64,000 bases of DNA from DHVE2 group archaeon (GTDB taxonomy: Archaea > Thermoplasmatota > Thermoplasmata > Thermoplasmatales > Aciduliprofundaceae), in NCBI GenBank assembly GCA_027023265.1, contig JALVVV010000049.1:1-64000 (forward strand), read 5' to 3'. The notes below the pieces were generated by a model. It did no database searches and had not been told where the DNA came from. It saw only the letters and a program-made list of their open reading frames with translations. This document shows, piece by piece, positions 1 to 64,000 of this stretch. Made by a program: the position numbers and the translations under genes. The stretch's first letter is position 1. Each line of letters starts with the position of its first letter.

Positions 1-287
1 CTCGGCCGGGGAGAAAATTCTCAGCGGTGGAGAAGAAAATTGCGGAGCTGTACCGACATGAAAGACTCGAAGATTACTACATCAAGGGCTACACCCACAG
101 CGTTGGAATGCTCATAGAAGAGCCGCCAATCACCACAATCGTAGTCTCTCACAGGTTCTGGGAGATAAAGAAGGACATGGTTCTGGCGATAATTCATCCT
201 CCTCTCATGCTTCCAGAGGGCGCAATAAAGCACGAGGACACGTTCATCGTCGGGGATGAGATGGAGAAGGTTACTGGAGTAGATTAG
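1..287 (+). CDS. C-terminal part of an unidentified protein (5' end outside window)
   Basis: The reading frame is open to the left edge. The codons before the internal GTG at 27 encode a sensible continuation (R-P-G-R-K-F-S-A-V-E), so the gene almost certainly begins upstream of the window. The visible 95 or so residues are soluble and mixed alpha/beta in character, with charged helices followed by hydrophobic strands around VVSHRFWEI and MVLAIIHPP. There is no membrane segment or cysteine motif. I do not recognise the family. It ends about 80 bases before the methylthiotransferase on the same strand. Confidence 0.6.
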   Translation, partial: RPGRKFSAVEKKIAELYRHERLEDYYIKGYTHSVGMLIEEPPITTIVVSHRFWEIKKDMVLAIIHPPLMLPEGAIKHEDTFIVGDEMEKVTGVD

Positions 288-368
288 CGACACCTCATAA
301 ATCAATGGCAAAATTAAATAAAAATTACCCCTGCAAAGATTTTTATTCTATGGCATATAGAGATTGCC

Positions 369-1571
369 GTGAAAGTGTACTACGAGCCGTACGGCTGCTC
401 TCAAAACATTGCAGAGACGGGTATGCTCGCAAGTTCCCTTGGTGAAATTGTGGAAGATCCGGAGGATGCGGATATTGTAGTGATAGGTACCTGCATAGTC
501 ATAGAGCACACGGAGCACAGAATGCTCAGACGCATAGAGGAATTGAAACGATACGGCAAGAAAGTGGTGGTTTACGGGTGCCTTCCTTCAGCGAGACGAG
601 AGGTTTTACCAGAGGGCGTAATCCCCGTCAGGACATGGGAACTGCCCCGAGCTCACGAAATCATCGGTACGGGCGATTCACCCATGAACCACATATTCAC
701 CATGGACCGGGTTGCCACGGTGCCAATTGCAAACGGTTGCCTTGGCTCATGCACGTACTGCATAACCCGCCTCGCTAGGGGCCGCGTGAGGAGCTTTGAC
801 CCGGAATGGATTAAAACCACGGTGAAAAAAGCTCTATCGCAGGGAATGAAAGAGATACGGCTCAGCTCCCAGGACACCGCCGCTTACGGGAGGGACATCG
901 GAATCAACCTTGCCGTGCTCCTCGACAATCTGACCGCCCTCGATTACGAGTTCAGAATCCGCGTTGGCATGATGGAGCCCAGGGAGACACTGGAGATACT
1001 TGACCCGTTGATATCATCTTACACCAGTTCGAAAGTTTACAAGTTTCTTCACCTGCCTGTACAGAGCGGAGATGATTACATTCTCAAAAGAATGAACCGA
1101 GGATATACCGTTGATGATTTCCTCGAAATAATCCGCGAATTTAAAAGCAAGATTCCTGACCTGCTGCTTTCCACTGACATCATCGTGGGTTTTCCGGGAG
1201 AGACCGATGATAGCATTGAGCGAACCAAGGAGCTTATCTCGCGAGTTAAGCCGGAAATTCTGAACATAACCCGATTTTCACCGCGTCCGAAGACTCCTGC
1301 ATACAGGTGGAAGCGCCCGTCCACGAATAACGTGAAAAGGTGGAGCAGGGAACTCTCGGAGCTGCACTTTTCAATTCTGAGGGAAATTAACAGAAAATAC
1401 CTTGGAAAACGTTTCACCGTGCTCGTGGCTCAGAAGGGAAAACGCGGTAACTACGTTGGAAGAACAGACGCGTACCGCCCTGTAATCCTGAAAACTGCCC
1501 GGCTCGGCGAGTTCCAGGAAGTTGAGGTTACCGATTACCGCGACACGTATCTAATCGGAGAGAACCCTTAA
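369..1571 (+). CDS. Archaeal MiaB/MtaB-like tRNA methylthiotransferase
   Basis: This is a radical-SAM methylthiotransferase of the archaeal/eukaryotic CDKAL1 (e-MtaB) group, expected to convert t6A37 to ms2t6A37 in tRNAs reading ANN codons. The N-terminal domain carries three conserved cysteines (C10, C42, C71) for the auxiliary iron-sulfur cluster. The radical SAM motif is C124-x3-C128-x2-C131 (GCLGSCTYC). The C-terminal 65 residues look like a TRAM RNA-binding domain. Length (400 residues) is normal. The start is a GTG at 369, and the mature sequence begins at the usual KVYYEPYGC strand. Family assignment is firm; the exact nucleoside is inferred from archaeal relatives. Confidence 0.93.
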   Translation: MKVYYEPYGCSQNIAETGMLASSLGEIVEDPEDADIVVIGTCIVIEHTEHRMLRRIEELKRYGKKVVVYGCLPSARREVLPEGVIPVRTWELPRAHEIIGTGDSPMNHIFTMDRVATVPIANGCLGSCTYCITRLARGRVRSFDPEWIKTTVKKALSQGMKEIRLSSQDTAAYGRDIGINLAVLLDNLTALDYEFRIRVGMMEPRETLEILDPLISSYTSSKVYKFLHLPVQSGDDYILKRMNRGYTVDDFLEIIREFKSKIPDLLLSTDIIVGFPGETDDSIERTKELISRVKPEILNITRFSPRPKTPAYRWKRPSTNNVKRWSRELSELHFSILREINRKYLGKRFTVLVAQKGKRGNYVGRTDAYRPVILKTARLGEFQEVEVTDYRDTYLIGENP

Positions 1572-2014
1572 TATCTTTCAAGAACGTAACTTCCGCGAGA
1601 TGTGCATATTTTTATTTTGTCTCCGCAGGATATCCTGATTTCCATGCCGGGCATCAACAGGATAGGTATGTCACCCCACAGCTCTTCCACCCTCACAATT
1701 TTTGAACTTTCTTCGCCGCAGTCTTCAGATGATTGACCTATCATATACCTTTCTCCTTCAATCTCCGCTGTCCATAGCCCATTTTCTCTTCTGAACAATA
1801 TCTCCATGGTGGATAATTTCGCGTAGCCGTCGTTGTCCCCAAGGTATTTTTTTCTGAAAAAGTACCAGCCATTGTCTTTTTTTGCAAGATAAAACTTTTC
1901 TTTTTCTTTATCAACTATTAGTAATGAGCCGCAAAAGGGACACACGCACATGGCAGAATCGCTTTTATCCCCCAATTCCGCAAAGCAGGTTGGACACTGC
2001 CACCCAAGCCTCAT
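1568..2014 (-). CDS. Small zinc-ribbon protein, function unknown
   Basis: A 148-residue soluble protein with an N-terminal zinc ribbon of two CxxC knuckles (CPTC and, 13 residues later, CVCPFCG), followed by a beta-rich region with WYFF and WTAEIEG strands. I do not recognise the rest. I place the start at the ATG at 2014, whose A-T-G-A overlaps the TGA stop of folP. This implies translational coupling, and a longer frame beginning at 2029 would run 18 bases into folP. The 3' end overlaps the convergent methylthiotransferase by four bases. Co-expression with folP is the only functional hint. Confidence 0.75.
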   Translation of the reverse strand: MRLGWQCPTCFAELGDKSDSAMCVCPFCGSLLIVDKEKEKFYLAKKDNGWYFFRKKYLGDNDGYAKLSTMEILFRRENGLWTAEIEGERYMIGQSSEDCGEESSKIVRVEELWGDIPILLMPGMEIRISCGDKIKICTSRGSYVLERY

Positions 2015-3189
2015 GCGAACGCACCCCATATCTCGTTTGCAATTTTCAGAGCCTGTGCATTTTCCATTACGTCATGCACCCGGAATATTTTTGCCCCGTT
2101 GATTAGCGCAATGGCGTTGCTCACCACCGTGCCAATTAATCTATCATTCACATCTGCATTCAGCACCTTACCTATGTAGCTTTTCCTAGAAACGCCCACT
2201 AAAAGAGGATAGCCAGCACATTTAAAACCTTCCAAGGATTTGAGAAGCATGAGGTTATCTTCAACGCGCTTTCCGAACCCTATTCCCGGGTCAAGTATTA
2301 TCTTCTTATCATCAATTCCCTTTTTTCTGGCAAACTCCACCCGCTCATTGAAAAACGATGATATTTCACCAACAACATCGCTGTAATTCGGGTTTAGCTG
2401 CATGTCTTTAGGCTGTCCTTTCATGTGCATTATCACCACCGCCGCATCGTACTCTTTCACAACCTCTGCCATTCCATCCGAGCGGAGCCCGTATATGTCG
2501 TTCACTATGCTCGCTCCCCTTTTAAGAGCCTCTTCCGCCACCTTTGGCTTGTAGGTATCTATGGACACGGGCACTTTTATCCCCTCGAGCTCTTCCAAAA
2601 CGGGCAATACCCTTTTAAGCTCTTCCTCCTCGCTAACCGGCTCAGAGAACGGCCGCGATGATTCACCTCCCACATCAATAATGTGAGCTCCTTCTTCTAT
2701 CATCTCGTGAGCACGCTCAACCGCAGCGTCAACCCTGTTGAACTTGCCTCCATCTGAGAAGGAGTCGGGTGTGACGTTAAGTATGCCCATTATCTTGTAG
2801 GGTTCCAGGCTTACAGTGCCAGAGGGTAGAGAAATTTCATACTCCTTATTCATGTTTTTAATGCAGTTTTCCAGCTCTTCGGCAATAATCGAGCCCTTGA
2901 ACGGCTGCCTCTTCATCTTGCTTATCAATATTTCAAACTGCCTCTTGGTCCCGAAGAGTATTGCAGGCGTTTTTTCGCAGCTCAGCGAAGCGGTGCACCA
3001 TGGCAAGGCGCACTCCATTCCTGCCGCAAGTGCTTCCTGTTTGAGAATTATTGCGCCCTTCAAAGGCACCTCATCAATTCTAATCTTGTAAAACTCACCC
3101 TTGTTTAGCATGATTTCTATTCCCTCATTGGTAACCCCTATTCTTTCCATCTCCGCTTCCAAATCCTTGACCATTCTGGCATTGAACAT
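2011..3189 (-). CDS. folP: Dihydropteroate synthase (archaeal type)
   Basis: A TIM-barrel pterin-binding enzyme of the DHPS family. It carries the hallmark ILNVTPDSFSDGG signature (about residue 134), followed by DVGGESSRP, SIDTYKP, ASIVNDIYG, MHMKGQP, the DPGIGFGK loop and a C-terminal RVHDV. The first 125 or so residues form an N-terminal domain, including a segment resembling the beginning of archaeal DHPS-like proteins, which makes the protein longer (392) than bacterial FolP (about 280). In archaea these proteins serve tetrahydrofolate or methanopterin-type cofactor synthesis. The bacterial reaction is pterin-CH2-PP plus pABA, and the archaeal aryl substrate is not certain. It is the first gene of a two-gene unit with the zinc-ribbon gene. 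Confidence 0.93.
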   Translation of the reverse strand: MFNARMVKDLEAEMERIGVTNEGIEIMLNKGEFYKIRIDEVPLKGAIILKQEALAAGMECALPWCTASLSCEKTPAILFGTKRQFEILISKMKRQPFKGSIIAEELENCIKNMNKEYEISLPSGTVSLEPYKIMGILNVTPDSFSDGGKFNRVDAAVERAHEMIEEGAHIIDVGGESSRPFSEPVSEEEELKRVLPVLEELEGIKVPVSIDTYKPKVAEEALKRGASIVNDIYGLRSDGMAEVVKEYDAAVVIMHMKGQPKDMQLNPNYSDVVGEISSFFNERVEFARKKGIDDKKIILDPGIGFGKRVEDNLMLLKSLEGFKCAGYPLLVGVSRKSYIGKVLNADVNDRLIGTVVSNAIALINGAKIFRVHDVMENAQALKIANEIWGAFA

Positions 3190-3213
3190 AAAAAGGAATA
3201 GAGACAGGGTGAT

Positions 3214-4041
3214 TTAACTTTTCCCTTTTATGTGCACGTCCAGCTGAGGGTACGGTATCTCAATCCCGCTTTCCCTGAACCTCTCCAAAATTTCGCGGGT
3301 TATCTCACCCATCACGGTCCAGTAATCCTCCGTTTTTGACCACGCTCTAAGCTGTATGCCTATTGCCGAATCGCCCAGCTGGGTGATGACAACATTAGGC
3401 GCAGGCTCATCCAATACCCGGGGATTTTCTTTCATTATTTTCATTGCAGTGCCTATTGCGCGGTTCAGGTCGGAAGAGTAAGATATTCCAACGCTCACAT
3501 CCACGCGCCGCACGGGTTTTTTAGTGTAGTTTATTATAGTGGCACCCCAGATTAACTTGTTAGGAATCATAATGTACTTGTTGTCTGGTGTGGTCAGCGT
3601 GGTGGACATTATTCCTACCGCCTCCAGTGCCCCCGACACCCCATTAACCTCGATGTAATCCCCTATTTCAAACGGTTTTAGCATTGCAAGCCAGAACCCG
3701 GAGAATATGTTTGTCATGGTGTCCTGCAACCCGAAACCCAAAATCAAACCTATAACCGCAGATAATCCTATAACGATGGCACTCACATCGATGTGCAGAA
3801 TCGGAAGCACCGCCAGCAGCACGAATACGAGCAGGATTGCTTTCAAAAACCGTGCCAGAAACTCTACCAGCAGATTCGGAAGCTTTGTCCTTTTTAAAGA
3901 TTTTTTAAAGGCCCATATTGCAATTACCACGACAACGTAACCTATCAAAAATGCCACTATGGCAATTATTATTTCAATAACAGATGCTCCTATGTAAGGC
4001 AAGGGAGTGTTCAAATTGTATCCAAAAATTGTAACGCTCAT
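3214..4041 (-). CDS. MscS-family small mechanosensitive channel
   Basis: A 275-residue integral membrane protein with the standard MscS layout: three transmembrane helices in the first 125 residues, the last being the pore-lining glycine/alanine-rich TM3 (IGLSAVIGLILGFGLQDT), then the beta domain (GDYIEVNGVSGALEAVGIMSTTL) and the alpha/beta vestibule (VDVSVGISYSSDLNRA). It should act as an osmotic safety valve in the cytoplasmic membrane. The start ATG lies at 4041. The promoter region is shared with the divergent KaiC-like gene, whose real start I place further right. Confidence 0.93.
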   Translation of the reverse strand: MSVTIFGYNLNTPLPYIGASVIEIIIAIVAFLIGYVVVVIAIWAFKKSLKRTKLPNLLVEFLARFLKAILLVFVLLAVLPILHIDVSAIVIGLSAVIGLILGFGLQDTMTNIFSGFWLAMLKPFEIGDYIEVNGVSGALEAVGIMSTTLTTPDNKYIMIPNKLIWGATIINYTKKPVRRVDVSVGISYSSDLNRAIGTAMKIMKENPRVLDEPAPNVVITQLGDSAIGIQLRAWSKTEDYWTVMGEITREILERFRESGIEIPYPQLDVHIKGKS

Positions 4042-4150
4042 GAGATTATGTAATTACCGCTCATATAAAATGATTTCTGATAAAATTATTGGTATGATGT
4101 GTCACGGCACAGAAAAGTTATTAAACGAGAACTCTTATTTATCCTGCGTG

Positions 4151-4900
4151 ATGAACGTTGCCTCTCTGGGCGTGAAAAACCTGGACGAATTTGTTCCCGG
4201 TGTCGGTGCTACGTCTCTCAATCTGGTTTATGGACCCCCGGGGATAGGAAAGACCATACTTGCAATGCAGTTTTTAGCGCATGGCGCCCGCAGGGGGGAA
4301 AATGTACTTTATATTTCCCTTGACGAGTCCGCTGAAGACGTGCGCAGCGATTTTGATAGCATGGACATATTCATAGACGAGCTCTACGTGTTTGACGCAG
4401 TACCCCTTACAGCGGGAAAAGCAGAGGTCAAGCCTGTGAGAGAGGTCACTCCCATAACCAAGCTCTCGAGAATGAAAGATATTGGCAAGAAGAAAACCCT
4501 GTTTGAAGCGGACATTCTCTCCCTAAAATCAACTCTGAAAAACGTTTTTGACAGGATAAAATTCGACAGGGTTGTTGTGGACTCCATAACTGCCCTGAGA
4601 TACTTCTACATGAGGGGCATAATCCCGGATTCAGGCGTTCACGCATTCATTAGATTTCTTCTCACCAACTCCAACGCTGCGGTGATGATTACCGCCCTGG
4701 ACTTCGACGAGCTGCTTTTAGAAAAGTCCATAGTGGATAGTGTGTTTCGCCTGGAGAGAGACAGGAACAACATCAATCTAATCGTGGAAAAATCCATGGT
4801 GAACTGCGCCCTTGACTTTGTCCCGCTATCACTAACAAAAAGCGGTTTCTCTGTGGATGAAAAATTCTACTTCAAGTATGTGAAAGGGAGGAGTAAGTGA
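4151..4900 (+). CDS. KaiC/RadA-like RecA-superfamily ATPase (first of a tandem pair)
   Basis: A single-domain ATPase of about 249 residues. It has a Walker A motif (YGPPGIGKT), a FLAHGARRGENVLYISLDE strand-turn typical of KaiC-like proteins, and a Walker B-like segment (RVVVDSITAL). I start at the ATG at 4151 because this gives an N-terminus (VASLGVKNLDEFVPG) matching the next gene and other KaiC domains. The frame is open to 4007, but that would overlap the divergent mscS gene. Archaeal KaiC-like ATPases are often linked to signalling or motility, but the specific job is unknown. The stop overlaps the next start (TGA/ATG at 4900), so the two are translationally coupled. Confidence 0.85.
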   Translation: MNVASLGVKNLDEFVPGVGATSLNLVYGPPGIGKTILAMQFLAHGARRGENVLYISLDESAEDVRSDFDSMDIFIDELYVFDAVPLTAGKAEVKPVREVTPITKLSRMKDIGKKKTLFEADILSLKSTLKNVFDRIKFDRVVVDSITALRYFYMRGIIPDSGVHAFIRFLLTNSNAAVMITALDFDELLLEKSIVDSVFRLERDRNNINLIVEKSMVNCALDFVPLSLTKSGFSVDEKFYFKYVKGRSK

Positions 4901-5628
4901 TGAGGGCAAAGTTTGGTGTTATGGGTCTGGATAAGATGCTGAACGGAGGTCTGTTAGAAGGGCGCGTTTACCTCTTGGTAGGTGATACTGGTGCCGGGAA
5001 GACCCTTCTGTCCCTGCGATTTCTACTCGAGGGCTTGATGAACGATGAAAACTGCCTTTACATTGCAGTGGACAAACCCCCGTCTCTGACCTTACAGGCA
5101 GCCATGCTCGGATTCGGATGGAACCTGAGTCAGCTGAGAATAATGGACGCTGTGCCCAGCGAAACACTTTACTCCACAACCCCGTCAATAAGGGACATCA
5201 CTGCCAAGGGAGAAATAACGCGGGCGCAGGAGGGAAAGAAGAAAACGGAAACTGGAGAATTGAGCGTTGAAGGATTGAGCATAAAGCTGTTAGATAACAT
5301 GAAGAGCACGAGGTACCAACGCATTGTTTTAGATTCCATAAGCATATTCAAAATGTTCGCTGTTGAGGAGGACAAAGCTTTAATGGGTGTGCACAAGCTG
5401 TTTAACTTTTTGAGGCAAACAAGGGCCACCACTATAATTACATCTTCTACAAAGGGGGATTTGAGAGCAGAGTACCTTTTAAGCTCGGGTGTAATTGAAA
5501 TCGAGAAAGAGATGACGTCCAAGGGATTTGAAAGATACATAAGGATTACGAAGATGCGCGGTACAGATTACGACGCAAGGAAAAAGAGGATGTACATCAC
5601 GGAGGATGGAATTTTCGTGTTGAGATGA
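4900..5628 (+). CDS. KaiC-like RecA-superfamily ATPase (second of pair)
   Basis: A paralogue of the preceding gene (242 residues). It begins MRAKFGVMGLDKMLNGG, then Walker A GDTGAGKT, the FLLEGLMNDENCLYIAVDKP turn, and Walker B RIVLDSISIFKMF. Both proteins carry a similar inserted charged segment between residues about 85 and 120 (SIRDITAKGE / VREVTPITK), suggesting they arose by duplication and may form a hetero-oligomer. The chosen ATG at 4900 shares a base with the stop of the upstream gene. A GTG at 4897 is the alternative. No partner kinase or chemoreceptor lies next to the pair. Confidence 0.87.
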   Translation: MRAKFGVMGLDKMLNGGLLEGRVYLLVGDTGAGKTLLSLRFLLEGLMNDENCLYIAVDKPPSLTLQAAMLGFGWNLSQLRIMDAVPSETLYSTTPSIRDITAKGEITRAQEGKKKTETGELSVEGLSIKLLDNMKSTRYQRIVLDSISIFKMFAVEEDKALMGVHKLFNFLRQTRATTIITSSTKGDLRAEYLLSSGVIEIEKEMTSKGFERYIRITKMRGTDYDARKKRMYITEDGIFVLR

Positions 5629-5661
5629 AAGTTTATATACTTAGCAATATATATTCTTTTG

Positions 5662-6054
5662 ATGAGTTATCGCATACCCGGAGACGATGAAGTAAGAGAG
5701 ATGATACTCAAGGTAATGCAGGTAAATAGAATTGTTGAGTCACAGGCCCAGCTTTTGAGGGAGGTGCTGGAGCATCTCAGGGTTAGAAATCCGGAGTACA
5801 AGCTCACCGGTAAAAGGGTGAGAAGAATAGCCTTGACAATCCCTGAAATAAAGGTAGAGATAAGATGCAAGGAGACCGACGAAGAGGTAACTGAAATGAA
5901 AAAATGCCCCGTTTGCGGTAGCAAGATGGAGCGCTTAGAAAATCTCACTTTGGAAGGAAGAAAAATAACAGTGGGATTCAGATGTACCTTTTGCCCATAC
6001 TGGACAGGTAAAAAACTCAGAGTGCCAACACGATACTTGTTCAGGATACGTTAG
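5662..6054 (+). CDS. Small zinc-ribbon protein downstream of KaiC-like pair
   Basis: A 130-residue protein. The N-terminal half (residues 1-75) is an amphipathic helical and beta region (EVREMILKVMQVNRIVESQAQLLREVLEHL). The C-terminal half is a zinc ribbon: CPVCGSKM, then about 22 residues later CTFCPYW. I do not recognise a named family. TATA-like sequence (gtttatatac) at 5630-5639 sits about 25 bases before the ATG at 5662, so it may have its own leaderless transcript, though it lies only 33 bases after the ATPase gene. The 3' end overlaps the convergent gene by four bases. Confidence 0.75.
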   Translation: MSYRIPGDDEVREMILKVMQVNRIVESQAQLLREVLEHLRVRNPEYKLTGKRVRRIALTIPEIKVEIRCKETDEEVTEMKKCPVCGSKMERLENLTLEGRKITVGFRCTFCPYWTGKKLRVPTRYLFRIR

Positions 6055-6254
6055 ACCCAGCCAACGCGTTCAAGCTCCCTCTCTTTCTTTGTTTTCTTTT
6101 TAAATTCCTTGTAATGCTTTTTGCAAAGATGCACCTTGCTTGCGTTTCCCTTCAGGTTAAAAATCTTTTCGGCTTTTTTCCTAGCCACAGTTTTAACCGC
6201 CTCTTCCTCGCACCCTACCACATCACATGTTTTTTTATCTTTTTTATCGCTCAT
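6051..6254 (-). CDS. Small lysine-rich zinc-binding protein
   Basis: A 67-residue basic protein with a likely single zinc site, C-x4-C (CDVVGC) followed some 30 residues later by LCKKHY. The C-terminal half is almost entirely lysine and glutamate (YKEFKKKTKKERELE). I do not recognise a named family; such small C2CH proteins are common in archaea and could bind nucleic acid. The promoter is unusual: a TATA box (attttaaaat) about 25 bases upstream is flanked by perfect 8-bp inverted repeats (separate entry), suggesting control by a dimeric regulator. Confidence 0.72.
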   Translation of the reverse strand: MSDKKDKKTCDVVGCEEEAVKTVARKKAEKIFNLKGNASKVHLCKKHYKEFKKKTKKERELERVGWV

Positions 6255-6259
6255 GGGGG

Positions 6260-6297
6260 GTAATCTCCTTGAACATTTTAAAATTTTTTGAGATTAC
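6260..6297 (-). promoter_or_regulatory. Inverted repeat flanking the promoter of the small zinc protein
   Basis: Two perfect 8-bp arms, gtaatctc (6260-6267) and gagattac (6290-6297), enclose a 22-base A+T-rich stretch that contains the TATA box of the gene starting at 6254. The arms therefore sit at about -6 and -36 from the start codon, bracketing the pre-initiation complex footprint. This geometry suits a repressor operator, but no regulator is identified. The alternative is a long-loop hairpin. Confidence 0.45.
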
Positions 6298-6394
6298 ACG
6301 GGCATAACTTGTGAAATTGAGGAAACGAGAAAGAAAAGGATTGAATACTCGGCCACCATCTTCATTTTTAACTTTCACGCAGATTCCGAGGTCA

Positions 6395-7021
6395 CTACTC
6401 TATCTCCGACAGAATTCTTAAGACTGCATTTTCAGGGTCACTTGCATTGTATATGCTTCTTCCAACAATTATGTAATCTGCACCAGCCTCTATTGCAGTC
6501 CTTGCCTTTCCCCCCTGAGCGCCAACCCCTGGAGATAGTATGAGCATATCACCAGCTATTTTCCTTATTTCTCTCAATCTCTCTGGCCTTGTGGCAGGGG
6601 CAATTATTCCACGTGCTCCTTCTTCTCTCGCAATTTTCACCATTTTTTCGGCGTTTTCCTGCATAAAATCCAGCGCACCGGGATGCGACATTTCAGTAAC
6701 CACAAAAACATCCATTCCCTGTGCTTCTTCAATTGCAGCACGCACGGAATCTCGCCCCACAAAAGAATGCACAATTATCCCGGAAGCCCCGTATTTTTTC
6801 GCGGTTTTTACAATTAAACGCGTGGTGTTGGGTATATCCGCAACCTTGAAATCACAAATTACCCTCGAATGTTCTGAAATCTCACTCACTATTCCCATTC
6901 CCGCGTTCATCACCAGAGGCCAGCCGATTTTAATTGCGTGAAGATGCTCAGCGGTTTTTCTTGCTATTTCAAGCGCCTTCTCCCTATCCAACACGTCCAA
7001 CGCAAGGATTAACCTGGACAT
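6395..7021 (-). CDS. pyrF: Orotidine 5'-phosphate decarboxylase
   Basis: It catalyses the last step of UMP synthesis. A 208-residue TIM barrel with ILALDVLDREKAL at the first strand, the catalytic tetrad region DFKVADIPNTT (K and both D conserved in the D-x-K-x2-D pattern), HSFVGRDSV, the SPGVGAQGG phosphate loop and GADYIIVGRSIY at the C-terminus. I start at the ATG at 7021 (MSRLILALD), which matches the family N-terminus. A frame open to 7042 only adds seven residues. Single-gene unit. Confidence 0.95.
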   Translation of the reverse strand: MSRLILALDVLDREKALEIARKTAEHLHAIKIGWPLVMNAGMGIVSEISEHSRVICDFKVADIPNTTRLIVKTAKKYGASGIIVHSFVGRDSVRAAIEEAQGMDVFVVTEMSHPGALDFMQENAEKMVKIAREEGARGIIAPATRPERLREIRKIAGDMLILSPGVGAQGGKARTAIEAGADYIIVGRSIYNASDPENAVLRILSEIE

Positions 7022-7125
7022 AGTACAGTATGGCAGTGACATTGATTAAGCTTTTCACTGATTTTCATTAAGAGAACGAAAATTTATGATTCCTCAACAA
7101 AAATAAAACATAAAAATTAGTAAAG

Positions 7126-7575
7126 CTACTCTTTCAAGAGTTTTTCTTCAATGTCCTTTATTATTTTCTCTGCAATCTCCTTCATTTTTGCCTCATCAAA
7201 ATCAGGACCCTTGTTCTTAGGCAATCCAAAATCCTCGTCCAGAGCATAACTCAAATCAACTTTCAGTCCCGCTTTTTCAAATGTCTTTTTAAGACACCTG
7301 TCTTTGCAGCCATCAATGACAACATTGAAGTCGTCGTGAAGGAGAACCTGAGTGGGCCCTTCTACCTCTGGATACAAGGCCAGGGGACATCTCATGAACG
7401 CGTTTGGTATCTTTTTAACTATTTCCCTCGCTATGAACCCGGTCATCTGTCCGATATCTGAGCTTCCAAAGCAGCCATTCACACTAATGGTCTTTCCAAA
7501 TTTCTCGTGCTGTGTTATTATTGTTTTCCTCGCCGAGTCCGTTTTTATTTCTGCTATTGGCTTTTTCGATATCAT
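7126..7575 (-). CDS. DGC-domain putative zinc-binding protein
   Basis: A 149-residue protein with conserved cysteines typical of the DGC domain family: C35 (SVNGCFGSSDIGQMTG), C63 (FMRCPLALYPEVEGPTQ) and the eponymous DGC in VVIDGCKDRCLKK (about residue 88). The family is thought to bind zinc or another metal and its function is not established. The C-terminal third is a charged helix. Upstream (7587-7602) lies a perfect A+T-rich palindrome with ttcaaa/tttgaa arms in the promoter position. Confidence 0.8.
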   Translation of the reverse strand: MISKKPIAEIKTDSARKTIITQHEKFGKTISVNGCFGSSDIGQMTGFIAREIVKKIPNAFMRCPLALYPEVEGPTQVLLHDDFNVVIDGCKDRCLKKTFEKAGLKVDLSYALDEDFGLPKNKGPDFDEAKMKEIAEKIIKDIEEKLLKE

Positions 7576-7756
7576 AACATCACCATTTCAAATTTTTTTG
7601 AATTAACGTTCACAGGAAGTAGTTATCATTCATAAATCTTGTCTTCTTCTTTTAAAATTACAATACACATCTTTTAGCTTTAATCTTAAAAAAACAGGAA
7701 AAGTATGTGAAAATATACAGCCAAAAACTAAAAACCATCGCTGCCATGCCCGGAGC

Positions 7757-8317
7757 ATGTGGCAAGAGATATCAAAATTCGGTCGCAAGCTGGTGGAGCA
7801 GGGCCTTGTTAGCTCCCATTTTGGAAACATAAGCGTGCGCGTGGGGGATTACATGTACATAACCCGCTCCGGCTCCATGCTTGACGAGATAACCAAGGAT
7901 GACGTGGTCAGAGTTTCGATATACAAGCCCACCTCGCTGGATTTAATTGCCTCATCGGAAGTCACGGCTCACCGTGAAATTTACAAAAACACTTCTGCCC
8001 TCGCAATAATTCACGACCACTCACCATTTGCCGTGGTAGAATCGCTATTGCACAGGGACATGGGCCTGGATAGAATAACGCCAATTGACTCAGAAGGTTC
8101 GTATTTTCTCCACGACATACCCATTGTAGATGGCGGCATAGGCACTGAGAAACTTGCAAATAATCTTGCCAAAGCGCTGGGCGATAGGAAGGCGGCGGTT
8201 GTTTACTCCCACGGTGTGTTTGCAAGGGGAAGCATTTTGGAGGAAGCGTACGTGGTTGCGAGCATGGTTGAGCACTCGTGCAAGATGATGTACTATTACG
8301 AGCTTGCGAGAAAATGA
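7757..8317 (+). CDS. Class II aldolase/adducin family protein (FucA-like)
   Basis: A 186-residue zinc-dependent aldolase related to L-fuculose-1-phosphate aldolase. Visible active-site features are SHFGNIS (phosphate binding), TRSGSML, the catalytic acid E68 in SSEVTAH, zinc ligands H86 and H88 (HDH), and H152 in YSHGVFARG. Archaeal members act on DHAP plus lactaldehyde-type substrates in several pathways (deoxysugar or 5'-deoxyadenosine salvage), and the true substrate cannot be read from sequence. The start ATG at 7757 has an upstream ggag at a short spacing. Confidence 0.88.
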   Translation: MWQEISKFGRKLVEQGLVSSHFGNISVRVGDYMYITRSGSMLDEITKDDVVRVSIYKPTSLDLIASSEVTAHREIYKNTSALAIIHDHSPFAVVESLLHRDMGLDRITPIDSEGSYFLHDIPIVDGGIGTEKLANNLAKALGDRKAAVVYSHGVFARGSILEEAYVVASMVEHSCKMMYYYELARK

Positions 8318-8347
8318 TAAAATTATTTATTTTTTAATAGCACGGGA

Positions 8348-9091
8348 TTGCAATGGAGATTGAGTTCACGCACGATATACACCCGTTATCTATTTTCTGT
8401 TCAGTATTTTTTAGTGGGATTGTTGGCATCTGGTCTGGGTTTCTATTTCTTCTTTACAGAATACTTCGTGTACATTAACGCAGATTTTGTTAGTACGATA
8501 TTTTATTTGATGCACATTGCCGTGGGTATTGGTTCTTCGTTGTGGGGCATAGCAAATATCATATATAGAAAGACTGGCAGGTTCCCACTGGGAAACTATG
8601 CTGTTAAAAGATTGCTGGTGAAGATGTACAAGCCACATGGATTGCCAGGAGCGATACTTATATTTCCAAATGAGAAACAGAGCAAAATAATCTTCATGTT
8701 CGGAGTACTTTTTCCCGTGCCCCTAATCCCCATTGAGGTGCATCTTGAGTATGATAAGCTTAAAGAAGCGATTAAGTGCATGGATATGTTAAAAAGTATT
8801 GAGGAAACGGGCGATGTAAAAAGAATCTCATACATCAAGGACAAAAACAAGAGGCAGGTGGGTGCAAAAATAATAAAGAGAGATGGAACAGATGAGAAAT
8901 TAAAAGATTTTCCTGTGGAAATGCTGGAAGATGCAGTGTTTTTAAGGGGTTTGAAACCCATAGACATGGGACATGTTAAAAATTTGTACATGGTAATAAG
9001 ACACAGAAGAAACAAAGAACGGGAAATTGCAGATATAGAAAGGATTTGGAAGGATTCTATGCAGCTAAAAATCAGAAACAGTTATATGTAA
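8348..9091 (+). CDS. Membrane protein with two N-terminal helices, unknown function
   Basis: A 247-residue protein. Two hydrophobic helices (about residues 15-36 and 44-66) are followed by a cytoplasmic domain of about 180 residues with alternating strands and helices (PGAILIFPNEKQSKIIFMFG; VKRISYIKDKNKRQVGAKII). The C-terminus is basic. The start is a TTG at 8348; no ATG lies in frame before the first helix. I do not recognise a family. It precedes the tRNA thiolase by 19 bases, so they may be co-transcribed. Confidence 0.72.
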   Translation: MQWRLSSRTIYTRYLFSVQYFLVGLLASGLGFYFFFTEYFVYINADFVSTIFYLMHIAVGIGSSLWGIANIIYRKTGRFPLGNYAVKRLLVKMYKPHGLPGAILIFPNEKQSKIIFMFGVLFPVPLIPIEVHLEYDKLKEAIKCMDMLKSIEETGDVKRISYIKDKNKRQVGAKIIKRDGTDEKLKDFPVEMLEDAVFLRGLKPIDMGHVKNLYMVIRHRRNKEREIADIERIWKDSMQLKIRNSYM

Positions 9092-9110
9092 AGTATCCTA
9101 CTCTGGAAAG

Positions 9111-10034
9111 ATGAAATGCTCAAGATGTGGGCGAGATGCAGAGTTCAAAATAAGATACGCAGGATTATCTTTGTGCAGGGAACACTTTGTAGAGTTCATA
9201 GATTCAAAAGTAAAAAAAGAGTTCAGAGAGCAGGTGAGGTTCAGAAAAGGAGATAGAATACTCGTGGCGGTAAGCGGGGGAAAGGACAGCATGCACCTAC
9301 TGCATCAGGTAAACAAAATTTTTGGGGAGTGGAGAGACTTTGAAATTATGGCAGTGACGGTGGATGAGGGTATCGGAGATTTTAGAAAACAATGCGCGGA
9401 AGTGGCAGAAGGGTACTCAAAATCTCTTGGAATAGAACATAAAACAATAACCTTCAAAGAATACCTGGGACTCACCACAGAAGAAGTGGCCAAAACGGAC
9501 AACGAGCTTGCCCCATGCACGTACTGTGGCGTTTTCAGGAGAAAAGTACTCAACGTGTTTGCCAAAGAGATTGAAGCAGATTACGTGCTTTTAGGCCTGA
9601 ATTTAGACGATTTTGCCCAGTCAATTGTTATGAACGTGACCCGGGGTGATGTTGCGAGGCTCTCCAGACTGGCGCCACATCACGAAAGGGTCCCGGGATT
9701 TGTACCCCGGATAGTACCCCTGCGCAGGGTGCTGGAACAGGAAATACGGGATTACAACGAAATAGAAAACATACCATACGTCCGGAGGAGATGTCCATAC
9801 GCATCCATGGCTATCCGAGATGTGTACCGAGAGTTCCTTGATAATTTGGAAAAGAGGGACCCGGCAGCAAAGTTCTCCACACTTAACTTCTTTGAAAAGC
9901 TCAAACCGTATTTAAGCGTTGAAAGGGAAAAACTGCACCCGTGCAAGATATGCGGGGAACCCACAGTAGGAGAGATATGTAAAGCCTGTGAGCTCCAACA
10001 GAGATACGAAAGAAAAAAATCAGGTATAAAGTAG
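9111..10034 (+). CDS. TtuA/Ncs6-family tRNA 2-thiolation enzyme
   Basis: A PP-loop ATPase that thiolates tRNA: in archaea either U34 (NcsA/Ctu1) or position 54 (TtuA); the two are hard to separate by eye. An N-terminal zinc finger uses C3, C6, C22 and H25 (CSRC...LCREH). The PP-loop is SGGKDS at residues 55-60. The catalytic cysteines lie in CTYCGVFRR (about residue 139) and YVRRRCPYAS, and the C-terminal zinc finger is CKICGEPTVGEICKAC. At 307 residues it is full length. It overlaps the convergent DHH gene by 15 bases. Confidence 0.92.
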   Translation: MKCSRCGRDAEFKIRYAGLSLCREHFVEFIDSKVKKEFREQVRFRKGDRILVAVSGGKDSMHLLHQVNKIFGEWRDFEIMAVTVDEGIGDFRKQCAEVAEGYSKSLGIEHKTITFKEYLGLTTEEVAKTDNELAPCTYCGVFRRKVLNVFAKEIEADYVLLGLNLDDFAQSIVMNVTRGDVARLSRLAPHHERVPGFVPRIVPLRRVLEQEIRDYNEIENIPYVRRRCPYASMAIRDVYREFLDNLEKRDPAAKFSTLNFFEKLKPYLSVEREKLHPCKICGEPTVGEICKACELQQRYERKKSGIK

Positions 10035-10922
10035 CTCAATGGCCTTCAAAAGTTCTGGAACGGTTATTATATCAGTAACGCTTGCACCGCTCGCAAGGGG
10101 ATGCCCCCCGCCTCCGTAAAACTCTGCCAATTTGAGCACATTTTTGCTTGTTCGTGTTCTAAATTCAAGCTTGGTTACAGGCACCCGCCGTCTCTCCTTC
10201 GGGGGCATGTATATGATAACCGCAAATATGTCTACATCATCAGGAAGCTCGTTGCTTATTAAATACACAGGAATAGGTTCTGTTGCCTCGTAAACCGCAA
10301 CCTTAAGGTCTTTCACCCGGTAAATGCGAGTACGTTTAACGGCATCATCTCTCAGCTTGTTAATCCATTCTCTGTAATCCGATACAAGTTCGTTGTATGA
10401 ATCAAGAACGCTAAAATCCTCAGTGGCAAGCTCGTAGGCAAGCTTTTCAAGCTTTTTGTTTAAATCAATTCCTGAGTACCTGTGTCTTATGGCACCCACA
10501 GTTTCCCTTATCCTCTCCGCAAGCTCATCCTTAACGTCATTGGTGTCTATCTGGTCCGCAAGCTCAACCAGAGGTGATCGGATATTGAAATAATCCGCAA
10601 CCACATGGGCAGCGCTCTTGGCTCTGCTATCAATAACAACATCCACATGAGAGGGTACTTCTTCCGGCTCCCACTGGTGGTGGTCAATCCATAGCACTTT
10701 ATCGTAGATAGCCGCAGCGAAAATGGCCTTGTTCTCTCCTGCAAGGTCAAAAATGTACAACTCACCCAAGCTTTTCTTTCTCTGAACAGACCGGCAAATT
10801 GTATCCCTGAGCTGCACCGGGGATGTAAAATATGCTCTCACCTGGATACCCTGAATCTTTTTGAGAAATAAAGACAAAGAAATGACACCATCAGAGTCCG
10901 TATGTGTCATCACAGTTATCAT
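10020..10922 (-). CDS. DHH/DHHA1 family phosphoesterase
   Basis: A 300-residue protein with an N-terminal DHH domain (THTDSDGVISL at residues 6-16; IFDLAG; WIDHHQW at about residue 76) and a C-terminal DHHA1 domain ending in GGGGHPLASGAS. This architecture fits manganese-dependent exonucleases or oligoribonucleases (NrnA-like, or archaeal RecJ-like) and cyclic-dinucleotide phosphodiesterases. I cannot tell which. It is the last gene of a unit beginning with the phosphate transporter (pit, DUF47, DHH), with only four bases between it and the DUF47 gene. Confidence 0.88.
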   Translation of the reverse strand: MITVMTHTDSDGVISLSLFLKKIQGIQVRAYFTSPVQLRDTICRSVQRKKSLGELYIFDLAGENKAIFAAAIYDKVLWIDHHQWEPEEVPSHVDVVIDSRAKSAAHVVADYFNIRSPLVELADQIDTNDVKDELAERIRETVGAIRHRYSGIDLNKKLEKLAYELATEDFSVLDSYNELVSDYREWINKLRDDAVKRTRIYRVKDLKVAVYEATEPIPVYLISNELPDDVDIFAVIIYMPPKERRRVPVTKLEFRTRTSKNVLKLAEFYGGGGHPLASGASVTDIITVPELLKAIELLYT

Positions 10923-10926
10923 TTAA

Positions 10927-11610
10927 TCACTTCGCAAGCAGAGCCCTGATTCTGTCCCCCGCGTTTTCCGCGTGATTTGCAATGTCCCCAAGCAGAAATA
11001 CCAGCTTCGTTAGATGAAATATGGCTACGGGGGATATTTCATTTTCCATGCCGAATATCTTCCGAGTAAGCTTTCTCTCAATAATATCGCTCTCATGCTC
11101 CACACTATGTAATTCCTGTATGATTTCTTTGGTCTTTTTTCTCTCGTTTTCTGCAAAAGATGCTTCAATGACCACATTAAGCTGATTTATCGCCTTTTCA
11201 CATACTTCAACAGATTCAAGTGCTTTATTGAAAAGCTCTTTAAACTCAGGTTTCAACGATTCGGGAATGGGCTTCTCCCGCATTGATATCCACTCCCCGA
11301 TGTCCTGTATCAAATCCTCCACTTTATCAACCTCGCCCAAAAGCGAGAGAAAAACCCCCCTATCAACTACTAACTTTACATCTTTCGGCAGATGATTTCT
11401 AATGTTGCTCTTGATGTAGTCGGCCTTTAACTCGAGCTCGTCTATTTCTTTACGAATACTTTCAAACTTCTCAAAGTCTCCGTTTATGTAAGCGTCTATT
11501 TCATCTTTTAGCAGGGTGGCACTTTTTCTCACGATTTCAACATGGTCATTTAGAGCCTCAAACGGAGATTTTCTCAGCGTTTCTATTATTGGAACCCTGA
11601 AGTACTTCAT
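10927..11610 (-). CDS. DUF47/PhoU-like phosphate transport regulator
   Basis: A 227-residue all-helical protein of the DUF47 (TIGR00153-type, PhoU-like) family. It shows the usual SPFEALNDHVEIV start and acidic metal-binding helices (EIDELELKADYIKSNIRNHL; EVDKVEDLIQDIGEW; HSVEHESDIIER). These proteins are encoded next to Pit transporters and are thought to regulate or gate them. Here it follows the transporter by 11 bases on the same strand, which supports that role. Confidence 0.9.
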   Translation of the reverse strand: MKYFRVPIIETLRKSPFEALNDHVEIVRKSATLLKDEIDAYINGDFEKFESIRKEIDELELKADYIKSNIRNHLPKDVKLVVDRGVFLSLLGEVDKVEDLIQDIGEWISMREKPIPESLKPEFKELFNKALESVEVCEKAINQLNVVIEASFAENERKKTKEIIQELHSVEHESDIIERKLTRKIFGMENEISPVAIFHLTKLVFLLGDIANHAENAGDRIRALLAK

Positions 11611-11621
11611 CTTCCATCACC

Positions 11622-12857
11622 TCATAAGAATATTGGACGAATCATTAAAAAGATTGCTGCCGCAAATGCCATTGCAATGGGTATGGTCAGGAGCCAGGAG
11701 CAGATGATGTTCTTAACCACCCTGTAATCCATGCTGGCAATTCCCCTTGCAAGCCCGACACCCAAAACCGAACCAACTATCACATGGGAAGTGGATATGG
11801 GCATACCTAACTTTGAAAAAACCAAAACGGTGAAAGCCGTGGCAAACTCTGCGGAAAACCCCCTCGTGGGAGTTATCTCAGTTATCTTCGAGCCTATCGT
11901 GTATATCACCTTGTAGCCCCATGTATATATACCCAGCACTATTCCAAAGCCACCAAGGGCGAGTACCCACAAAGGTATAATCACATGAGAACCCACGCTG
12001 CCACTGGTGTATATGTCAACGATGGTAACGAGAGGTCCCACGGCGTTTGCAACATCGTTAGCGCCATGAGCAAAGGCCACGCTGGCCGCAGTCATTACCT
12101 GCAAGTATACAAAGAATTTCTCAAGTTTCGCATATTTATCTGGGTCATCGGCATAAGATTCATTAAAGCGCCTCAGGAAAAAGAAGCCGATGATTGCGGC
12201 AATTATACCGACAACGGTGGAGATAACCAGGGATTTCACCATCCCAAAATCCATGTCCAGGTTGCTTAGACCCTTGTAAATAACGGACATAGTAATTATC
12301 ATAGCAGTCATGAATATGAAAAACGGGGCCACCACCTTTGCCTCTTTTATCGGGTCCGCCTTGGACAGCACGGTCTTTTTAAGGGAGATGAAAACAAGAA
12401 ACGCTATGAACGCACCTGAGAGAGGGGATATAACCCAGCTTGCAACTATTTGCCCCACCACAACCCAGTGAATCAGGGATATGTTTATCACTGCCACAAA
12501 GCCCATAACTGCACCCACTATTGAATGCGTGCTTGAAACGGGCAAGCCGAAATATGTTGCTATTGTTACCCACAAAGCAGCGCCAATCAACGCGGCAAGC
12601 ATGCCAACCATCAGCACGTTAGGGGGCAAAGCAGTAGGGGAGACTATGCCTTTGGAAATGGTTCCCGTAACATGTTTTCCCACCAGAACGGCGCCCAGGA
12701 ACTCGAATATACCTGCAACAACCAACGCCTTTTTAAGAGTTAAGGCACCACTACCCACAGAAGTGCCCATGGAATTGGCAACATCGTTTGCACCAATATT
12801 CCAGGCCATATATACCGCTGCAATTATCCCCAATATCATTACTATCAGAGCAAGCAT
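11622..12857 (-). CDS. pit: PiT-family inorganic phosphate transporter
   Basis: A 411-residue membrane protein with about 10-12 helices and the duplicated PiT signature: WNIGANDVANSMGTSVGSGAL near the N-terminus and AHGANDVANAVGP in the second half, each followed by an STSH or SSTH motif (LPVSSTHSIVGAVMG, MPISTSHVIVGSV). It imports phosphate (or metal-phosphate) driven by H+ or Na+. I start at the ATG at 12857; an in-frame TTG at 12866 is possible. It heads the pit-DUF47-DHH unit. Confidence 0.95.
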   Translation of the reverse strand: MLALIVMILGIIAAVYMAWNIGANDVANSMGTSVGSGALTLKKALVVAGIFEFLGAVLVGKHVTGTISKGIVSPTALPPNVLMVGMLAALIGAALWVTIATYFGLPVSSTHSIVGAVMGFVAVINISLIHWVVVGQIVASWVISPLSGAFIAFLVFISLKKTVLSKADPIKEAKVVAPFFIFMTAMIITMSVIYKGLSNLDMDFGMVKSLVISTVVGIIAAIIGFFFLRRFNESYADDPDKYAKLEKFFVYLQVMTAASVAFAHGANDVANAVGPLVTIVDIYTSGSVGSHVIIPLWVLALGGFGIVLGIYTWGYKVIYTIGSKITEITPTRGFSAEFATAFTVLVFSKLGMPISTSHVIVGSVLGVGLARGIASMDYRVVKNIICSWLLTIPIAMAFAAAIFLMIRPIFL

Positions 12858-12986
12858 GGTTGGCAATTACAACAGCATATATTAAAGTTAGCAGAATTGG
12901 CGAGACGATGCATCCCCCTCAAAATCATACCTAAATATACATGTTTGCGCAATAAGATTTATCTACTTAATCACATATAGCGCCCC

Positions 12987-14882
12987 GTGGAAGATGTTGA
13001 TGACTGGATTGCAAAACAGAGCTTCGAAACAACTAAAGACGTGAAAATCCCACCAAAATTAGTTGACCAAGTTATCGGTCAAGATGAAGCAGTAGAGGTA
13101 ATAAAGAAAGCTGCACGGCAGAAAAGGCACGTGATACTCCTGGGAGACCCGGGCACAGGAAAGAGTATGCTTGCTCAGAGCATGGTTGATTTTCTACCGA
13201 GGGAGGACTTGGAAGATGTGCTGGTTTTCCCAAATGAAGAAGACCCGAACACGCCAAAGATAAAAATAGTACCTGCCGGGCAGGGGAAGTACATAGTTCA
13301 GCAGTATCAAAGAGAGGCTAACAAAAAGAAAAATGAAAGGAAGATGAGTATGCAAATGATTCTATTCCTGCTAATATTTCTTGGCATATTCGGGGCTTTT
13401 GTAACAAAAGATTACTCATTCTTGTTCTGGTCAATATTCATAGCAATATTTCTTTACGCATTTACCGGCTCTGCCATTCAGAGAGAAGAGAAGGCGATGG
13501 TTCCAAAGCTGCTGGTATCTCACGAGAAGGGTGAAAAACCACCTTTTATAGATGCAACCGGTGCCCATGCTGGCGCCCTCCTGGGTGATGTGCGCCACGA
13601 CCCGTTTCAAAGTGGCGGGCTGGAAACACCCCCTCATGTCCGGGTAGAGGCTGGAGCAATACACAAGGCACACAAAGGGGTACTATTCATAGATGAAATA
13701 AATATGCTTAGGATAGAATCCCAGCAGGCATTGCTCACTGCCATTCAAGAGAAAAAGTTTCCCATATCTGGGCAAAGTGAGCACTCTGCTGGGGCAATGG
13801 TGCATACTGAACCTGTTCCGTGTGATTTTATACTTGTTGCGGCAGGAAACTTGGATGCTTTGCAGGGAATGCATCCCGCGCTGCGTTCCAGAATAAGGGG
13901 CTATGGATACGAAGTATTCATGAAATCCACCATGCCGGACACCGAAGAGAACCGCAAGAATTTAATCAGGTTTATAGCCCAAGAAGTCAAAAAAGATGGG
14001 AAAATACCCCATTTCACGAAAGATGCTGTGGCAGAGATAATAAAGGAAGCTCAAAAAAGGGCAGGAAGAAAAGGAAAATTAACGCTCAGACTTAGGGAAC
14101 TGGGAGGTCTTGTTAGAGTTGCAGGGGATATTGCTAGGGAAGAAGGTGCTGAATACGTCACGGCAGAGCACGTGCTGAAAGCAAAAAAGATATCAAAACC
14201 TCTGGAACAGCAGGTAACAGACAGGTTAATAGAGATGAAAAAAGAGTACAAGACATTCTTGAGTGAGGGAAAAGCGGTAGGAATGGTAAACGGTCTGGCA
14301 GTGTACTCTGCTGGCAGTGGTATGGCAGAATACTCGGGCATAGTTCTCCCAATAATGGCAGAAGTTACCCCCGCGCAGGCAAAAGAGCATGGCAGGATGA
14401 TTGCAACGGGTAAATTAGGTGAGATTGCGAAGGAAGCCGTGGAAAACGTATCGGCCATCATAAAGAAATATTTTGGAAAGCACATAACTAACTACGATGT
14501 GCACATACAATTCATAGGCACATATGAAGGAGTTGAAGGAGACAGTGCCAGTATCAGCGTTGCAACGGCGGTGGTATCTGCTCTGGAAGGTATACCCGTA
14601 AAGCAGTGTATAGCCATGACTGGTTCACTAAGCATACGGGGACATGTACTTCCTGTTGGTGGAGTTACTGCAAAGGTAGAAGCAGCAATAGAAGCAGGAC
14701 TCAAAAAGGTTATAATCCCCAAGGCAAACGTGGACGATGTCATACTGGACGAAGAGCACAAGAACAGAATAGAAATCATCCCCGTAAGCACAATTGACGA
14801 GGTATTTGAACATGCCCTGGAAGACTGCAATAAAAAAGATGAAATGCTTAAGAGATTTGAGAGCATTAGGGGATACGAATGA
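12987..14882 (+). CDS. lonB: Archaeal membrane-anchored Lon protease LonB
   Basis: An ATP-dependent protease facing the cytoplasm, 631 residues. Walker A is GDPGTGKS (about 53-60). Two membrane helices lie at about residues 123-165 inside the AAA+ domain, as in all archaeal LonB. Walker B is VLFIDEIN. The C-terminal protease domain has the Ser-Lys dyad S520 (EGVEGDSAS) and K563 (GGVTAKVEAA), a spacing of 43 as in the family. The start is GTG at 12987 (EDVDDWIAKQSFETT). The stop overlaps the next gene by ATGA, so lonB and the Cgi121-like gene are translationally coupled. Confidence 0.97.
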   Translation: MEDVDDWIAKQSFETTKDVKIPPKLVDQVIGQDEAVEVIKKAARQKRHVILLGDPGTGKSMLAQSMVDFLPREDLEDVLVFPNEEDPNTPKIKIVPAGQGKYIVQQYQREANKKKNERKMSMQMILFLLIFLGIFGAFVTKDYSFLFWSIFIAIFLYAFTGSAIQREEKAMVPKLLVSHEKGEKPPFIDATGAHAGALLGDVRHDPFQSGGLETPPHVRVEAGAIHKAHKGVLFIDEINMLRIESQQALLTAIQEKKFPISGQSEHSAGAMVHTEPVPCDFILVAAGNLDALQGMHPALRSRIRGYGYEVFMKSTMPDTEENRKNLIRFIAQEVKKDGKIPHFTKDAVAEIIKEAQKRAGRKGKLTLRLRELGGLVRVAGDIAREEGAEYVTAEHVLKAKKISKPLEQQVTDRLIEMKKEYKTFLSEGKAVGMVNGLAVYSAGSGMAEYSGIVLPIMAEVTPAQAKEHGRMIATGKLGEIAKEAVENVSAIIKKYFGKHITNYDVHIQFIGTYEGVEGDSASISVATAVVSALEGIPVKQCIAMTGSLSIRGHVLPVGGVTAKVEAAIEAGLKKVIIPKANVDDVILDEEHKNRIEIIPVSTIDEVFEHALEDCNKKDEMLKRFESIRGYE

Positions 14883-15301
14883 TTGTGAAGGGATATAGAG
14901 GAAATGTATGTGCCAAAAAATCCCAAGAGTTAGCTTCCAGGGGTATTTATGTTTTTAATTATCTCTGCGTGGGATGCAGGGAGCACATAGAATGGGCATA
15001 CAATAAAATGCTTGAGAACTTCTCCAAAGGGAAGAACATAGCAAATAAAGAGCACTTAGAAATGATGTTAATACTATCTGGAAGGAGACAAATAAAAGAT
15101 GCTATAGCCCTTTGCAGCTCTGAAGCCTCTGAAAATATAGTGGCAATAAGCACGGATGAATTTGAGCTTGCATTTCCGAGAAACGACAAAATGATAGAAT
15201 TTGATGAAAAAAAATTAAAACATCTTAAAATCACACAATGGAGAAACAAAAATTGCGAAATGTTTTTTGAGAACTCTGCAATGCTTGAGCTTGAAAGGTA
15301 A
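14879..15301 (+). CDS. cgi121: KEOPS complex subunit Cgi121-like
   Basis: A 140-residue protein resembling Cgi121/TPRKB, the KEOPS subunit that binds the tRNA CCA end during t6A37 synthesis. The recognisable features are a central SGRRQIKDAIAL segment (family pattern LxxSGxRQIxxAI) and the following VAISTDEFE strand. Divergence elsewhere lowers certainty. It is translationally coupled to lonB (ATGA overlap), and no other KEOPS gene lies in this window. Its stop is immediately followed by the stop of the convergent secreted-protein gene. Confidence 0.72.
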   Translation: MIVKGYRGNVCAKKSQELASRGIYVFNYLCVGCREHIEWAYNKMLENFSKGKNIANKEHLEMMLILSGRRQIKDAIALCSSEASENIVAISTDEFELAFPRNDKMIEFDEKKLKHLKITQWRNKNCEMFFENSAMLELER

Positions 15302-16360
15302 TCACATCCACGAAAATTCAGGTATTGCCGAGTTGAGCTCTTCTAACTGCACATTGTAAAAAGAAATTCCGATTGTTCCGTTGCCGCCTTGTGGCCACGA
15401 TATTTCTGCCTGAACAGTAATGTCCAATAGTATGTAGTTCATAGGATCTGTTGAATAATTCTGCTCGTATTGCTCATTTAACTGGCCTATGGCATAGCTG
15501 AAGTTGTCATAGTTCATTCTGTACTCAAAGTACTTCCAGCTGTCCCACATGTTACCGGTGGAGTACGAGGAATTTGAACCCCTGTAAACAAAACGGGTTC
15601 CGCTTCCGTAATAGCTCTCTATCATGGGAATATATGTTGGGTGATAACCAGTATCGTACATTATGAACTCACCGTTGTCGAAGAAATCATCTCCCCTGGA
15701 ATCGTATGCATTCACCACAATCCACACTTCCTTTCCAGTTACGGTATCTTTCAGGAGCAGAAGAGTGCTGGAATAGGCAACAGCCCCTCCAACAAGATAA
15801 ACTCCACCAACATGGCCACCAGTGCTCGTATTTACCCCGTGAGGTATCATGAGATAATAGCTCAGTTTCAGTATTGAGGTGGTGGATGTCCATGGGCGCA
15901 CATCGTCGCTTTCCATCCACCAGTAAGACATCTGTCCGTTAGCAATAGAATCGCCATCGTGGCTTGCAGACCAAGTGTTTATGAGCACCCCGGCATAGTT
16001 CTTATACATCTGCACCGCAGTCCATCCATAACCATCAGCGTTTCCGTTTATACCCCTTTGATAATTCTCCTTGGGTTCTGGCACATGCAGACCAGTAAAA
16101 TCTCCGACATCCCAAGATACAGCTTGAGATGTGGCATTACCTAACCCAAAAGTAACCATGGTAGACTGGTGATATGGTATCTTGGAAGGGTCTGAATATG
16201 CACGACCATTTATAGAACTCACGCTTTCCTGCTGATAAATAATTTTAGAACCGTAATCTTTAGAATCATTGTGAAATGGCATAACTGCTGTCATGATTCC
16301 CATCCCAGAAAATAGAAAAATGATTATTAACACGGCAATTATGCTCTCTGCACGGCACAT
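15302..16360 (-). CDS. Secreted or membrane-tethered protein of unknown function with truncated PEF-like C-terminus
   Basis: A 352-residue exported protein. One N-terminal hydrophobic segment (SIIAVLIIIFLFSGMGIMTAV, about residues 6-26) serves as signal or anchor. The remainder is rich in Tyr, Ser, Gly, Asn and Trp and probably forms a beta-sandwich (SYWWMESDD, LSYYLMIPHG, WKYFEYRMNY). The last residues are AIPEFSWM and then stop. The start of this motif matches the C-terminal VPEFTW of the surface protein at 32675, but the hydrophobic helix and basic end are missing. A TATA box (tataaaaag) lies about 22 bases upstream, so the message is probably leaderless. No homologous family recognised. 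Confidence 0.75.
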   Translation of the reverse strand: MCRAESIIAVLIIIFLFSGMGIMTAVMPFHNDSKDYGSKIIYQQESVSSINGRAYSDPSKIPYHQSTMVTFGLGNATSQAVSWDVGDFTGLHVPEPKENYQRGINGNADGYGWTAVQMYKNYAGVLINTWSASHDGDSIANGQMSYWWMESDDVRPWTSTTSILKLSYYLMIPHGVNTSTGGHVGGVYLVGGAVAYSSTLLLLKDTVTGKEVWIVVNAYDSRGDDFFDNGEFIMYDTGYHPTYIPMIESYYGSGTRFVYRGSNSSYSTGNMWDSWKYFEYRMNYDNFSYAIGQLNEQYEQNYSTDPMNYILLDITVQAEISWPQGGNGTIGISFYNVQLEELNSAIPEFSWM

Positions 16361-16582
16361 AGATGATTATTTAACTTTTTATACAAATAGTTTTCCTACA
16401 ACAAGGGCAAACTGCGAACATGTCCAAAAGCAAAAATATGAAAGGCAAAAAATAAGTAGAAAAACCAACTATCATCATTAAAGAAATATGAATAAAAGCT
16501 CCTAAACTTAAAGAATTTAAACTTGCAATGAATTTAAGATAACTAAATAAATTTTTAAATACACCCACGATAATTACCAGGT

Positions 16583-17377
16583 ATGAAACTGCTCAAAAAG
16601 AAAATGGTTCTTTTGGGAGATGGAGGAGTGGGTAAAACATCTCTTATAAATCGATTTGTCCTGAACAAATTTGATGAAAAGTATATTGCCACAATAGGTA
16701 CAAGAGTATCTAAAAAGAGTATGGTAATCGGAGACTCAGAGGTAACTCTGATGATATGGGACATTCTTGGCCAAAAAGGATACGAAAGGGTACAATGGGC
16801 ATCGTTCAAAGGTGCAGAAGGCGCCTTCATGGTTGTGGACGTTACCAGAAGAAGTACTTTAGAATCCATTGAAGGATACTGGATTCCCCAGCTGTACAAA
16901 ATAGCTCTGGGAATTCCACTAATTTTACTGGGAAATAAAAGTGACTTGGATAATTGGGAAGTACAAGAGGACGATTTGAGGCTACTATCTGAAAAGTACA
17001 ACACACAGTATTTTTTTACAAGCGCTAAGACCGGAGAAAATGTTGAGCTGGCTTTCAGAAAGCTTGCAGAGCATATGCTGGGCAAGAACATAGTATCTGA
17101 CAGAGAAGATGAGCAACACAAGGAGGTAAGAACTGTAAAAGACGCACTGGACTATATCATATACGATTTCTCAGTAAATTACGGAGATATGAACGATGCA
17201 ATGCCCATTGTGAGAAAACAGGCTGAAAAGGCTGGTGTTAACATCCACAATCCGAGCTATGACTCTGTTAAAAAATTCATAGACCTGTTGGAAGAAGTGG
17301 AAAGATCTTTCAAAGGAGACGAAGAAGCAAGGGAGTTGAAATTAAAAAGACTAAAAATACTTAGAAAGGTGAGATGA
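16583..17377 (+). CDS. Ras-like small GTPase with C-terminal helical extension
   Basis: A 264-residue protein. Residues 5-170 form a Ras/Rab-type G domain: G1 GDGGVGKTS (12-20), G2 threonine in ATIGT (36-40), G3 DILGQ (60-64, with the Gln equivalent to Ras Q61 present), G4 NKSD (118-121) and G5 TSAK (146-149). About 95 further residues form a helical, charged tail (SVKKFIDLLEEVERSF), with no lipidation cysteine. A TATA box (tttttaaatac, about 16552-16562) precedes the ATG. It lies tail-to-tail, two bases apart, with the giant PKD/FG-GAP protein whose cytoplasmic domain looks like a longin/roadblock-type GTPase partner. That pairing is inference. Confidence 0.9.
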   Translation: MKLLKKKMVLLGDGGVGKTSLINRFVLNKFDEKYIATIGTRVSKKSMVIGDSEVTLMIWDILGQKGYERVQWASFKGAEGAFMVVDVTRRSTLESIEGYWIPQLYKIALGIPLILLGNKSDLDNWEVQEDDLRLLSEKYNTQYFFTSAKTGENVELAFRKLAEHMLGKNIVSDREDEQHKEVRTVKDALDYIIYDFSVNYGDMNDAMPIVRKQAEKAGVNIHNPSYDSVKKFIDLLEEVERSFKGDEEARELKLKRLKILRKVR

Positions 17378-17379
17378 GC

Positions 17380-20300
17380 TCATTCCCAAATCTTTTTGAG
17401 AATCTCCTCTACACCCCTGAATGCAGACACGTCTCCATCCCAGTTTTCCAAAACTTTTCCGTACTTCTCCTCTATATCGTTTAGAATGGAGGATATTTTA
17501 CCTGCAAGTTTCTTGGGTACATCCCTGTTGCTTACAACTGCAAGAAACAGATGCTTGCCCCGGTGAATCTGTATCTTCTTGTTTCCAAAGTCCATGCTCT
17601 TGAGCGATACATCGGTCTCTCCTTTGAAGGCATCTTTCACAAATTCCTGTATGGCAACTAACATGCTGGATAGCACATCCTCATCCATATCAGGTTTCAA
17701 TCTTCTCGTAGAATGGTGTATGAGCAACCCGGAATCAGATATGAGGTACACATCATCTATGATTGCCTGTTTTCCCCGCATGTAGATAAGCGCTGCTAAA
17801 AGTCCTCCAATTATAGGAATAAGTATGAGAAGAATTAAACCAATCGTTTTACCTGCGGTACCTCCGTTTGTTACAGGTACTGTTTTTATTTCAATAACCT
17901 TACTCATCTTGCTTTCTGCACCATCGTTATCCTTAACAATTAGCGTTATCACATACTTTCCCGGTTTCTTGTATTCATGCTCAGCGGTCATGCCATAAAC
18001 AACATGCGAGCCGTCACCAAAGTTCCACATGTAAATCAAAGATGCTTTGTCAGACGGGGTATCATATGAGTGAGAGCCATCAACATAAACCACATTATCC
18101 GTTATATTATACGTAAAATTAGCCACTGGAGGAACGTTCACCACGGTTATCTTCGCAAATCCAAGAGCACCTGAGCCATCACCATCAATCACCATCACCG
18201 CAACAGTATAATTGCCCCGCTCCGGAAAACTTGTGAAAGTATATGGCACCTCGGTAGATTTATCCGCGGTAAAATGGTTATTCACATAGTTAAAATCCCA
18301 TAAATACTCTTTTATACCATCATAAGCAGTGGTTCCATTTGCACTGAGCTCCACCCGTTCGTCTTCTTTGACAACACTTAAACCTACCACTCTAAGAACA
18401 ACTCTTGGTAAGGTATCTTCCACCACAACAGTTATAGCATCGCTTGCCTGGTCACCATCAAGAGCCATCACAAAAACACTTGCTTCATAGCTACCATTTC
18501 TAACGTACATATGGTATATTTTAAGGTGATTTGGAGGATTTGTAATATTCACCTCCTTCCCGTCCCCAAAATAAAGAACCACGTACTTTATCCCATCATA
18601 AGAGGTTATATTTACGTAAAATGTGGTATTCTCCCCCTCCACGGCATTGGTATAAGCAAGAGTAACCGAGGGCTTTACATCTTTAACCACAATTACTCTG
18701 GAGGTACTAACATTGGAGCCATCAGCATCAGTTACATACAAAGTAACAGTGTATGTTCCGTTTTTATTAAAAGCATGGGTGGGATTCTTATCTGTGGAGT
18801 AATTACCATCTCCAAAATCCCAGAAATACGACTTTATTTTATCGTATGACTCAACATGCGCAGTAAAATTAACGCTCTCACCCTCGTAAACCACTTGAGG
18901 GCTGTAAGTGAAGTTCACCGTGGGTTGTGTATCCAGAACAACAAGTTTTTTAGATGAGTTTGCAACAGAACCGTCACTATCTCTCACCTGAAGAGTTACC
19001 GTGTACGTACCGTTCTCCTGAAATGTATAATTTATATCTTCACCATACAAAACATTATCGGAGATGAACCATGTCCAGTTTACCACGGGGTCGTAAGATT
19101 TCCAAGAAGCAGTAAAACTAACCGCTTCACCCTCGTATATTACTTTGGGGGAATACGAGAAATTGCACGTGGGAACTGTGTCCTTTATAAATACCGTCTT
19201 GTTTACATATCCTATGCTCCCATCGCCATCAATTACGGTAAGATTAACGTGATACGTTCCATTCTCCGTATATGTGTAGTTTACCCATGTTGTATTATAA
19301 AAATCCCATATCCCGTCACCGTTCATATCCCATTTGATTTCGTAAACACCATCGTACGCACTTATATTTGCATGAAACGTTGTGTTTTGTCCTTCAACAG
19401 CGTTGTAGTATGTAAAATTAACCACAGGAACTGTATCAAGTACAGTAACATTTTTGGTTGCATTATCACTTAAACCCTCTTTATCCCTAACAACCACCAT
19501 GAATGTATAATTGCCCTGAGTTTTCACAAAGTATGAGAGATTCACACCATATGAAACAAAAGACCACTCACTTCCGTTCTTAACGTACCATGTGTAATTC
19601 AGGGAAGATATATCGGATAAGGTATCCGTGGAATTCTCAGCACTTAGATTCAGGTAATGACCTTCGTAGATTTCCTTAGGTCCAGAGATATTCGCTATGG
19701 GCTTTGTATCTTTCTGGTAGTAAACATCCACCATATCCACTTCTGCAGGTGATGCATCATACATGGGGCCATCCGTTGAAACAACTATGTCATCCTTTCC
19801 ATCACCATTGACATCACCAGAAGCAATATACACTGGATTTGGATCAGTAGCAAAGTAATCGTAATTAAACACACTTCCATCGTTGTAGGCAACTACAACC
19901 ATATTGTAATTTGTCACCGCAGCAAAATCAGGAACACCATCATCGTTGAAATCACCCACAGTAACGCTTCTTACTCTTCCTGTTAAGTTTCCAGAAATAT
20001 ATGAAGTATTCTGAATGGTACCCCCATTTTGAGGGTAAATAGCGTACATGGACTTAAAAGAAGTGTTACTGTTGTAGATTGCAAGAAGGTCATCCCTTCC
20101 ATCACCATTGAAATCCCCCACTGCAACCGCTGCACCATTGTAACCGGAAGGATTTGGTATTACTTCCACAGGAGTAAAATTGCTTACGGTATTCTGCCGA
20201 TATATAGTAATGTTTGTAGAGTACATTACAACAAGTTCTGGATATTGCTCACCCATAACATTAATAAGTGAAAAATCACGGGAAACATTGAATAGTGGAA

Positions 20301-22083
20301 CTCTAACCTGCGGCAGACTATCATTAGAAAAACCAGCTCCTAAAAATATATCAATCTCAGGATTAGTAAGAGAATTAACGAGGATATCGCTTTCACTTTC
20401 ATTGCGCGTGTCACCAAACAGCACCATGTAAGTTGTGTTCATATACGTTCTTAACGTGAGAACATCACCGCTGGAGCTGTATAGAGTTAAATTTCCATCA
20501 TGGAGGTGACTGACAACAATATCGTCGCGATACGCGTTGGATATGTTAGATAGGGCAACAAAACCCGGATTCCCCGGAGTTGCGTTAACTGCAGAGTAGA
20601 ACCTTGGAAATCCGTATCCGTCATTTAGAAAAACTCCTGTTTCGTTCGCCTTAGTTTGAGCAACAACAATATCGTTAAGAGAATCACCGTTTATATCACC
20701 TATTGCAATGCCCATGGGAAGAAGCCCTCCGTACAATGATTCATCCGCAATACCCTTCAGATACCCATCTCGCTGATACAGCACGTAGGGTACGGAGGGA
20801 TAATCGTTCAATCCACCGTAATCGCAAGTTATTAGATCGTCCATTCCGTCACCGTTTATATCTGCCACCTTCATATCTAAAACATTGTATCCTGCAAATA
20901 TGGTTCTGCTAGGAGTACTAATACTTTCTCCGTTAAAATTCCAAGGGCCATCGTAAATTCTCAGGTTCAAAGGAACATCGTGGCCATCCACAAGAACATC
21001 CTTCCTGGCCACTACAATATCAGGATATGCATCAGGATTAAAATTACCAACAGCTATTGCGCTCACTCCGGAATCTCCTGTTATATTCAAAGAAGGCCAC
21101 TTTGGAAGATCACCTCCTCCATTAGAGTTATAAATACTAACATTACCCGTACCTGAATCACCTACAATCAACTCATCTATTCCGTCGTTGTTCAAATCAT
21201 GAGCGCAAATAGTTGTAGCATAATTAACGGGATGTTCGGAATAATCATTTGAGTCAAAATCACCGGATGAATCAGGATAGAATACCAGCACGTCCGTTCT
21301 ATTATTCACCACCGCCGCGATATCTTCTTCGCCCACACTCCTGAAATTACCGGCGGTAATTTTTTCAATGTTCCCATCCACAGAAATTGTCTCATTGGCA
21401 GTCTGATTATCAGTAAAAGGCGAGAAATAGATGTTAATCTTACTTTTAAGGGTGGGGGATAATGTACCATTTACAGAAAATGCAGCTGCTATGTCCTCCT
21501 TTCCATCACCATTGAAATCACCCACCGCAAGTGATGTTATCTCATAATCAACACCGGTTGCTCCAGAAGGCGGTTTTAAAGACATGGTTTTTCCACTTGT
21601 CAAGTTATACAGCTTCACAGTATCCGTTTCAGCAGTAGAAGATGCCGTTGTCACATGAGATGCAACTGCAAGAAGACCATCCACCACCGAAACATCAACC
21701 GGCTCATTTATGCCATCGGAATCGTTGAGAACAAGCGATGGAAAAACGCTGGTGTATGTTCCCCTGTTGAAATACACGAAAATCTTATCATTATCCGTAG
21801 ATGAAAATATTACATCAACCTTTCCGTCACCATTTACATCGCCTACTGCAGTAACATTTACCTTTCCGTTCATTATAAATGGTAGTGCCTGCAAATTATA
21901 TGGAAAACTTCCATTCCAGTCAAGATGGGGAATTGCCCTGACAGTATCAAGGGTTTTAATAGATGACGAAAGGGATTGAATGCTCCTTTTATGCACACTT
22001 TCACCGGCAAAGGAGTTGATAAGAATACCCGCAAATATGCTTAAAATCACCATAATTACGATAACAAATGCGCTCCACTTCAT
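17380..22083 (-). CDS. Giant transmembrane protein: FG-GAP repeats, seven PKD domains, cytoplasmic longin/roadblock-like tail
   Basis: A 1567-residue surface protein. The N-terminal anchor is WSAFVIVIMVILSIFAGILI (residues 3-22). Then come at least ten FG-GAP/VCBS repeats with calcium loops (VGDVNGDGKVDV, VGDFNGDGKEDI, VADINGDGMDDL, VGDFNGDGRDDL), probably one or two beta-propellers, over about residues 50-800. Seven PKD domains follow (WxFGDG-type motifs such as YFWDFGDGNYS and YMWNFGDGS), to about residue 1400. A second helix (IGLILLILIPIIGGLLAALIYM) and a 132-residue cytoplasmic domain close the protein. That domain (VYLISDSGLLIHHS, MLVAIQEFVKDAF, HLFLAVV) resembles longin/roadblock folds. 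I start at 22083, because a TATA box lies 25 bases upstream; the longer frame to 22164 would contain that promoter. Confidence 0.9.
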   Translation of the reverse strand: MKWSAFVIVIMVILSIFAGILINSFAGESVHKRSIQSLSSSIKTLDTVRAIPHLDWNGSFPYNLQALPFIMNGKVNVTAVGDVNGDGKVDVIFSSTDNDKIFVYFNRGTYTSVFPSLVLNDSDGINEPVDVSVVDGLLAVASHVTTASSTAETDTVKLYNLTSGKTMSLKPPSGATGVDYEITSLAVGDFNGDGKEDIAAAFSVNGTLSPTLKSKINIYFSPFTDNQTANETISVDGNIEKITAGNFRSVGEEDIAAVVNNRTDVLVFYPDSSGDFDSNDYSEHPVNYATTICAHDLNNDGIDELIVGDSGTGNVSIYNSNGGGDLPKWPSLNITGDSGVSAIAVGNFNPDAYPDIVVARKDVLVDGHDVPLNLRIYDGPWNFNGESISTPSRTIFAGYNVLDMKVADINGDGMDDLITCDYGGLNDYPSVPYVLYQRDGYLKGIADESLYGGLLPMGIAIGDINGDSLNDIVVAQTKANETGVFLNDGYGFPRFYSAVNATPGNPGFVALSNISNAYRDDIVVSHLHDGNLTLYSSSGDVLTLRTYMNTTYMVLFGDTRNESESDILVNSLTNPEIDIFLGAGFSNDSLPQVRVPLFNVSRDFSLINVMGEQYPELVVMYSTNITIYRQNTVSNFTPVEVIPNPSGYNGAAVAVGDFNGDGRDDLLAIYNSNTSFKSMYAIYPQNGGTIQNTSYISGNLTGRVRSVTVGDFNDDGVPDFAAVTNYNMVVVAYNDGSVFNYDYFATDPNPVYIASGDVNGDGKDDIVVSTDGPMYDASPAEVDMVDVYYQKDTKPIANISGPKEIYEGHYLNLSAENSTDTLSDISSLNYTWYVKNGSEWSFVSYGVNLSYFVKTQGNYTFMVVVRDKEGLSDNATKNVTVLDTVPVVNFTYYNAVEGQNTTFHANISAYDGVYEIKWDMNGDGIWDFYNTTWVNYTYTENGTYHVNLTVIDGDGSIGYVNKTVFIKDTVPTCNFSYSPKVIYEGEAVSFTASWKSYDPVVNWTWFISDNVLYGEDINYTFQENGTYTVTLQVRDSDGSVANSSKKLVVLDTQPTVNFTYSPQVVYEGESVNFTAHVESYDKIKSYFWDFGDGNYSTDKNPTHAFNKNGTYTVTLYVTDADGSNVSTSRVIVVKDVKPSVTLAYTNAVEGENTTFYVNITSYDGIKYVVLYFGDGKEVNITNPPNHLKIYHMYVRNGSYEASVFVMALDGDQASDAITVVVEDTLPRVVLRVVGLSVVKEDERVELSANGTTAYDGIKEYLWDFNYVNNHFTADKSTEVPYTFTSFPERGNYTVAVMVIDGDGSGALGFAKITVVNVPPVANFTYNITDNVVYVDGSHSYDTPSDKASLIYMWNFGDGSHVVYGMTAEHEYKKPGKYVITLIVKDNDGAESKMSKVIEIKTVPVTNGGTAGKTIGLILLILIPIIGGLLAALIYMRGKQAIIDDVYLISDSGLLIHHSTRRLKPDMDEDVLSSMLVAIQEFVKDAFKGETDVSLKSMDFGNKKIQIHRGKHLFLAVVSNRDVPKKLAGKISSILNDIEEKYGKVLENWDGDVSAFRGVEEILKKIWE

Positions 22084-22103
22084 AAGATACAATGTACAAT
22101 TTA

Positions 22104-22113
22104 CTATATAAGA
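22104..22113 (-). promoter_or_regulatory. TATA box of the PKD/FG-GAP gene
   Basis: On the minus strand the sequence reads tcttatatag, centred about 25 bases before the ATG at 22083. This is the standard archaeal spacing for a leaderless transcript and is the main reason for rejecting the upstream start at 22164. Confidence 0.6.
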
Positions 22114-22194
22114 TTTGAGGAGATATTCTTTACAATCCTGCATCAAAATACGAAGATTTTTCAAAGATAATTTTATAATAAAGGTTATTTAAGG

Positions 22195-22227
22195 TACATG
22201 TTAGTAGCGTACATGCATACATGTTAG
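22195..22227. repeat. Short TACATG repeats between PKD gene and tRNA-Ser
   Basis: The decamer tacatgttag occurs twice (22195-22204 and 22218-22227), with a third tacatg (22210-22215) between them inside the palindromic gtacatgcatac. The cluster lies about 90 bases upstream of the PKD-gene TATA box and 40-70 bases upstream of tRNA-Ser. It could be a regulator binding site for the divergent PKD gene. No function is proven. Confidence 0.35.
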
Positions 22228-22265
22228 AGAAAAATTTAAAATAATCACGTGCTATGCCTGACAGG

Positions 22266-22352
22266 GCCGAGGTAGCCTAGCCAGGCAAGGCGGTGGATTC
22301 GAGATCCACTGTCCGCGAGGACTCGGGAGTTCGAATCTCCCCCTCGGCGCCA
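22266..22352 (+). tRNA. tRNA-Ser (CGA)
   Basis: A complete class II tRNA. Acceptor stem gccgagg/cctcggc, D arm, anticodon stem gtgga/tccac with loop ttcgaga (anticodon CGA, reading UCG), a long variable arm, T arm gggag-ttcgaat-ctccc, discriminator G and an encoded CCA at 22350-22352. A box A-like aatttaaaat lies about 30 bases upstream. Confidence 0.96.
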
Positions 22353-22437
22353 CTTTGATTTTGCATCCTATGTACAAAGTAATTCAATTGGTGACAAGAT
22401 AGCAAGTACTCTAACGATTATAAAACCCTAATAAAAG

Positions 22438-22522
22438 TGCGGGGGGTGGGATTTGAACCCACGAATCCCTTCGGAACCGGATCTTAAGTCCGGCCCCTTT
22501 GGCCATGCTCGGGAACCCCCGC
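22438..22522 (-). tRNA. tRNA-Leu (TAA)
   Basis: A class II tRNA on the minus strand. Acceptor gcggggg/cccccgc, anticodon stem ccgga/tccgg with loop cttaaga (anticodon UAA), long variable arm, T arm gtggg-ttcaaat-cccac and discriminator A. CCA is not encoded. A TATA box (ttatatatt) lies about 28 bases upstream on its strand. Confidence 0.96.
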
Positions 22523-22668
22523 TCTTGTATGCTAAATTCAAATGAATATATAACCTTTCGCAGAGATTTATTTAAAATAAATTGATCGCAATGAAAAACA
22601 CAATTAATTTGATTTTTTGAATCAGAAAATAGATAGCAATTTAAAGTAGTTTTTAAATACGGGTATTC

Positions 22669-22932
22669 GTGGTTGTAAAATCAAAGGTAGGAAGGAGAAG
22701 GTACATAATTGCGGAAAAGAACGAGAAAATAAAAGAAGCTATGAAAGATATAAGGGAGATAGACATGCAAGCAAGGGTAATAGGCACTTTTCAAGGATAC
22801 ACAGTAATAAGATGCAGACATTGGTACAAAGACAATGTTATAAATATACTAAATGAGCACGGTATAAAAACATACAGAACCACGGGCACAATAAAAAGCG
22901 CAAAAAAGCATATAGAAAAATTTAGAGCTTAA
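22669..22932 (+). CDS. rnp2: RNase P protein component 2 (Pop5/Rpp14-like)
   Basis: A short (87-residue) basic protein. It begins KSKVGRRRYIIAE, resembling the REKxRYI start of archaeal Pop5, and ends with the family pattern G-x-I-R-C-R (YTVIRCRHWYKD), then GIKTYRTTGTIKSAKKH, matching the Rpp14/Pop5 GxxTxxxSGTIxxAxxK motif. Archaeal Pop5 is usually 110-130 residues, so this is a small version. It would bind the RNase P RNA catalytic domain in pre-tRNA 5' processing. The start is GTG at 22669 with a TATA-like tttttaaatac about 20 bases upstream. It overlaps the convergent GGGPS gene by 11 bases. Confidence 0.7.
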   Translation: MVVKSKVGRRRYIIAEKNEKIKEAMKDIREIDMQARVIGTFQGYTVIRCRHWYKDNVINILNEHGIKTYRTTGTIKSAKKHIEKFRA

Positions 22933-23659
22933 TTGCATTTATCAATTCTGAAAGTTTTGATTCTATATCCCTCTCTATCTCAACGATAGTCCCCGTCACG
23001 ATAATATCCGCACCCGCTTTAGCTATCCCCCTGGCTTTTTCTGGAGTTCTAATACCTCCACCAACTACCAAAGGTACGGATATCTCCTTTCTCACAGCAG
23101 ATATCATATCCGCAGGTACAGGTTCGGGTGCACCGCTTCCTGCCTCCAGATATACCATTCTCATACCAAGGTACTGTGCCGCGAGAGAATATGCAACGGC
23201 CAGCTCCGGGTTTTTGCGAGGTATGGGTACTGCTTTTCCAACCCTGCCAACAGTCATTCCCGGCTCTACTATTATATACCCCATAGGGATAGGCTCAAGT
23301 CCCAATTTCTTGACGTAAATAGCACCTTTAACCTGCTGCCCGATTATCATGTCCACATCCCTGGAGTTTAGCAGGCTCATGAAATACAAAGCATCAGCAT
23401 AGGGAGAAAGAACATGAGCAGAGTTGGGAAATATAATTACAGGAATGCTCACAACTTTTTTAATTTCCCTGATCGTGTTGTCCATCAACTCCTTCGTTAT
23501 GCCCGTTGAGCCCCCGATCATTATAGCATCTGTTCCTGCATTTTTTGCGGCTTTTGCAATCTCTCCAGCAGTCTCGGGAGTCTGGTCATCCGGGTCTATT
23601 AAAGTCATATGCATCTTCTCGTTCTTCACGCGTTGTTCAATATACTCCATAACCTTCAT
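22922..23659 (-). CDS. Geranylgeranylglyceryl phosphate synthase
   Basis: It forms the first ether bond of archaeal lipids, joining geranylgeranyl-PP to sn-glycerol-1-phosphate. A 245-residue PcrB/GGGPS TIM barrel with TLIDPDDQTPE, AIMIGGSTGI, IIFPNSAHVLS, the substrate loop YLEAGSGAPEPVP and the phosphate-binding VGGGIRTPEKA. The start overlaps the stop of the upstream UbiA-type gene by four bases (ATGA), so the two lipid enzymes acting in sequence are translationally coupled. Confidence 0.96.
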   Translation of the reverse strand: MKVMEYIEQRVKNEKMHMTLIDPDDQTPETAGEIAKAAKNAGTDAIMIGGSTGITKELMDNTIREIKKVVSIPVIIFPNSAHVLSPYADALYFMSLLNSRDVDMIIGQQVKGAIYVKKLGLEPIPMGYIIVEPGMTVGRVGKAVPIPRKNPELAVAYSLAAQYLGMRMVYLEAGSGAPEPVPADMISAVRKEISVPLVVGGGIRTPEKARGIAKAGADIIVTGTIVEIERDIESKLSELINAIKL

Positions 23660-24471
23660 GTCAATCCACCTACCAGATACGCAATTAAACCTGCAAGCAT
23701 AGCATACTTGACATATTTCTGCCCGCCATGTGGGTCCCGGAATTGAATGTATGCTGCATATATAAAAATTCCGTCAGAGAACAGAACGGCCAAAATATAG
23801 TATATTGAGAAACCAAATAAAAGATACGGCAATGGGCTAATTAGCACAGACACATACAAGAAAGACAAAGCTAAAAGAGAAGCTTTTTTCCTCCCTATTT
23901 TCTTAGGAAGAGTTCGCCTATTGATATCCCCCGCCATATCCTCTACATCCTTTATAATTTCTCTGCCAAGATTTGCAAAAAAGGCCATTGTAGCAAAGGT
24001 GAGCATCAAAGGCAAATTACCAAATAACACGCCACCGTACACAAATAGCATTCCAACAAGAAGACTAACGGCAATGTTACCCGCAAGACCCTCGTACTTC
24101 AATGAGGATTCGTATATGAGAAGCATGAAAACAGCATAAGACGCAACGAGCAAAGCACATGTTGATATAAAATAAGATGATAGAATGCCTCCTGAGAACA
24201 GGAACGCAGAGTAAATAACAGCAGCTTGCGGCTTTATTTTCCCAGAGGGTATGGGTCTTTCAGGGTGGTTTATTTTATCCACTTCCCTGTCGTAATAATC
24301 ATTTATGACATTACCCCCCGCAGTTATCAAAAAAACAGTAAGCATTCCCAGAGTAAGCTGCAGCAAATAAGAGGTGATTCCGTATCCCACAGAAATTATA
24401 CCCACAAGTAAAACAGCCACAACGGACATTACGCAATTTCCCACGCGAATTATCTTAATGTACGGATTCAC
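23656..24471 (-). CDS. Digeranylgeranylglyceryl phosphate synthase (UbiA family)
   Basis: It adds the second geranylgeranyl chain to GGGP. A 271-residue integral membrane prenyltransferase with 8-9 helices. The first aspartate-rich motif is NVINDYYDREVDKINHPERPIPSGKI; the second lies in EIIKDVEDMAGDINRRTLPKKIG. It is the first gene of a two-gene ether-lipid unit with GGGP synthase. The start ATG at 24471 gives the usual short N-terminus before helix 1. Confidence 0.94.
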   Translation of the reverse strand: MNPYIKIIRVGNCVMSVVAVLLVGIISVGYGITSYLLQLTLGMLTVFLITAGGNVINDYYDREVDKINHPERPIPSGKIKPQAAVIYSAFLFSGGILSSYFISTCALLVASYAVFMLLIYESSLKYEGLAGNIAVSLLVGMLFVYGGVLFGNLPLMLTFATMAFFANLGREIIKDVEDMAGDINRRTLPKKIGRKKASLLALSFLYVSVLISPLPYLLFGFSIYYILAVLFSDGIFIYAAYIQFRDPHGGQKYVKYAMLAGLIAYLVGGLT

Positions 24472-24617
24472 CGCACCTACATATTAACCATGGATATAAC
24501 CATTATTCTAAATTCCCTGAATAATTAGAGATTCTACCTACAACTCTTCAAAATTAAAAGAGCAAAATTTTGCGAAATTAAGCGATAGATATATATTATT
24601 GAAGCAAGTTTAGGGTA

Positions 24618-27600
24618 ATGATTAGTATGAGTGGGCAAATATTCACGTATCCCATTGAAAACAAAGTGACAAGGGAAGTAATAGATGAACTTGTTCATTA
24701 CTCCACATATAAAAGATTCAAAAGGATATTGGGGGAAGACGTAAATATAAATGTGGTTACATACGGGCTTAGAGATGAGGATTACGAGGCAATAAAAAAA
24801 ATAGATGGAGAGTTCAACATAATAAAAGCGGAAGAGTATATAGGTGAGCTTGACAATTTGATAGAAGAGTTGTACAACAATGGAAAATTGCGAATTGTCA
24901 CCAGAAAAAGTTATTACTGCAGGAGGTGCAACGCTCACTACTCAAAAGATGAAGTTAAAGAGGAGGAAATAGATGAGGTCTACAACATCGTAAGAGTTCG
25001 AATTGGACGCAGGTTGTACTTTATAGATAAAATAAAGAAGGGATATGATCCCGTTGGATTGGCCATAAGCGACAATGAGGATTTAATATATGTGGAAATG
25101 GGCAATGAGACCTGGATTGCTCCAACAGACATGAAAGATGTGCTGATAAACAAAATAGAAGTGCCAGAGCAGGAGATTAAGACTGGAAAGTTTAGAGATA
25201 TAACGAGAGACACCAAAATTGTAAAATACGTTGCCGTGGGAAACTATCACACGGGGTATCTCACGAAAAGAGATGTGGACGAATACAACCTAAAAAAGAG
25301 GATTTCTTCGTATTCCGTCATATACTCCGTCACGTTCAAGGTAAAGAGATTGGTATGTCCCAAGTGTGGGGATGTATTAAAGGAGGAGGAAATACCCAAG
25401 CTGTACCTAAAAGATGAAAAGATAAGCATTGAAATTTCATCCGACAGCGGAGCGTACCGGATGCCCATACTGTACTGCAACTCATGCGGCCACTTTGAGT
25501 ACGGAGACGAGCAGGTCAAAAACTGTCCAATGTGTGGAAATGTCATGGAGAGACCATTCTTTTACAGCCCATCATTCATTACAGTAGGCGCGTATTACAG
25601 TATGGGTAGTGGAGAAGGCGTAGCATTTCTTCATGAGAAAAGGCAAAAATATAGAATTATTAACGAATTCTTAAAAGCAAATAACAAGAAGATTTCCGAT
25701 TCAACATACATAATTCGCAGCAAATATCCAGAAGAGGATATTGAACAGGTACTCTACCTGCTCAAAAACAGGGGGCTCGTAGGAGACAACGCCAACAAAA
25801 TTAGAAAACTAAAAAACGTATTAGAAAATCTCAAAAAATACATAGAAATATACGGGAAATCCGAACCAAGAGACATAATTGATAACTGGATACTATACAG
25901 AACAGAACAGGTAAAAAAGGGTTTTATTTCCAGAGCAAATAACGGAAACTTCAAAGATGCTTTTCACTTACTTTATAATTTTGCCGTGAAAGACATTTCC
26001 AGATTTTACGTAAGCATGAGAAGAAAAGAATCCATTTTAGAAGAGCCAATATTAGACGCACTTAGAATGTTTTTGGTATTTGACCAGGAATTTAGCGAAG
26101 AATACCTATCTAAAATGAATGCTGAGACAATAAAAATTGAAACGGCAGAGGTTTTGGAAGTAAAGGGAATGGAAATCGTTAGAACCATCATCAGAAAAAT
26201 TATGAAATTCAGGAAGGAAAGGGGAATCCCCCGGAGAGAACCCTTAAAAAAGGTGGTATTTGTATCGGAAAAAGCAGATACGTTAAAAGAGTTCTCGGAC
26301 ATAATCATGAGATTTACAAACGTGCTCGTGTTTTACCCCACTGAAAAATGGGAAGAAATGGACGTTATCATCGAGCCAGATGTTGAAGCAATTAACAGAA
26401 TGTACCGTTCATGGGCCCCAAAAATAGCGTATTTGCTAAAACGCAAAAATATAAAAGATGTTATGAACGCCCTGAATGTGGGTGGCTATACCATGGGAAT
26501 AGAGGGGTTCGTGGTGCGCATAACCCCTGACATGGTTAAATTCATAGAGAAAGTTCCCAAAGGATACGTGAAAATAGAATCAAAGTACGGTGACTTGTAC
26601 ATTAACACCGAGAGGGATATAACCACCATGCGTATAAGAATGGTAAACGAGGTTATAAGGCGCATAAACTACATGCGCAAAGACATAGACATGGATTACG
26701 ACGATGTCATAGATGTCAGCATATCCTCTGACAATTACATACTCCGCATTTTAAAAGGATACACTGATGAAATAAAAGAGAGAACCAGAGCGAGAAACGT
26801 GGATTTTGAATACATTGAATACGCTTACGTTATAGAGTGGCCAATAATGGATTTTGACGTGATTATAGGAATAAATCCTCTTTTCAAAAAGTGGGTCATA
26901 AAGGCATTTATGAGCATTCCGGGAATTGCAGAGAACAAAGCAGAAACGCTGTTCCAAATGGGATACGGAAGCGTTTACGAGTTGATGCAAGCATCACCAA
27001 CGGACCTGGCTGAGATACCAGGTTTCTCAATGAGCTTTGCCAACAAAATAAAAGAGTACCTGTTTTCCACGGCATTCAAACCAAAAAAAGAGAATGGAAA
27101 AGAAGTGTGCCCGTTCTGCGGCACCGAGCTGAGCGAAGACGACGATTTTTGTCCACATTGCGGCGCTCCAATAAGAGTAGAGATGGAAAAGAAAGAGGGA
27201 ATTTCAGAAGGTAAAATTTACCTTGCCTGGGGTGATTTCTCCAAGGTTGCCTCAATAGTAACATCCTCGTACAAGGACGAAAAGAAAGTTCTGATAACCA
27301 AGGAGGACCCGGACACAGTGAAAAAAGAGTACAACCTGAAAAATACATCGGTTATATGGATATCATACGTGCCTATGGGAAAGAATATCAAACCAAAGGA
27401 CCTCGAAAGCCTGAAAGCTGCAATAATTAAGAGCTTGGAAAAAGGTGCAAAAATAGTAATGTGGGATGCATTTGACTTCATGGTGGCAATAAACGGTTTT
27501 GATACTATAAACGACTTCATAAAGGAGCTCAAAGAAGAAATAAAGAATGCGAACGCAATAATGCTGTTTAACGTGGAAGAATTAGAAGATGATAAAGAAA

Positions 27601-27638
27601 TAGAAAAACTGAAGGAAACGGTTGATGGAAAGCTTTAA
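24618..27638 (+). CDS. Non-catalytic IleRS-like protein fused to HhH, zinc ribbon and DUF835
   Basis: A 1006-residue soluble protein. Residues about 80-320 resemble the CP1 editing region of isoleucyl-tRNA synthetase (LYNNGKLRIVTRKSYYCRRC, then NETWIAPTDMKD), with zinc knuckles C101/C104, C247/C250, C287/C290 and C303/C306. Residues about 395-560 match the IleRS anticodon-binding domain (DNWILYRTEQV at 422; RKERGIPRREPLKKVV at 532). Residues about 665-730 match the IleRS C-terminal tRNA-contact domain (VNEVIRRINYMRKDIDMD). I find neither a HIGH nor a KMSKS motif, so aminoacylation is unlikely. The tail adds a helix-hairpin-helix domain (765-815), a CPFC/CPHC zinc ribbon (831-848) and a DUF835 domain (865-1000). 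TATA sequence gatatatat lies 25 bases upstream of the ATG. The domain calls rest on pattern recognition only. Confidence 0.8.
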   Translation: MISMSGQIFTYPIENKVTREVIDELVHYSTYKRFKRILGEDVNINVVTYGLRDEDYEAIKKIDGEFNIIKAEEYIGELDNLIEELYNNGKLRIVTRKSYYCRRCNAHYSKDEVKEEEIDEVYNIVRVRIGRRLYFIDKIKKGYDPVGLAISDNEDLIYVEMGNETWIAPTDMKDVLINKIEVPEQEIKTGKFRDITRDTKIVKYVAVGNYHTGYLTKRDVDEYNLKKRISSYSVIYSVTFKVKRLVCPKCGDVLKEEEIPKLYLKDEKISIEISSDSGAYRMPILYCNSCGHFEYGDEQVKNCPMCGNVMERPFFYSPSFITVGAYYSMGSGEGVAFLHEKRQKYRIINEFLKANNKKISDSTYIIRSKYPEEDIEQVLYLLKNRGLVGDNANKIRKLKNVLENLKKYIEIYGKSEPRDIIDNWILYRTEQVKKGFISRANNGNFKDAFHLLYNFAVKDISRFYVSMRRKESILEEPILDALRMFLVFDQEFSEEYLSKMNAETIKIETAEVLEVKGMEIVRTIIRKIMKFRKERGIPRREPLKKVVFVSEKADTLKEFSDIIMRFTNVLVFYPTEKWEEMDVIIEPDVEAINRMYRSWAPKIAYLLKRKNIKDVMNALNVGGYTMGIEGFVVRITPDMVKFIEKVPKGYVKIESKYGDLYINTERDITTMRIRMVNEVIRRINYMRKDIDMDYDDVIDVSISSDNYILRILKGYTDEIKERTRARNVDFEYIEYAYVIEWPIMDFDVIIGINPLFKKWVIKAFMSIPGIAENKAETLFQMGYGSVYELMQASPTDLAEIPGFSMSFANKIKEYLFSTAFKPKKENGKEVCPFCGTELSEDDDFCPHCGAPIRVEMEKKEGISEGKIYLAWGDFSKVASIVTSSYKDEKKVLITKEDPDTVKKEYNLKNTSVIWISYVPMGKNIKPKDLESLKAAIIKSLEKGAKIVMWDAFDFMVAINGFDTINDFIKELKEEIKNANAIMLFNVEELEDDKEIEKLKETVDGKL

Positions 27639-28003
27639 TCGGGGATAATCACCCTATCCTTTTCTATTTTCACCAGCATACCCGGCTTTATCAAGGATAT
27701 GTCTATACTATCCACCGTCGGTATCTCCGCTATTATTGAGCCTGCCACCACAATTGGCTCGGCATTTTCAACAATTATCCCCGCTGGAGCCGTGTTGTAA
27801 TATCTAAGGGCGTAGATGGTGTATGAACCAACCGTGCTTCCTGCTCCTCTGGGAAAAACAAGGATTTTGTCCTTTACCTTACCACAACCTTCCACAGTCC
27901 CTTTTTTCGCGTCTACGTCCCCGAGAATAACTACGGGCTTTTCGCATTTAACTGCTTCTCCCTCCACCACTCCTGGATATATCACCTTACCCTGTATAAT
28001 CAT
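27635..28003 (-). CDS. AcnX small subunit (DUF126), phosphomevalonate dehydratase small subunit
   Basis: A 122-residue swivel-type domain protein (AcnX small-subunit family) with the conserved loop PRGAGSTVGSY and APAGIIVENAEPIVVAGSI. With the large subunit encoded just upstream it should form archaeal phosphomevalonate dehydratase, which makes trans-anhydromevalonate 5-phosphate in the modified archaeal mevalonate pathway. The start overlaps the large-subunit stop by four bases. Its 3' end overlaps the convergent IleRS-like gene by four bases. Confidence 0.92.
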   Translation of the reverse strand: MIIQGKVIYPGVVEGEAVKCEKPVVILGDVDAKKGTVEGCGKVKDKILVFPRGAGSTVGSYTIYALRYYNTAPAGIIVENAEPIVVAGSIIAEIPTVDSIDISLIKPGMLVKIEKDRVIIPD

Positions 28004-29163
28004 TCAATCACACTCCTCAATAAAGTGTACATGTCGCGAACCACAACGTTAGCACCACCAAACTTTTCCTTGCGCAGATAGAAAGCAGCCTTTCCAGAAT
28101 TTGTTCCAATATAACTGTATATTTTTCCGGCATTGCTTACCACCACGCATGTATCTTTCATCACCTTGCCCCCAAATTTGCGTATAACATTCACGTATTC
28201 CTCGCTTCTATCCATGACGCTTTTGGCAGCGAAAATCCACAACTCCACGCCTCTTTTTTTCTTTTTACCATCTAAAAACTCAGCAATCTTTCTCAACTCC
28301 TCACGCGAAACATGAGGGCAACCTATGGCCACCAACTCAACATCCACAGGAGCTCCTTTGAACTCCTCAATGTCATCTCTACCTACAGTTATCCGTTCCA
28401 CGTCATCACTCAAAGCACCCCTGTACTCCGGCGTGATGCCTTCCACATGGTACAGTGCTATGCTCCCGGAAGCAGCCATGGCGGCACCCATCAACTTAAA
28501 GTCTGTGCAATCACCCCTTATTCTAAGGTATGGCACCCCGTCCAATGCAGAACCCACAAATAACCCGATAAGCGGAAAATCCTCGCCTTCAGGCTCGAAC
28601 TTCACATCTACAATGTGCGTTGCTTTTCTATTTTCCTTGATATGATAACCGTACTCTGGCGTTTTTCCAATGACCGCCGATGCAAGTGCACTTACAGAAC
28701 CCTCCCTGTTCGTTCTTGCACCAATGATGGAGTTGGCATATATAACCGCAGAACTCTCCGCCCATGCAATATGCTCACCAAAATCTGGAACATTATCGTA
28801 ATAATAGGGAGTGCAGGTCATCGTGGGCTTTATTCCCATGTCCATATATGCTTTTATTATCTCCATCTGCTTTTTATACATTTCCTCATCAACATGTAGC
28901 TCTTTTAAATAATCGTCATCGAATGCAAGGGGATTTAGAGTGGCGGGAACGGACACACGAACTCCGCGCAAGCTCTTTAAAAAATGCAACCCAGCATCAC
29001 CTATTGTCCTGTACGATACGCCGGATATCTGAGCGGATTTGACAGGTATGAGTCGCTCCGCTCCAAATATGTCCCCCATCTTTACAAGAATGAGCATCAT
29101 CTTCTCGTAACCAGCACCCAAATCGCCATCAAGTACCTTTTCCTCTTCCCTTGTAAGATACAT
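28000..29163 (-). CDS. AcnX large subunit, phosphomevalonate dehydratase large subunit
   Basis: A 387-residue aconitase-X catalytic subunit. The opening MYLTREEEKVLDGDLG, the ligand region TCTPYYYDN, WAESSAVIYANSIIGARTNREG (substrate and cluster region) and AIGCPHVSREELRKIAEF are characteristic. The 4Fe-4S ligands should come from cysteines in TCTPYY, GCPH and KDTCVVVSNAGK. The product feeds isopentenyl phosphate and then archaeal lipid synthesis, which fits the several lipid operons in this window. It follows purH by 12 bases on the same strand. Confidence 0.92.
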   Translation of the reverse strand: MYLTREEEKVLDGDLGAGYEKMMLILVKMGDIFGAERLIPVKSAQISGVSYRTIGDAGLHFLKSLRGVRVSVPATLNPLAFDDDYLKELHVDEEMYKKQMEIIKAYMDMGIKPTMTCTPYYYDNVPDFGEHIAWAESSAVIYANSIIGARTNREGSVSALASAVIGKTPEYGYHIKENRKATHIVDVKFEPEGEDFPLIGLFVGSALDGVPYLRIRGDCTDFKLMGAAMAASGSIALYHVEGITPEYRGALSDDVERITVGRDDIEEFKGAPVDVELVAIGCPHVSREELRKIAEFLDGKKKKRGVELWIFAAKSVMDRSEEYVNVIRKFGGKVMKDTCVVVSNAGKIYSYIGTNSGKAAFYLRKEKFGGANVVVRDMYTLLRSVIE

Positions 29164-29175
29164 TCACTCATCACC

Positions 29176-30645
29176 TCAGTGCCTGAACACGCGGTATCCT
29201 GTGAAAACCATTGCCATATCATGCTCGTCAACAGCGCTTATCACATCTTCATCACGTATGGAACCGCCGGGCTGAATAATGGCAGTTATTCCAGCTTCGA
29301 ATGCCTCATCTATTCCATCTCTAAACGGGAAGAACGCATCGGAGGCCATGACCCCTCCAGCCGCTCTATCTCCCGCCTTTAACCGCGCAATCCTGACAGA
29401 GTCCACCCGGCTCATCTGTCCGGCACCCACACCCACAACCATACCATCCTTTGCAAACACTATGGCATTGCTCTTGACATGCTTGACAATTTTCCACGCA
29501 AAAAGCATGTCCTTTATCTCGCTATCACATGGCTCTCTCCGGGATACAACCCTGTAATTGTCCAACTTTTTATCGTTCCATTCCTGCACTAAAAATCCAA
29601 AACCAAGCTGCCTTACTTCAAAAGCCTCAGACCTTCTATTTTTCATTTCAATTACTCTCAAATTCTTCTTCTTTTTGAGCAGTTCCAGAGCATCCTCGGA
29701 GTAACCCGGAGCAACCACCACTTCAACAAACTTTTTTTTGAGAAGTTCAGCAGTCTCCAGATTCAGAGTTCTGTTGAAAGCCACGATGCTACCGTAAGCG
29801 GACATGGGGTCACCTGCCCACGCTCTTTCAAACGCATCTGCCAGGTCATTTCCTACCGCGGCACCACAAGGGTTTGCGTGTTTCACCACAGCCACGGCCG
29901 GCTCTTCAAACTCTGAAACTATGGAATACGCAGAATCCATATCGTATAAATTATTGAAAGACAGTTTTTTTCCGTGATGCTGTACGAACGAATTGGTATT
30001 ACTATAAAAAGCACCTTTCTGGTGTGAATTCTCGCCATATCTGAGCATGTCCTTCATTGGTCTGGCTAATAAAAGATACTCCGGCAAACCATCGCGGAAA
30101 CGAGAATACAAAGTATTGTATATCATAGAATCATATGAAGCGGTTAGTGCAAAGGCTCTTAAAGCGTATTCCCGGCGCTTCTCAATGTCGAATTTTCCAG
30201 ATTTTAGAAGGGTAACTACTTCATCGTACTGCTCCACACAGGACACCACTATGACGCGATTGTAATTTTTGGCGGCAGCCCGCAGTAGAGCCACACCCCC
30301 TATATCAATATTCTCTATGAGCTCGTCCTCACCTGCATTTATGTACCTTTCAAACGGATAGAGATTAACAACCACCATGTCTATTGGCTTGATTTCGCTC
30401 CCTTCCAAATCATGATAACCTTTTGCAAGAATGCCCCCATGTATTGCAGGATGAAGGGTTTTAACTCGGCCATTTAAAATTTCCGGGAAACCGGTAATAT
30501 CTTCCACCTTTGTAACTTTTATACCTCTTTCCGCAAGAAACTTATAAGTTCCCCCCGTAGATATAATTTCGTGACCCATATCTACCAATGCCCTTGCAAA
30601 TCTATCTATGTTGCTCTTGTCTGAAACGCTCATCAGCACGTTCAT
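29176..30645 (-). CDS. purH: Bifunctional AICAR transformylase / IMP cyclohydrolase
   Basis: It performs the last two steps of IMP synthesis. The N-terminal MGS-like cyclohydrolase domain (STGGTYKFLAERGIKV; GRVKTLHPAIHGGILA) and the C-terminal transformylase domain (KHANPCGAAVG, SNAIVFAKDGMVVGVGAGQMSRVDS, AFFPFRDG) are both intact over 489 residues. I start at the ATG at 30645, giving MNVLMSVSDKS. The longer frame to 30915 would run across the divergent archease gene and adds a Cys/His-rich, low-quality N-terminus. Many euryarchaea use PurO/PurP instead, so this bacterial-type fusion may have been acquired. Confidence 0.96.
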   Translation of the reverse strand: MNVLMSVSDKSNIDRFARALVDMGHEIISTGGTYKFLAERGIKVTKVEDITGFPEILNGRVKTLHPAIHGGILAKGYHDLEGSEIKPIDMVVVNLYPFERYINAGEDELIENIDIGGVALLRAAAKNYNRVIVVSCVEQYDEVVTLLKSGKFDIEKRREYALRAFALTASYDSMIYNTLYSRFRDGLPEYLLLARPMKDMLRYGENSHQKGAFYSNTNSFVQHHGKKLSFNNLYDMDSAYSIVSEFEEPAVAVVKHANPCGAAVGNDLADAFERAWAGDPMSAYGSIVAFNRTLNLETAELLKKKFVEVVVAPGYSEDALELLKKKKNLRVIEMKNRRSEAFEVRQLGFGFLVQEWNDKKLDNYRVVSRREPCDSEIKDMLFAWKIVKHVKSNAIVFAKDGMVVGVGAGQMSRVDSVRIARLKAGDRAAGGVMASDAFFPFRDGIDEAFEAGITAIIQPGGSIRDEDVISAVDEHDMAMVFTGYRVFRH

Positions 30646-30728
30646 ATGGCCCCATGGATTTGGATAAATTAATACTTGCGGATAAACAATAAAGGAAAAG
30701 CTTAAAGCGTACCTGCGAATTACTATAT

Positions 30729-31166
30729 ATGGATGATGAGCACAGCACCAAGCCATACGAAGTGCTGGAGCACACGGCGGATATAGGAATCCTGGTGAGA
30801 GGAAAGCGTGTTGAGGAATTATTCGAAAAAGCAGCGTACGCGATGTTTGATTTGATAACGGACATAGAAAAAGTATATGCCGTTGGAAAGTACAGAGTGC
30901 GCATAGAATCGCCAACTTTAGAAGACCTTTTAGTGGATTACCTGTCAGAATTGCTATACGTTTACAGTGTGGAGTTTGTTCTAATGAGTGATTTCAATGT
31001 GATAATTCACAAAAGAGATGAAAACTACACGTTATCAGGAGTGGCGCTTGGAGAGCCTATAGACAAGAGCAGACACAACATAAAAATGGAAATCAAGGCT
31101 GTCACATATCACGAGCTGGAAATAAATTTAAAAGAAGGATACGCAAAGGTTTTGTTTGACATTTAA
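30729..31166 (+). CDS. Archease (RtcB RNA ligase cofactor)
   Basis: A 145-residue archease: EVLEHTADIGILVRGKRVEELFEKAA at the start (HTAD metal-site motif), LVDYLSELLYVYSVE in the middle, and VTYHELEINLKEGYAKVLFDI at the end with the last conserved aspartate. It activates the RtcB tRNA-splicing ligase by promoting guanylylation; RtcB is not in the window. It is divergent from purH across an 83-base shared promoter region and overlaps the convergent KaiC-like gene by four bases. Confidence 0.94.
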   Translation: MDDEHSTKPYEVLEHTADIGILVRGKRVEELFEKAAYAMFDLITDIEKVYAVGKYRVRIESPTLEDLLVDYLSELLYVYSVEFVLMSDFNVIIHKRDENYTLSGVALGEPIDKSRHNIKMEIKAVTYHELEINLKEGYAKVLFDI

Positions 31167-31870
31167 CCCTGCTCAAATATGGGGCCAAGAATGTTTAGCT
31201 TGCCTTCCCTAAATTCAAAGGCAAATTTTTCCATGCTGTGTTCAGAAGTGCGCATCTTCTCAACCTGTAGATACCTCACCAGCCTGCCGCGAGAACGGTC
31301 CACACCAAGGTGAATGATACCATCAACCAAAAATCCCTCGTTGCCAAGGTATGACACTCCACCCCCAAGCTGCTCTTCCATGATTATGAAAGAATACAAA
31401 TTGTACCCGTGTAGCGTGCGCATGAAATAGAACATCTGCTGTCTCAGATTGTTAGTATTTGGCATTATGGAATACAGAGCACCCAAGGAATCCAGGGTAA
31501 AGAAAGAAAACTTATCCTTCATTTCCTCCTTGAAATGCACAATCATTTTTTCAATAAGTGAAAGATAATCCACCTTCTCGTTCTCACCCAGAAGAAGGTC
31601 CATTTCTCTCAAGTCACTAATATCAGAAACCTGCATGTTTCTGGTCAATTTTATGCCCAGACTTTCCATGTTTGCAAGATGTGAATCCACAGGCTCTTCC
31701 AGGGTGGTATACAACCCGAACTCGCCGGTCTGGGTTAGATAATGAGTCATTACCGTGTATGCAAAAGTGGTCTTCATCGAGCCGGGAGGACCCACTATCA
31801 AGATGACCTTTGGCTTGTTTACATCCTTTGCAAATATTTTTTCTAATCCAGGAACAGAATGGAAGAGCAT
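31163..31870 (-). CDS. KaiC-like RecA-superfamily ATPase (third copy)
   Basis: A 235-residue ATPase with Walker A GPPGSMKTT, GEFGLYTTLEEPVDSHLANMESLGI after it, and a Walker B-like segment FSFFTLDSLGALY. The C-terminal core strand is LVRYLQVEKMRTSEHSMEKFAFEF, as in KaiC/GvpD-like proteins. It is distinct from the tandem pair at 4151-5628. A 15-bp perfect palindrome (catatt-tac-aatatg) overlaps its start codon. Function unknown; possibly signalling. Confidence 0.85.
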   Translation of the reverse strand: MLFHSVPGLEKIFAKDVNKPKVILIVGPPGSMKTTFAYTVMTHYLTQTGEFGLYTTLEEPVDSHLANMESLGIKLTRNMQVSDISDLREMDLLLGENEKVDYLSLIEKMIVHFKEEMKDKFSFFTLDSLGALYSIMPNTNNLRQQMFYFMRTLHGYNLYSFIIMEEQLGGGVSYLGNEGFLVDGIIHLGVDRSRGRLVRYLQVEKMRTSEHSMEKFAFEFREGKLNILGPIFEQG

Positions 31871-31882
31871 ATTTACAATATG
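31868..31882 (-). promoter_or_regulatory. Palindrome overlapping the start of the KaiC-like gene
   Basis: The sequence catatttacaatatg is a perfect 6-bp inverted repeat around tac; its left arm contains the ATG (on the minus strand). A TATA-like tattaaatc sits about 20 bases further upstream. A protein bound here would cover the transcription start, but short A+T-rich palindromes can occur by chance. Confidence 0.3.
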
Positions 31883-31934
31883 GAAATCAAGGATTTAATA
31901 CTTTTCATAATTTCGTATTATTCCCCAGAAAAAG

Positions 31935-32579
31935 CTACATTTCAAGCAGAATAGCAGGGAGGTACATGAAAAATGACATTGCAAGCTGATTAGAAAAATT
32001 GTCATTTGGAGGCACGTTGAAAAACTCCACCACGGTGCCGACCACCGAGCCCAAAATTGCATAAGGCAATGGCACAAACAATATGAATACGGCAAAAGCG
32101 GAAAAGAAAAACGCCAGACTCCCCTCCAGACTCTTGGAATTTTTGAATCTGTGCTTTCCAAAGCTCTTTCCAACGATGGCTGCAAGAGCATCGCTTATGG
32201 TCGCCACGACTATCGTCGCCATTGCAATTTCTTTAGGAAAGAACATTACATTAATCATAGCTGCAACGGTAAAATAGATATGTGCACCTATGCAATTTTC
32301 CTCTTCGGCCCGGGTAATCTCCCTGATTTTACTATCTACCATCTCAAACCCTTTGCTAATAACCTTGAAAACTTCTTCGTTGAAGAGAGGCCTGATTCCC
32401 TCTATAATTTTCTGCGTAGTATCCCGGGAAATCCTGTAAGGTTCAATCATAAAAAATGCCACTAAAAAGATTGCCGTGAGCAAGAGTGTGATTTCCTTTC
32501 CAAAATAGAAATAGGAAACGGGTATGAGCAAACCGCCGAGATGAAGCGTTTTCCTTAATGCCTCGGATTTCAGGCTCAC
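31935..32579 (-). CDS. Dolichol/phytol kinase-like (CDP-alcohol or SEC59-type) membrane protein
   Basis: A 214-residue membrane protein with 5-6 helices. It opens with SEALRKTLHLGGLLIPV and contains the family signature ATISDALAAIVGKSFGKHRFKNSKSLEGSLAFF, shared by dolichol kinase, phytol kinase and phosphatidate cytidylyltransferase-like proteins. A role in CTP-dependent phosphorylation of a polyprenol for N-glycosylation is plausible for archaea but unproven. Its start lies close to, and divergent from, the PEF-tailed surface protein. Confidence 0.85.
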   Translation of the reverse strand: MSLKSEALRKTLHLGGLLIPVSYFYFGKEITLLLTAIFLVAFFMIEPYRISRDTTQKIIEGIRPLFNEEVFKVISKGFEMVDSKIREITRAEEENCIGAHIYFTVAAMINVMFFPKEIAMATIVVATISDALAAIVGKSFGKHRFKNSKSLEGSLAFFFSAFAVFILFVPLPYAILGSVVGTVVEFFNVPPNDNFSNQLAMSFFMYLPAILLEM

Positions 32580-32674
32580 ACAATATTAAAGTTTTAGGAG
32601 TTAATAATACTTTCCATATCGCCTTCACGGTATTTGCAGAACCGTTTTATACATGCAAAAGTATATGTAAGCAG

Positions 32675-35766
<3,092 letters not shown>

Positions 35767-35798
35767 TCAGGCAAAGTGCGGGGAGTGTGTACCGAAAA

Positions 35799-35822
35799 AA
35801 ATTAAATAAATCTAAATAATTT
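35799..35822 (+). promoter_or_regulatory. Imperfect palindrome in the promoter of the DtxR-family gene
   Basis: An A+T-rich stretch of 24 bases with inverted symmetry (outer arms aaatta / taattt, inner matches ta and at) lies 8 bases before the GTG start at 35830, followed directly by a ttaggt half-site (35821-35826). It covers the position where the TATA box and transcription start should be, so autoregulation is possible. The A+T-rich composition makes chance symmetry likely. Confidence 0.3.
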
Positions 35823-35829
35823 AGGTGCT

Positions 35830-36198
35830 GTGAAAGAAATCCGAGAGACATACATTGAAAGGATGTACGAACTCAAAAAAAAGAAGGGATACATAAGAGC
35901 AATTGACCTGGCAAGATACATGAACGTGAAACCTTCCAGCATAACAGAAATGCTCCAGAAACTATCAAAGGAGGGGTACGTGAAATACGAAAAATACAGA
36001 AATGTAGACTTAACCGACAAGGGATTGCGCCTGGCAAAAGAACTGGAAAAAAAGCATAATGCGATTAAAAAGCTGTTCATCAGTCTGGGAGTAAGTGAAG
36101 AAATCGCAAACAAAGATGCATGCGTTATAGAGCACCTGATAAGCGAAGAAACCGCAAAAAAGATAATGGAGTTTGCCGATTCACAAGGCAATGATTGA
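35830..36198 (+). CDS. DtxR/MntR-family metal-dependent transcription regulator
   Basis: A 122-residue regulator. The N-terminal winged helix (RETYIERMYELKKKKGYIRAIDLARYMNVKPSSITEMLQKLSKEGYVKYEKYRNVDLT) is typical of DtxR/MntR/IdeR; the dimerisation helices (EELEKKHNAIKKLFISLGVSEEIANKDACVIEHLIS) carry a Cys-x2-Glu-His metal-site pattern (DACVIEHLIS). There is no C-terminal SH3-like domain, so it is MntR-sized. Candidate target: the ZnuA-like gene at 47825, whose promoter has a ttaggt/acctaa palindrome like classic DtxR boxes. The start is GTG at 35830. The 3' end overlaps the YggS gene. (Motif pieces shown are read directly; metal identity is not.). Confidence 0.9.
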   Translation: MKEIRETYIERMYELKKKKGYIRAIDLARYMNVKPSSITEMLQKLSKEGYVKYEKYRNVDLTDKGLRLAKELEKKHNAIKKLFISLGVSEEIANKDACVIEHLISEETAKKIMEFADSQGND

Positions 36199-36826
36199 AG
36201 AAAACATCAAAATATTGCTAAAAGAACTGCCACCTCACGTGGCCCTGTTAGCTGCAACCAAAAAAAGAAGTGTGGATGAAATCAAAAGGGCAATTAACGC
36301 AGGAGTCAGGCTAATTGGCGAGAATTACGTGCAGGAGGCTGCTAAAAAGAAAGAGCATATAAATGAGAAGGTAGAATGGCATCTCATAGGCCATTTGCAA
36401 AGGAACAAGGTAAAAAAAGCATGCGAGATTTTTGACGTGATTGAATCGGTGGATTCCATTAAAATAGCAACGGAATTAAGCAGAAAATGCGGTATATTGG
36501 AGAAAAAAATGCCGGTTATGATAGAAATAAATTCTGGAAGAGAAGAGAACAAAACGGGCATCTTTCCGGAAGATGCGGAAAAGCTTGCCGAAGAAATAGA
36601 TGCTCTTGATAATCTTGAGTTAATAGGTGTAATGACGATGGGGCCCGCAGTGGAAGGAGAAGAAATAAGGAAGTATTTTAGAATCACCCGCGAAATTTTT
36701 GAATCTTTGAAAGATAAGTACAACATAAAATATCTATCAATGGGAATGACAGACTCCTGGAAGATTGCCGTGGAAGAAGGGGCAAATATAGTGAGAATAG
36801 GGAGGGGTATATTTGGACCAAGATGA
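36191..36826 (+). CDS. YggS/PLPBP-family pyridoxal-phosphate-binding protein
   Basis: A 211-residue alanine-racemase-like TIM barrel involved in PLP homeostasis. Signatures: LLAATKKRSVDEI with the PLP-binding Lys, LIGENYVQEAAKK, WHLIGHLQRNKVKKA, NSGREENKTGI, GVMTMGP, LSMGMTDSWKIAVEEGANIVRIGRGIFG. I start at the ATG at 36191, overlapping the end of the DtxR gene by eight bases; the frame is open a little further upstream. The stop overlaps the Tsr3 start. DtxR, YggS and Tsr3 appear to form one transcription unit. Confidence 0.94.
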   Translation: MIEENIKILLKELPPHVALLAATKKRSVDEIKRAINAGVRLIGENYVQEAAKKKEHINEKVEWHLIGHLQRNKVKKACEIFDVIESVDSIKIATELSRKCGILEKKMPVMIEINSGREENKTGIFPEDAEKLAEEIDALDNLELIGVMTMGPAVEGEEIRKYFRITREIFESLKDKYNIKYLSMGMTDSWKIAVEEGANIVRIGRGIFGPR

Positions 36827-37325
36827 CATCAGATTGCACGTGCTGCATCTCAACCAGGATGACCCAAAAAAATGCACGGCAAAGAAACTGGCAAGGTTCG
36901 GATTCGCTCACCTTACCTCAAACAAATACAAGATACCCGCAGGGAGCATAATTCTATCTCCGTTCACCAGGAGAGTTGTTTCCCCCGCCGATAGGAGAAC
37001 AGCCGAGCGAAGGGGGATAACCGTAGTGGACTGCTCATGGCAACACGCGCGTGAGGTGTTTTGGAGCCTTCGTGGAAATTTTCGCCGCCTACCATTCCTG
37101 GTTCCAGTTAACCCGGTGAATTACGGACATCCGGGGCAGTTGAGCAGCGCAGAGGCTCTGGCAGCGACCCTTTACATAATAGGATACAAGGAGCAGGCAA
37201 AAAAAATAATGAGCATATTCAAGTGGGGCCCAAATTTCTTCGTGATGAACAAAGAACCATTAGAAGCGTACTCAGGTTGCAAATCATGGGAAGAAGTGCT
37301 GAACGAAGAGAGAGATTTCATTTAG
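36813..37325 (+). CDS. tsr3: Tsr3 rRNA aminocarboxypropyltransferase
   Basis: A 170-residue Tsr3 homologue that transfers the aminocarboxypropyl group of SAM to an rRNA pseudouridine near the decoding site (m1acp3 or acp3 modification in archaea). Signatures are DDPKKCTAKKLARFG, ILSPFTRRVVSPAD, VVDCSWQHAREVFW, RRLPFLVPVNPVNYGHPGQLSSAEALAA and FKWGPNFFVMNKEPLEAY. Start TTG at 36813, overlapping the YggS gene by 14 bases. Confidence 0.95.
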   Translation: MDQDDIRLHVLHLNQDDPKKCTAKKLARFGFAHLTSNKYKIPAGSIILSPFTRRVVSPADRRTAERRGITVVDCSWQHAREVFWSLRGNFRRLPFLVPVNPVNYGHPGQLSSAEALAATLYIIGYKEQAKKIMSIFKWGPNFFVMNKEPLEAYSGCKSWEEVLNEERDFI

Positions 37326-37351
37326 TCAAGGAAAAAATACTGCTATGAGCA

Positions 37352-40300
37352 ATGTTAATAAAGCACATATCATTATCCAAAGGAATGGTAAATAAAAATA
37401 TGCTCTGCGACGCCTGCAACGTAGCTTTCGTTGGGATAGCCATACTCGACCGCAATTTTCGTATAATAGAGGTTAACAGGGAGATTTTAAAAAAGGGCAA
37501 GGTTGAAGAAAACGAGGTTGTTGGAACCAGCTTCTTAAAATACCTGCCCTGCAAAGACAAGGATAAAATGATTGGCATTCTTAAAAGAGTCAGGGACAGG
37601 GGCGTAGAGGAGAGCATGATAACCCAAATAAAATCGAGAGAAGGCTGGATTTGGGTAATGGCACTCGCAAGGCCGTTCAAGAACACTATTTTGGTGAATT
37701 TGATAGACATCACCAAGGCCCTTCAGACTGAAATTGCACTGGAGGAAGAGATACAAATTGAAAAAACGCTGGAGGAGGCAATACAGGACGCTGTTATGGT
37801 AATAAACGAAGATGGAAAAATTACCAGCTGGAATAGCAGTGCAGAGAAAATATTCGGCTTCAAAAAAGATGAGATATTAGGGAAAAAAGTTTGGAAAATA
37901 ATTCCCGAGCAATTTATAGATGAATACAAAAAAATATTTCTTGAAAACATAGACACAAATAAAGGGGAGAGAAAAAGCAAACTAATAACAATTTTAGCTA
38001 AAGACAAAGATGGAAAGGAAATACCCGTGGAACTAAGCATAGGCAAAGTAAAAATAGGAAAAAAATGGAGTTTCATAGTAGTCGCAAGGAATATCACAAG
38101 CAGAATAGAAAGGGAGAAGGAGCTTGAAAGAGAAAAAGACGAACTCACGTTTCTTTACAAATTCTTAAACAAAATCTCCAGCACCCTTGACTTAGAAAGT
38201 ATATTTGAAATGGCATACGTGGAACTTAAAAAAATACTTCCAAAGATGGATGCGTTTTTGGTGGCCTTAATAGACGATAAAAAAGACAAGATAAATGTTG
38301 AGTTCGTTGTGGGCGAGGGAAAAAAATACGAAAAGCACAGCATACCCTTTAACGATAAAGACACTCTTGCAGGATGGGTTGCAACTCATGAAAAAGAGCT
38401 TTACGTGAAGAAAGTTAACAATGGAAATTTACCAGCGGGCATACGAAAAGTTGGTGCCATGATGAACTCGTGGGTCGGTATCCCGCTGAAATACCACGGC
38501 AAAACGTTTGGCGTGTTAAGTGTACAGAGCAAGGAAGATAACGCTTTTACAGAGCGAGACATGAGGATTCTCCGCATAGTCTCGGATAACTTCGCAATGG
38601 TCATAGCAAACGCTGAGATGTACGGAGAGCTAAAAGTCAGGGAGGAGATGTACAGCTCAATTGTGAACACGAACATAGTGGGCATGGCTACCACGGACAC
38701 CAACATGGTTTTCAAATTTGTAAATGAATATTTTGCAGAAATGCTCGGCTACAAACCAGAAGAAATGATTGGGAAACACCTTAAAAATTTCACCACCGAA
38801 AAGGGATTTAAAGATATGGAAGAAGGGACAAAAAGGAGACTCGCCTCCATATCAGATTCCTACGAATCGGAATTCGTGAAAAAAGATGGAACAGTTATAC
38901 CCGTGCTTGTTTACGCCTCACCAATCAAGAACATAAAAGGAGAAGTTGTGGGAACTGTTGGAATAATATTGGACATCACCGAGAGAAAGAAAATGGAGGA
39001 GCGAATAAAAGAGGAGAGAGAAAAATACAAGATACTCTTTGAAAATGTTGCTACGGGAATTGCCGTGATTCAGGACAAGAGAATCGTGTACGCCAACAAA
39101 GAAATGGCAAGGATGTTAGGTTACGAGCCAATAGATATAATAGGAGAAAGAGTTGATAAATTCATACACCCGCACTATGTTAAAATGATGCTGGTATTTT
39201 ATGACAGCAGACTAAGGGATTTGTCTGCACCGCACAATTACATAGCTCAGCTAATAACAAAAAGCGGCGTTGCAATTTGGTGTGAAATCAAGGCGTCTAA
39301 AATTGACTGGGAGGGTAAAATTGCAGTGATGGGAAGCGTGACAGACATAACGCACATAAAAGAGACAGAGGATACCATTATCGCTCTGGAGAGAATAGCC
39401 CGAGAAATCAAAAATGCAAAAAATGTGGAAGAGGTATTAAAAATAGTTTCAGACGGAATTAATTCCATACTACATTTCACAAGGGTTAAAATAGTAACGA
39501 AAAAAAATTATATTGAGACCTCAAAAATTGAGAATGCAAGAGATTTCAAAAAAAATAGCGAAGATTTGGAAATCATAAAATTGGTGTGGGAAAAGGCCAA
39601 ATCATATTACGACGAAAAATACATTGAAAATACAGGGAAGATAGAAAGCATCTATGCAATACCAATCACCGCCCGGGGAAAAGTATATGCGGTTTTGGCA
39701 GTGAGCAGAATTGCAGAAAAAGGGATTACCACGGAGGAAAAGATGATGATTGACATGCTGGCTTCTCATATGGGCGCAACTATTGACAGCATCCTGTACC
39801 AAAAAGAGCTGGAATCTTCAAAAAATTTACAGGAGCTCATGCTACACATAGTCAGCCATGACCTTAAAAACCCGCTGGCTGTGATAGAGGGATACACCGA
39901 ACTTCTGAGAGATGAATGCAAAGAGGAGTACCTAAATGAAATAAAAAACGCCCTTGATAACGGCATAAAAATAATTGAGAGAGCAAGGCTGTTCTCCAGG
40001 CTGGACATGAAAAAAGTACACCAGGAAATTGAAAGAATGAACATCAGAGCCATTGTGGAAAAAGCGTACAGGATGATAAGGGAGAAATATCCGAAAAGCG
40101 AGCTCGTAGTAAAAGGAGAAACTGAAATAGACGCGTATCCAATAATAGAAGAGGTTTTCGTGAACCTGCTGGACAACGCGTATAAGTACGGAGCAAAAGT
40201 GGTTATGGTAACAATAAACGCCGAAAATGAAAATGTAGAGATAAAGGTGGCTGATGACGGTGTAGGAATTCCCGAGGGACAAAAAGAGATAATTTTCGAG

Positions 40301-40468
40301 GCTTTTGAAAGGATTTCCAAGCGGGGCTCCGGGCTCGGCTTGGCCATTGTCAAAAAGATCATTGAGCTCCATAGTGGTACGATAGAAGTGGTAGACAACA
40401 AGCCAAGGGGAAGCATTTTTATAATAAACCTGCCAACTTCAATGAAAGACGGCAAAGAACAGGATTAA
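37352..40468 (+). CDS. Cytoplasmic multi-PAS/GAF sensor histidine kinase
   Basis: A 1038-residue kinase without membrane segments. Order: PAS (about 20-130), PAS (about 140-255, MVINEDGKITSWNSSAEKIFG), GAF (about 270-420), PAS (about 430-550, FKFVNEYFAEMLGYKPEEMIGK), PAS (about 555-680, IVYANKEMARMLGYEPIDIIGE), GAF (about 690-820), HisKA with phospho-acceptor H834 (VSHDLKNPLAVIEGY), and HATPase with N box VNLLDNAYKYG, G1 ADDGVGIPEG and G2 GSGLGLAIVKKI. Several cysteines near residue 20-25 (MLCDACNVAF) might bind a metal. No response regulator is adjacent, so its partner is elsewhere. The start could instead be at residue 12 or 17. Confidence 0.93.
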   Translation: MLIKHISLSKGMVNKNMLCDACNVAFVGIAILDRNFRIIEVNREILKKGKVEENEVVGTSFLKYLPCKDKDKMIGILKRVRDRGVEESMITQIKSREGWIWVMALARPFKNTILVNLIDITKALQTEIALEEEIQIEKTLEEAIQDAVMVINEDGKITSWNSSAEKIFGFKKDEILGKKVWKIIPEQFIDEYKKIFLENIDTNKGERKSKLITILAKDKDGKEIPVELSIGKVKIGKKWSFIVVARNITSRIEREKELEREKDELTFLYKFLNKISSTLDLESIFEMAYVELKKILPKMDAFLVALIDDKKDKINVEFVVGEGKKYEKHSIPFNDKDTLAGWVATHEKELYVKKVNNGNLPAGIRKVGAMMNSWVGIPLKYHGKTFGVLSVQSKEDNAFTERDMRILRIVSDNFAMVIANAEMYGELKVREEMYSSIVNTNIVGMATTDTNMVFKFVNEYFAEMLGYKPEEMIGKHLKNFTTEKGFKDMEEGTKRRLASISDSYESEFVKKDGTVIPVLVYASPIKNIKGEVVGTVGIILDITERKKMEERIKEEREKYKILFENVATGIAVIQDKRIVYANKEMARMLGYEPIDIIGERVDKFIHPHYVKMMLVFYDSRLRDLSAPHNYIAQLITKSGVAIWCEIKASKIDWEGKIAVMGSVTDITHIKETEDTIIALERIAREIKNAKNVEEVLKIVSDGINSILHFTRVKIVTKKNYIETSKIENARDFKKNSEDLEIIKLVWEKAKSYYDEKYIENTGKIESIYAIPITARGKVYAVLAVSRIAEKGITTEEKMMIDMLASHMGATIDSILYQKELESSKNLQELMLHIVSHDLKNPLAVIEGYTELLRDECKEEYLNEIKNALDNGIKIIERARLFSRLDMKKVHQEIERMNIRAIVEKAYRMIREKYPKSELVVKGETEIDAYPIIEEVFVNLLDNAYKYGAKVVMVTINAENENVEIKVADDGVGIPEGQKEIIFEAFERISKRGSGLGLAIVKKIIELHSGTIEVVDNKPRGSIFIINLPTSMKDGKEQD

Positions 40469-40511
40469 TTGCAGGAAAAGGGATATATAACATCCTTCCT
40501 TCTCCAAGGAT

Positions 40512-42881
40512 ATGGAAATTAAAGAGCGCCCAATCGACGAGGAAATGAAAAATTCATATTTAGACTACGCCATGAGCGTTATTGTATCAAGAGCAATACC
40601 CGATGTTAGAGACGGGCTAAAGCCCGTGCATCGCAGGATTTTGTATGGAATGTACCAGCTGGGCTTGCATCACAATAAACCATACAAGAAAAGCGCGAGG
40701 ATTGTGGGAGAGGTCATGGGTAAGTACCATCCACACGGAGATCAGGCAATTTACAACACCCTTGCCAGAATGGCACAGGACTTCTCAATGAGATATCTTC
40801 TGGTCGATGGCCAGGGTAATTTCGGCTCGATTGACGGGGATGCCCCCGCAGCGATGAGGTACACGGAGGCAAGATTATCAAAAATTGCAGAGGAGATGCT
40901 TCAAGACATAGACATGGAAACCGTGGATTTCATGCCCAATTTTGATGGCACGCTTAAAGAGCCAGTGGTTCTCCCATCAAGAGTTCCCAACCTGCTAATT
41001 AACGGTTCCAGCGGAATAGCTGTGGGCATGGCCACAAACATGCCCCCGCACAATCTAAGCGAGATTGTAGATGCTATGGTGTATCTAATAGACAATCCAG
41101 ATGCGTCAATTAACGACTTACTAAAATTTGTAAAGGGTCCAGATTTCCCCACAGGAGGGAAGGTTACCGGTTATGGCGGATTGGTAGAAGCATATACCAC
41201 TGGAAGAGGAAAAATAAAAATATCCGCAAAGTACGAAATAACAGACAAGAGCATAATAATAAACGAAATTCCGTACGGATTGAACAAGAGCAACATACTC
41301 AAGAAAATTGCGGCACTGGTTAGAGACGGAAAGCTCAACGGGATATCAGATCTGAAAGACGAAAGCGATAGAGACGGAATAAGAATAGTCATAAAGGTAA
41401 AAAGGGACTTTAATCCAGAAGTGGTCGTGAATCAATTAATGGAGCACACCGACCTGGAGGTAACTTACGGGATAATAAACCTGGTGCTGGTAGATGGCGT
41501 GCCCAAAGTGCTGAATTTAAAAGAGTTGATGAGAGAGTACATAAATCATAGGATGTCCGTGTTAATCAGAAAATCCAAATTCAGGCTCGAAAAAGCCAAG
41601 GAAAGAAAGCACATACTGGATGGACTTATAAGAGCGCTTAGCATAATTGACGAGGTTATCGCAACAATTAAAGCTTCAAAGGACGTGAAAGAAGCACACA
41701 CAAACCTGGTAAACATGGGGTTCTCTGAAATACAGGCAAAAGCCATACTTGAAATGCGCCTGCAAAAACTCACCTCTATGGAAATCAACGCCTTGAAAGA
41801 TGAAGCCAGGAAATTAGAGGAGGAAATAGAATACCTGGAAAAATTACTAAGCGATGAAAAGATGAGGTACGACGTGATAAAAGATGAGCTTAGGGATGTG
41901 AAAAATAAGTACGGGGACAAAAGGCGCACTGAAATAGTTTACGGAGAAGTGGATAGAAGAACGCTGGAAGAACTCATACCCCAAGGAGAAAACGTTGTTA
42001 TCATATCTGAAAGAGGTTACGTTAAGAGAATAAGCTTAGATGAGTACAAGGTGCAGCATCGTGGAGGCAAGGGATTGATGATATCCTACGGAGATGATGA
42101 TTTAATACGAGATGTGGTCAAAGCAGACACGCATGATTACCTATTATTTTTCACAGCATCTGGAAAAGTGTTCTCCGCAAAGGCATACGAAATACCAGAA
42201 GGAAGCAGAAGGTCAAAGGGAAGGGCCATAGTGAATATATTACCTAAAATAGACAGTGCAGTAATAAGAATGATTTCGGTTAAAGATTTCCAGGGCATAC
42301 TCTTCTTTGTGACCAAAAAAGGCATAGTTAAAAGAACCTACCTCTCCGAATTCTCCAACATAAGGAGCAACGGGATGAGAGCGATAAACTTCGACGAAGA
42401 TGATGAAATTGTGGACGTGATGATAACTAATGGAGATAGCGAAGTTATGATTTTCACCAAATACGGACAGGCAATAAGATTTGATGAAGATGATGTGAGG
42501 GTTATGGGAAGAACGGCAAGAGGGGTTCACGGCATAAAGTTGAGGGACGGTGACGAAGTTGTTTCCGCAGGATTATCTTCAGAGGGGAAATATGTGTTTG
42601 CGATTCTCACTGACGGACATGGAAAAAGAACTATAATAGATGAGTACCGCAAAATAAAACGCGGAGGATACGGAGTGAAAAACATTGAAACGCGTAATGC
42701 GAGCGTGGTAAAGAGTATCATGGTAGATGAAGATTCTGAAGTGATAGTGCTCACAAAAAACGGCATGAGCATAAGATTTCCCGTTAAGAACATAAGGGTA
42801 ATGGGAAGAAGCGCACACGGCGTAAAGCTAATAAGCCTTGAAAACAACGACGAGGTCATCAATGCAGCAAGGGTTAAATAA
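40512..42881 (+). CDS. gyrA: DNA gyrase subunit A
   Basis: A 789-residue type IIA topoisomerase subunit. The start [44 protein letters not shown] is unmistakable in pieces; the catalytic Tyr is Y117 ([10 protein letters not shown]). The C-terminal beta-pinwheel carries the GyrA box as QHRGGKG (canonical QRRGGKG), supporting gyrase rather than Topo IV, and about six blade repeats such as [14 protein letters not shown] and [13 protein letters not shown]. Gyrase occurs in some archaea after transfer from bacteria. gyrB is not adjacent in this window. A TATA-like ggatatataac lies about 30 bases upstream of the ATG. Confidence 0.96.
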
Positions 42882-42892
42882 AAATGAAAGAA

Positions 42893-44080
42893 TCAGAGCA
42901 GATCTTCAAACTCTTCAATCAATTCTGGATATTTTTCCTGCACTGCTTCCAGAATTGCCCTGACGGATATTTCCTTGAAATCAGCCTCTGAAACCACGTC
43001 CATCAGCTTGTTCAACGTTTCGTCATCAAGCTCCGAAAGTTTTTCTTTCACAAACCAGTTGCGAAGGTGCTTCTTTTCCCACTTTTTCTTTACCTTCTCC
43101 TGATACTCACTTAAACATTCTTCGCCAGGGTTTTGGAGACACTTTGCCGCTACTTCACCAGCCCACATTCCGGAGATGGAGGCGTTGGCAATCCCACCGC
43201 CAGTTATAGGGTCTATGAGTCTCGCAGCATCACCCACCAGCATTATGCCATTACCAACTATCTTCTTTGGCACAGGGCACACGGAAACGGCACCGGTTAT
43301 GATCTGAATCGCACCTCCCTTTTTAAGATTGGGATGCTCTTCAATGAACTTATCAAGGTACATCTTCACCTCGCCCGGCTCTTTTATTTTGTTAAGCGCC
43401 ACACCAATACCGACGTGCGCCTCGTTCTTTCCCTTAGGGAATATCCACAGATACCCCCCCGGCGCACAGGAACCTATGTAAAAATGTGTGAACTTCTCAT
43501 CTAAATCTATGCCGGTCATCCGGTACTCGATGCACGTCACAATATCTCTTTCCCTCAGAACTGTGTTTATTCCAGCCCAGCGCGCCACCTGCGATTCGTA
43601 CCCATCAGCGGCAATCACTATCTTGGCACGAACTTCCACTTCCTCGCCAAATTTTCTTACTATAGCTCCTTTCACATATCCATCCTCTTTAATTATTTTC
43701 ACGGCGGGGCTTTTTAACCACAGCTCGGCACCTTCTTCCACCGCAAGGGATGCAAGATGCTTGTCAAAGTACTCACGGTTTATAACAAAACCCACCTCGT
43801 TTCCTGCCTGCTCCGCAGAGAGTTCTATCACGCTTTTTTCATCGGGGGAGTAAATCCTCGCACCTTCAATCTCCTGGTCAATCCACCGCTTATCTACCTT
43901 AATATCCACCATATCAAGCCAGTCCCGGGATATACCCTCTGCACAACGCACGGGTACCCCTATCTCCGGCCTCTTTTCGATGAGAAGAACCTTCGCTCCA
44001 TTCTTGGCAGCAAACCGGGCGGCCATAGAACCCCCTGGACCCGCACCGATAACTAAAACATCGTATTCGTACCTCTTCAT
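42893..44080 (-). CDS. Geranylgeranyl reductase (archaeal lipid saturation)
   Basis: A 395-residue FAD-dependent reductase that saturates the isoprenoid chains of archaeal ether lipids. The N-terminal dinucleotide motif is VIGAGPGGSMAARFAAKNGA; the family motif GGYLWIFPKGKNEAHVGIG (YxWxFP) and the second FAD motif GDAARLIDPITGGGIANA are present. I start at the ATG at 44080, which overlaps the ferredoxin stop by ATGA; the frame extends to 44149 but that would cross the ferredoxin gene. The adjacent ferredoxin is the likely electron donor, as shown for the Methanosarcina pair. Confidence 0.94.
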   Translation of the reverse strand: MKRYEYDVLVIGAGPGGSMAARFAAKNGAKVLLIEKRPEIGVPVRCAEGISRDWLDMVDIKVDKRWIDQEIEGARIYSPDEKSVIELSAEQAGNEVGFVINREYFDKHLASLAVEEGAELWLKSPAVKIIKEDGYVKGAIVRKFGEEVEVRAKIVIAADGYESQVARWAGINTVLRERDIVTCIEYRMTGIDLDEKFTHFYIGSCAPGGYLWIFPKGKNEAHVGIGVALNKIKEPGEVKMYLDKFIEEHPNLKKGGAIQIITGAVSVCPVPKKIVGNGIMLVGDAARLIDPITGGGIANASISGMWAGEVAAKCLQNPGEECLSEYQEKVKKKWEKKHLRNWFVKEKLSELDDETLNKLMDVVSEADFKEISVRAILEAVQEKYPELIEEFEDLL

Positions 44081-44259
44081 TTTGACCACCAATCCGCGGA
44101 AATTGCGCCCACAGGACAGGTGCGAATGCAGAAACCGCACTTTATGCACTTATCCTCATCAATAAGGACGCGTGTTTCATCCAGGAACATGCAATTCACC
44201 GGGCAGGAGCCAACGCAGGCTCCACAGTAATTACACAGAGCTGGGTCTACCTTCATCAT
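44077..44259 (-). CDS. 2[4Fe-4S] ferredoxin
   Basis: A 60-residue bacterial-type ferredoxin with two complete cluster motifs: CNYCGACVGSCPVNC and CIKCGFCIRTCPVG. It sits three bases after the Tes-like radical SAM gene and overlaps the geranylgeranyl reductase start, so it probably supplies electrons to the reductase and perhaps also to the radical SAM enzyme. Both need low-potential one-electron donors. Confidence 0.95.
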   Translation of the reverse strand: MMKVDPALCNYCGACVGSCPVNCMFLDETRVLIDEDKCIKCGFCIRTCPVGAISADWWSK

Positions 44260-44261
44260 GT

Positions 44262-45803
44262 TTATCCCTCTACTCCTACCACATTGCCGTGTTTCTTTCT
44301 GTACTCTTCAAGCGATACTGAAAACTTCTTCTCAACCTCCGTTCTGAACGTCGGTCCTGAATTGTACGAGCAGAACGGAATAAGCCTCATATCGGGAGTG
44401 ACGTAATGTATAACACAGCGCACCACACGGGCAATATCATAGTTCCAGTGGTCCTGGAAGTGCATAGCACCTATGAACATCGAATCCCAGTGCAGCTTAC
44501 CCAAAGAATCCTTGGTTCCCTGCTCAAATACGGTGAGTATTTCCTTAAGCTTGAACCCGGTTGGTGCGTATTTTGGATCGTAATGTTTCTTAAGCAGCTT
44601 GTACAGCATAAGGACATTCCTCAACTTACCGCGCTTTTCGAAATCCTCGTTGAACACAGGGTCTTTTAATGCTTCCAACAAACCAGCCACATCTATGAAA
44701 CGGGTTATTGGTATATTCTTATCCTTTTCATAGTCATGGAACACATACGTGGCAGCACCGCAAGCAGGATGCGTGGTAAAAGCAGGTTCTGGCTTGTGGA
44801 AAATCTGGGCGGCTAACTCTGCAAACAGAGCTGCAACGGGTATGGGAAAGAAATCCTTCTTTTCTATGAAATCAGTCTGCTCGTGCAAATCACGAATAAG
44901 GTCACCAGTGGTGTACCTCATCTTCAGTATCTCGCCCTGTGGAATGCGACCGGTTAGAGCAACTGGCTGGAAATTAACAGCCCTAATCACATCTAAATTC
45001 TGAAGACCAAACTCAACTATTTTACCAACCTCGTCATCGTTTACTCCCTTGACCACAACTGGCACTAAAACAGTTGCGAGGGGTTTTGGTTTCACATTTC
45101 TTAGATTTTCTATTGCTTTCATCTTCAGGGGCAGTAAATTCACTCCCCTTGCAGTAATGTAAGTTTCTTCCTTAAAACCATCAAATTGCAGATAAACAGT
45201 ATGCATACCTGCATCTGCCATCTTCTGCGCAAAATCTTTCTGGTTGGCAATCAATATACCATTGGTGGCAACCTGAACCTGCGGGAAACCAAGCTCATTT
45301 GCCTTGCGAATAACATCGAAGAAACGCGGATAAATCGTGGGCTCACCACCTGCAAACTGTATGGCAGGCGTGGGCACTGGCTTTTCATCCCTTAGAAGCT
45401 GCATCATCTTAACAACCGTGTCAAAATCAGGCTCGTAAACGTAACCTGCAGCGTTGGCATTTGCAAAACATATGGGACATCTCAGATTGCACCTATTTGT
45501 AAGGTCAAGATTCGCCAGAGCAGTCAAAGAATAATGGTGATCAGAAAAACCGTTGAATATCTTAGGATACTCTGGTCCAATTCCATCAAGAATGGTCCCC
45601 CACTTTTCCATCCAGTGCCAAACCTCAGCATCTCCATAATAAATATCCTTGAACTCGCCATGCTCCGGGCATGTTTTCTTGTACCAAATTTTACCATCTT
45701 CCTCGTATATTGTCGCTGGAATTACCTTGCTACATACCGGGCAAAGAGATTTTGTCTCCTTAGGTAGCCCTTCCTTTAAATCAGAGGGTTTTATTACATA
45801 CAT
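44262..45803 (-). CDS. Tetraether-lipid-synthase-like radical SAM protein
   Basis: A 513-residue radical SAM enzyme. It opens with a zinc/rubredoxin-like region (LCPVCSKVIPATIYEEDGK, KTCPEHGEF). The radical SAM motif CNLRCPICFANANAAG lies after LANLDLTNR; AGGEPTIYPRFF follows, then VQVATNGI. The C-terminal region contains HPACGAATYVF and VIHYVTPDMRLIPFCSYNSG, as in the Tes (MJ0619) group that couples archaeol tails into tetraethers. The segment where I expect a CPxxCGxC cluster motif reads GPEYPKIFNGFSDHHYS, with no cysteine. Position upstream of ferredoxin and geranylgeranyl reductase supports a lipid role; it may be a Tes variant or a related lipid cross-linking enzyme. A TATA box (ttttaaaatt) lies about 27 bases upstream. 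Confidence 0.82.
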   Translation of the reverse strand: MYVIKPSDLKEGLPKETKSLCPVCSKVIPATIYEEDGKIWYKKTCPEHGEFKDIYYGDAEVWHWMEKWGTILDGIGPEYPKIFNGFSDHHYSLTALANLDLTNRCNLRCPICFANANAAGYVYEPDFDTVVKMMQLLRDEKPVPTPAIQFAGGEPTIYPRFFDVIRKANELGFPQVQVATNGILIANQKDFAQKMADAGMHTVYLQFDGFKEETYITARGVNLLPLKMKAIENLRNVKPKPLATVLVPVVVKGVNDDEVGKIVEFGLQNLDVIRAVNFQPVALTGRIPQGEILKMRYTTGDLIRDLHEQTDFIEKKDFFPIPVAALFAELAAQIFHKPEPAFTTHPACGAATYVFHDYEKDKNIPITRFIDVAGLLEALKDPVFNEDFEKRGKLRNVLMLYKLLKKHYDPKYAPTGFKLKEILTVFEQGTKDSLGKLHWDSMFIGAMHFQDHWNYDIARVVRCVIHYVTPDMRLIPFCSYNSGPTFRTEVEKKFSVSLEEYRKKHGNVVGVEG

Positions 45804-45851
45804 ACCCTCGCTATTGGTGAATTACATTTTAAAATTTTGTAGTTGACAAAG

Positions 45852-46769
45852 CTACAATTTTCTTCTTCTAAGGAGTGCTGGAGCAAGTATTATTGCCCCT
45901 GCAATTAATGTTCCCATGGCTATAGACTCCACATGTTCTGCAAAATAATTAACAAGCTTTTCAGCTGTACCATTGGGCAGAATTGGATAAGGAAGGCTTA
46001 TGTACGGGTCCTGAACGATTAAACCCGTATTGTTATAAACAAAAAATATGTTCACATGCTCATCAGAATAAGTATAGAGCGCTTTTACGTGATCCCCTAT
46101 CCACATATACTCAACATGTCGGCTACCCTCATAGTCACCGAACGCCATACGCATTTTGTGGGTGTGATTTAACCACATCATTTTTGAAGTACGCAACAGC
46201 CCATGCCAATGTCCAGAATGCGATGAGTAGGTCCACGCTTTTTTAAGCAAATTTGAATGTAAGGTATGCTCCAAATAAACGTACTTTGCAGGACAATCCG
46301 TATATATTTTAACATCGTAACGTAACGTGTTGCGACCAATAGCAACACCGTTTTTAGTATAGTTTTTATTTGCAACATAAAAATTTATCATCAACTTGAA
46401 ACTATACTCCTCACCAAGACCTATTCTCTTCAAAGTTCCGTTTTTCCACATGTGAATATAAAAATACTTGCCCATCACCTTGCTTGAAGAATAACCATAG
46501 GAGTAATTCATGCTCTGCAAGTTAGAGTACCAGAATCTATGAAAGTTATGAAAGCTAAGGTCTCCCAAAAAAATCCGCTCAAAATAAATTTCGACATACT
46601 GCGTGTCATTGATTGTTATGTTAAAACCGTTTCCCGAGGGTAAAAAATGCAGCTTTACCCTCCCAAAATTCACTGTGGCTCCGGGAATTTCACCATGGGC
46701 ATGGCTGAAAGGAATAACGAATGAAGATGAAACGAATAGTACGACCAAAAGGATTGTTTCGAGTTTCAC
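45852..46769 (-). CDS. Histidine-rich anchored extracellular protein
   Basis: A 305-residue exported protein. The signal peptide (LETILLVVLFVSSSFVIPFSHA) is followed by a beta-rich, Tyr- and His-rich ectodomain with clusters such as SSHSGHWHGLL, HTHKMRM and GDHVKALYTYSDEH. It ends with one helix (AMGTLIAGAIILAPALL) and RRRKL. It starts 54 bases after the ZnuA-like gene on the same strand, so both are probably transcribed from the metal-operator promoter at 47829-47856. A metal-related role is inference from histidines and neighbourhood. A short inverted repeat (tgtag/ctaca) follows the stop. Confidence 0.75.
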   Translation of the reverse strand: MKLETILLVVLFVSSSFVIPFSHAHGEIPGATVNFGRVKLHFLPSGNGFNITINDTQYVEIYFERIFLGDLSFHNFHRFWYSNLQSMNYSYGYSSSKVMGKYFYIHMWKNGTLKRIGLGEEYSFKLMINFYVANKNYTKNGVAIGRNTLRYDVKIYTDCPAKYVYLEHTLHSNLLKKAWTYSSHSGHWHGLLRTSKMMWLNHTHKMRMAFGDYEGSRHVEYMWIGDHVKALYTYSDEHVNIFFVYNNTGLIVQDPYISLPYPILPNGTAEKLVNYFAEHVESIAMGTLIAGAIILAPALLRRRKL

Positions 46770-46823
46770 AGTAAGAAATAAGATTTACATTAATATATGG
46801 GTTTTGGTACAAACCTTGAATAT

Positions 46824-47825
46824 TCACCTGAGAAGCTCTCTCCTGTAAGAAACCGCAAGGTATGCTATGTATATAACAAGTGCAATGAGTGCGCTTATTA
46901 CATACACATATGGAAAGTAATCGCAAGATGTCTCGCTGTACGAAGTCACCGAATTAACAGAAGATATAACTGATGCACTGTCCAAAAGCAAAAATGTATA
47001 GTTTTCCGTTAAAAACACTTTAAAGTATGCAATCTTTGCACCAGTTTGCCTGGACAATTCTATGGCAATGCTTCCAGCACGACTACGCTCCATGCTCTCC
47101 GCGTTTATTATAAAGCTTATCTTGCCCTGGCGAATGGCACTACGCATGCTGTCAAGCTCGGACTGTGAAGCAAACTGGTTTGGCCCCTCAACAAGAACAC
47201 CCTTCACATCCAAACCAAGAGCTTTTGCTATGTAAAACACACCTGGAACTGCTAAAATAACGCCTTTTCCAAGCATACCCCCATGAATTACCATTTCTCT
47301 TGCAAGGCTTAATGTTTTATTTAAATCATTCAAAAAAGAAAGGTATCCTGTTTTGTAATACATCTCATGCATGGGGTCTAAAGAAGAAAGCTTTAGATAT
47401 ATCGCTCTGGCGATATTTGCAGTGTTGTTAGGATATAACCAGTATCCATGAAAATTTTTCTCCATAGTTCCAAGCGGCAAAAGTGTAGCATTGTAATCGT
47501 CTATATCCAAAATAATCTTCCCCTCTGCATTTTTCTTAATTTCTCTATCTATTGAAAAATACTCGCTTCCAGCTAAAACAACCAGCTTTGCAGAATTTAT
47601 CTTATCAATATCTGCAGGAGTAAGAGAATAATCATGTATGTCGGTACCCAGAGGAACTATATACGAAGAATGAACATAAGAGCCACCAATCATCTTTACA
47701 ATATAGGAAAATGTCTGCAGGGTGGACACAACATCAATCTTGCCTTCCACAGGTGAAGCATGAGCCTGCACACCTGCCAGCGAAATAAAGAGCAATGAAA
47801 CAATAACAATGGCCCGCAATTTCAT
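46824..47825 (-). CDS. ZnuA-like metal-binding solute protein, membrane-anchored, no adjacent transporter
   Basis: A 333-residue cluster-A (ZnuA/PsaA/TroA) solute-binding protein. Signal peptide to about residue 24 (IVIVSLLFISLAGVQAHA); DVVSTLQTFSYIVKMIGG is the first strand-helix; the metal-site histidine lies in PLGTDIHDYSLTPADI; the long central helix and EGPNQFASQSELDSMRSAIRQGKI follow. Unusually it ends with a transmembrane helix (VYVISALIALVIYIAYLAV) and a basic tail instead of a lipoprotein N-terminus. No permease or ATPase gene lies nearby. The promoter contains a DtxR-type palindrome, which argues for iron, manganese or zinc. Confidence 0.85.
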   Translation of the reverse strand: MKLRAIVIVSLLFISLAGVQAHASPVEGKIDVVSTLQTFSYIVKMIGGSYVHSSYIVPLGTDIHDYSLTPADIDKINSAKLVVLAGSEYFSIDREIKKNAEGKIILDIDDYNATLLPLGTMEKNFHGYWLYPNNTANIARAIYLKLSSLDPMHEMYYKTGYLSFLNDLNKTLSLAREMVIHGGMLGKGVILAVPGVFYIAKALGLDVKGVLVEGPNQFASQSELDSMRSAIRQGKISFIINAESMERSRAGSIAIELSRQTGAKIAYFKVFLTENYTFLLLDSASVISSVNSVTSYSETSCDYFPYVYVISALIALVIYIAYLAVSYRRELLR

Positions 47826-47828
47826 ACG

Positions 47829-47856
47829 GTTAGGTAATACCTAACAAAATATAAAC
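47829..47856 (-). promoter_or_regulatory. DtxR-type operator and TATA box of the ZnuA-like gene
   Basis: The sequence gttaggtaatacctaac (47829-47845) is a perfect inverted repeat of seven bases around aat. Its ttaggt/acctaa arms equal the outer arms of the classic DtxR/IdeR box. It lies between the TATA box (tttatatttt on the minus strand, centred near 47851) and the ATG at 47825, so a bound repressor would block transcription of a leaderless message. A DtxR-family gene is present at 35830. Confidence 0.7.
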
Positions 47857-47901
47857 GTTGCTCAGCTAAGGTATAAATAGAGAAATATCATTGGGAGATG
47901 T

Positions 47902-49197
47902 ATGGTAATAAAACACGTTCAGGAAATATTAAACGATGACTGGATTGGGAAAGATGTGGAGCTAAGAGGGTGGATTTACAGAAAGAGAAGAACTGGAAAG
48001 CTCATATTTGTAGTTTTGAGAGATTCAACAGACATTGTACAATGTGTAGTAGAGAAAAAGGTGGTGGGTAACGAGAAATTCAAAGAGCTGGACAAGGTAG
48101 GGGTGGAATCATCAATAAAGATTTCGGGAACCGTCGCAAAAGAAGAGAGGGCGCCAACTGGATATGAAATACATGTAAAAGATGTAGAGATAGTCGGACC
48201 TTCTTTCAATTTTCCCATATCAAAAGACAAGAGCGATGAGTTCCTTTTGGACAACAGGCATCTGTGGGTAAGAAGCCGGGAGATGAATGCAATACTAAAA
48301 ATAAGGTCAACCATTTTCGGAGCGTTACATGACTTCTTTAGAGAAAATGGATATTATGAGACACAGGGTCCAATGTTCGTAACAGGTGCAGTGGAAGGGG
48401 GCTCAACACTATTCGAAGTCCCCTATTTCAACAGAAAAGCATACCTGACCCAGAGTTCTCAGTTTTACCTTGAAACCTTAATATTTTCCCTGGAAAAAGT
48501 GTATACCGTAGCACCAAGTTTTAGAGCTGAAAAAAGCAGAACAAGAAGGCATCTTACAGAGTACTGGCATGCCGAGGCGGAAGCCGCATGGTACCACAAC
48601 AGCGATATGATTGACGATGAAGAAGAGATGATTGTTCAAATTGTTCAGAAAGTGCTTCAAGACAGAAAAAAAGAATTAAAGATACTGAACAGGGATACAA
48701 AAATGTTAGAGCATATAGAAAAGCCATTTGAAAGAATGAAATACGAGAAACTTGTAGATTTTGCCAACGAGCACGGAGTACCAATGAAATATGGGGATGA
48801 TTTAGGCGCCGATGAGGAATCAGCCATCACCAAAAATTTTGACAAACCCGTATTCATAACGCATTACCCAATAGAAATAAAACCGTTCTACCACAGGCCA
48901 GACCCAGAAAACCCGAAGGTAGTCCTTTGCCATGACATGCTTGCTCCTGAAGGTTATGGAGAGGTTATTGGGGGTGGAGAAAGGATATACATGTTAGATG
49001 TACTACTTAAAAGACTTGAAGAGGAAAACCTCAATCCAGAGGATTACTACTGGTACGTGGACCTGAGAAAATACGGAAGTGTGCCTCACGCAGGGTTTGG
49101 ACTTGGAGTGGACAGGCTCGTATGGTGGATCGCAGGCCTGGAGCATATAAAGTACGCAATTCCGTATCCGAGGACTATAAGGAGGGTTAAACCATAA
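47902..49197 (+). CDS. asnS: Asparaginyl-tRNA synthetase (archaeal type)
   Basis: A 431-residue class IIb synthetase. The OB-fold anticodon domain (VELRGWIYRKRRTGKLIFVVLRDSTDIVQCVV) is followed by the catalytic core: motif 2 SFRAEKSRTRRHLTEYWHAEAEAAW (the TEYWHAE form marks AsnRS rather than AspRS, which has a TEF..ID.E form), YGEVIGGGERI, and motif 3 GFGLGVDRLVWWI. TATA box gtataaatag at 47871-47880 and a gggag element precede the ATG at 47902. Its promoter is back-to-back with the ZnuA-like gene, 76 bases apart. Confidence 0.95.
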   Translation: MVIKHVQEILNDDWIGKDVELRGWIYRKRRTGKLIFVVLRDSTDIVQCVVEKKVVGNEKFKELDKVGVESSIKISGTVAKEERAPTGYEIHVKDVEIVGPSFNFPISKDKSDEFLLDNRHLWVRSREMNAILKIRSTIFGALHDFFRENGYYETQGPMFVTGAVEGGSTLFEVPYFNRKAYLTQSSQFYLETLIFSLEKVYTVAPSFRAEKSRTRRHLTEYWHAEAEAAWYHNSDMIDDEEEMIVQIVQKVLQDRKKELKILNRDTKMLEHIEKPFERMKYEKLVDFANEHGVPMKYGDDLGADEESAITKNFDKPVFITHYPIEIKPFYHRPDPENPKVVLCHDMLAPEGYGEVIGGGERIYMLDVLLKRLEEENLNPEDYYWYVDLRKYGSVPHAGFGLGVDRLVWWIAGLEHIKYAIPYPRTIRRVKP

Positions 49198-49629
49198 TCA
49201 CCCTTCCAATTTATCCCTTATATATCCTCCCATAAGACCACCAATAATTCCCATCATAGGGTAAATTATAAAGACTAACCAGCTATATTCTATAAATCGC
49301 ATAATAACAATATCACTAATATAGAGAGCATAGCCATACAAAAAATAAGGAAATGCCTGATAAATTATTGCAAGAATATATCCCAAGAAGGAAGAGATAA
49401 TAATCACCAAAAATATCTCCTGAAGAGATTCGATTAATATTCCAAGAAAAACGCCAATGAGTATCGCATAAAAAACGTAGAGCAAATAGGTGTACGGGTA
49501 CGCGCCAACGGGCAAGATGCAAACAACAGGGTACACAAGGTAAAACGTTAGATACGCATATACAGGCGTAGTAGCTAAGACAAATAAAAGAATGCGGAAA
49601 ACACCATGTATTTTCTCAGCTATATCCAT
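49198..49629 (-). CDS. Four-helix membrane protein, unknown
   Basis: A 143-residue protein that is mostly membrane: about four helices (ILLFVLATTPVYAYLTFYLV, TYLLYVFYAILIGVFLGILI, IFLVIIISSFLGYILAIIY, WLVFIIYPMMGIIGGLMGG) and a short basic end. No family recognised. It overlaps the end of the next upstream gene by 14 bases, so it is translated with it. Its stop abuts the asnS stop from the other strand. Confidence 0.72.
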   Translation of the reverse strand: MDIAEKIHGVFRILLFVLATTPVYAYLTFYLVYPVVCILPVGAYPYTYLLYVFYAILIGVFLGILIESLQEIFLVIIISSFLGYILAIIYQAFPYFLYGYALYISDIVIMRFIEYSWLVFIIYPMMGIIGGLMGGYIRDKLEG

Positions 49630-50188
49630 AGTACGACAGCTCCACTGCAGGTAGGTTCCACAGGTACCATGTTCTCACGTTGTACCTGTACTGCTCAGTA
49701 TTGTAATCACCCACAAAACCGCGAATATCCAAGGTTGTGTACCACGTAACATTATCGCGTCCATATTTTTTGGATAGCCATCTTACTTGCGAGAGAATAT
49801 AGGATTGCCAGATATGCGTAGTAATATTATCCATGATTAATATGCTCTTATGACCGCCGGGTGGCACAAAAATCTTATTCTTGAAGAAAAAATACACGTA
49901 GTTGTTAGCCTGATGCTTAACTGAACCATTTACCAAAAAAACGTGCCATGTGATTTGCTCCACTGTAAACTTCATGTGCCCAGGATTAACAAGGGTGAAT
50001 TTTATATACGGCACATAAGATGTGTTGTTAAAATCCACGCGAAAACTTACGTTCCGTGGATTGTTAGTAATTAAAATAGTTCTTGTTTTCTCCATATTGG
50101 CAAGAGTGTAACCTGAGTAAGCACCGGATACAAAGAAAAAAATTGACAGGAAAATAAAAATATAGAAAATCCTCCGCAGGTTGTTCAT
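49616..50188 (-). CDS. Exported or anchored beta-sandwich protein, unknown
   Basis: A 190-residue protein with one N-terminal hydrophobic segment (IFYIFIFLSIFFFVSGAYSGY) and an extracellular domain with NVSFRVDFNN, IKFTLVNPGHMKFTVEQITWHVFLVNGSV and FVPPGGHKSILIMDN, the strand pattern of small immunoglobulin- or LEA-like domains. The GPGG-like turn plus N-glycosylation sequons fit a cell-surface location. It follows the oppF gene by seven bases, so it is probably part of the opp transcription unit. Confidence 0.72.
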   Translation of the reverse strand: MNNLRRIFYIFIFLSIFFFVSGAYSGYTLANMEKTRTILITNNPRNVSFRVDFNNTSYVPYIKFTLVNPGHMKFTVEQITWHVFLVNGSVKHQANNYVYFFFKNKIFVPPGGHKSILIMDNITTHIWQSYILSQVRWLSKKYGRDNVTWYTTLDIRGFVGDYNTEQYRYNVRTWYLWNLPAVELSYYGYS

Positions 50189-50195
50189 CTACAAA

Positions 50196-51239
50196 TCATA
50201 CCTCCACCGTTTTCTCAGTGGGCTCCTCTTCCATGAACTTCTCTGCAAAGTGGCACGCTACAAAGTGTCCCGGTGAAATCTCCTTAAGCGGAGGTTCTTT
50301 CTTGTCGCAAATGCCTTTCTGCGCATACGGGCACCTTGGCCAGAAGCGACAACCTTTTGGCAAGTTTATAGGACTGGGTATTTCTCCCTTTATCTCAACT
50401 CTACCATGCTTGTGGTCTGGATCAGGCACTGGAACCGCAGATATAAGAGCGCGGGTGTAGGGATGTACGTGGTTGAAAATAACCTCGTCTGTCTCTCCGA
50501 TTTCTACAATCTTTCCAAGGTACATCACGGCAATACGGTCAGACATATACCTTGCAACCGCAATATCATGGGTTATGAAGATGTAAGGTATCTTGTACTT
50601 CTCTCTCAAATCAAGCATTAAATTCATCACACCTGCCCTTATAGATACATCCAGCATGGATACTGGCTCATCGGCAACTATGAACTTAGGTCTAAGAACC
50701 ATAGCTCTTGCAATGGCAACTCTCTGTCTCTGACCTCCGCTCATCTGGTGAGGATATCTAGAAAGGTACTCCTCGGCAGGTCTTAATCCTGCATCTTCCA
50801 GAGCCTTTATAACCATCTCAACACGCTCATCGTAGGTTTCACCGATACCATGTATTATAAGAGGCTCCATAATAGTTTTTTGCACGGTAAACCTGGGATT
50901 AAGTGACTCATACGGATCCTGAAATATCATCTGCACGTGTCTGCGATAGCTCTTGAGCTCTTTTCCAGATAGTTTTGCAATATCCCTTCCCTCGAAAAGC
51001 ACAGTTCCACTGGTAGGGTCTTCAAGACGCGTTAACAACCTGCCCGTTGTGGATTTACCGCATCCGGATTCTCCCACCAAACCAATGATTTCTCCCTCAT
51101 GTAAATCAAAAGATATACCATCCACTGCCTTCACGTACAATGGTTCTCCCGAAAACTTGAACATACCCACATGCAAATCGAAGTATTTTTTGAGCTTTCT
51201 TACTTTCACAACAACCTTACCATCAGTATACCCTGCCAT
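50196..51239 (-). CDS. Peptide ABC transporter ATPase (OppF/DppF)
   Basis: A 347-residue ABC ATPase. Walker A GESGCGKST, Q-loop MIFQDPYESLNPR, signature MSGGQRQRVAIARA, Walker B FIVADEPVSMLD, H-loop ITHDIAV, and the oligopeptide-family C-terminal extension GCRFWPRCPYAQKGICDKKEPPL, whose cysteines bind an iron-sulfur cluster in relatives. I prefer the ATG at 51239 over the GTG at 51254 because a ggtgag Shine-Dalgarno element sits upstream of the ATG. It directly follows oppD. Confidence 0.95.
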   Translation of the reverse strand: MAGYTDGKVVVKVRKLKKYFDLHVGMFKFSGEPLYVKAVDGISFDLHEGEIIGLVGESGCGKSTTGRLLTRLEDPTSGTVLFEGRDIAKLSGKELKSYRRHVQMIFQDPYESLNPRFTVQKTIMEPLIIHGIGETYDERVEMVIKALEDAGLRPAEEYLSRYPHQMSGGQRQRVAIARAMVLRPKFIVADEPVSMLDVSIRAGVMNLMLDLREKYKIPYIFITHDIAVARYMSDRIAVMYLGKIVEIGETDEVIFNHVHPYTRALISAVPVPDPDHKHGRVEIKGEIPSPINLPKGCRFWPRCPYAQKGICDKKEPPLKEISPGHFVACHFAEKFMEEEPTEKTVEV

Positions 51240-51240
51240 C

Positions 51241-52281
51241 TTACTCACCACCACTTAACTCACCATATAGCTCTTCTGCAAAGTGACACTTGGACAAATG
51301 CCCTGGAGAGATCTCAACAACAGGTGGCTCCTTTTCAAGACATATATCTTTTGCATAAGGACATCTTGGCGCAAACCTGCATCCCTTTGGAGGATTCGCC
51401 AAATCAGGCGGGCTTCCAGGTATTGACCTTAACCGCTTCTTTTCCCCTTTTATGCTCGGGAATGCCTTAAGCAACGCTTCGGTATATGGATGAGCAGTCT
51501 CCTTAAATATCTCCCTGGCAGTTCCCTTTTCCACAAGATGACCTGCATACATAACTGCCATCTTTTCAGCCATCTCCGCAACCACGCTAACATCGTGTGT
51601 TATCAAGATCATAGCCACGTTCTCCCTTCTTTGAAGCTCGGAAATTTTACCAAGTATACGGTCCTGAGTAACCACGTCAAGAGCAGTTGTAGGCTCATCA
51701 GCAATGATTAAATCAGGACTAAGAGCAAGAGACATGGCTATCATGGCCCTCTGTTTCATGCCTCCACTGTACTCGTGAGGGTAATTATCTATACGGTCCT
51801 TTGGTATACCCACTAAATCAAACAGCATCTCAATTCTTTTTCTGACTTCTTCCTCGGTGAGATCCTCATGTTGCAATATGGCTTCCTTTATCTGATCCCC
51901 AACAGTATATACAGGATTAAAAGCGTTCATAGCACCCTGGAAAATCATGGAAATTCGTTTCCACCTGTAAGAGCGCATCTTTGGATTGTATTCATCAATT
52001 TTTCGGTATCCCTTGTATTGTTTGCTCGGGTACGTACCAATCTTTATTAAATCAGTGCCATCGAACACAACCTTGCTGTTGCTCTTCAAATAGGCGTTAT
52101 CTGCAAGAAGCTGAGTAACAGCATAACCTGTTGTAGTCTTACCGCATCCCGATTCACCCACCAGGCCCATGGTTTCACCGCGTTTAAGGGTAAAGTTAAC
52201 GCCATCCACGGCGTAAACCCACCCGTTCCGGATTTTGTAGTGTACCGAAAGGTTCTTTACAGTAAGCAAGTTGTCATCCAT
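51241..52281 (-). CDS. Peptide ABC transporter ATPase (OppD/DppD)
   Basis: A 346-residue ABC ATPase. Walker A GESGCGKTT, Q-loop MIFQGAMNAFNP, signature YSGGMKQRAMIAMS, Walker B LIIADEPTTALD, ITHDVSV, and the C-terminal GCRFAPRCPYAKDICLEKEPP cysteine region. The start is chosen at the ATG at 52281, preceded by a near-perfect Shine-Dalgarno (gaggtga at 52287-52293, minus strand) that overlaps the oppC stop. The GTG at 52290 is less likely. Confidence 0.95.
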   Translation of the reverse strand: MDDNLLTVKNLSVHYKIRNGWVYAVDGVNFTLKRGETMGLVGESGCGKTTTGYAVTQLLADNAYLKSNSKVVFDGTDLIKIGTYPSKQYKGYRKIDEYNPKMRSYRWKRISMIFQGAMNAFNPVYTVGDQIKEAILQHEDLTEEEVRKRIEMLFDLVGIPKDRIDNYPHEYSGGMKQRAMIAMSLALSPDLIIADEPTTALDVVTQDRILGKISELQRRENVAMILITHDVSVVAEMAEKMAVMYAGHLVEKGTAREIFKETAHPYTEALLKAFPSIKGEKKRLRSIPGSPPDLANPPKGCRFAPRCPYAKDICLEKEPPVVEISPGHLSKCHFAEELYGELSGGE

Positions 52282-52286
52282 TTTTA

Positions 52287-54596
52287 TCACCTCTTCCTCA
52301 AGCGCGGGTTCACTATCTCATCAAATGCCCTGCCAACCAGATAGAAAGACAAGCTAATCAATGTTATAAACACACCGGGCATGACGAGCCATCCCCACGC
52401 ATTCGGATTTGTCTGCTGTGCATACATCCTTAGATACTGAAGCATCATACCCCAGGATATTGAATTAGGATCTCCAAGTCCCAGGAAAGCAAGAGCAGCC
52501 TCTGAAAGAATTGCACCAGCCACACCAAACGTCATGTATAGAAAAGTCAATGGAAGCACATTTGGGAATATATGCACAGTAATCATCCTTACATTGGATG
52601 CACCTGCAACCCTGGCCGCGTCCATGAATGGCCTGTTCTTCAAAGATAACGTTACGGCACGGATAACTCTCGCGATTCCTGCCCAGCCTAACACCGATAT
52701 AATCAACACGATGTTCCAGATGTTAGGTCCTAAAACCGCAGCAAGTAAAAGCATAATAACAATACCTGGCAAAGTAAGAATAATATCCACCGTTCTCATA
52801 ATGACTATGTCAATCCACCCACCGTAGAAACCGGAGATTATTCCTATGAAAGTACCCGCCAGCACGGAAATAATTGCTGCAGTTAGACCAACGAGCAGCG
52901 AGGTCCTTGCACCATAGACAAGCCATGTCCAAATATCATGGCCCTCATAATCAGTTCCAAACAGGTAAAAGTTACCAGAGTAGCGACCATGTCCAAATGG
53001 TGGAATAACCACCGTAGGGATACGAGAGCCACCAGATGCCTGAAGATATAATGTATTCTGTTTTGTGACCACCCCTATATATGTACCAGTTTGGCCAGAC
53101 ATTGGGAAAACTGTACCAAGATAAACGGCAGGAGTTGCTGCACCTCCCAAAATCATAAACGACTTGTTCAAGCCAATTCCTCTAACACCACCCATCAATT
53201 CGGTTCTGAACTGCTCACTAATCTCATATATAGATCCCTGCTTGGTACTAACATAATACGACCTAGCTCCCTGGTCATACTGGGATACGTAATTTATGTC
53301 GCCTTTCAGCACCAAATATGAAGTGCGATTATCCATTACCATTCCAGTAGATGGATCCAATTTTGCAACGAAGCTACCCACATTTGTTGTCCCGTAAATC
53401 ATTGTGAATTCTCTTATAGTTCCATGCAAACCAATAACGTTCAATGTATGAATACGCGGATCCATGGGATTTAGGGAAATGGTATTGTTCCATGCCAAAG
53501 TCCCATTGTTAGCAAATATACCAAGAGCGTAATTGTTCTTGCAAAGTATTACCACTACATCTCTACTCTTTTTTATACCCTGCCCTGCCTGCGCATAAAC
53601 CAAACTAACGCTATGGCTCCCTGCTAACTGCTCACCGGCAGAATCCAAAGAATATTTCCAGTCCAGTTGCTTACCTGAAATCCCATCTACATACCTTATT
53701 TTTTCCTCACCACCCGTATAATTATATTTCAACAAAATGTTATACTTCTCAATTGCACTCTTTGTAGGTACTATAACCCACGTATGCCCATTGGCAGTAT
53801 CAAACCTAATTTGCGGGTTAGCCTCAATAGTGGAGTTCACCGTGAAATTATATACAAAGTGCAAACCAGGAGCAACAACATAAGGAAGACCACCCATATT
53901 AGCAACAAGATACTCCCACATGAATATTGTAACATTATGATCCCCTGCAAGAGCTATGGCCACCAGCGCATGAGTATTGGAAGTTACAGTAACGTTGTAA
54001 TCCCACACATTAGAGAAATACTGAACATGATATGGCAAGTGAACCACCGTGGGATTTTTTAAGAAACTATCAAGTACCACATCTTCTAAGTTTCTATGAA
54101 AGCGAACGGAATACATATACATCGAGTTGTTAGTAACACCAATAATCTTTGTATTTTCTTTTAGATACATCATATCTTTCATACCCACAGGTATGTCCCT
54201 GCTTATGGGATTATACAATCTAAGTAATGTGGTATTGGAGAAATCCCTAGGATAGAAATATGATTTCCCCGATGAGGAATAGAGCAACACGCCGGCAATC
54301 ATAGAATTCTTACCATAGGATGTCCTCGGAGTAAGCACAGATACAGGAGAATGCCAATTTTCTTGAGTTGGTATTGTCTTGGTATAATTATCTATCTCAA
54401 ATAAATCACCAGCCGGAGCCAAATAGGTTGGGGAATAGGTAAAGGGAATTACCGGAGCAAATATTGCAATAACAATAAAAAAAGTGATTATTGCCAAACC
54501 GACCATCCCCAACTTGCTCTGTTTAAACAGACTCCAATTGGTTTTTATAGCTCTTTCCATGCTACGTTTCATTTCATCCCATCTAACAGATTTCAT
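52287..54596 (-). CDS. Peptide ABC transporter permease (OppC/DppC) with a large extracellular insertion
   Basis: A 769-residue permease; ordinary OppC proteins have about 300. Helix 1 (MVGLAIITFFIVIAIFAPVIPF) ends near residue 52, then about 490 residues follow before the usual GTDYEGHDIWTWLVYGARTSL entry to helix 2. The inserted region has repeated beta segments (SMYMYSVRFHRN, YNVTVTSNTHALVAIAL, YALGIFANNGTLAWNN, FVAKLDPSTGMVMDN, YYVSTKQGSIYEIS) suggesting a PQQ-like beta-propeller outside the cell. The remaining five helices and the EAA-type loop (DAARVAGASNVRMITVHIFPN) are intact, so the transporter should work. Confidence 0.93.
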   Translation of the reverse strand: MKSVRWDEMKRSMERAIKTNWSLFKQSKLGMVGLAIITFFIVIAIFAPVIPFTYSPTYLAPAGDLFEIDNYTKTIPTQENWHSPVSVLTPRTSYGKNSMIAGVLLYSSSGKSYFYPRDFSNTTLLRLYNPISRDIPVGMKDMMYLKENTKIIGVTNNSMYMYSVRFHRNLEDVVLDSFLKNPTVVHLPYHVQYFSNVWDYNVTVTSNTHALVAIALAGDHNVTIFMWEYLVANMGGLPYVVAPGLHFVYNFTVNSTIEANPQIRFDTANGHTWVIVPTKSAIEKYNILLKYNYTGGEEKIRYVDGISGKQLDWKYSLDSAGEQLAGSHSVSLVYAQAGQGIKKSRDVVVILCKNNYALGIFANNGTLAWNNTISLNPMDPRIHTLNVIGLHGTIREFTMIYGTTNVGSFVAKLDPSTGMVMDNRTSYLVLKGDINYVSQYDQGARSYYVSTKQGSIYEISEQFRTELMGGVRGIGLNKSFMILGGAATPAVYLGTVFPMSGQTGTYIGVVTKQNTLYLQASGGSRIPTVVIPPFGHGRYSGNFYLFGTDYEGHDIWTWLVYGARTSLLVGLTAAIISVLAGTFIGIISGFYGGWIDIVIMRTVDIILTLPGIVIMLLLAAVLGPNIWNIVLIISVLGWAGIARVIRAVTLSLKNRPFMDAARVAGASNVRMITVHIFPNVLPLTFLYMTFGVAGAILSEAALAFLGLGDPNSISWGMMLQYLRMYAQQTNPNAWGWLVMPGVFITLISLSFYLVGRAFDEIVNPRLRKR

Positions 54597-54610
54597 ATTA
54601 ATTCACCTCC

Positions 54611-55609
54611 TTACTGAATCCTCACTCTTGGATCAAGTACACCGTACAGCAAGTCAGCTACAAAGTTTCCAATCAATACCAGCAATGTGATTATGTAAAG
54701 TGTCGCATATACAATGGGCAAATCCAACTGCATCAAAGCAGTAATATAGAGCAAGCCAACGCCAGGATACGTGAACACCTGCTCGGTAATAACACCACCA
54801 GCCACTGTAAACGCAAGTGCTATCACAAAAGATGTCACCAATGGAAGCAAAGCATTTCTGGCTGCATGTTTGTAAAGTACCCTCTTCTCTGGAAGACCCT
54901 TTGCCTTTGCAGTAACTATGTACTCTTCACCCATCACATCAAGCATGCTTGTTCTCATTAATAGCGTGGTTCCTGCAAGACTTACAAGCAACAGGACAGT
55001 CAAAGGCATAATGAGAGCTTTAACAAAAGCTATGGAAAAGTACCCATACTGCATCCACGCGTTAGCACGTAACGGGAACCAACCCAACTCAAAAGCGAAT
55101 ATATATATGAAAATCAAACCCAGCCAGAATGTAGGCATATTGTAAAATATCAGGCTCGTAACAATAGTCCCGGAATCCAGCCAGCTTCCTCTTTTCCAAG
55201 CAACAATTGCTCCTAAGAAATAACCAATAAGATAAGCTAATATAGTAGCCAAACCAAACAAGATAAGGGTGTTCCACAAACGCCCATACACGTATGAATG
55301 CGTTACATCATCATAACCACCAAATAGCAAATAATTTACCGATTGACCTGTCATAAACGAGCGACCAAAATTGAACGTGAACATATTAGTCATATAAATA
55401 AGATACCTCTGCCAAACGGATTTATCATAACCCATCTCCTTAATCATAGCCTCCTTCTGTTGTGGAGTAAGACCAGGAGATTGCATTAAAAGCTGATAAG
55501 GCTTTGCGGGCAAAGCCTCAAGAAGCGCGAATATTATCGTCATAATCACAATGAGCGTTATTACCAGTTGTATTGTTCTTTTAATGACATACACACCTAA
55601 CGGACCCAT
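54611..55609 (-). CDS. Peptide ABC transporter permease (OppB/DppB)
   Basis: A 332-residue six-helix permease. The start YVIKRTIQLVITLIVIMTIIFALLEALP and the loop GYDKSVWQRYLIYMTNMFTFNFGRSFMTG are typical, as is the EAA-type motif (YIVTAKAKGLPEKRVLYKHAARNALLPL) in pieces. The end reads DLLYGVLDPRVRIQ. Apart from a mild expansion of the first periplasmic loop it has normal length, unlike its partner OppC. It follows oppA by about 60 bases. Confidence 0.95.
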   Translation of the reverse strand: MGPLGVYVIKRTIQLVITLIVIMTIIFALLEALPAKPYQLLMQSPGLTPQQKEAMIKEMGYDKSVWQRYLIYMTNMFTFNFGRSFMTGQSVNYLLFGGYDDVTHSYVYGRLWNTLILFGLATILAYLIGYFLGAIVAWKRGSWLDSGTIVTSLIFYNMPTFWLGLIFIYIFAFELGWFPLRANAWMQYGYFSIAFVKALIMPLTVLLLVSLAGTTLLMRTSMLDVMGEEYIVTAKAKGLPEKRVLYKHAARNALLPLVTSFVIALAFTVAGGVITEQVFTYPGVGLLYITALMQLDLPIVYATLYIITLLVLIGNFVADLLYGVLDPRVRIQ

Positions 55610-55671
55610 AATTTATTCACCTCCAAACACCACCACGAGAACAAAAATATTAAAAAAATAAAGAGAAGAAT

Positions 55672-58600
55672 TTATAGTTCTTCACCTCCCTCTTCTTCCT
55701 CGGGAGTCTCTTCTTCCTCTTCTTCCACTGGCTCTTCCTCTTCGGATTCCTCTTCTTCCACTGGCTCTTCCTCATGTGTGCTGGTTCCACTGCCACCCTT
55801 CTTGGCGAGCATTGCACCCATCACAATAATGATGAGTATCAGTATTATTGAGAGTATCAGCCACATATCTACTCCGCCAACCACTATTGCTCCACCACCA
55901 GGATTGCTTGGTGCCGTGCCTGGCGCACTGGATGCAGCATTAACTTCGACAGTCTGGGTTGTGGTTGCACCACCGCTAGCCACCGCAGTAACGGTTATAT
56001 TGTGCATACCGCTCTTTAGGTCGGTAGAATATGTCCACTTGTACTTGTGGAAGAGCTTACCCATGTATACAACATCGCCAACCTTTGTCAAAGTAGCACT
56101 TGCAGGAGTGCTTCCATCAACACTCACCTGTACACTAACATTGCCTGTAGCATACACATAGCCACTTATGTTGTTCACACCAGCGAATACATTTGCATTG
56201 TTGACCAAGCCAATAGACAGTATTGGAGGATATCCCTTTACAATCACAGTACCCGTTGTAGCAGATACAGGACTGTATCCTCCCTTAAGGCCAGTCACTG
56301 TCACAGAAACAGAGAAAACATTTGTTGACACCATTGAAGGATCTATTGTAGAAGTATCCAGCACAAACGTTGCATGACCATTGGCAGCAGTCTCACCGGC
56401 AGTGGTTGCATTACCCATAGTAGGTGCCGCAGACACGGAGACACCAGACATAGGGGCACCACTGGAATCAGTTACATAGACATCAAACGCAACCTTGTCT
56501 CCGAGTGTTGCACCATTTACAAGAGGAGTCACAGTCATGAACATATATGGAGGCAGCACTGCAATCTGCGTTCCCTCCAGCACAGAGTAAGTAGTAGAAT
56601 CTCCCTTTGCCTTCACATAGACGGTCAGTTCAGAAGCAGAGGAGATCACAGGCGCAGTAGGTGTCATAGTAGCTACACCATTTTCATCCGTGGTTCCTGT
56701 CACTGCCGGGAACTTGGCCTTGCTCTTTATAGCGTTGTTATACGCACTCACAGGCACATTTGCTACAGGAGTATTGTTCTGATTAAACACCGTTGCCGTC
56801 ACAGAGAACTGATGTCCTGGGGTGACCATTGGATCAATGTTCACATTCTCAACCAGTATCTTCATGGCCCTGTGGAAGCCAATCTGAGTCTGGAAACTCT
56901 GACCGCCATACATGACGAAGGCATTTACAGCAGGGTTAGTAACATAGTATGTAATTCCACCGGTTACCACATACAGACTCTCCACAAGATCCCTGTAAGT
57001 GCTCTGATCCCTTGTAATCACAAAGGTTCCGGTTCCATTAACAACCTTCATTGGCTCCATATCCATACCATAGAACCATTTTATGTACTGATATGTAGTC
57101 TCTTTATTTGGAACACCCCAAGCTGCCGTGGCATTAAAGCCCCAATCGAGCCAATTCACAGTAGTCTTTGTATTATCCGCAACACCGTTCCACTCGCCAG
57201 GCAATCCAAGAGCTGTATCACTGTAATTTGCATACACATTTATACCTACATACTCCCATGCAGTATCAAACGCAGGACCAGATGCAAGATCACCGAGTGC
57301 ACCATCAGGCGAGTCAGCAAGTACCGTACCTATTGTCTGATTACCAATTGGATGCTGGTTTGTCTGATTATAGAGCTCTACAGTGTATTTAACGTTGTTC
57401 GCACCCACCATGAAGGGATCAGCAGATATATACCCTCCGTAAAGAGGTACACCCACACTACCGTTCCAGTAGAGAATATCAGCTGCATCATCTATAGAGT
57501 GCACTGATGGAATGTGGAATTTCACAATTATCACTTTTGTTGAAAGGCCACTCTTAAATGTCAAATGCACGTGGGCAATACCGTTGGAATCAGTAGTAAC
57601 GTTTGCAGGAGCATCAGCAAGATACGTTGCATTTGAGTAGCTAATATCCACCACGGTATCATTTAGTGCTGAACCATCAACACCCATTGCCTTAATAGTT
57701 ATGTCCGTGGACAAGCTCGTGGCATTCACCGTCCAATTCGTAGCAGAAGTTACCCTCACAATATCCCATGTGCTAGGATTAGTGTTGTAGGTTATCAACT
57801 GCAGAACAGGCGTGTTACTGTGCGCATATCCTGGCTTAGAGATAGTAAACACCAGCTTACCAATAGTATGCATGTTGACAAAGAGCTTATTCATATCCTC
57901 CGCAGATGGCGCAGTATATGTGAAGGTTATATCCCCATTGGCATCAGTGGTGCCTGTGTACTTATCCAAAGTACCATAACCAACCAGATTCTTATCCACA
58001 GAAACAGTCACACCACTAACGTTGTTACCATCCTGATCAACAACATGGACAGTTACCTTTGTTTGAGCGCCTGGAGCCAAAGATAGCTTATCGGCAGTAA
58101 CAGTTGCAGAAAGTATGTGCATAACTTTGTTCACAACCTCAATTGTAGCAGTCTTGTTAACCACCGGATAGCCATTAGCACTCACCGACACTTTAACCTG
58201 CGCAAATCCAGTATTTACTCCTTTGAACTTGAAAGTATACACTCCATTTGCATTAGTAGTACCACTGCTCTGCATCAAAGTCAAAAGCGTTGTGTTGGAG
58301 GACTTAAGGGTTACCTTAGCTCCCTTGAGAGGAATTCCATTGCTATCCATCACATACACACTACCTGTACCATTACCATTTACCAGAACTCTACCAGGCA
58401 CATTCAAAGAAACACCCATCGTTTTCTCACCTGGTGTTGGAGGAGCTACACCGCCACCACCAATAGATCCCTTATGAAGCTCAGCCAAAGAGAAACCATT
58501 GAACACAGATCCCTGCCACTCAACCCATCCTGACCAGGACTTGCGGGTTGCTTCTATGTTGAGCCTGTAATACAGAACGTTTACCACAGTTGCCTTTGCA

Positions 58601-60351
58601 ATTATATCCTGAGCCCACTTTGTATACTTGATCTGCTTTGTAGTATTAAATGTAGTGGCTGCCTTGTTTATAACCTTGGAGAACAAAGTTGCATAGTCCT
58701 GAGACATCTTATCTGCACGGGTGTTTTTCACGCCACCAGCATTAACGTAGAACGGATTAGGACTGCTGGCATTCCACCAGCCCCATGTATTCTGCATGGA
58801 ATGTGGACCAAATATATCCTGAATGTTACCTATAGCATCAGTACCAAGAGACCAACCAAGCTCCAGCATGATGTAGTTATAAGACTGCATATATGCGACC
58901 AAGGTATCAAAGTCCACAGGCTTTGCTTGGATATTCACACCTATGCTCCTCAGATTAGATGCAATACCCTGCCCAACCTTGATTCTCACAGGATCATAAT
59001 CTGCAGGGGGCGTAAACAGCGTTATTGGAGGCATCGGAGAACCATCAGGCAAATCCCTCCAACCATCGCCATTGACATCCACAAATTTCTCACCCCACGC
59101 AGGATTCTGCTCTATGAATCCGTTATCCGCCTGAACTAACTGGCCATCCAGAATCTTCTTGGCAGTAGCCAAGCTGTAAGGATAGTGCTGCACAGAAGCA
59201 TTATACCAAGCGCTGAGGAACGGGGGCTCCACAGAGTCTCCAGCCCTTCCAAATCCACCGAGGTATCTCTGCACAGCTGTCTGCTTATCAATCACATGAG
59301 AAACCGCATGCCTGAACGCTATGTAGTTAGCAGGATACTGCTTCTCGTTAAACGCAAGGTAGAAATAACCATTGTCAGCCATATAGTGAAGCTTGATGTT
59401 AGGATCCTGCTTCAAGATTGGGACTTTACCAGGCTGAATGGACCAGGCAATATAGTCCACGTCACCAGTTTGCAGAGCAAGCACAGCAGTATCCAAGTTA
59501 GAGTATATCTTGAAATCCATCTCAGTAACGTTCTTGCTCCAGAGAGGATAACCATCGGGAGTCTTGAAATCCTTGCCCCAATATCCCTGATAGGGTTTCT
59601 CTATTCTGTAAGAATCTTTAACACCACCTGCATACATCCAGGGACCAGTTCCTATGGTCGCTTTAGGATCTGTATTCCAAGAAGTATCGAGTATTCCATT
59701 GGTATATCCATGTGAATCGACAGAGACTGCACTGCCATCCGGACTGACCAAGTGGTTCTTCCATATGTGCTCAGGTATTATTGGGATACCCAGTGTTCCC
59801 AAGAAGAAGTAGTTATACGGCTGCCTTGCAGTTATCTTAACAGTGTACTTGTTCATATATATTACATGGTTCTTTATTTCAGAATAGCTAACAACTCCGT
59901 CATTATTATCATCGAAAGGCACCGTAAAAGAAGTACCTGACACGGTAGTTCCCTGCCTTTCGGCGCAATAAGAGAATATCACATCATTTGCCGTAAGTGG
60001 CTGGCCATCCTGGAAAGTCACGTTTTCCCTCAGGTGTATAATCACAGTATAGTTATTTGGATAAAACTGATAGCTCTTTGCAAGCAAAGGATACGCCTTT
60101 CCATCGTAATCCATACCAATCAAACTTTCAAAATTCCATCCAATGACATTGCTCTTCCACACAGTATTACTGGTCAAGTCAAAGTAGTTGAAATTTGGCA
60201 TATCTTGCTGCATTGCAATTTTTAAAACCCCACCAGCCTTTGTCGTTGGCTGAGGAGCCATTGCATGCGTCATCGCTGAAAAACCACTGATAATCACTGC
60301 TAATAGCACTATACTTACTAACATAATTCTCTTCCAATTCCTTCTGTTCAT
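55672..60351 (-). CDS. Giant membrane-anchored peptide-binding protein (OppA/DppA-like) with Ig/Big repeats
   Basis: A 1559-residue solute-binding protein. Signal segment at residues 10-30; the family 5 binding domain runs from about 38 to 640 (GGVLKIAMQQDMPNFNYF, VIIHLRENVTFQDGQPLTANDVIFSY). It contains two extra calcium-loop-like pieces (DDNNDGVVSYSE, VDVNGDGWRDLPDG). After GGGG come about eight bacterial-Ig/Big-1-like or carboxypeptidase-regulatory-like modules (VYVMDSNGIPLKGAKV, VVDQDGNNVSGVTVSV, ATVFNQNNTPVANVPVSAY, VTDSSGAPMSGVSVSA) to about 1490. The end is one helix (MWLILSIILILIIIVMGAMLA) and an intracellular tail almost entirely Glu. A strong aaggagga element precedes the ATG. First gene of the opp unit. 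Confidence 0.95.
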   Translation of the reverse strand: MNRRNWKRIMLVSIVLLAVIISGFSAMTHAMAPQPTTKAGGVLKIAMQQDMPNFNYFDLTSNTVWKSNVIGWNFESLIGMDYDGKAYPLLAKSYQFYPNNYTVIIHLRENVTFQDGQPLTANDVIFSYCAERQGTTVSGTSFTVPFDDNNDGVVSYSEIKNHVIYMNKYTVKITARQPYNYFFLGTLGIPIIPEHIWKNHLVSPDGSAVSVDSHGYTNGILDTSWNTDPKATIGTGPWMYAGGVKDSYRIEKPYQGYWGKDFKTPDGYPLWSKNVTEMDFKIYSNLDTAVLALQTGDVDYIAWSIQPGKVPILKQDPNIKLHYMADNGYFYLAFNEKQYPANYIAFRHAVSHVIDKQTAVQRYLGGFGRAGDSVEPPFLSAWYNASVQHYPYSLATAKKILDGQLVQADNGFIEQNPAWGEKFVDVNGDGWRDLPDGSPMPPITLFTPPADYDPVRIKVGQGIASNLRSIGVNIQAKPVDFDTLVAYMQSYNYIMLELGWSLGTDAIGNIQDIFGPHSMQNTWGWWNASSPNPFYVNAGGVKNTRADKMSQDYATLFSKVINKAATTFNTTKQIKYTKWAQDIIAKATVVNVLYYRLNIEATRKSWSGWVEWQGSVFNGFSLAELHKGSIGGGGVAPPTPGEKTMGVSLNVPGRVLVNGNGTGSVYVMDSNGIPLKGAKVTLKSSNTTLLTLMQSSGTTNANGVYTFKFKGVNTGFAQVKVSVSANGYPVVNKTATIEVVNKVMHILSATVTADKLSLAPGAQTKVTVHVVDQDGNNVSGVTVSVDKNLVGYGTLDKYTGTTDANGDITFTYTAPSAEDMNKLFVNMHTIGKLVFTISKPGYAHSNTPVLQLITYNTNPSTWDIVRVTSATNWTVNATSLSTDITIKAMGVDGSALNDTVVDISYSNATYLADAPANVTTDSNGIAHVHLTFKSGLSTKVIIVKFHIPSVHSIDDAADILYWNGSVGVPLYGGYISADPFMVGANNVKYTVELYNQTNQHPIGNQTIGTVLADSPDGALGDLASGPAFDTAWEYVGINVYANYSDTALGLPGEWNGVADNTKTTVNWLDWGFNATAAWGVPNKETTYQYIKWFYGMDMEPMKVVNGTGTFVITRDQSTYRDLVESLYVVTGGITYYVTNPAVNAFVMYGGQSFQTQIGFHRAMKILVENVNIDPMVTPGHQFSVTATVFNQNNTPVANVPVSAYNNAIKSKAKFPAVTGTTDENGVATMTPTAPVISSASELTVYVKAKGDSTTYSVLEGTQIAVLPPYMFMTVTPLVNGATLGDKVAFDVYVTDSSGAPMSGVSVSAAPTMGNATTAGETAANGHATFVLDTSTIDPSMVSTNVFSVSVTVTGLKGGYSPVSATTGTVIVKGYPPILSIGLVNNANVFAGVNNISGYVYATGNVSVQVSVDGSTPASATLTKVGDVVYMGKLFHKYKWTYSTDLKSGMHNITVTAVASGGATTTQTVEVNAASSAPGTAPSNPGGGAIVVGGVDMWLILSIILILIIIVMGAMLAKKGGSGTSTHEEEPVEEEESEEEEPVEEEEEETPEEEEGGEEL

Positions 60352-60383
60352 ATTCCATATCCTCCTTTTCGCTTTTTAGGCAT
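60348..60383 (-). CDS. Possible 11-codon leader peptide upstream of oppA
   Basis: An ATG at 60383 opens an 11-codon frame (MPKKRKGGYGI) whose TGA overlaps the oppA ATG as ATGA, the arrangement of translationally coupled genes. The frame contains the oppA Shine-Dalgarno sequence. A second aggagga element touches its own ATG with almost no spacing, which argues against efficient initiation. It may be a coincidence of purine-rich sequence. Confidence 0.25.
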   Translation of the reverse strand: MPKKRKGGYGI

Positions 60384-60655
60384 TCCTCCTATTGGCGTAT
60401 AGGGGAACGCCGTATCGAGCCGCTTATACAAATCTTCCTATTTAAATTTTTTGAATTGCACCCACAATTCTAACATCAATCAAATAATTAAAGTTCGCTT
60501 ATTGCCGTATGCTAAAAATGATTGGTCGAGCATAGCACCAGAAAAGACAATACGGAAAGATTAACAATAAAAATATAGCAAAAAACGGCAATTTAGCGCA
60601 TCAAGATAGGTGAAAAAAGATAAGCTCCTTGCTTACAAAGCAAAAAACTATAAAG
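60384..60655 (-). promoter_or_regulatory. Leader and promoter region of the opp unit
   Basis: This gene-free stretch separates oppA from tRNA-Arg. Next to oppA it holds a small hairpin (arms ggcgt/acgcc, 60394-60413). TATA-like boxes follow: ttgtataag (about 60423-60431) and atttaaata (about 60440-60448), both on the minus strand, implying a leader of 50-70 bases instead of a leaderless message. The remaining A+T-rich sequence to 60655 shows no convincing gene. Confidence 0.45.
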
Positions 60656-60729
60656 CGGGCCCGCCGGGATTCGAACCCGGGTCAGAGGCTCCGGAGGCCC
60701 CGAGGATATCCAGACTACCCCACGGGCCC
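60656..60729 (-). tRNA. tRNA-Arg (CCG)
   Basis: A complete class I tRNA on the minus strand. Acceptor gggcccg/cgggccc, anticodon stem ggggc/gcctc with loop ctccgga (anticodon CCG, reading CGG), short variable loop, T arm ccggg-ttcgaat-cccgg and discriminator G; no encoded CCA. Its first base is only one nucleotide beyond the stop codon of the S27Ae gene, so it is probably processed from the ribosomal-protein transcript. Confidence 0.94.
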
Positions 60730-60730
60730 C

Positions 60731-60883
60731 TTACTTTTTCTTGAACTCAGTGTATCCACACTTGCCACAGGAATATCGATCCCCGTGGTCCGCCATGAAC
60801 ACACCTGGACCACATTTTGGGCAAAATCTCCTCTTTCTAACAACCTGATTGTTCTTAACCTCATACAACTCTCTCTTTTCCAT
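60731..60883 (-). CDS. rps27ae: Ribosomal protein S27Ae
   Basis: A 50-residue protein, short enough to be missed by length filters. It begins [21 protein letters not shown] and carries one C4 zinc ribbon, C21-x2-C24 and C39-x2-C42 ([22 protein letters not shown]), ending in GYTEFKKK. This is the classic archaeal S27Ae of the small subunit. It starts two bases after the S24e stop and is followed one base later by tRNA-Arg. Confidence 0.95.
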
Positions 60884-60885
60884 AG

Positions 60886-61185
60886 TTATTCCTCCTCTTT
60901 TTTCTCAATGAGCTTGTTACGCAGGAGTATATAATCTGGCTCTATTTTTTTAGCATTCTCAACACTATCGTATATCTTGGCATAACCACTTGTCTCATTA
61001 GCACCAAATGGTGTGTGCATATAATCCAAAATTACCCTGTTTTTTTCAGCACTTAAATTTGCCGCAATTAAATTTCTAACATCCTCTCTGGACGGAGTCT
61101 TTGATTTAGGATGACTGACCACGAACTTTACCTCAAGCCTATGCAGTAGCGGGTTCTCTTTCTTATCCACTATTTTTATTTCCAT
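60886..61185 (-). CDS. rps24e: Ribosomal protein S24e
   Basis: A 99-residue small-subunit protein. Characteristic segments: [66 protein letters not shown], and the charged C-terminal helix. It lies between the dephospho-CoA kinase (three bases upstream) and S27Ae in the conserved archaeal order rpo7 - spt4 - DPCK - S24e - S27Ae. Confidence 0.97.
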
Positions 61186-61188
61186 AGC

Positions 61189-61713
61189 TCATACCTCCAT
61201 ATTTCTCACTATCTCCAGTGCAGATTTCTTATCATCATCTGTTACTTTAAGCAGAACTAAACCCGTATTGGGCATCCCATATATAACAATACCGCCTACA
61301 GGTGCATAAATCACAGCAGGGATAACGCCCAAATCTTCCTCACCATCGACTTCTACACGAACGTTCCCCACATAATTAATGGCATCTCTTATACGCTTTG
61401 CAAAATCAGGGGTAATTGTTCCAGGAGGATTTTTCACACGATAAACGATATCTCCAAAATTCTTTATCTCTTCCAGTTCAATATTCTCTCTCTTGGTTTT
61501 GTAATCAACAACAGCTACTTTTGGAGAAAAACCATGCTTTAAAAGAGTGTAAGTCACCACGTCACCAACGGAAATTAAAATTCCGTTCTCAGTTTTTAAC
61601 ACCTTGGATAACTCACACTCTCTCAATAACCTACCGTGTACCTTTTGAAGTTCAGCCCTTAAATTTTCAGGAAGCTTTAGTACCTTATCGAACTCTGAGA
61701 GCATATTCCCCAT
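61189..61713 (-). CDS. GTP-dependent dephospho-CoA kinase (DUF359)
   Basis: It catalyses the final step of archaeal CoA synthesis using GTP. A 174-residue protein with family segments ILISVGDVVTYTLLKHG, VAVVDYKTKRE, VKNPPGTITPDFAKRI, VEVDGEEDLGVIPAVIYAPVGGIVIYGMPNTGLVLLKV. I choose the ATG at 61713; an ATG at 61704 is possible, and a frame to 61752 runs well into spt4. Overlap with spt4 indicates translational coupling. Confidence 0.93.
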   Translation of the reverse strand: MGNMLSEFDKVLKLPENLRAELQKVHGRLLRECELSKVLKTENGILISVGDVVTYTLLKHGFSPKVAVVDYKTKRENIELEEIKNFGDIVYRVKNPPGTITPDFAKRIRDAINYVGNVRVEVDGEEDLGVIPAVIYAPVGGIVIYGMPNTGLVLLKVTDDDKKSALEIVRNMEV

Positions 61714-61867
61714 TTTCAGCCCCCATCTCCTTTGCAATCTGAGACATTTCACTATTCAGTATGTAGACGTACCCATGCCACTCGGTAGATGTCTCACCAC
61801 CGCAATATGGGCATGTTAATTCTGTGGTTATCCTCCTGCAAACCTTACAGGCTCTTAGCTCACTCAT
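61685..61867 (-). CDS. spt4: Transcription elongation factor Spt4 (RpoE'')
   Basis: A 60-residue zinc protein: CKVCRRITTELTCPYCGG (two CxxC) followed by the Spt5 NGN-interaction part (STEWHGYVYILNSEMSQIAKEMGA). It partners Spt5 on elongating RNA polymerase. It overlaps the rpo7 stop by four bases, and its own 3' end overlaps the dephospho-CoA kinase start. Confidence 0.95.
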   Translation of the reverse strand: MSELRACKVCRRITTELTCPYCGGETSTEWHGYVYILNSEMSQIAKEMGAENGEYALRVR

Positions 61868-62475
61868 TTTTTACCCCCCTTATTTTTTTCATCAGCTTTA
61901 TTTTCTTCGGTTTCAAACCATTTGAGGTTCCCAAGTCCCGGCTGCCTCATGGTCAAGCCAATCTTACTGTGCCGGGGATTTGCGTCGTTTATGCTCAAGG
62001 CTACAATTCTCACTATTGCCTTGTCCCCATTCCTTAAAATTCTCTTTGACTCTTTACCGATAAGTCTCTTACCCTCAACGTCCACATCTATAATATCGTC
62101 CATCACCTGACTTATGTGCAGCAGCCCGTCCAACGGACCTATCCTAAGAAACGCACCAAACTTGAGAACATCCACCACAGAACCCAAAACCACTTCCTGA
62201 ATCTCTGGATGGTAAGCCAGAGCCTTGAATCTGACCTTTTGATATACCGCTCCATCTCCGGGGACAATTACTCCATCACCTATTCTTTTCAAATCCATAA
62301 GTAGAACTATCACATATTTTCTCTCACCTGCATCCTTAACCTCTTCACGCGAGAATGAATAAACACTACCCTCAATTTTATCAACCGCAAGTTGCCAAAC
62401 AATCTCATCAACGTCCTCGCCTAACATTGGGGGCGGTATGCGGATTACCTCCTCTCTTTCCACTATCAAATACAT
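61864..62475 (-). CDS. rpo7: RNA polymerase subunit Rpo7 (RpoE')
   Basis: A 203-residue stalk subunit of archaeal RNA polymerase. The N-terminal RNP domain starts MYLIVEREEVIRIPP; the S1-type OB domain is VLGSVVDVLKFGAFLRIGPLDGLLHISQVMDD. A Lys-rich tail ends it. I choose the ATG at 62475, because a TATA box (tttataaat) lies 27 bases upstream inside the longer frame (to 62514), and the family begins with MY at this point. Confidence 0.96.
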   Translation of the reverse strand: MYLIVEREEVIRIPPPMLGEDVDEIVWQLAVDKIEGSVYSFSREEVKDAGERKYVIVLLMDLKRIGDGVIVPGDGAVYQKVRFKALAYHPEIQEVVLGSVVDVLKFGAFLRIGPLDGLLHISQVMDDIIDVDVEGKRLIGKESKRILRNGDKAIVRIVALSINDANPRHSKIGLTMRQPGLGNLKWFETEENKADEKNKGGKK

Positions 62476-62496
62476 GGGTGGGCGTAAGTTTACAGT

Positions 62497-62509
62497 GTTT
62501 ATAAATTTT
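62497..62509 (-). promoter_or_regulatory. TATA box of the rpo7-spt4-S24e-S27Ae unit
   Basis: The minus-strand sequence gaaaatttataaac centres about 27 bases before the ATG at 62475, the spacing of leaderless archaeal transcripts. It settles the rpo7 start. Confidence 0.55.
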
Positions 62510-62545
62510 CCCATTTATGTCGCAGGAAATTATCTTAAAACCCGT

Positions 62546-64000
62546 TCACAAGCCCAACCTTTTCCCACGATGCTCGACAATTTCTCCATTAACTATTCTA
62601 TATGCCAGAATAACCCCTTTCACCTCTGTAATGTACGCAATATTTTTACCCCGTGACACAAACCATCTTTTTCCATGCTTTGAATACGGGAACTTGACCA
62701 TTATTTCGCGAGGTATATCCCTCCTGCTAACCTCCACCATATTTGAGCAGGCGCTACATACTCCATTTTTGAGCTCATCTTTCCCTACGATTCTGCCACA
62801 AATTTTACAGGATGATGAATGCTCTTCGCAGTACTCCTTACCGCTTAACTCAGAGATAAAAACATGCTGCTCGCACAGGGATGCATTGCATATCGAGCAA
62901 TGATGTGTATGCTCATCGCACAGGGGTGCATTGCATATCGAGCAATGATGTGTATGCTCATCGCACAGGGGTGCATTGCATACGGAGCAGCGATTTATCT
63001 CATCATTCGCCAAAGCAACACCACATGTCTTGCATCGTACTTCTGGAATTACCCACTTACCACCATAGCTCTTTTCTAAGTGCTCCTTGCAGTACCATTT
63101 TCCATCAAGCTCCACTGCACAATTTTCGCAAACGTTTTTTCCACATATGGCACATTTGTGTATGTGTTCAGGGCACACATCTGAGCCACAAACATCGCAA
63201 ACTCTAACATGCATAGGACCTATCGTTGAACCGCAAACGGAACAATGATAAGTATGCTCTTCGCACAACGGCGCATTGCAAACTGAGCATCTATTAACGT
63301 GGTCAGGGCACATTTCGTTACTGCAAAATTTGCATTTGGTAGCATGCTCTGAGCAAATGGGCTCGTGACAAGTGGAGCAGTAGTGAACGTGTTCATCACA
63401 TAACGGGGCATGGCAAACTTTGCATTCTTTTGCATTAATCATAGGCTTTCCGCATTCCTTGCACTCCTTAAGGCAACTCTCACAGGATATGCCATCGACT
63501 GTGAGATAGAACTCCATTGCACTTTTTCCACAACCCTCGCACCTTAAATCGTGCTCACCAGTAAGTGTGTCAAACTTCCAGGTAAGCTCTTCATCTGCAA
63601 ATTTATTCTTGAGTCGAGAATGGTGAATTTCAACAGGCGCATGTATCTCCAAAAGGGCAACAGGCTCTATTTTAACAACAAGCTCCGGTAACTCGGCATT
63701 TTCTCTCCTCTCAATCTCAGCCTTTATCCTCTCAACCTCTTCGTATTTTTCCTCCCGCATGTTCTCTTCAAGAACCCTTTTAAGATGTGCTATAACCTCC
63801 CGTCTCTCTTTTTCGAGCTCCCTGTGAAATTTTGCCTCTTCTTTCTCTCCCCTTTCCCTGATTTCTTCTATTATCTCGGGGGGTATCTTAAACTCAGATG
63901 TTCCCTTTGAACTTTCAAACTCGGCTCCTTTCAAAATATCCGGGTTCATTTTACCATCCGGGCCCCACAGGTACTCTCTCAATTCCGTCTTGGATTCCTT
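62546..64000 (-). CDS. Tandem zinc-knuckle repeat protein (5' end outside window)
   Basis: The frame is open to the window's right edge, so the first part is missing; a TTG at 63982 is the first possible start inside. The visible 484 residues comprise a charged coiled-coil region (EEIRERGEKEEAKFHRELEKE and beyond), then more than ten B-box-like units of the form C-x2-C-x3-LC-x-EH-x2-HC (for example CSVCNAPLCEEHTYHC, CKFCSNEMCPDHVNRC), a longer finger (CENCAVELDGKWYCKEH), and a C-terminal domain of about 85 residues (MVKFPYSKHGKRWFVSRGKNI). Two units near the end are identical at DNA level. Such proteins probably bind many zinc ions; function is unknown. Confidence 0.85.
   Translation of the reverse strand, partial: KESKTELREYLWGPDGKMNPDILKGAEFESSKGTSEFKIPPEIIEEIRERGEKEEAKFHRELEKERREVIAHLKRVLEENMREEKYEEVERIKAEIERRENAELPELVVKIEPVALLEIHAPVEIHHSRLKNKFADEELTWKFDTLTGEHDLRCEGCGKSAMEFYLTVDGISCESCLKECKECGKPMINAKECKVCHAPLCDEHVHYCSTCHEPICSEHATKCKFCSNEMCPDHVNRCSVCNAPLCEEHTYHCSVCGSTIGPMHVRVCDVCGSDVCPEHIHKCAICGKNVCENCAVELDGKWYCKEHLEKSYGGKWVIPEVRCKTCGVALANDEINRCSVCNAPLCDEHTHHCSICNAPLCDEHTHHCSICNASLCEQHVFISELSGKEYCEEHSSSCKICGRIVGKDELKNGVCSACSNMVEVSRRDIPREIMVKFPYSKHGKRWFVSRGKNIAYITEVKGVILAYRIVNGEIVEHRGKRLGL
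62882..62971. repeat. Two identical 45-bp tandem units inside the zinc-repeat gene
   Basis: Units 62882-62926 and 62927-62971 are the same in all 45 bases; a third, diverged copy begins at 62972. Each encodes one 15-residue zinc knuckle (CSICNAPLCDEHTHH). The period is a multiple of three, so copy number can change without breaking the frame. Other knuckles in the gene have diverged, so this duplication is recent. Confidence 0.9.

Follow-up and report, generated by a model that had tools for sequence, protein, structure and literature searches.

The window analysed here, a stretch of 64,000 nucleotides from a hydrothermal-vent archaeon, contains a gene whose product joins the anticodon-binding and C-terminal domains of an isoleucyl-tRNA synthetase (IleRS) to a helix-hairpin-helix (HhH) domain, a zinc ribbon and DUF835, and yet lacks the synthetase active-site motifs. 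The locus thus raises the question of where such a protein, hereafter the relic, comes from, and why it has been retained. The relevant features are as follows.

24582-24603, + strand: TATA-like element GCGATAGATATATATTATTGAA, 5' of the relic gene; similar in relatives
24618-27638, + strand: whole gene, probable relic of a fused ileS; 1006 aa plus stop, one uninterrupted frame
24618-24902, + strand: shrunken first Rossmann half, residues 1-95, without HIGH (alignment, models)
24903-25607, + strand: CP1 remnant, residues 96-330; editing-site motifs gone
25608-25781, + strand: shrunken second Rossmann half, residues 331-388, without KMSKS; lowest conservation of the protein
25782-26255, + strand: helical anticodon-binding domain, residues 389-546 (Anticodon_1)
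26256-26885, + strand: IleRS C-terminal domain, residues 547-756 (DUF5915); strong conservation
26886-27083, + strand: HhH domain, residues 757-822 (Pfam HHH_5)
27084-27197, + strand: C4 zinc ribbon, residues 823-860 (C831, C834, C845, C848)
27198-27635, + strand: DUF835 (inactivated-KaiC-like), residues 861-1006 (Pfam match 881-988)
27635-28003, − strand: AcnX swivel subunit (Pfam), convergent neighbour and synteny anchor
28000-29163, − strand: AcnX large subunit (Pfam), synteny anchor

The relic protein was found in every well-assembled member of the window's family, and thus the frame is not a chance ORF. A fusion artefact or assembly error was rejected, as the architecture is identical in independent genomes; the host genome is 1.64 Mb and 99% complete. 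The MSG... N-terminus common to the relatives suggests that the true start is possibly at 24627, three codons into the frame. The element GCGATAGATATATATTATTGAA is a likely archaeal promoter, and the recurrence of TATA-like elements 5' of the relatives' genes suggests that the relic is transcribed. Within the protein, Pfam locates Anticodon_1 at residues 422-546, DUF5915 (the IleRS C-terminal region) at 582-733, HHH_5 at 763-813 (slightly below its own cut-off in the relic but above it in fused relatives), a zinc ribbon at 831-852, and DUF835 with 68.5 bits against a cut-off of 33.1. An Rfam search over the 22-30 kb stretch of the window returned two tRNAs and no regulatory RNA.

In a 55-sequence alignment, the positions of HIGH, KMSKS, WFDSG, DQTRGW, TTTPW and the editing-site Asp are occupied in the relic by gaps or unrelated residues. 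The absence of HIGH and KMSKS, first noted in a reading of the sequence alone, is borne out by alignment with 42 IleRS sequences, and the relic scores 21.1 bits on TIGR00392, the IleRS equivalog model, far under the 621-bit cut-off. The possibility that the protein is an ordinary IleRS was rejected on the absence of these motifs. To judge from what has been lost, it almost certainly performs no catalysis. It should be emphasized, however, that the catalytic Rossmann halves are not missing, as that sequence-only reading had proposed, but reduced, residues 1-95 and ~331-388 forming short beta-alpha remnants. Its view that the editing domain is kept holds only for the CP1 zinc knuckles, whose Cys pairs (101/104, 247/250, 287/290 and 303/306) are retained in the alignment with relatives; the domain itself is largely gone, and both TTTPW and GTGxVHxAPxxGxxD are absent.

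The descent from IleRS that was also proposed is supported. The relic, modelled by AlphaFold2 with 23 relatives, reached a mean pLDDT of 85, and when compared with the PDB by Foldseek, as had been suggested, its best matches were IleRS entries. The full model matched IleRS2 of Priestia megaterium most closely (8c8w; E 5.5e-38, 1001 columns), and the best match of residues 1-420 modelled alone was again an IleRS (8c9d; E 8.4e-16). The TM-scores between relic and IleRS were modest (~0.4-0.5 on query length), as expected where domains have shrunk and moved. Profile comparison showed a weak match (E 2e-5) in which residues 70-389 are collinear with canonical IleRS, from both zinc regions to the KMSKS region. 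A sequence search of the PDB with the relic returned mainly HhH proteins and no synthetase, and structure comparison was required to reveal the IleRS fold. Pfam, AlphaFold2 and Foldseek thus describe a protein with an IleRS fold that includes the anticodon-binding and C-terminal domains.

Whether the host also has a normal ileS, a check that the sequence-only reading had called for, was answered by an intact, separate gene at L039:837-3908. It encodes an unfused IleRS of 1023 aa that scores 958 bits on TIGR00392 and in which HMGH, KMSKS and the editing motifs are intact. This enzyme is of another lineage than the relic, type-2-like and foreign-looking; horizontal spread of type 2 IleRS is known, and both types occur in Lokiarchaeota (PMC4861432). 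An unfused IleRS accompanies the relic in every genome checked, and in family f3 only a few kilobases separate the two genes.

It could be argued, and was from the sequence alone, that an HhH domain, a zinc ribbon and DUF835 are modules foreign to synthetases. For this archaeal class that is wrong, as active-looking IleRS bears the same tail. Indeed a class-wide family-profile search turned up, in many other families, ORFs of 1200-1800 aa that match the relic from the anticodon domain onward. These encode full-length archaeal-type IleRS in which HXGT, MSKS and the editing motifs are present and to which HhH, in some cases a zinc ribbon, and DUF835 are appended. Outside a few families, the fused enzyme is the sole IleRS in most of the genomes examined. 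No IleRS frame sampled from the phylum's other classes was longer than 1179 aa, and thus the long fusion seems to be confined to this class. The relic shares with the fused enzymes of other families the order from anticodon domain to DUF835, the AcnX-linked locus and conserved residues of the C-terminal domain and DUF835; in contrast with these full-length proteins, it has none of the HXGT, MSKS or editing motifs and is ~380 aa shorter. Two archaeal-type IleRS relatives of the fused clade in family f11 (L182 and L186) end without the HhH-DUF835 tail, and in L186 most of what is missing extends into DUF5915, much of which is absent as well.

In nine families (f8, f34, f11, f24, f19, f32, f25, f23 and f35), AcnX swivel-AcnX is the immediate convergent neighbour of the active fused ileS, as it is of the relic gene in the window, and much reduced homologues of 686 aa also occupy the AcnX locus in f3. 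This common neighbourhood marks a shared ancestral locus. When a maximum-likelihood tree was built from the anticodon and C-terminal domains, the relics fell beside degenerate fused copies, at a distance from the unfused clade, which together with its outside relatives received 100% SH-aLRT. A constraint that placed the relics with the unfused IleRS cost 39 log-likelihood units, or 30 without the longest branches; in the AU test this grouping was not strictly rejected, with p values of 0.070 and 0.081, and the tree by itself is thus not decisive for the origin of the relic. That the relic is a recent duplicate of the host's unfused IleRS, a possibility which the AU test by itself did not reject, was rejected on the basis of 23% identity, a different tail and a different locus. 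It is very likely that the window gene is the ancestral fused ileS, still at its original position, and that it decayed once a second IleRS had assumed its role in charging, a claim that is carried by synteny and the shared tail, with the tree as support rather than proof.

Intermediate stages of this decay are represented in living genomes. From intact enzyme to relic, TIGR00392 scores fall through 965, 703, 333, 307 and 21 bits. Against a canonical query, fused copies in genomes without a second IleRS score 615-717 bits (30 genomes), whereas outside f8 those beside a second IleRS score 163-628 bits, with a median of 393 (25 genomes); the rank test between the two situations gives p 3e-10, which is indicative only because the genomes are related. 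KMSKS has been lost and HXG kept in the fused copies of G071, G138 and G082, both motifs have gone from full-length frames in G063, G066, G104 and G180, and in the relics of the window's order all motifs are lost. In G083 the fused and unfused copies both still look intact. Family f8 is, by its motifs, the mirror image of the window's case. Here the fused copy is intact (646-715 bits in 9 genomes), and in the two unfused copies that were aligned the motifs are broken, with HIGD and RAGAN in G122 (L122:1075-4206) and KISRA in G062 (L121:3027-6116), TTTPW being altered in both. As a separate observation, the unfused copy of G083 (L130:1407-4331) has GVHH in place of HXGH and AMHRS in place of KMSKS. 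The swapped GXHH motif, found here in an archaeal genome, is associated with mupirocin hyper-resistance in bacterial IleRS2 (PMC10485003).

Despite the loss of its motifs, the relic is an aaRS-like protein under strong purifying selection. Its dN/dS is 0.068 between G000 and G002, like or below that of four neighbouring housekeeping genes (0.076-0.096), and 0.034 between G005 and G003. On average, family members are 65% identical in the C-terminal domain, 72% in HhH and 73% in the zinc ribbon, whose four Cys (C831, C834, C845 and C848) are invariant in 23 of 23 aligned sequences, compared with 35-37% in the Rossmann remnants. At many of the positions that the relics conserve, the active fused enzymes have the same residue. 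This holds for 10 of 14 positions in the anticodon domain, for 9 of 14 in DUF835, and for 18 of 30 columns in the C-terminal domain, including R681, R682, R687 and Y624.

These observations may be accommodated by a history of vertical inheritance that starts from an active archaeal-type IleRS bearing the HhH-(zinc ribbon)-DUF835 tail at its C-terminus. A second IleRS, unfused and type-2-like, would later have been acquired by the lineage and would have assumed the charging of tRNA-Ile. The old copy would then have lost its active site, followed by the editing domain and, in some families, DUF835. It would have been retained because a second, non-catalytic role, already present in the fused enzyme, could not be filled by the newcomer. 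Subfunctionalisation would be the simplest account, the newcomer charging tRNA-Ile while the old gene keeps its other task. We envisage that the relic binds tRNA-Ile or a tRNA-like RNA through its anticodon-binding and C-terminal domains, that HhH and the zinc ribbon provide extra nucleic-acid contacts, and that DUF835 acts as a protein-interaction module, such that the protein would serve as a tRNA-bound scaffold or regulator. The parts that are conserved are those for anticodon-arm contacts together with two nucleic-acid-type modules, whereas the parts that are lost served activation and proofreading, a pattern that argues for RNA binding. Overall, we favour as probable the view that a relic of the ancestral ileS is kept as a non-catalytic protein that binds RNA, most likely tRNA-Ile; RNA binding as such is, on the domains retained, also somewhat probable, while a regulatory output is plausible but falls a little short of being probable.

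Several other explanations deserve consideration. The relic may be a GCN2-like sensor in which binding of deacylated tRNA-Ile leads to a signal of isoleucine starvation by way of HhH, the zinc ribbon or DUF835. This would be consistent with the retention of tRNA-binding modules while catalysis was lost, with the presence of DUF835, described as an inactivated KaiC, in archaeal response regulators (PMC5847659), and with the many DUF835 proteins of the host genome. We regard such a sensor as unlikely, however, as the synthetase-like part is followed only by HhH, zinc ribbon and DUF835, with no kinase or other known output domain, and the genomic neighbours of the relic are isoprenoid genes, among which there are no genes for isoleucine biosynthesis or stress. 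Furthermore, DUF835 is missing from the f4 and f3 orthologues and so is not an indispensable output; the C-terminal domain and zinc ribbon persist there, making RNA binding a likelier core function than signalling through DUF835. As little of the catalytic part and only part of the tRNA-contact surface are kept in these two families, the RNA ligand may have changed. A broader proposal, slightly less likely still, is that the tail of fused IleRS mediates a conserved tRNA-dependent regulation, for example by monitoring the charging of tRNA-Ile through the inactivated-KaiC-like DUF835, and that, once charging had passed to a second IleRS, the entire gene stayed where it was as a dedicated, non-catalytic tRNA-Ile regulator. 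If this were true, the relic would be the archaeal counterpart of GCN2-type sensing, derived from another parent synthetase.

It is no likelier than the starvation sensor that the relic is a partner or chaperone of the unfused IleRS, adding to its tRNA binding within a complex in the manner of Arc1p-type cofactors. The co-occurrence of the two proteins in each relic-bearing genome checked and the proximity of their genes in f3 would fit this proposal, although such proximity needs no functional cause. In profile searches of a genome sample that includes many draft metagenome assemblies, moreover, the relic gene was not found in f6 and part of f3; the unfused IleRS is present there, and thus the partnership is not obligatory and the function of the relic is dispensable there. 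The absence of the gene from these groups, together with the loss of the catalytic motifs, could also be taken to indicate a decaying pseudogene or functionless remnant. This is the least credible explanation of all, given that the frame is open in all well-assembled genomes of the family with the dN/dS of 0.03-0.07 described above, the zinc Cys are invariant and the gene persists across four families. The suggestion from the sequence alone that the relic edits mischarged tRNA in trans, deacylating Val-tRNA-Ile, would be consistent with the survival of the zinc knuckles and of some CP1 beta structure. It does not agree with the loss of the editing-site motifs in all relics of the window's family or of most of the editing domain, the remaining region being too short, and the host's unfused IleRS has an intact editing site of its own; trans-editing is thus highly improbable.

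Paralogues of aaRSs in which charging has been lost or reduced are a known kind. The HisRS-like domain of GCN2, for example, keeps a synthetase fold without aminoacylation. HisZ and SLIMP resemble the relic in the same respect (PMC9437257). All three differ from it in their parent synthetases, in having known partners or outputs, and in lacking DUF835. LeuRS-I of Sulfolobaceae binds tRNA-Leu and makes leucyl-adenylate but does not aminoacylate, while LeuRS2 of Halobacteria retains only a weak, drastically reduced activity (PMC9437257). Similar to the relic, these proteins are second, aminoacylation-deficient copies of a class Ia synthetase in archaea, and both still bind tRNA; in the relic, however, the motifs are wholly lost, and it is the relic that is the vertically inherited copy. 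IleRS2 of P. megaterium (PDB 8c8v/8c8w; PMC10485003) is active, lacks HhH, zinc ribbon and DUF835, and shows 13% identity to the relic in the structural alignment. With the DUF835/iKaiC proteins (PMC5847659) the relic shares the domain, above the Pfam cut-off, but carries it on a relic synthetase and not on REC or PAS.

Our literature search found no paper that links IleRS to DUF835 or describes the relic. As far as the literature searched shows, the IleRS-HhH-(ZnR)-DUF835 enzyme family and the keeping of a dead native copy at its own locus are new, as are the living intermediates and the mirror-image case. The system represents a natural experiment in which an essential synthetase gene stays at its own locus while a rival takes over catalysis, with intermediates that span the range from intact to almost unrecognisable. 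It implies that a second function of the fused archaeal IleRS matters enough for a dead enzyme to be preserved, and the parts still present, namely the C-terminal domain, HhH and zinc ribbon, are where that function should be sought. Caution is also required in the annotation of IleRS in this class, as domain matches mislead; one of two copies is often dead, and it is not always the same one.

Some minor observations concern other genes. In G083 and G073, proteins of ~1350 aa with CARDB domains are encoded upstream of the fused ileS (L104:8929-12999 and L109:1-4047), and their C-termini match DUF5915, the IleRS C-terminal domain, the L109 match being below the Pfam cut-off. DUF835 is expanded in G000, with 16 matches genome-wide and two copies in several frames. 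A 1594-aa predicted surface protein in the window (17380-22164, − strand) has FG-GAP repeats and several PKD domains, followed by a membrane-spanning stretch and a small cytoplasmic-looking domain. The window also encodes a class II synthetase of the D/K/N type (47902-49194, + strand), the orthologue of which is the immediate neighbour of the relic in several genomes of f1, f3 and f4 and, in G066, adjoins a decayed fused IleRS.
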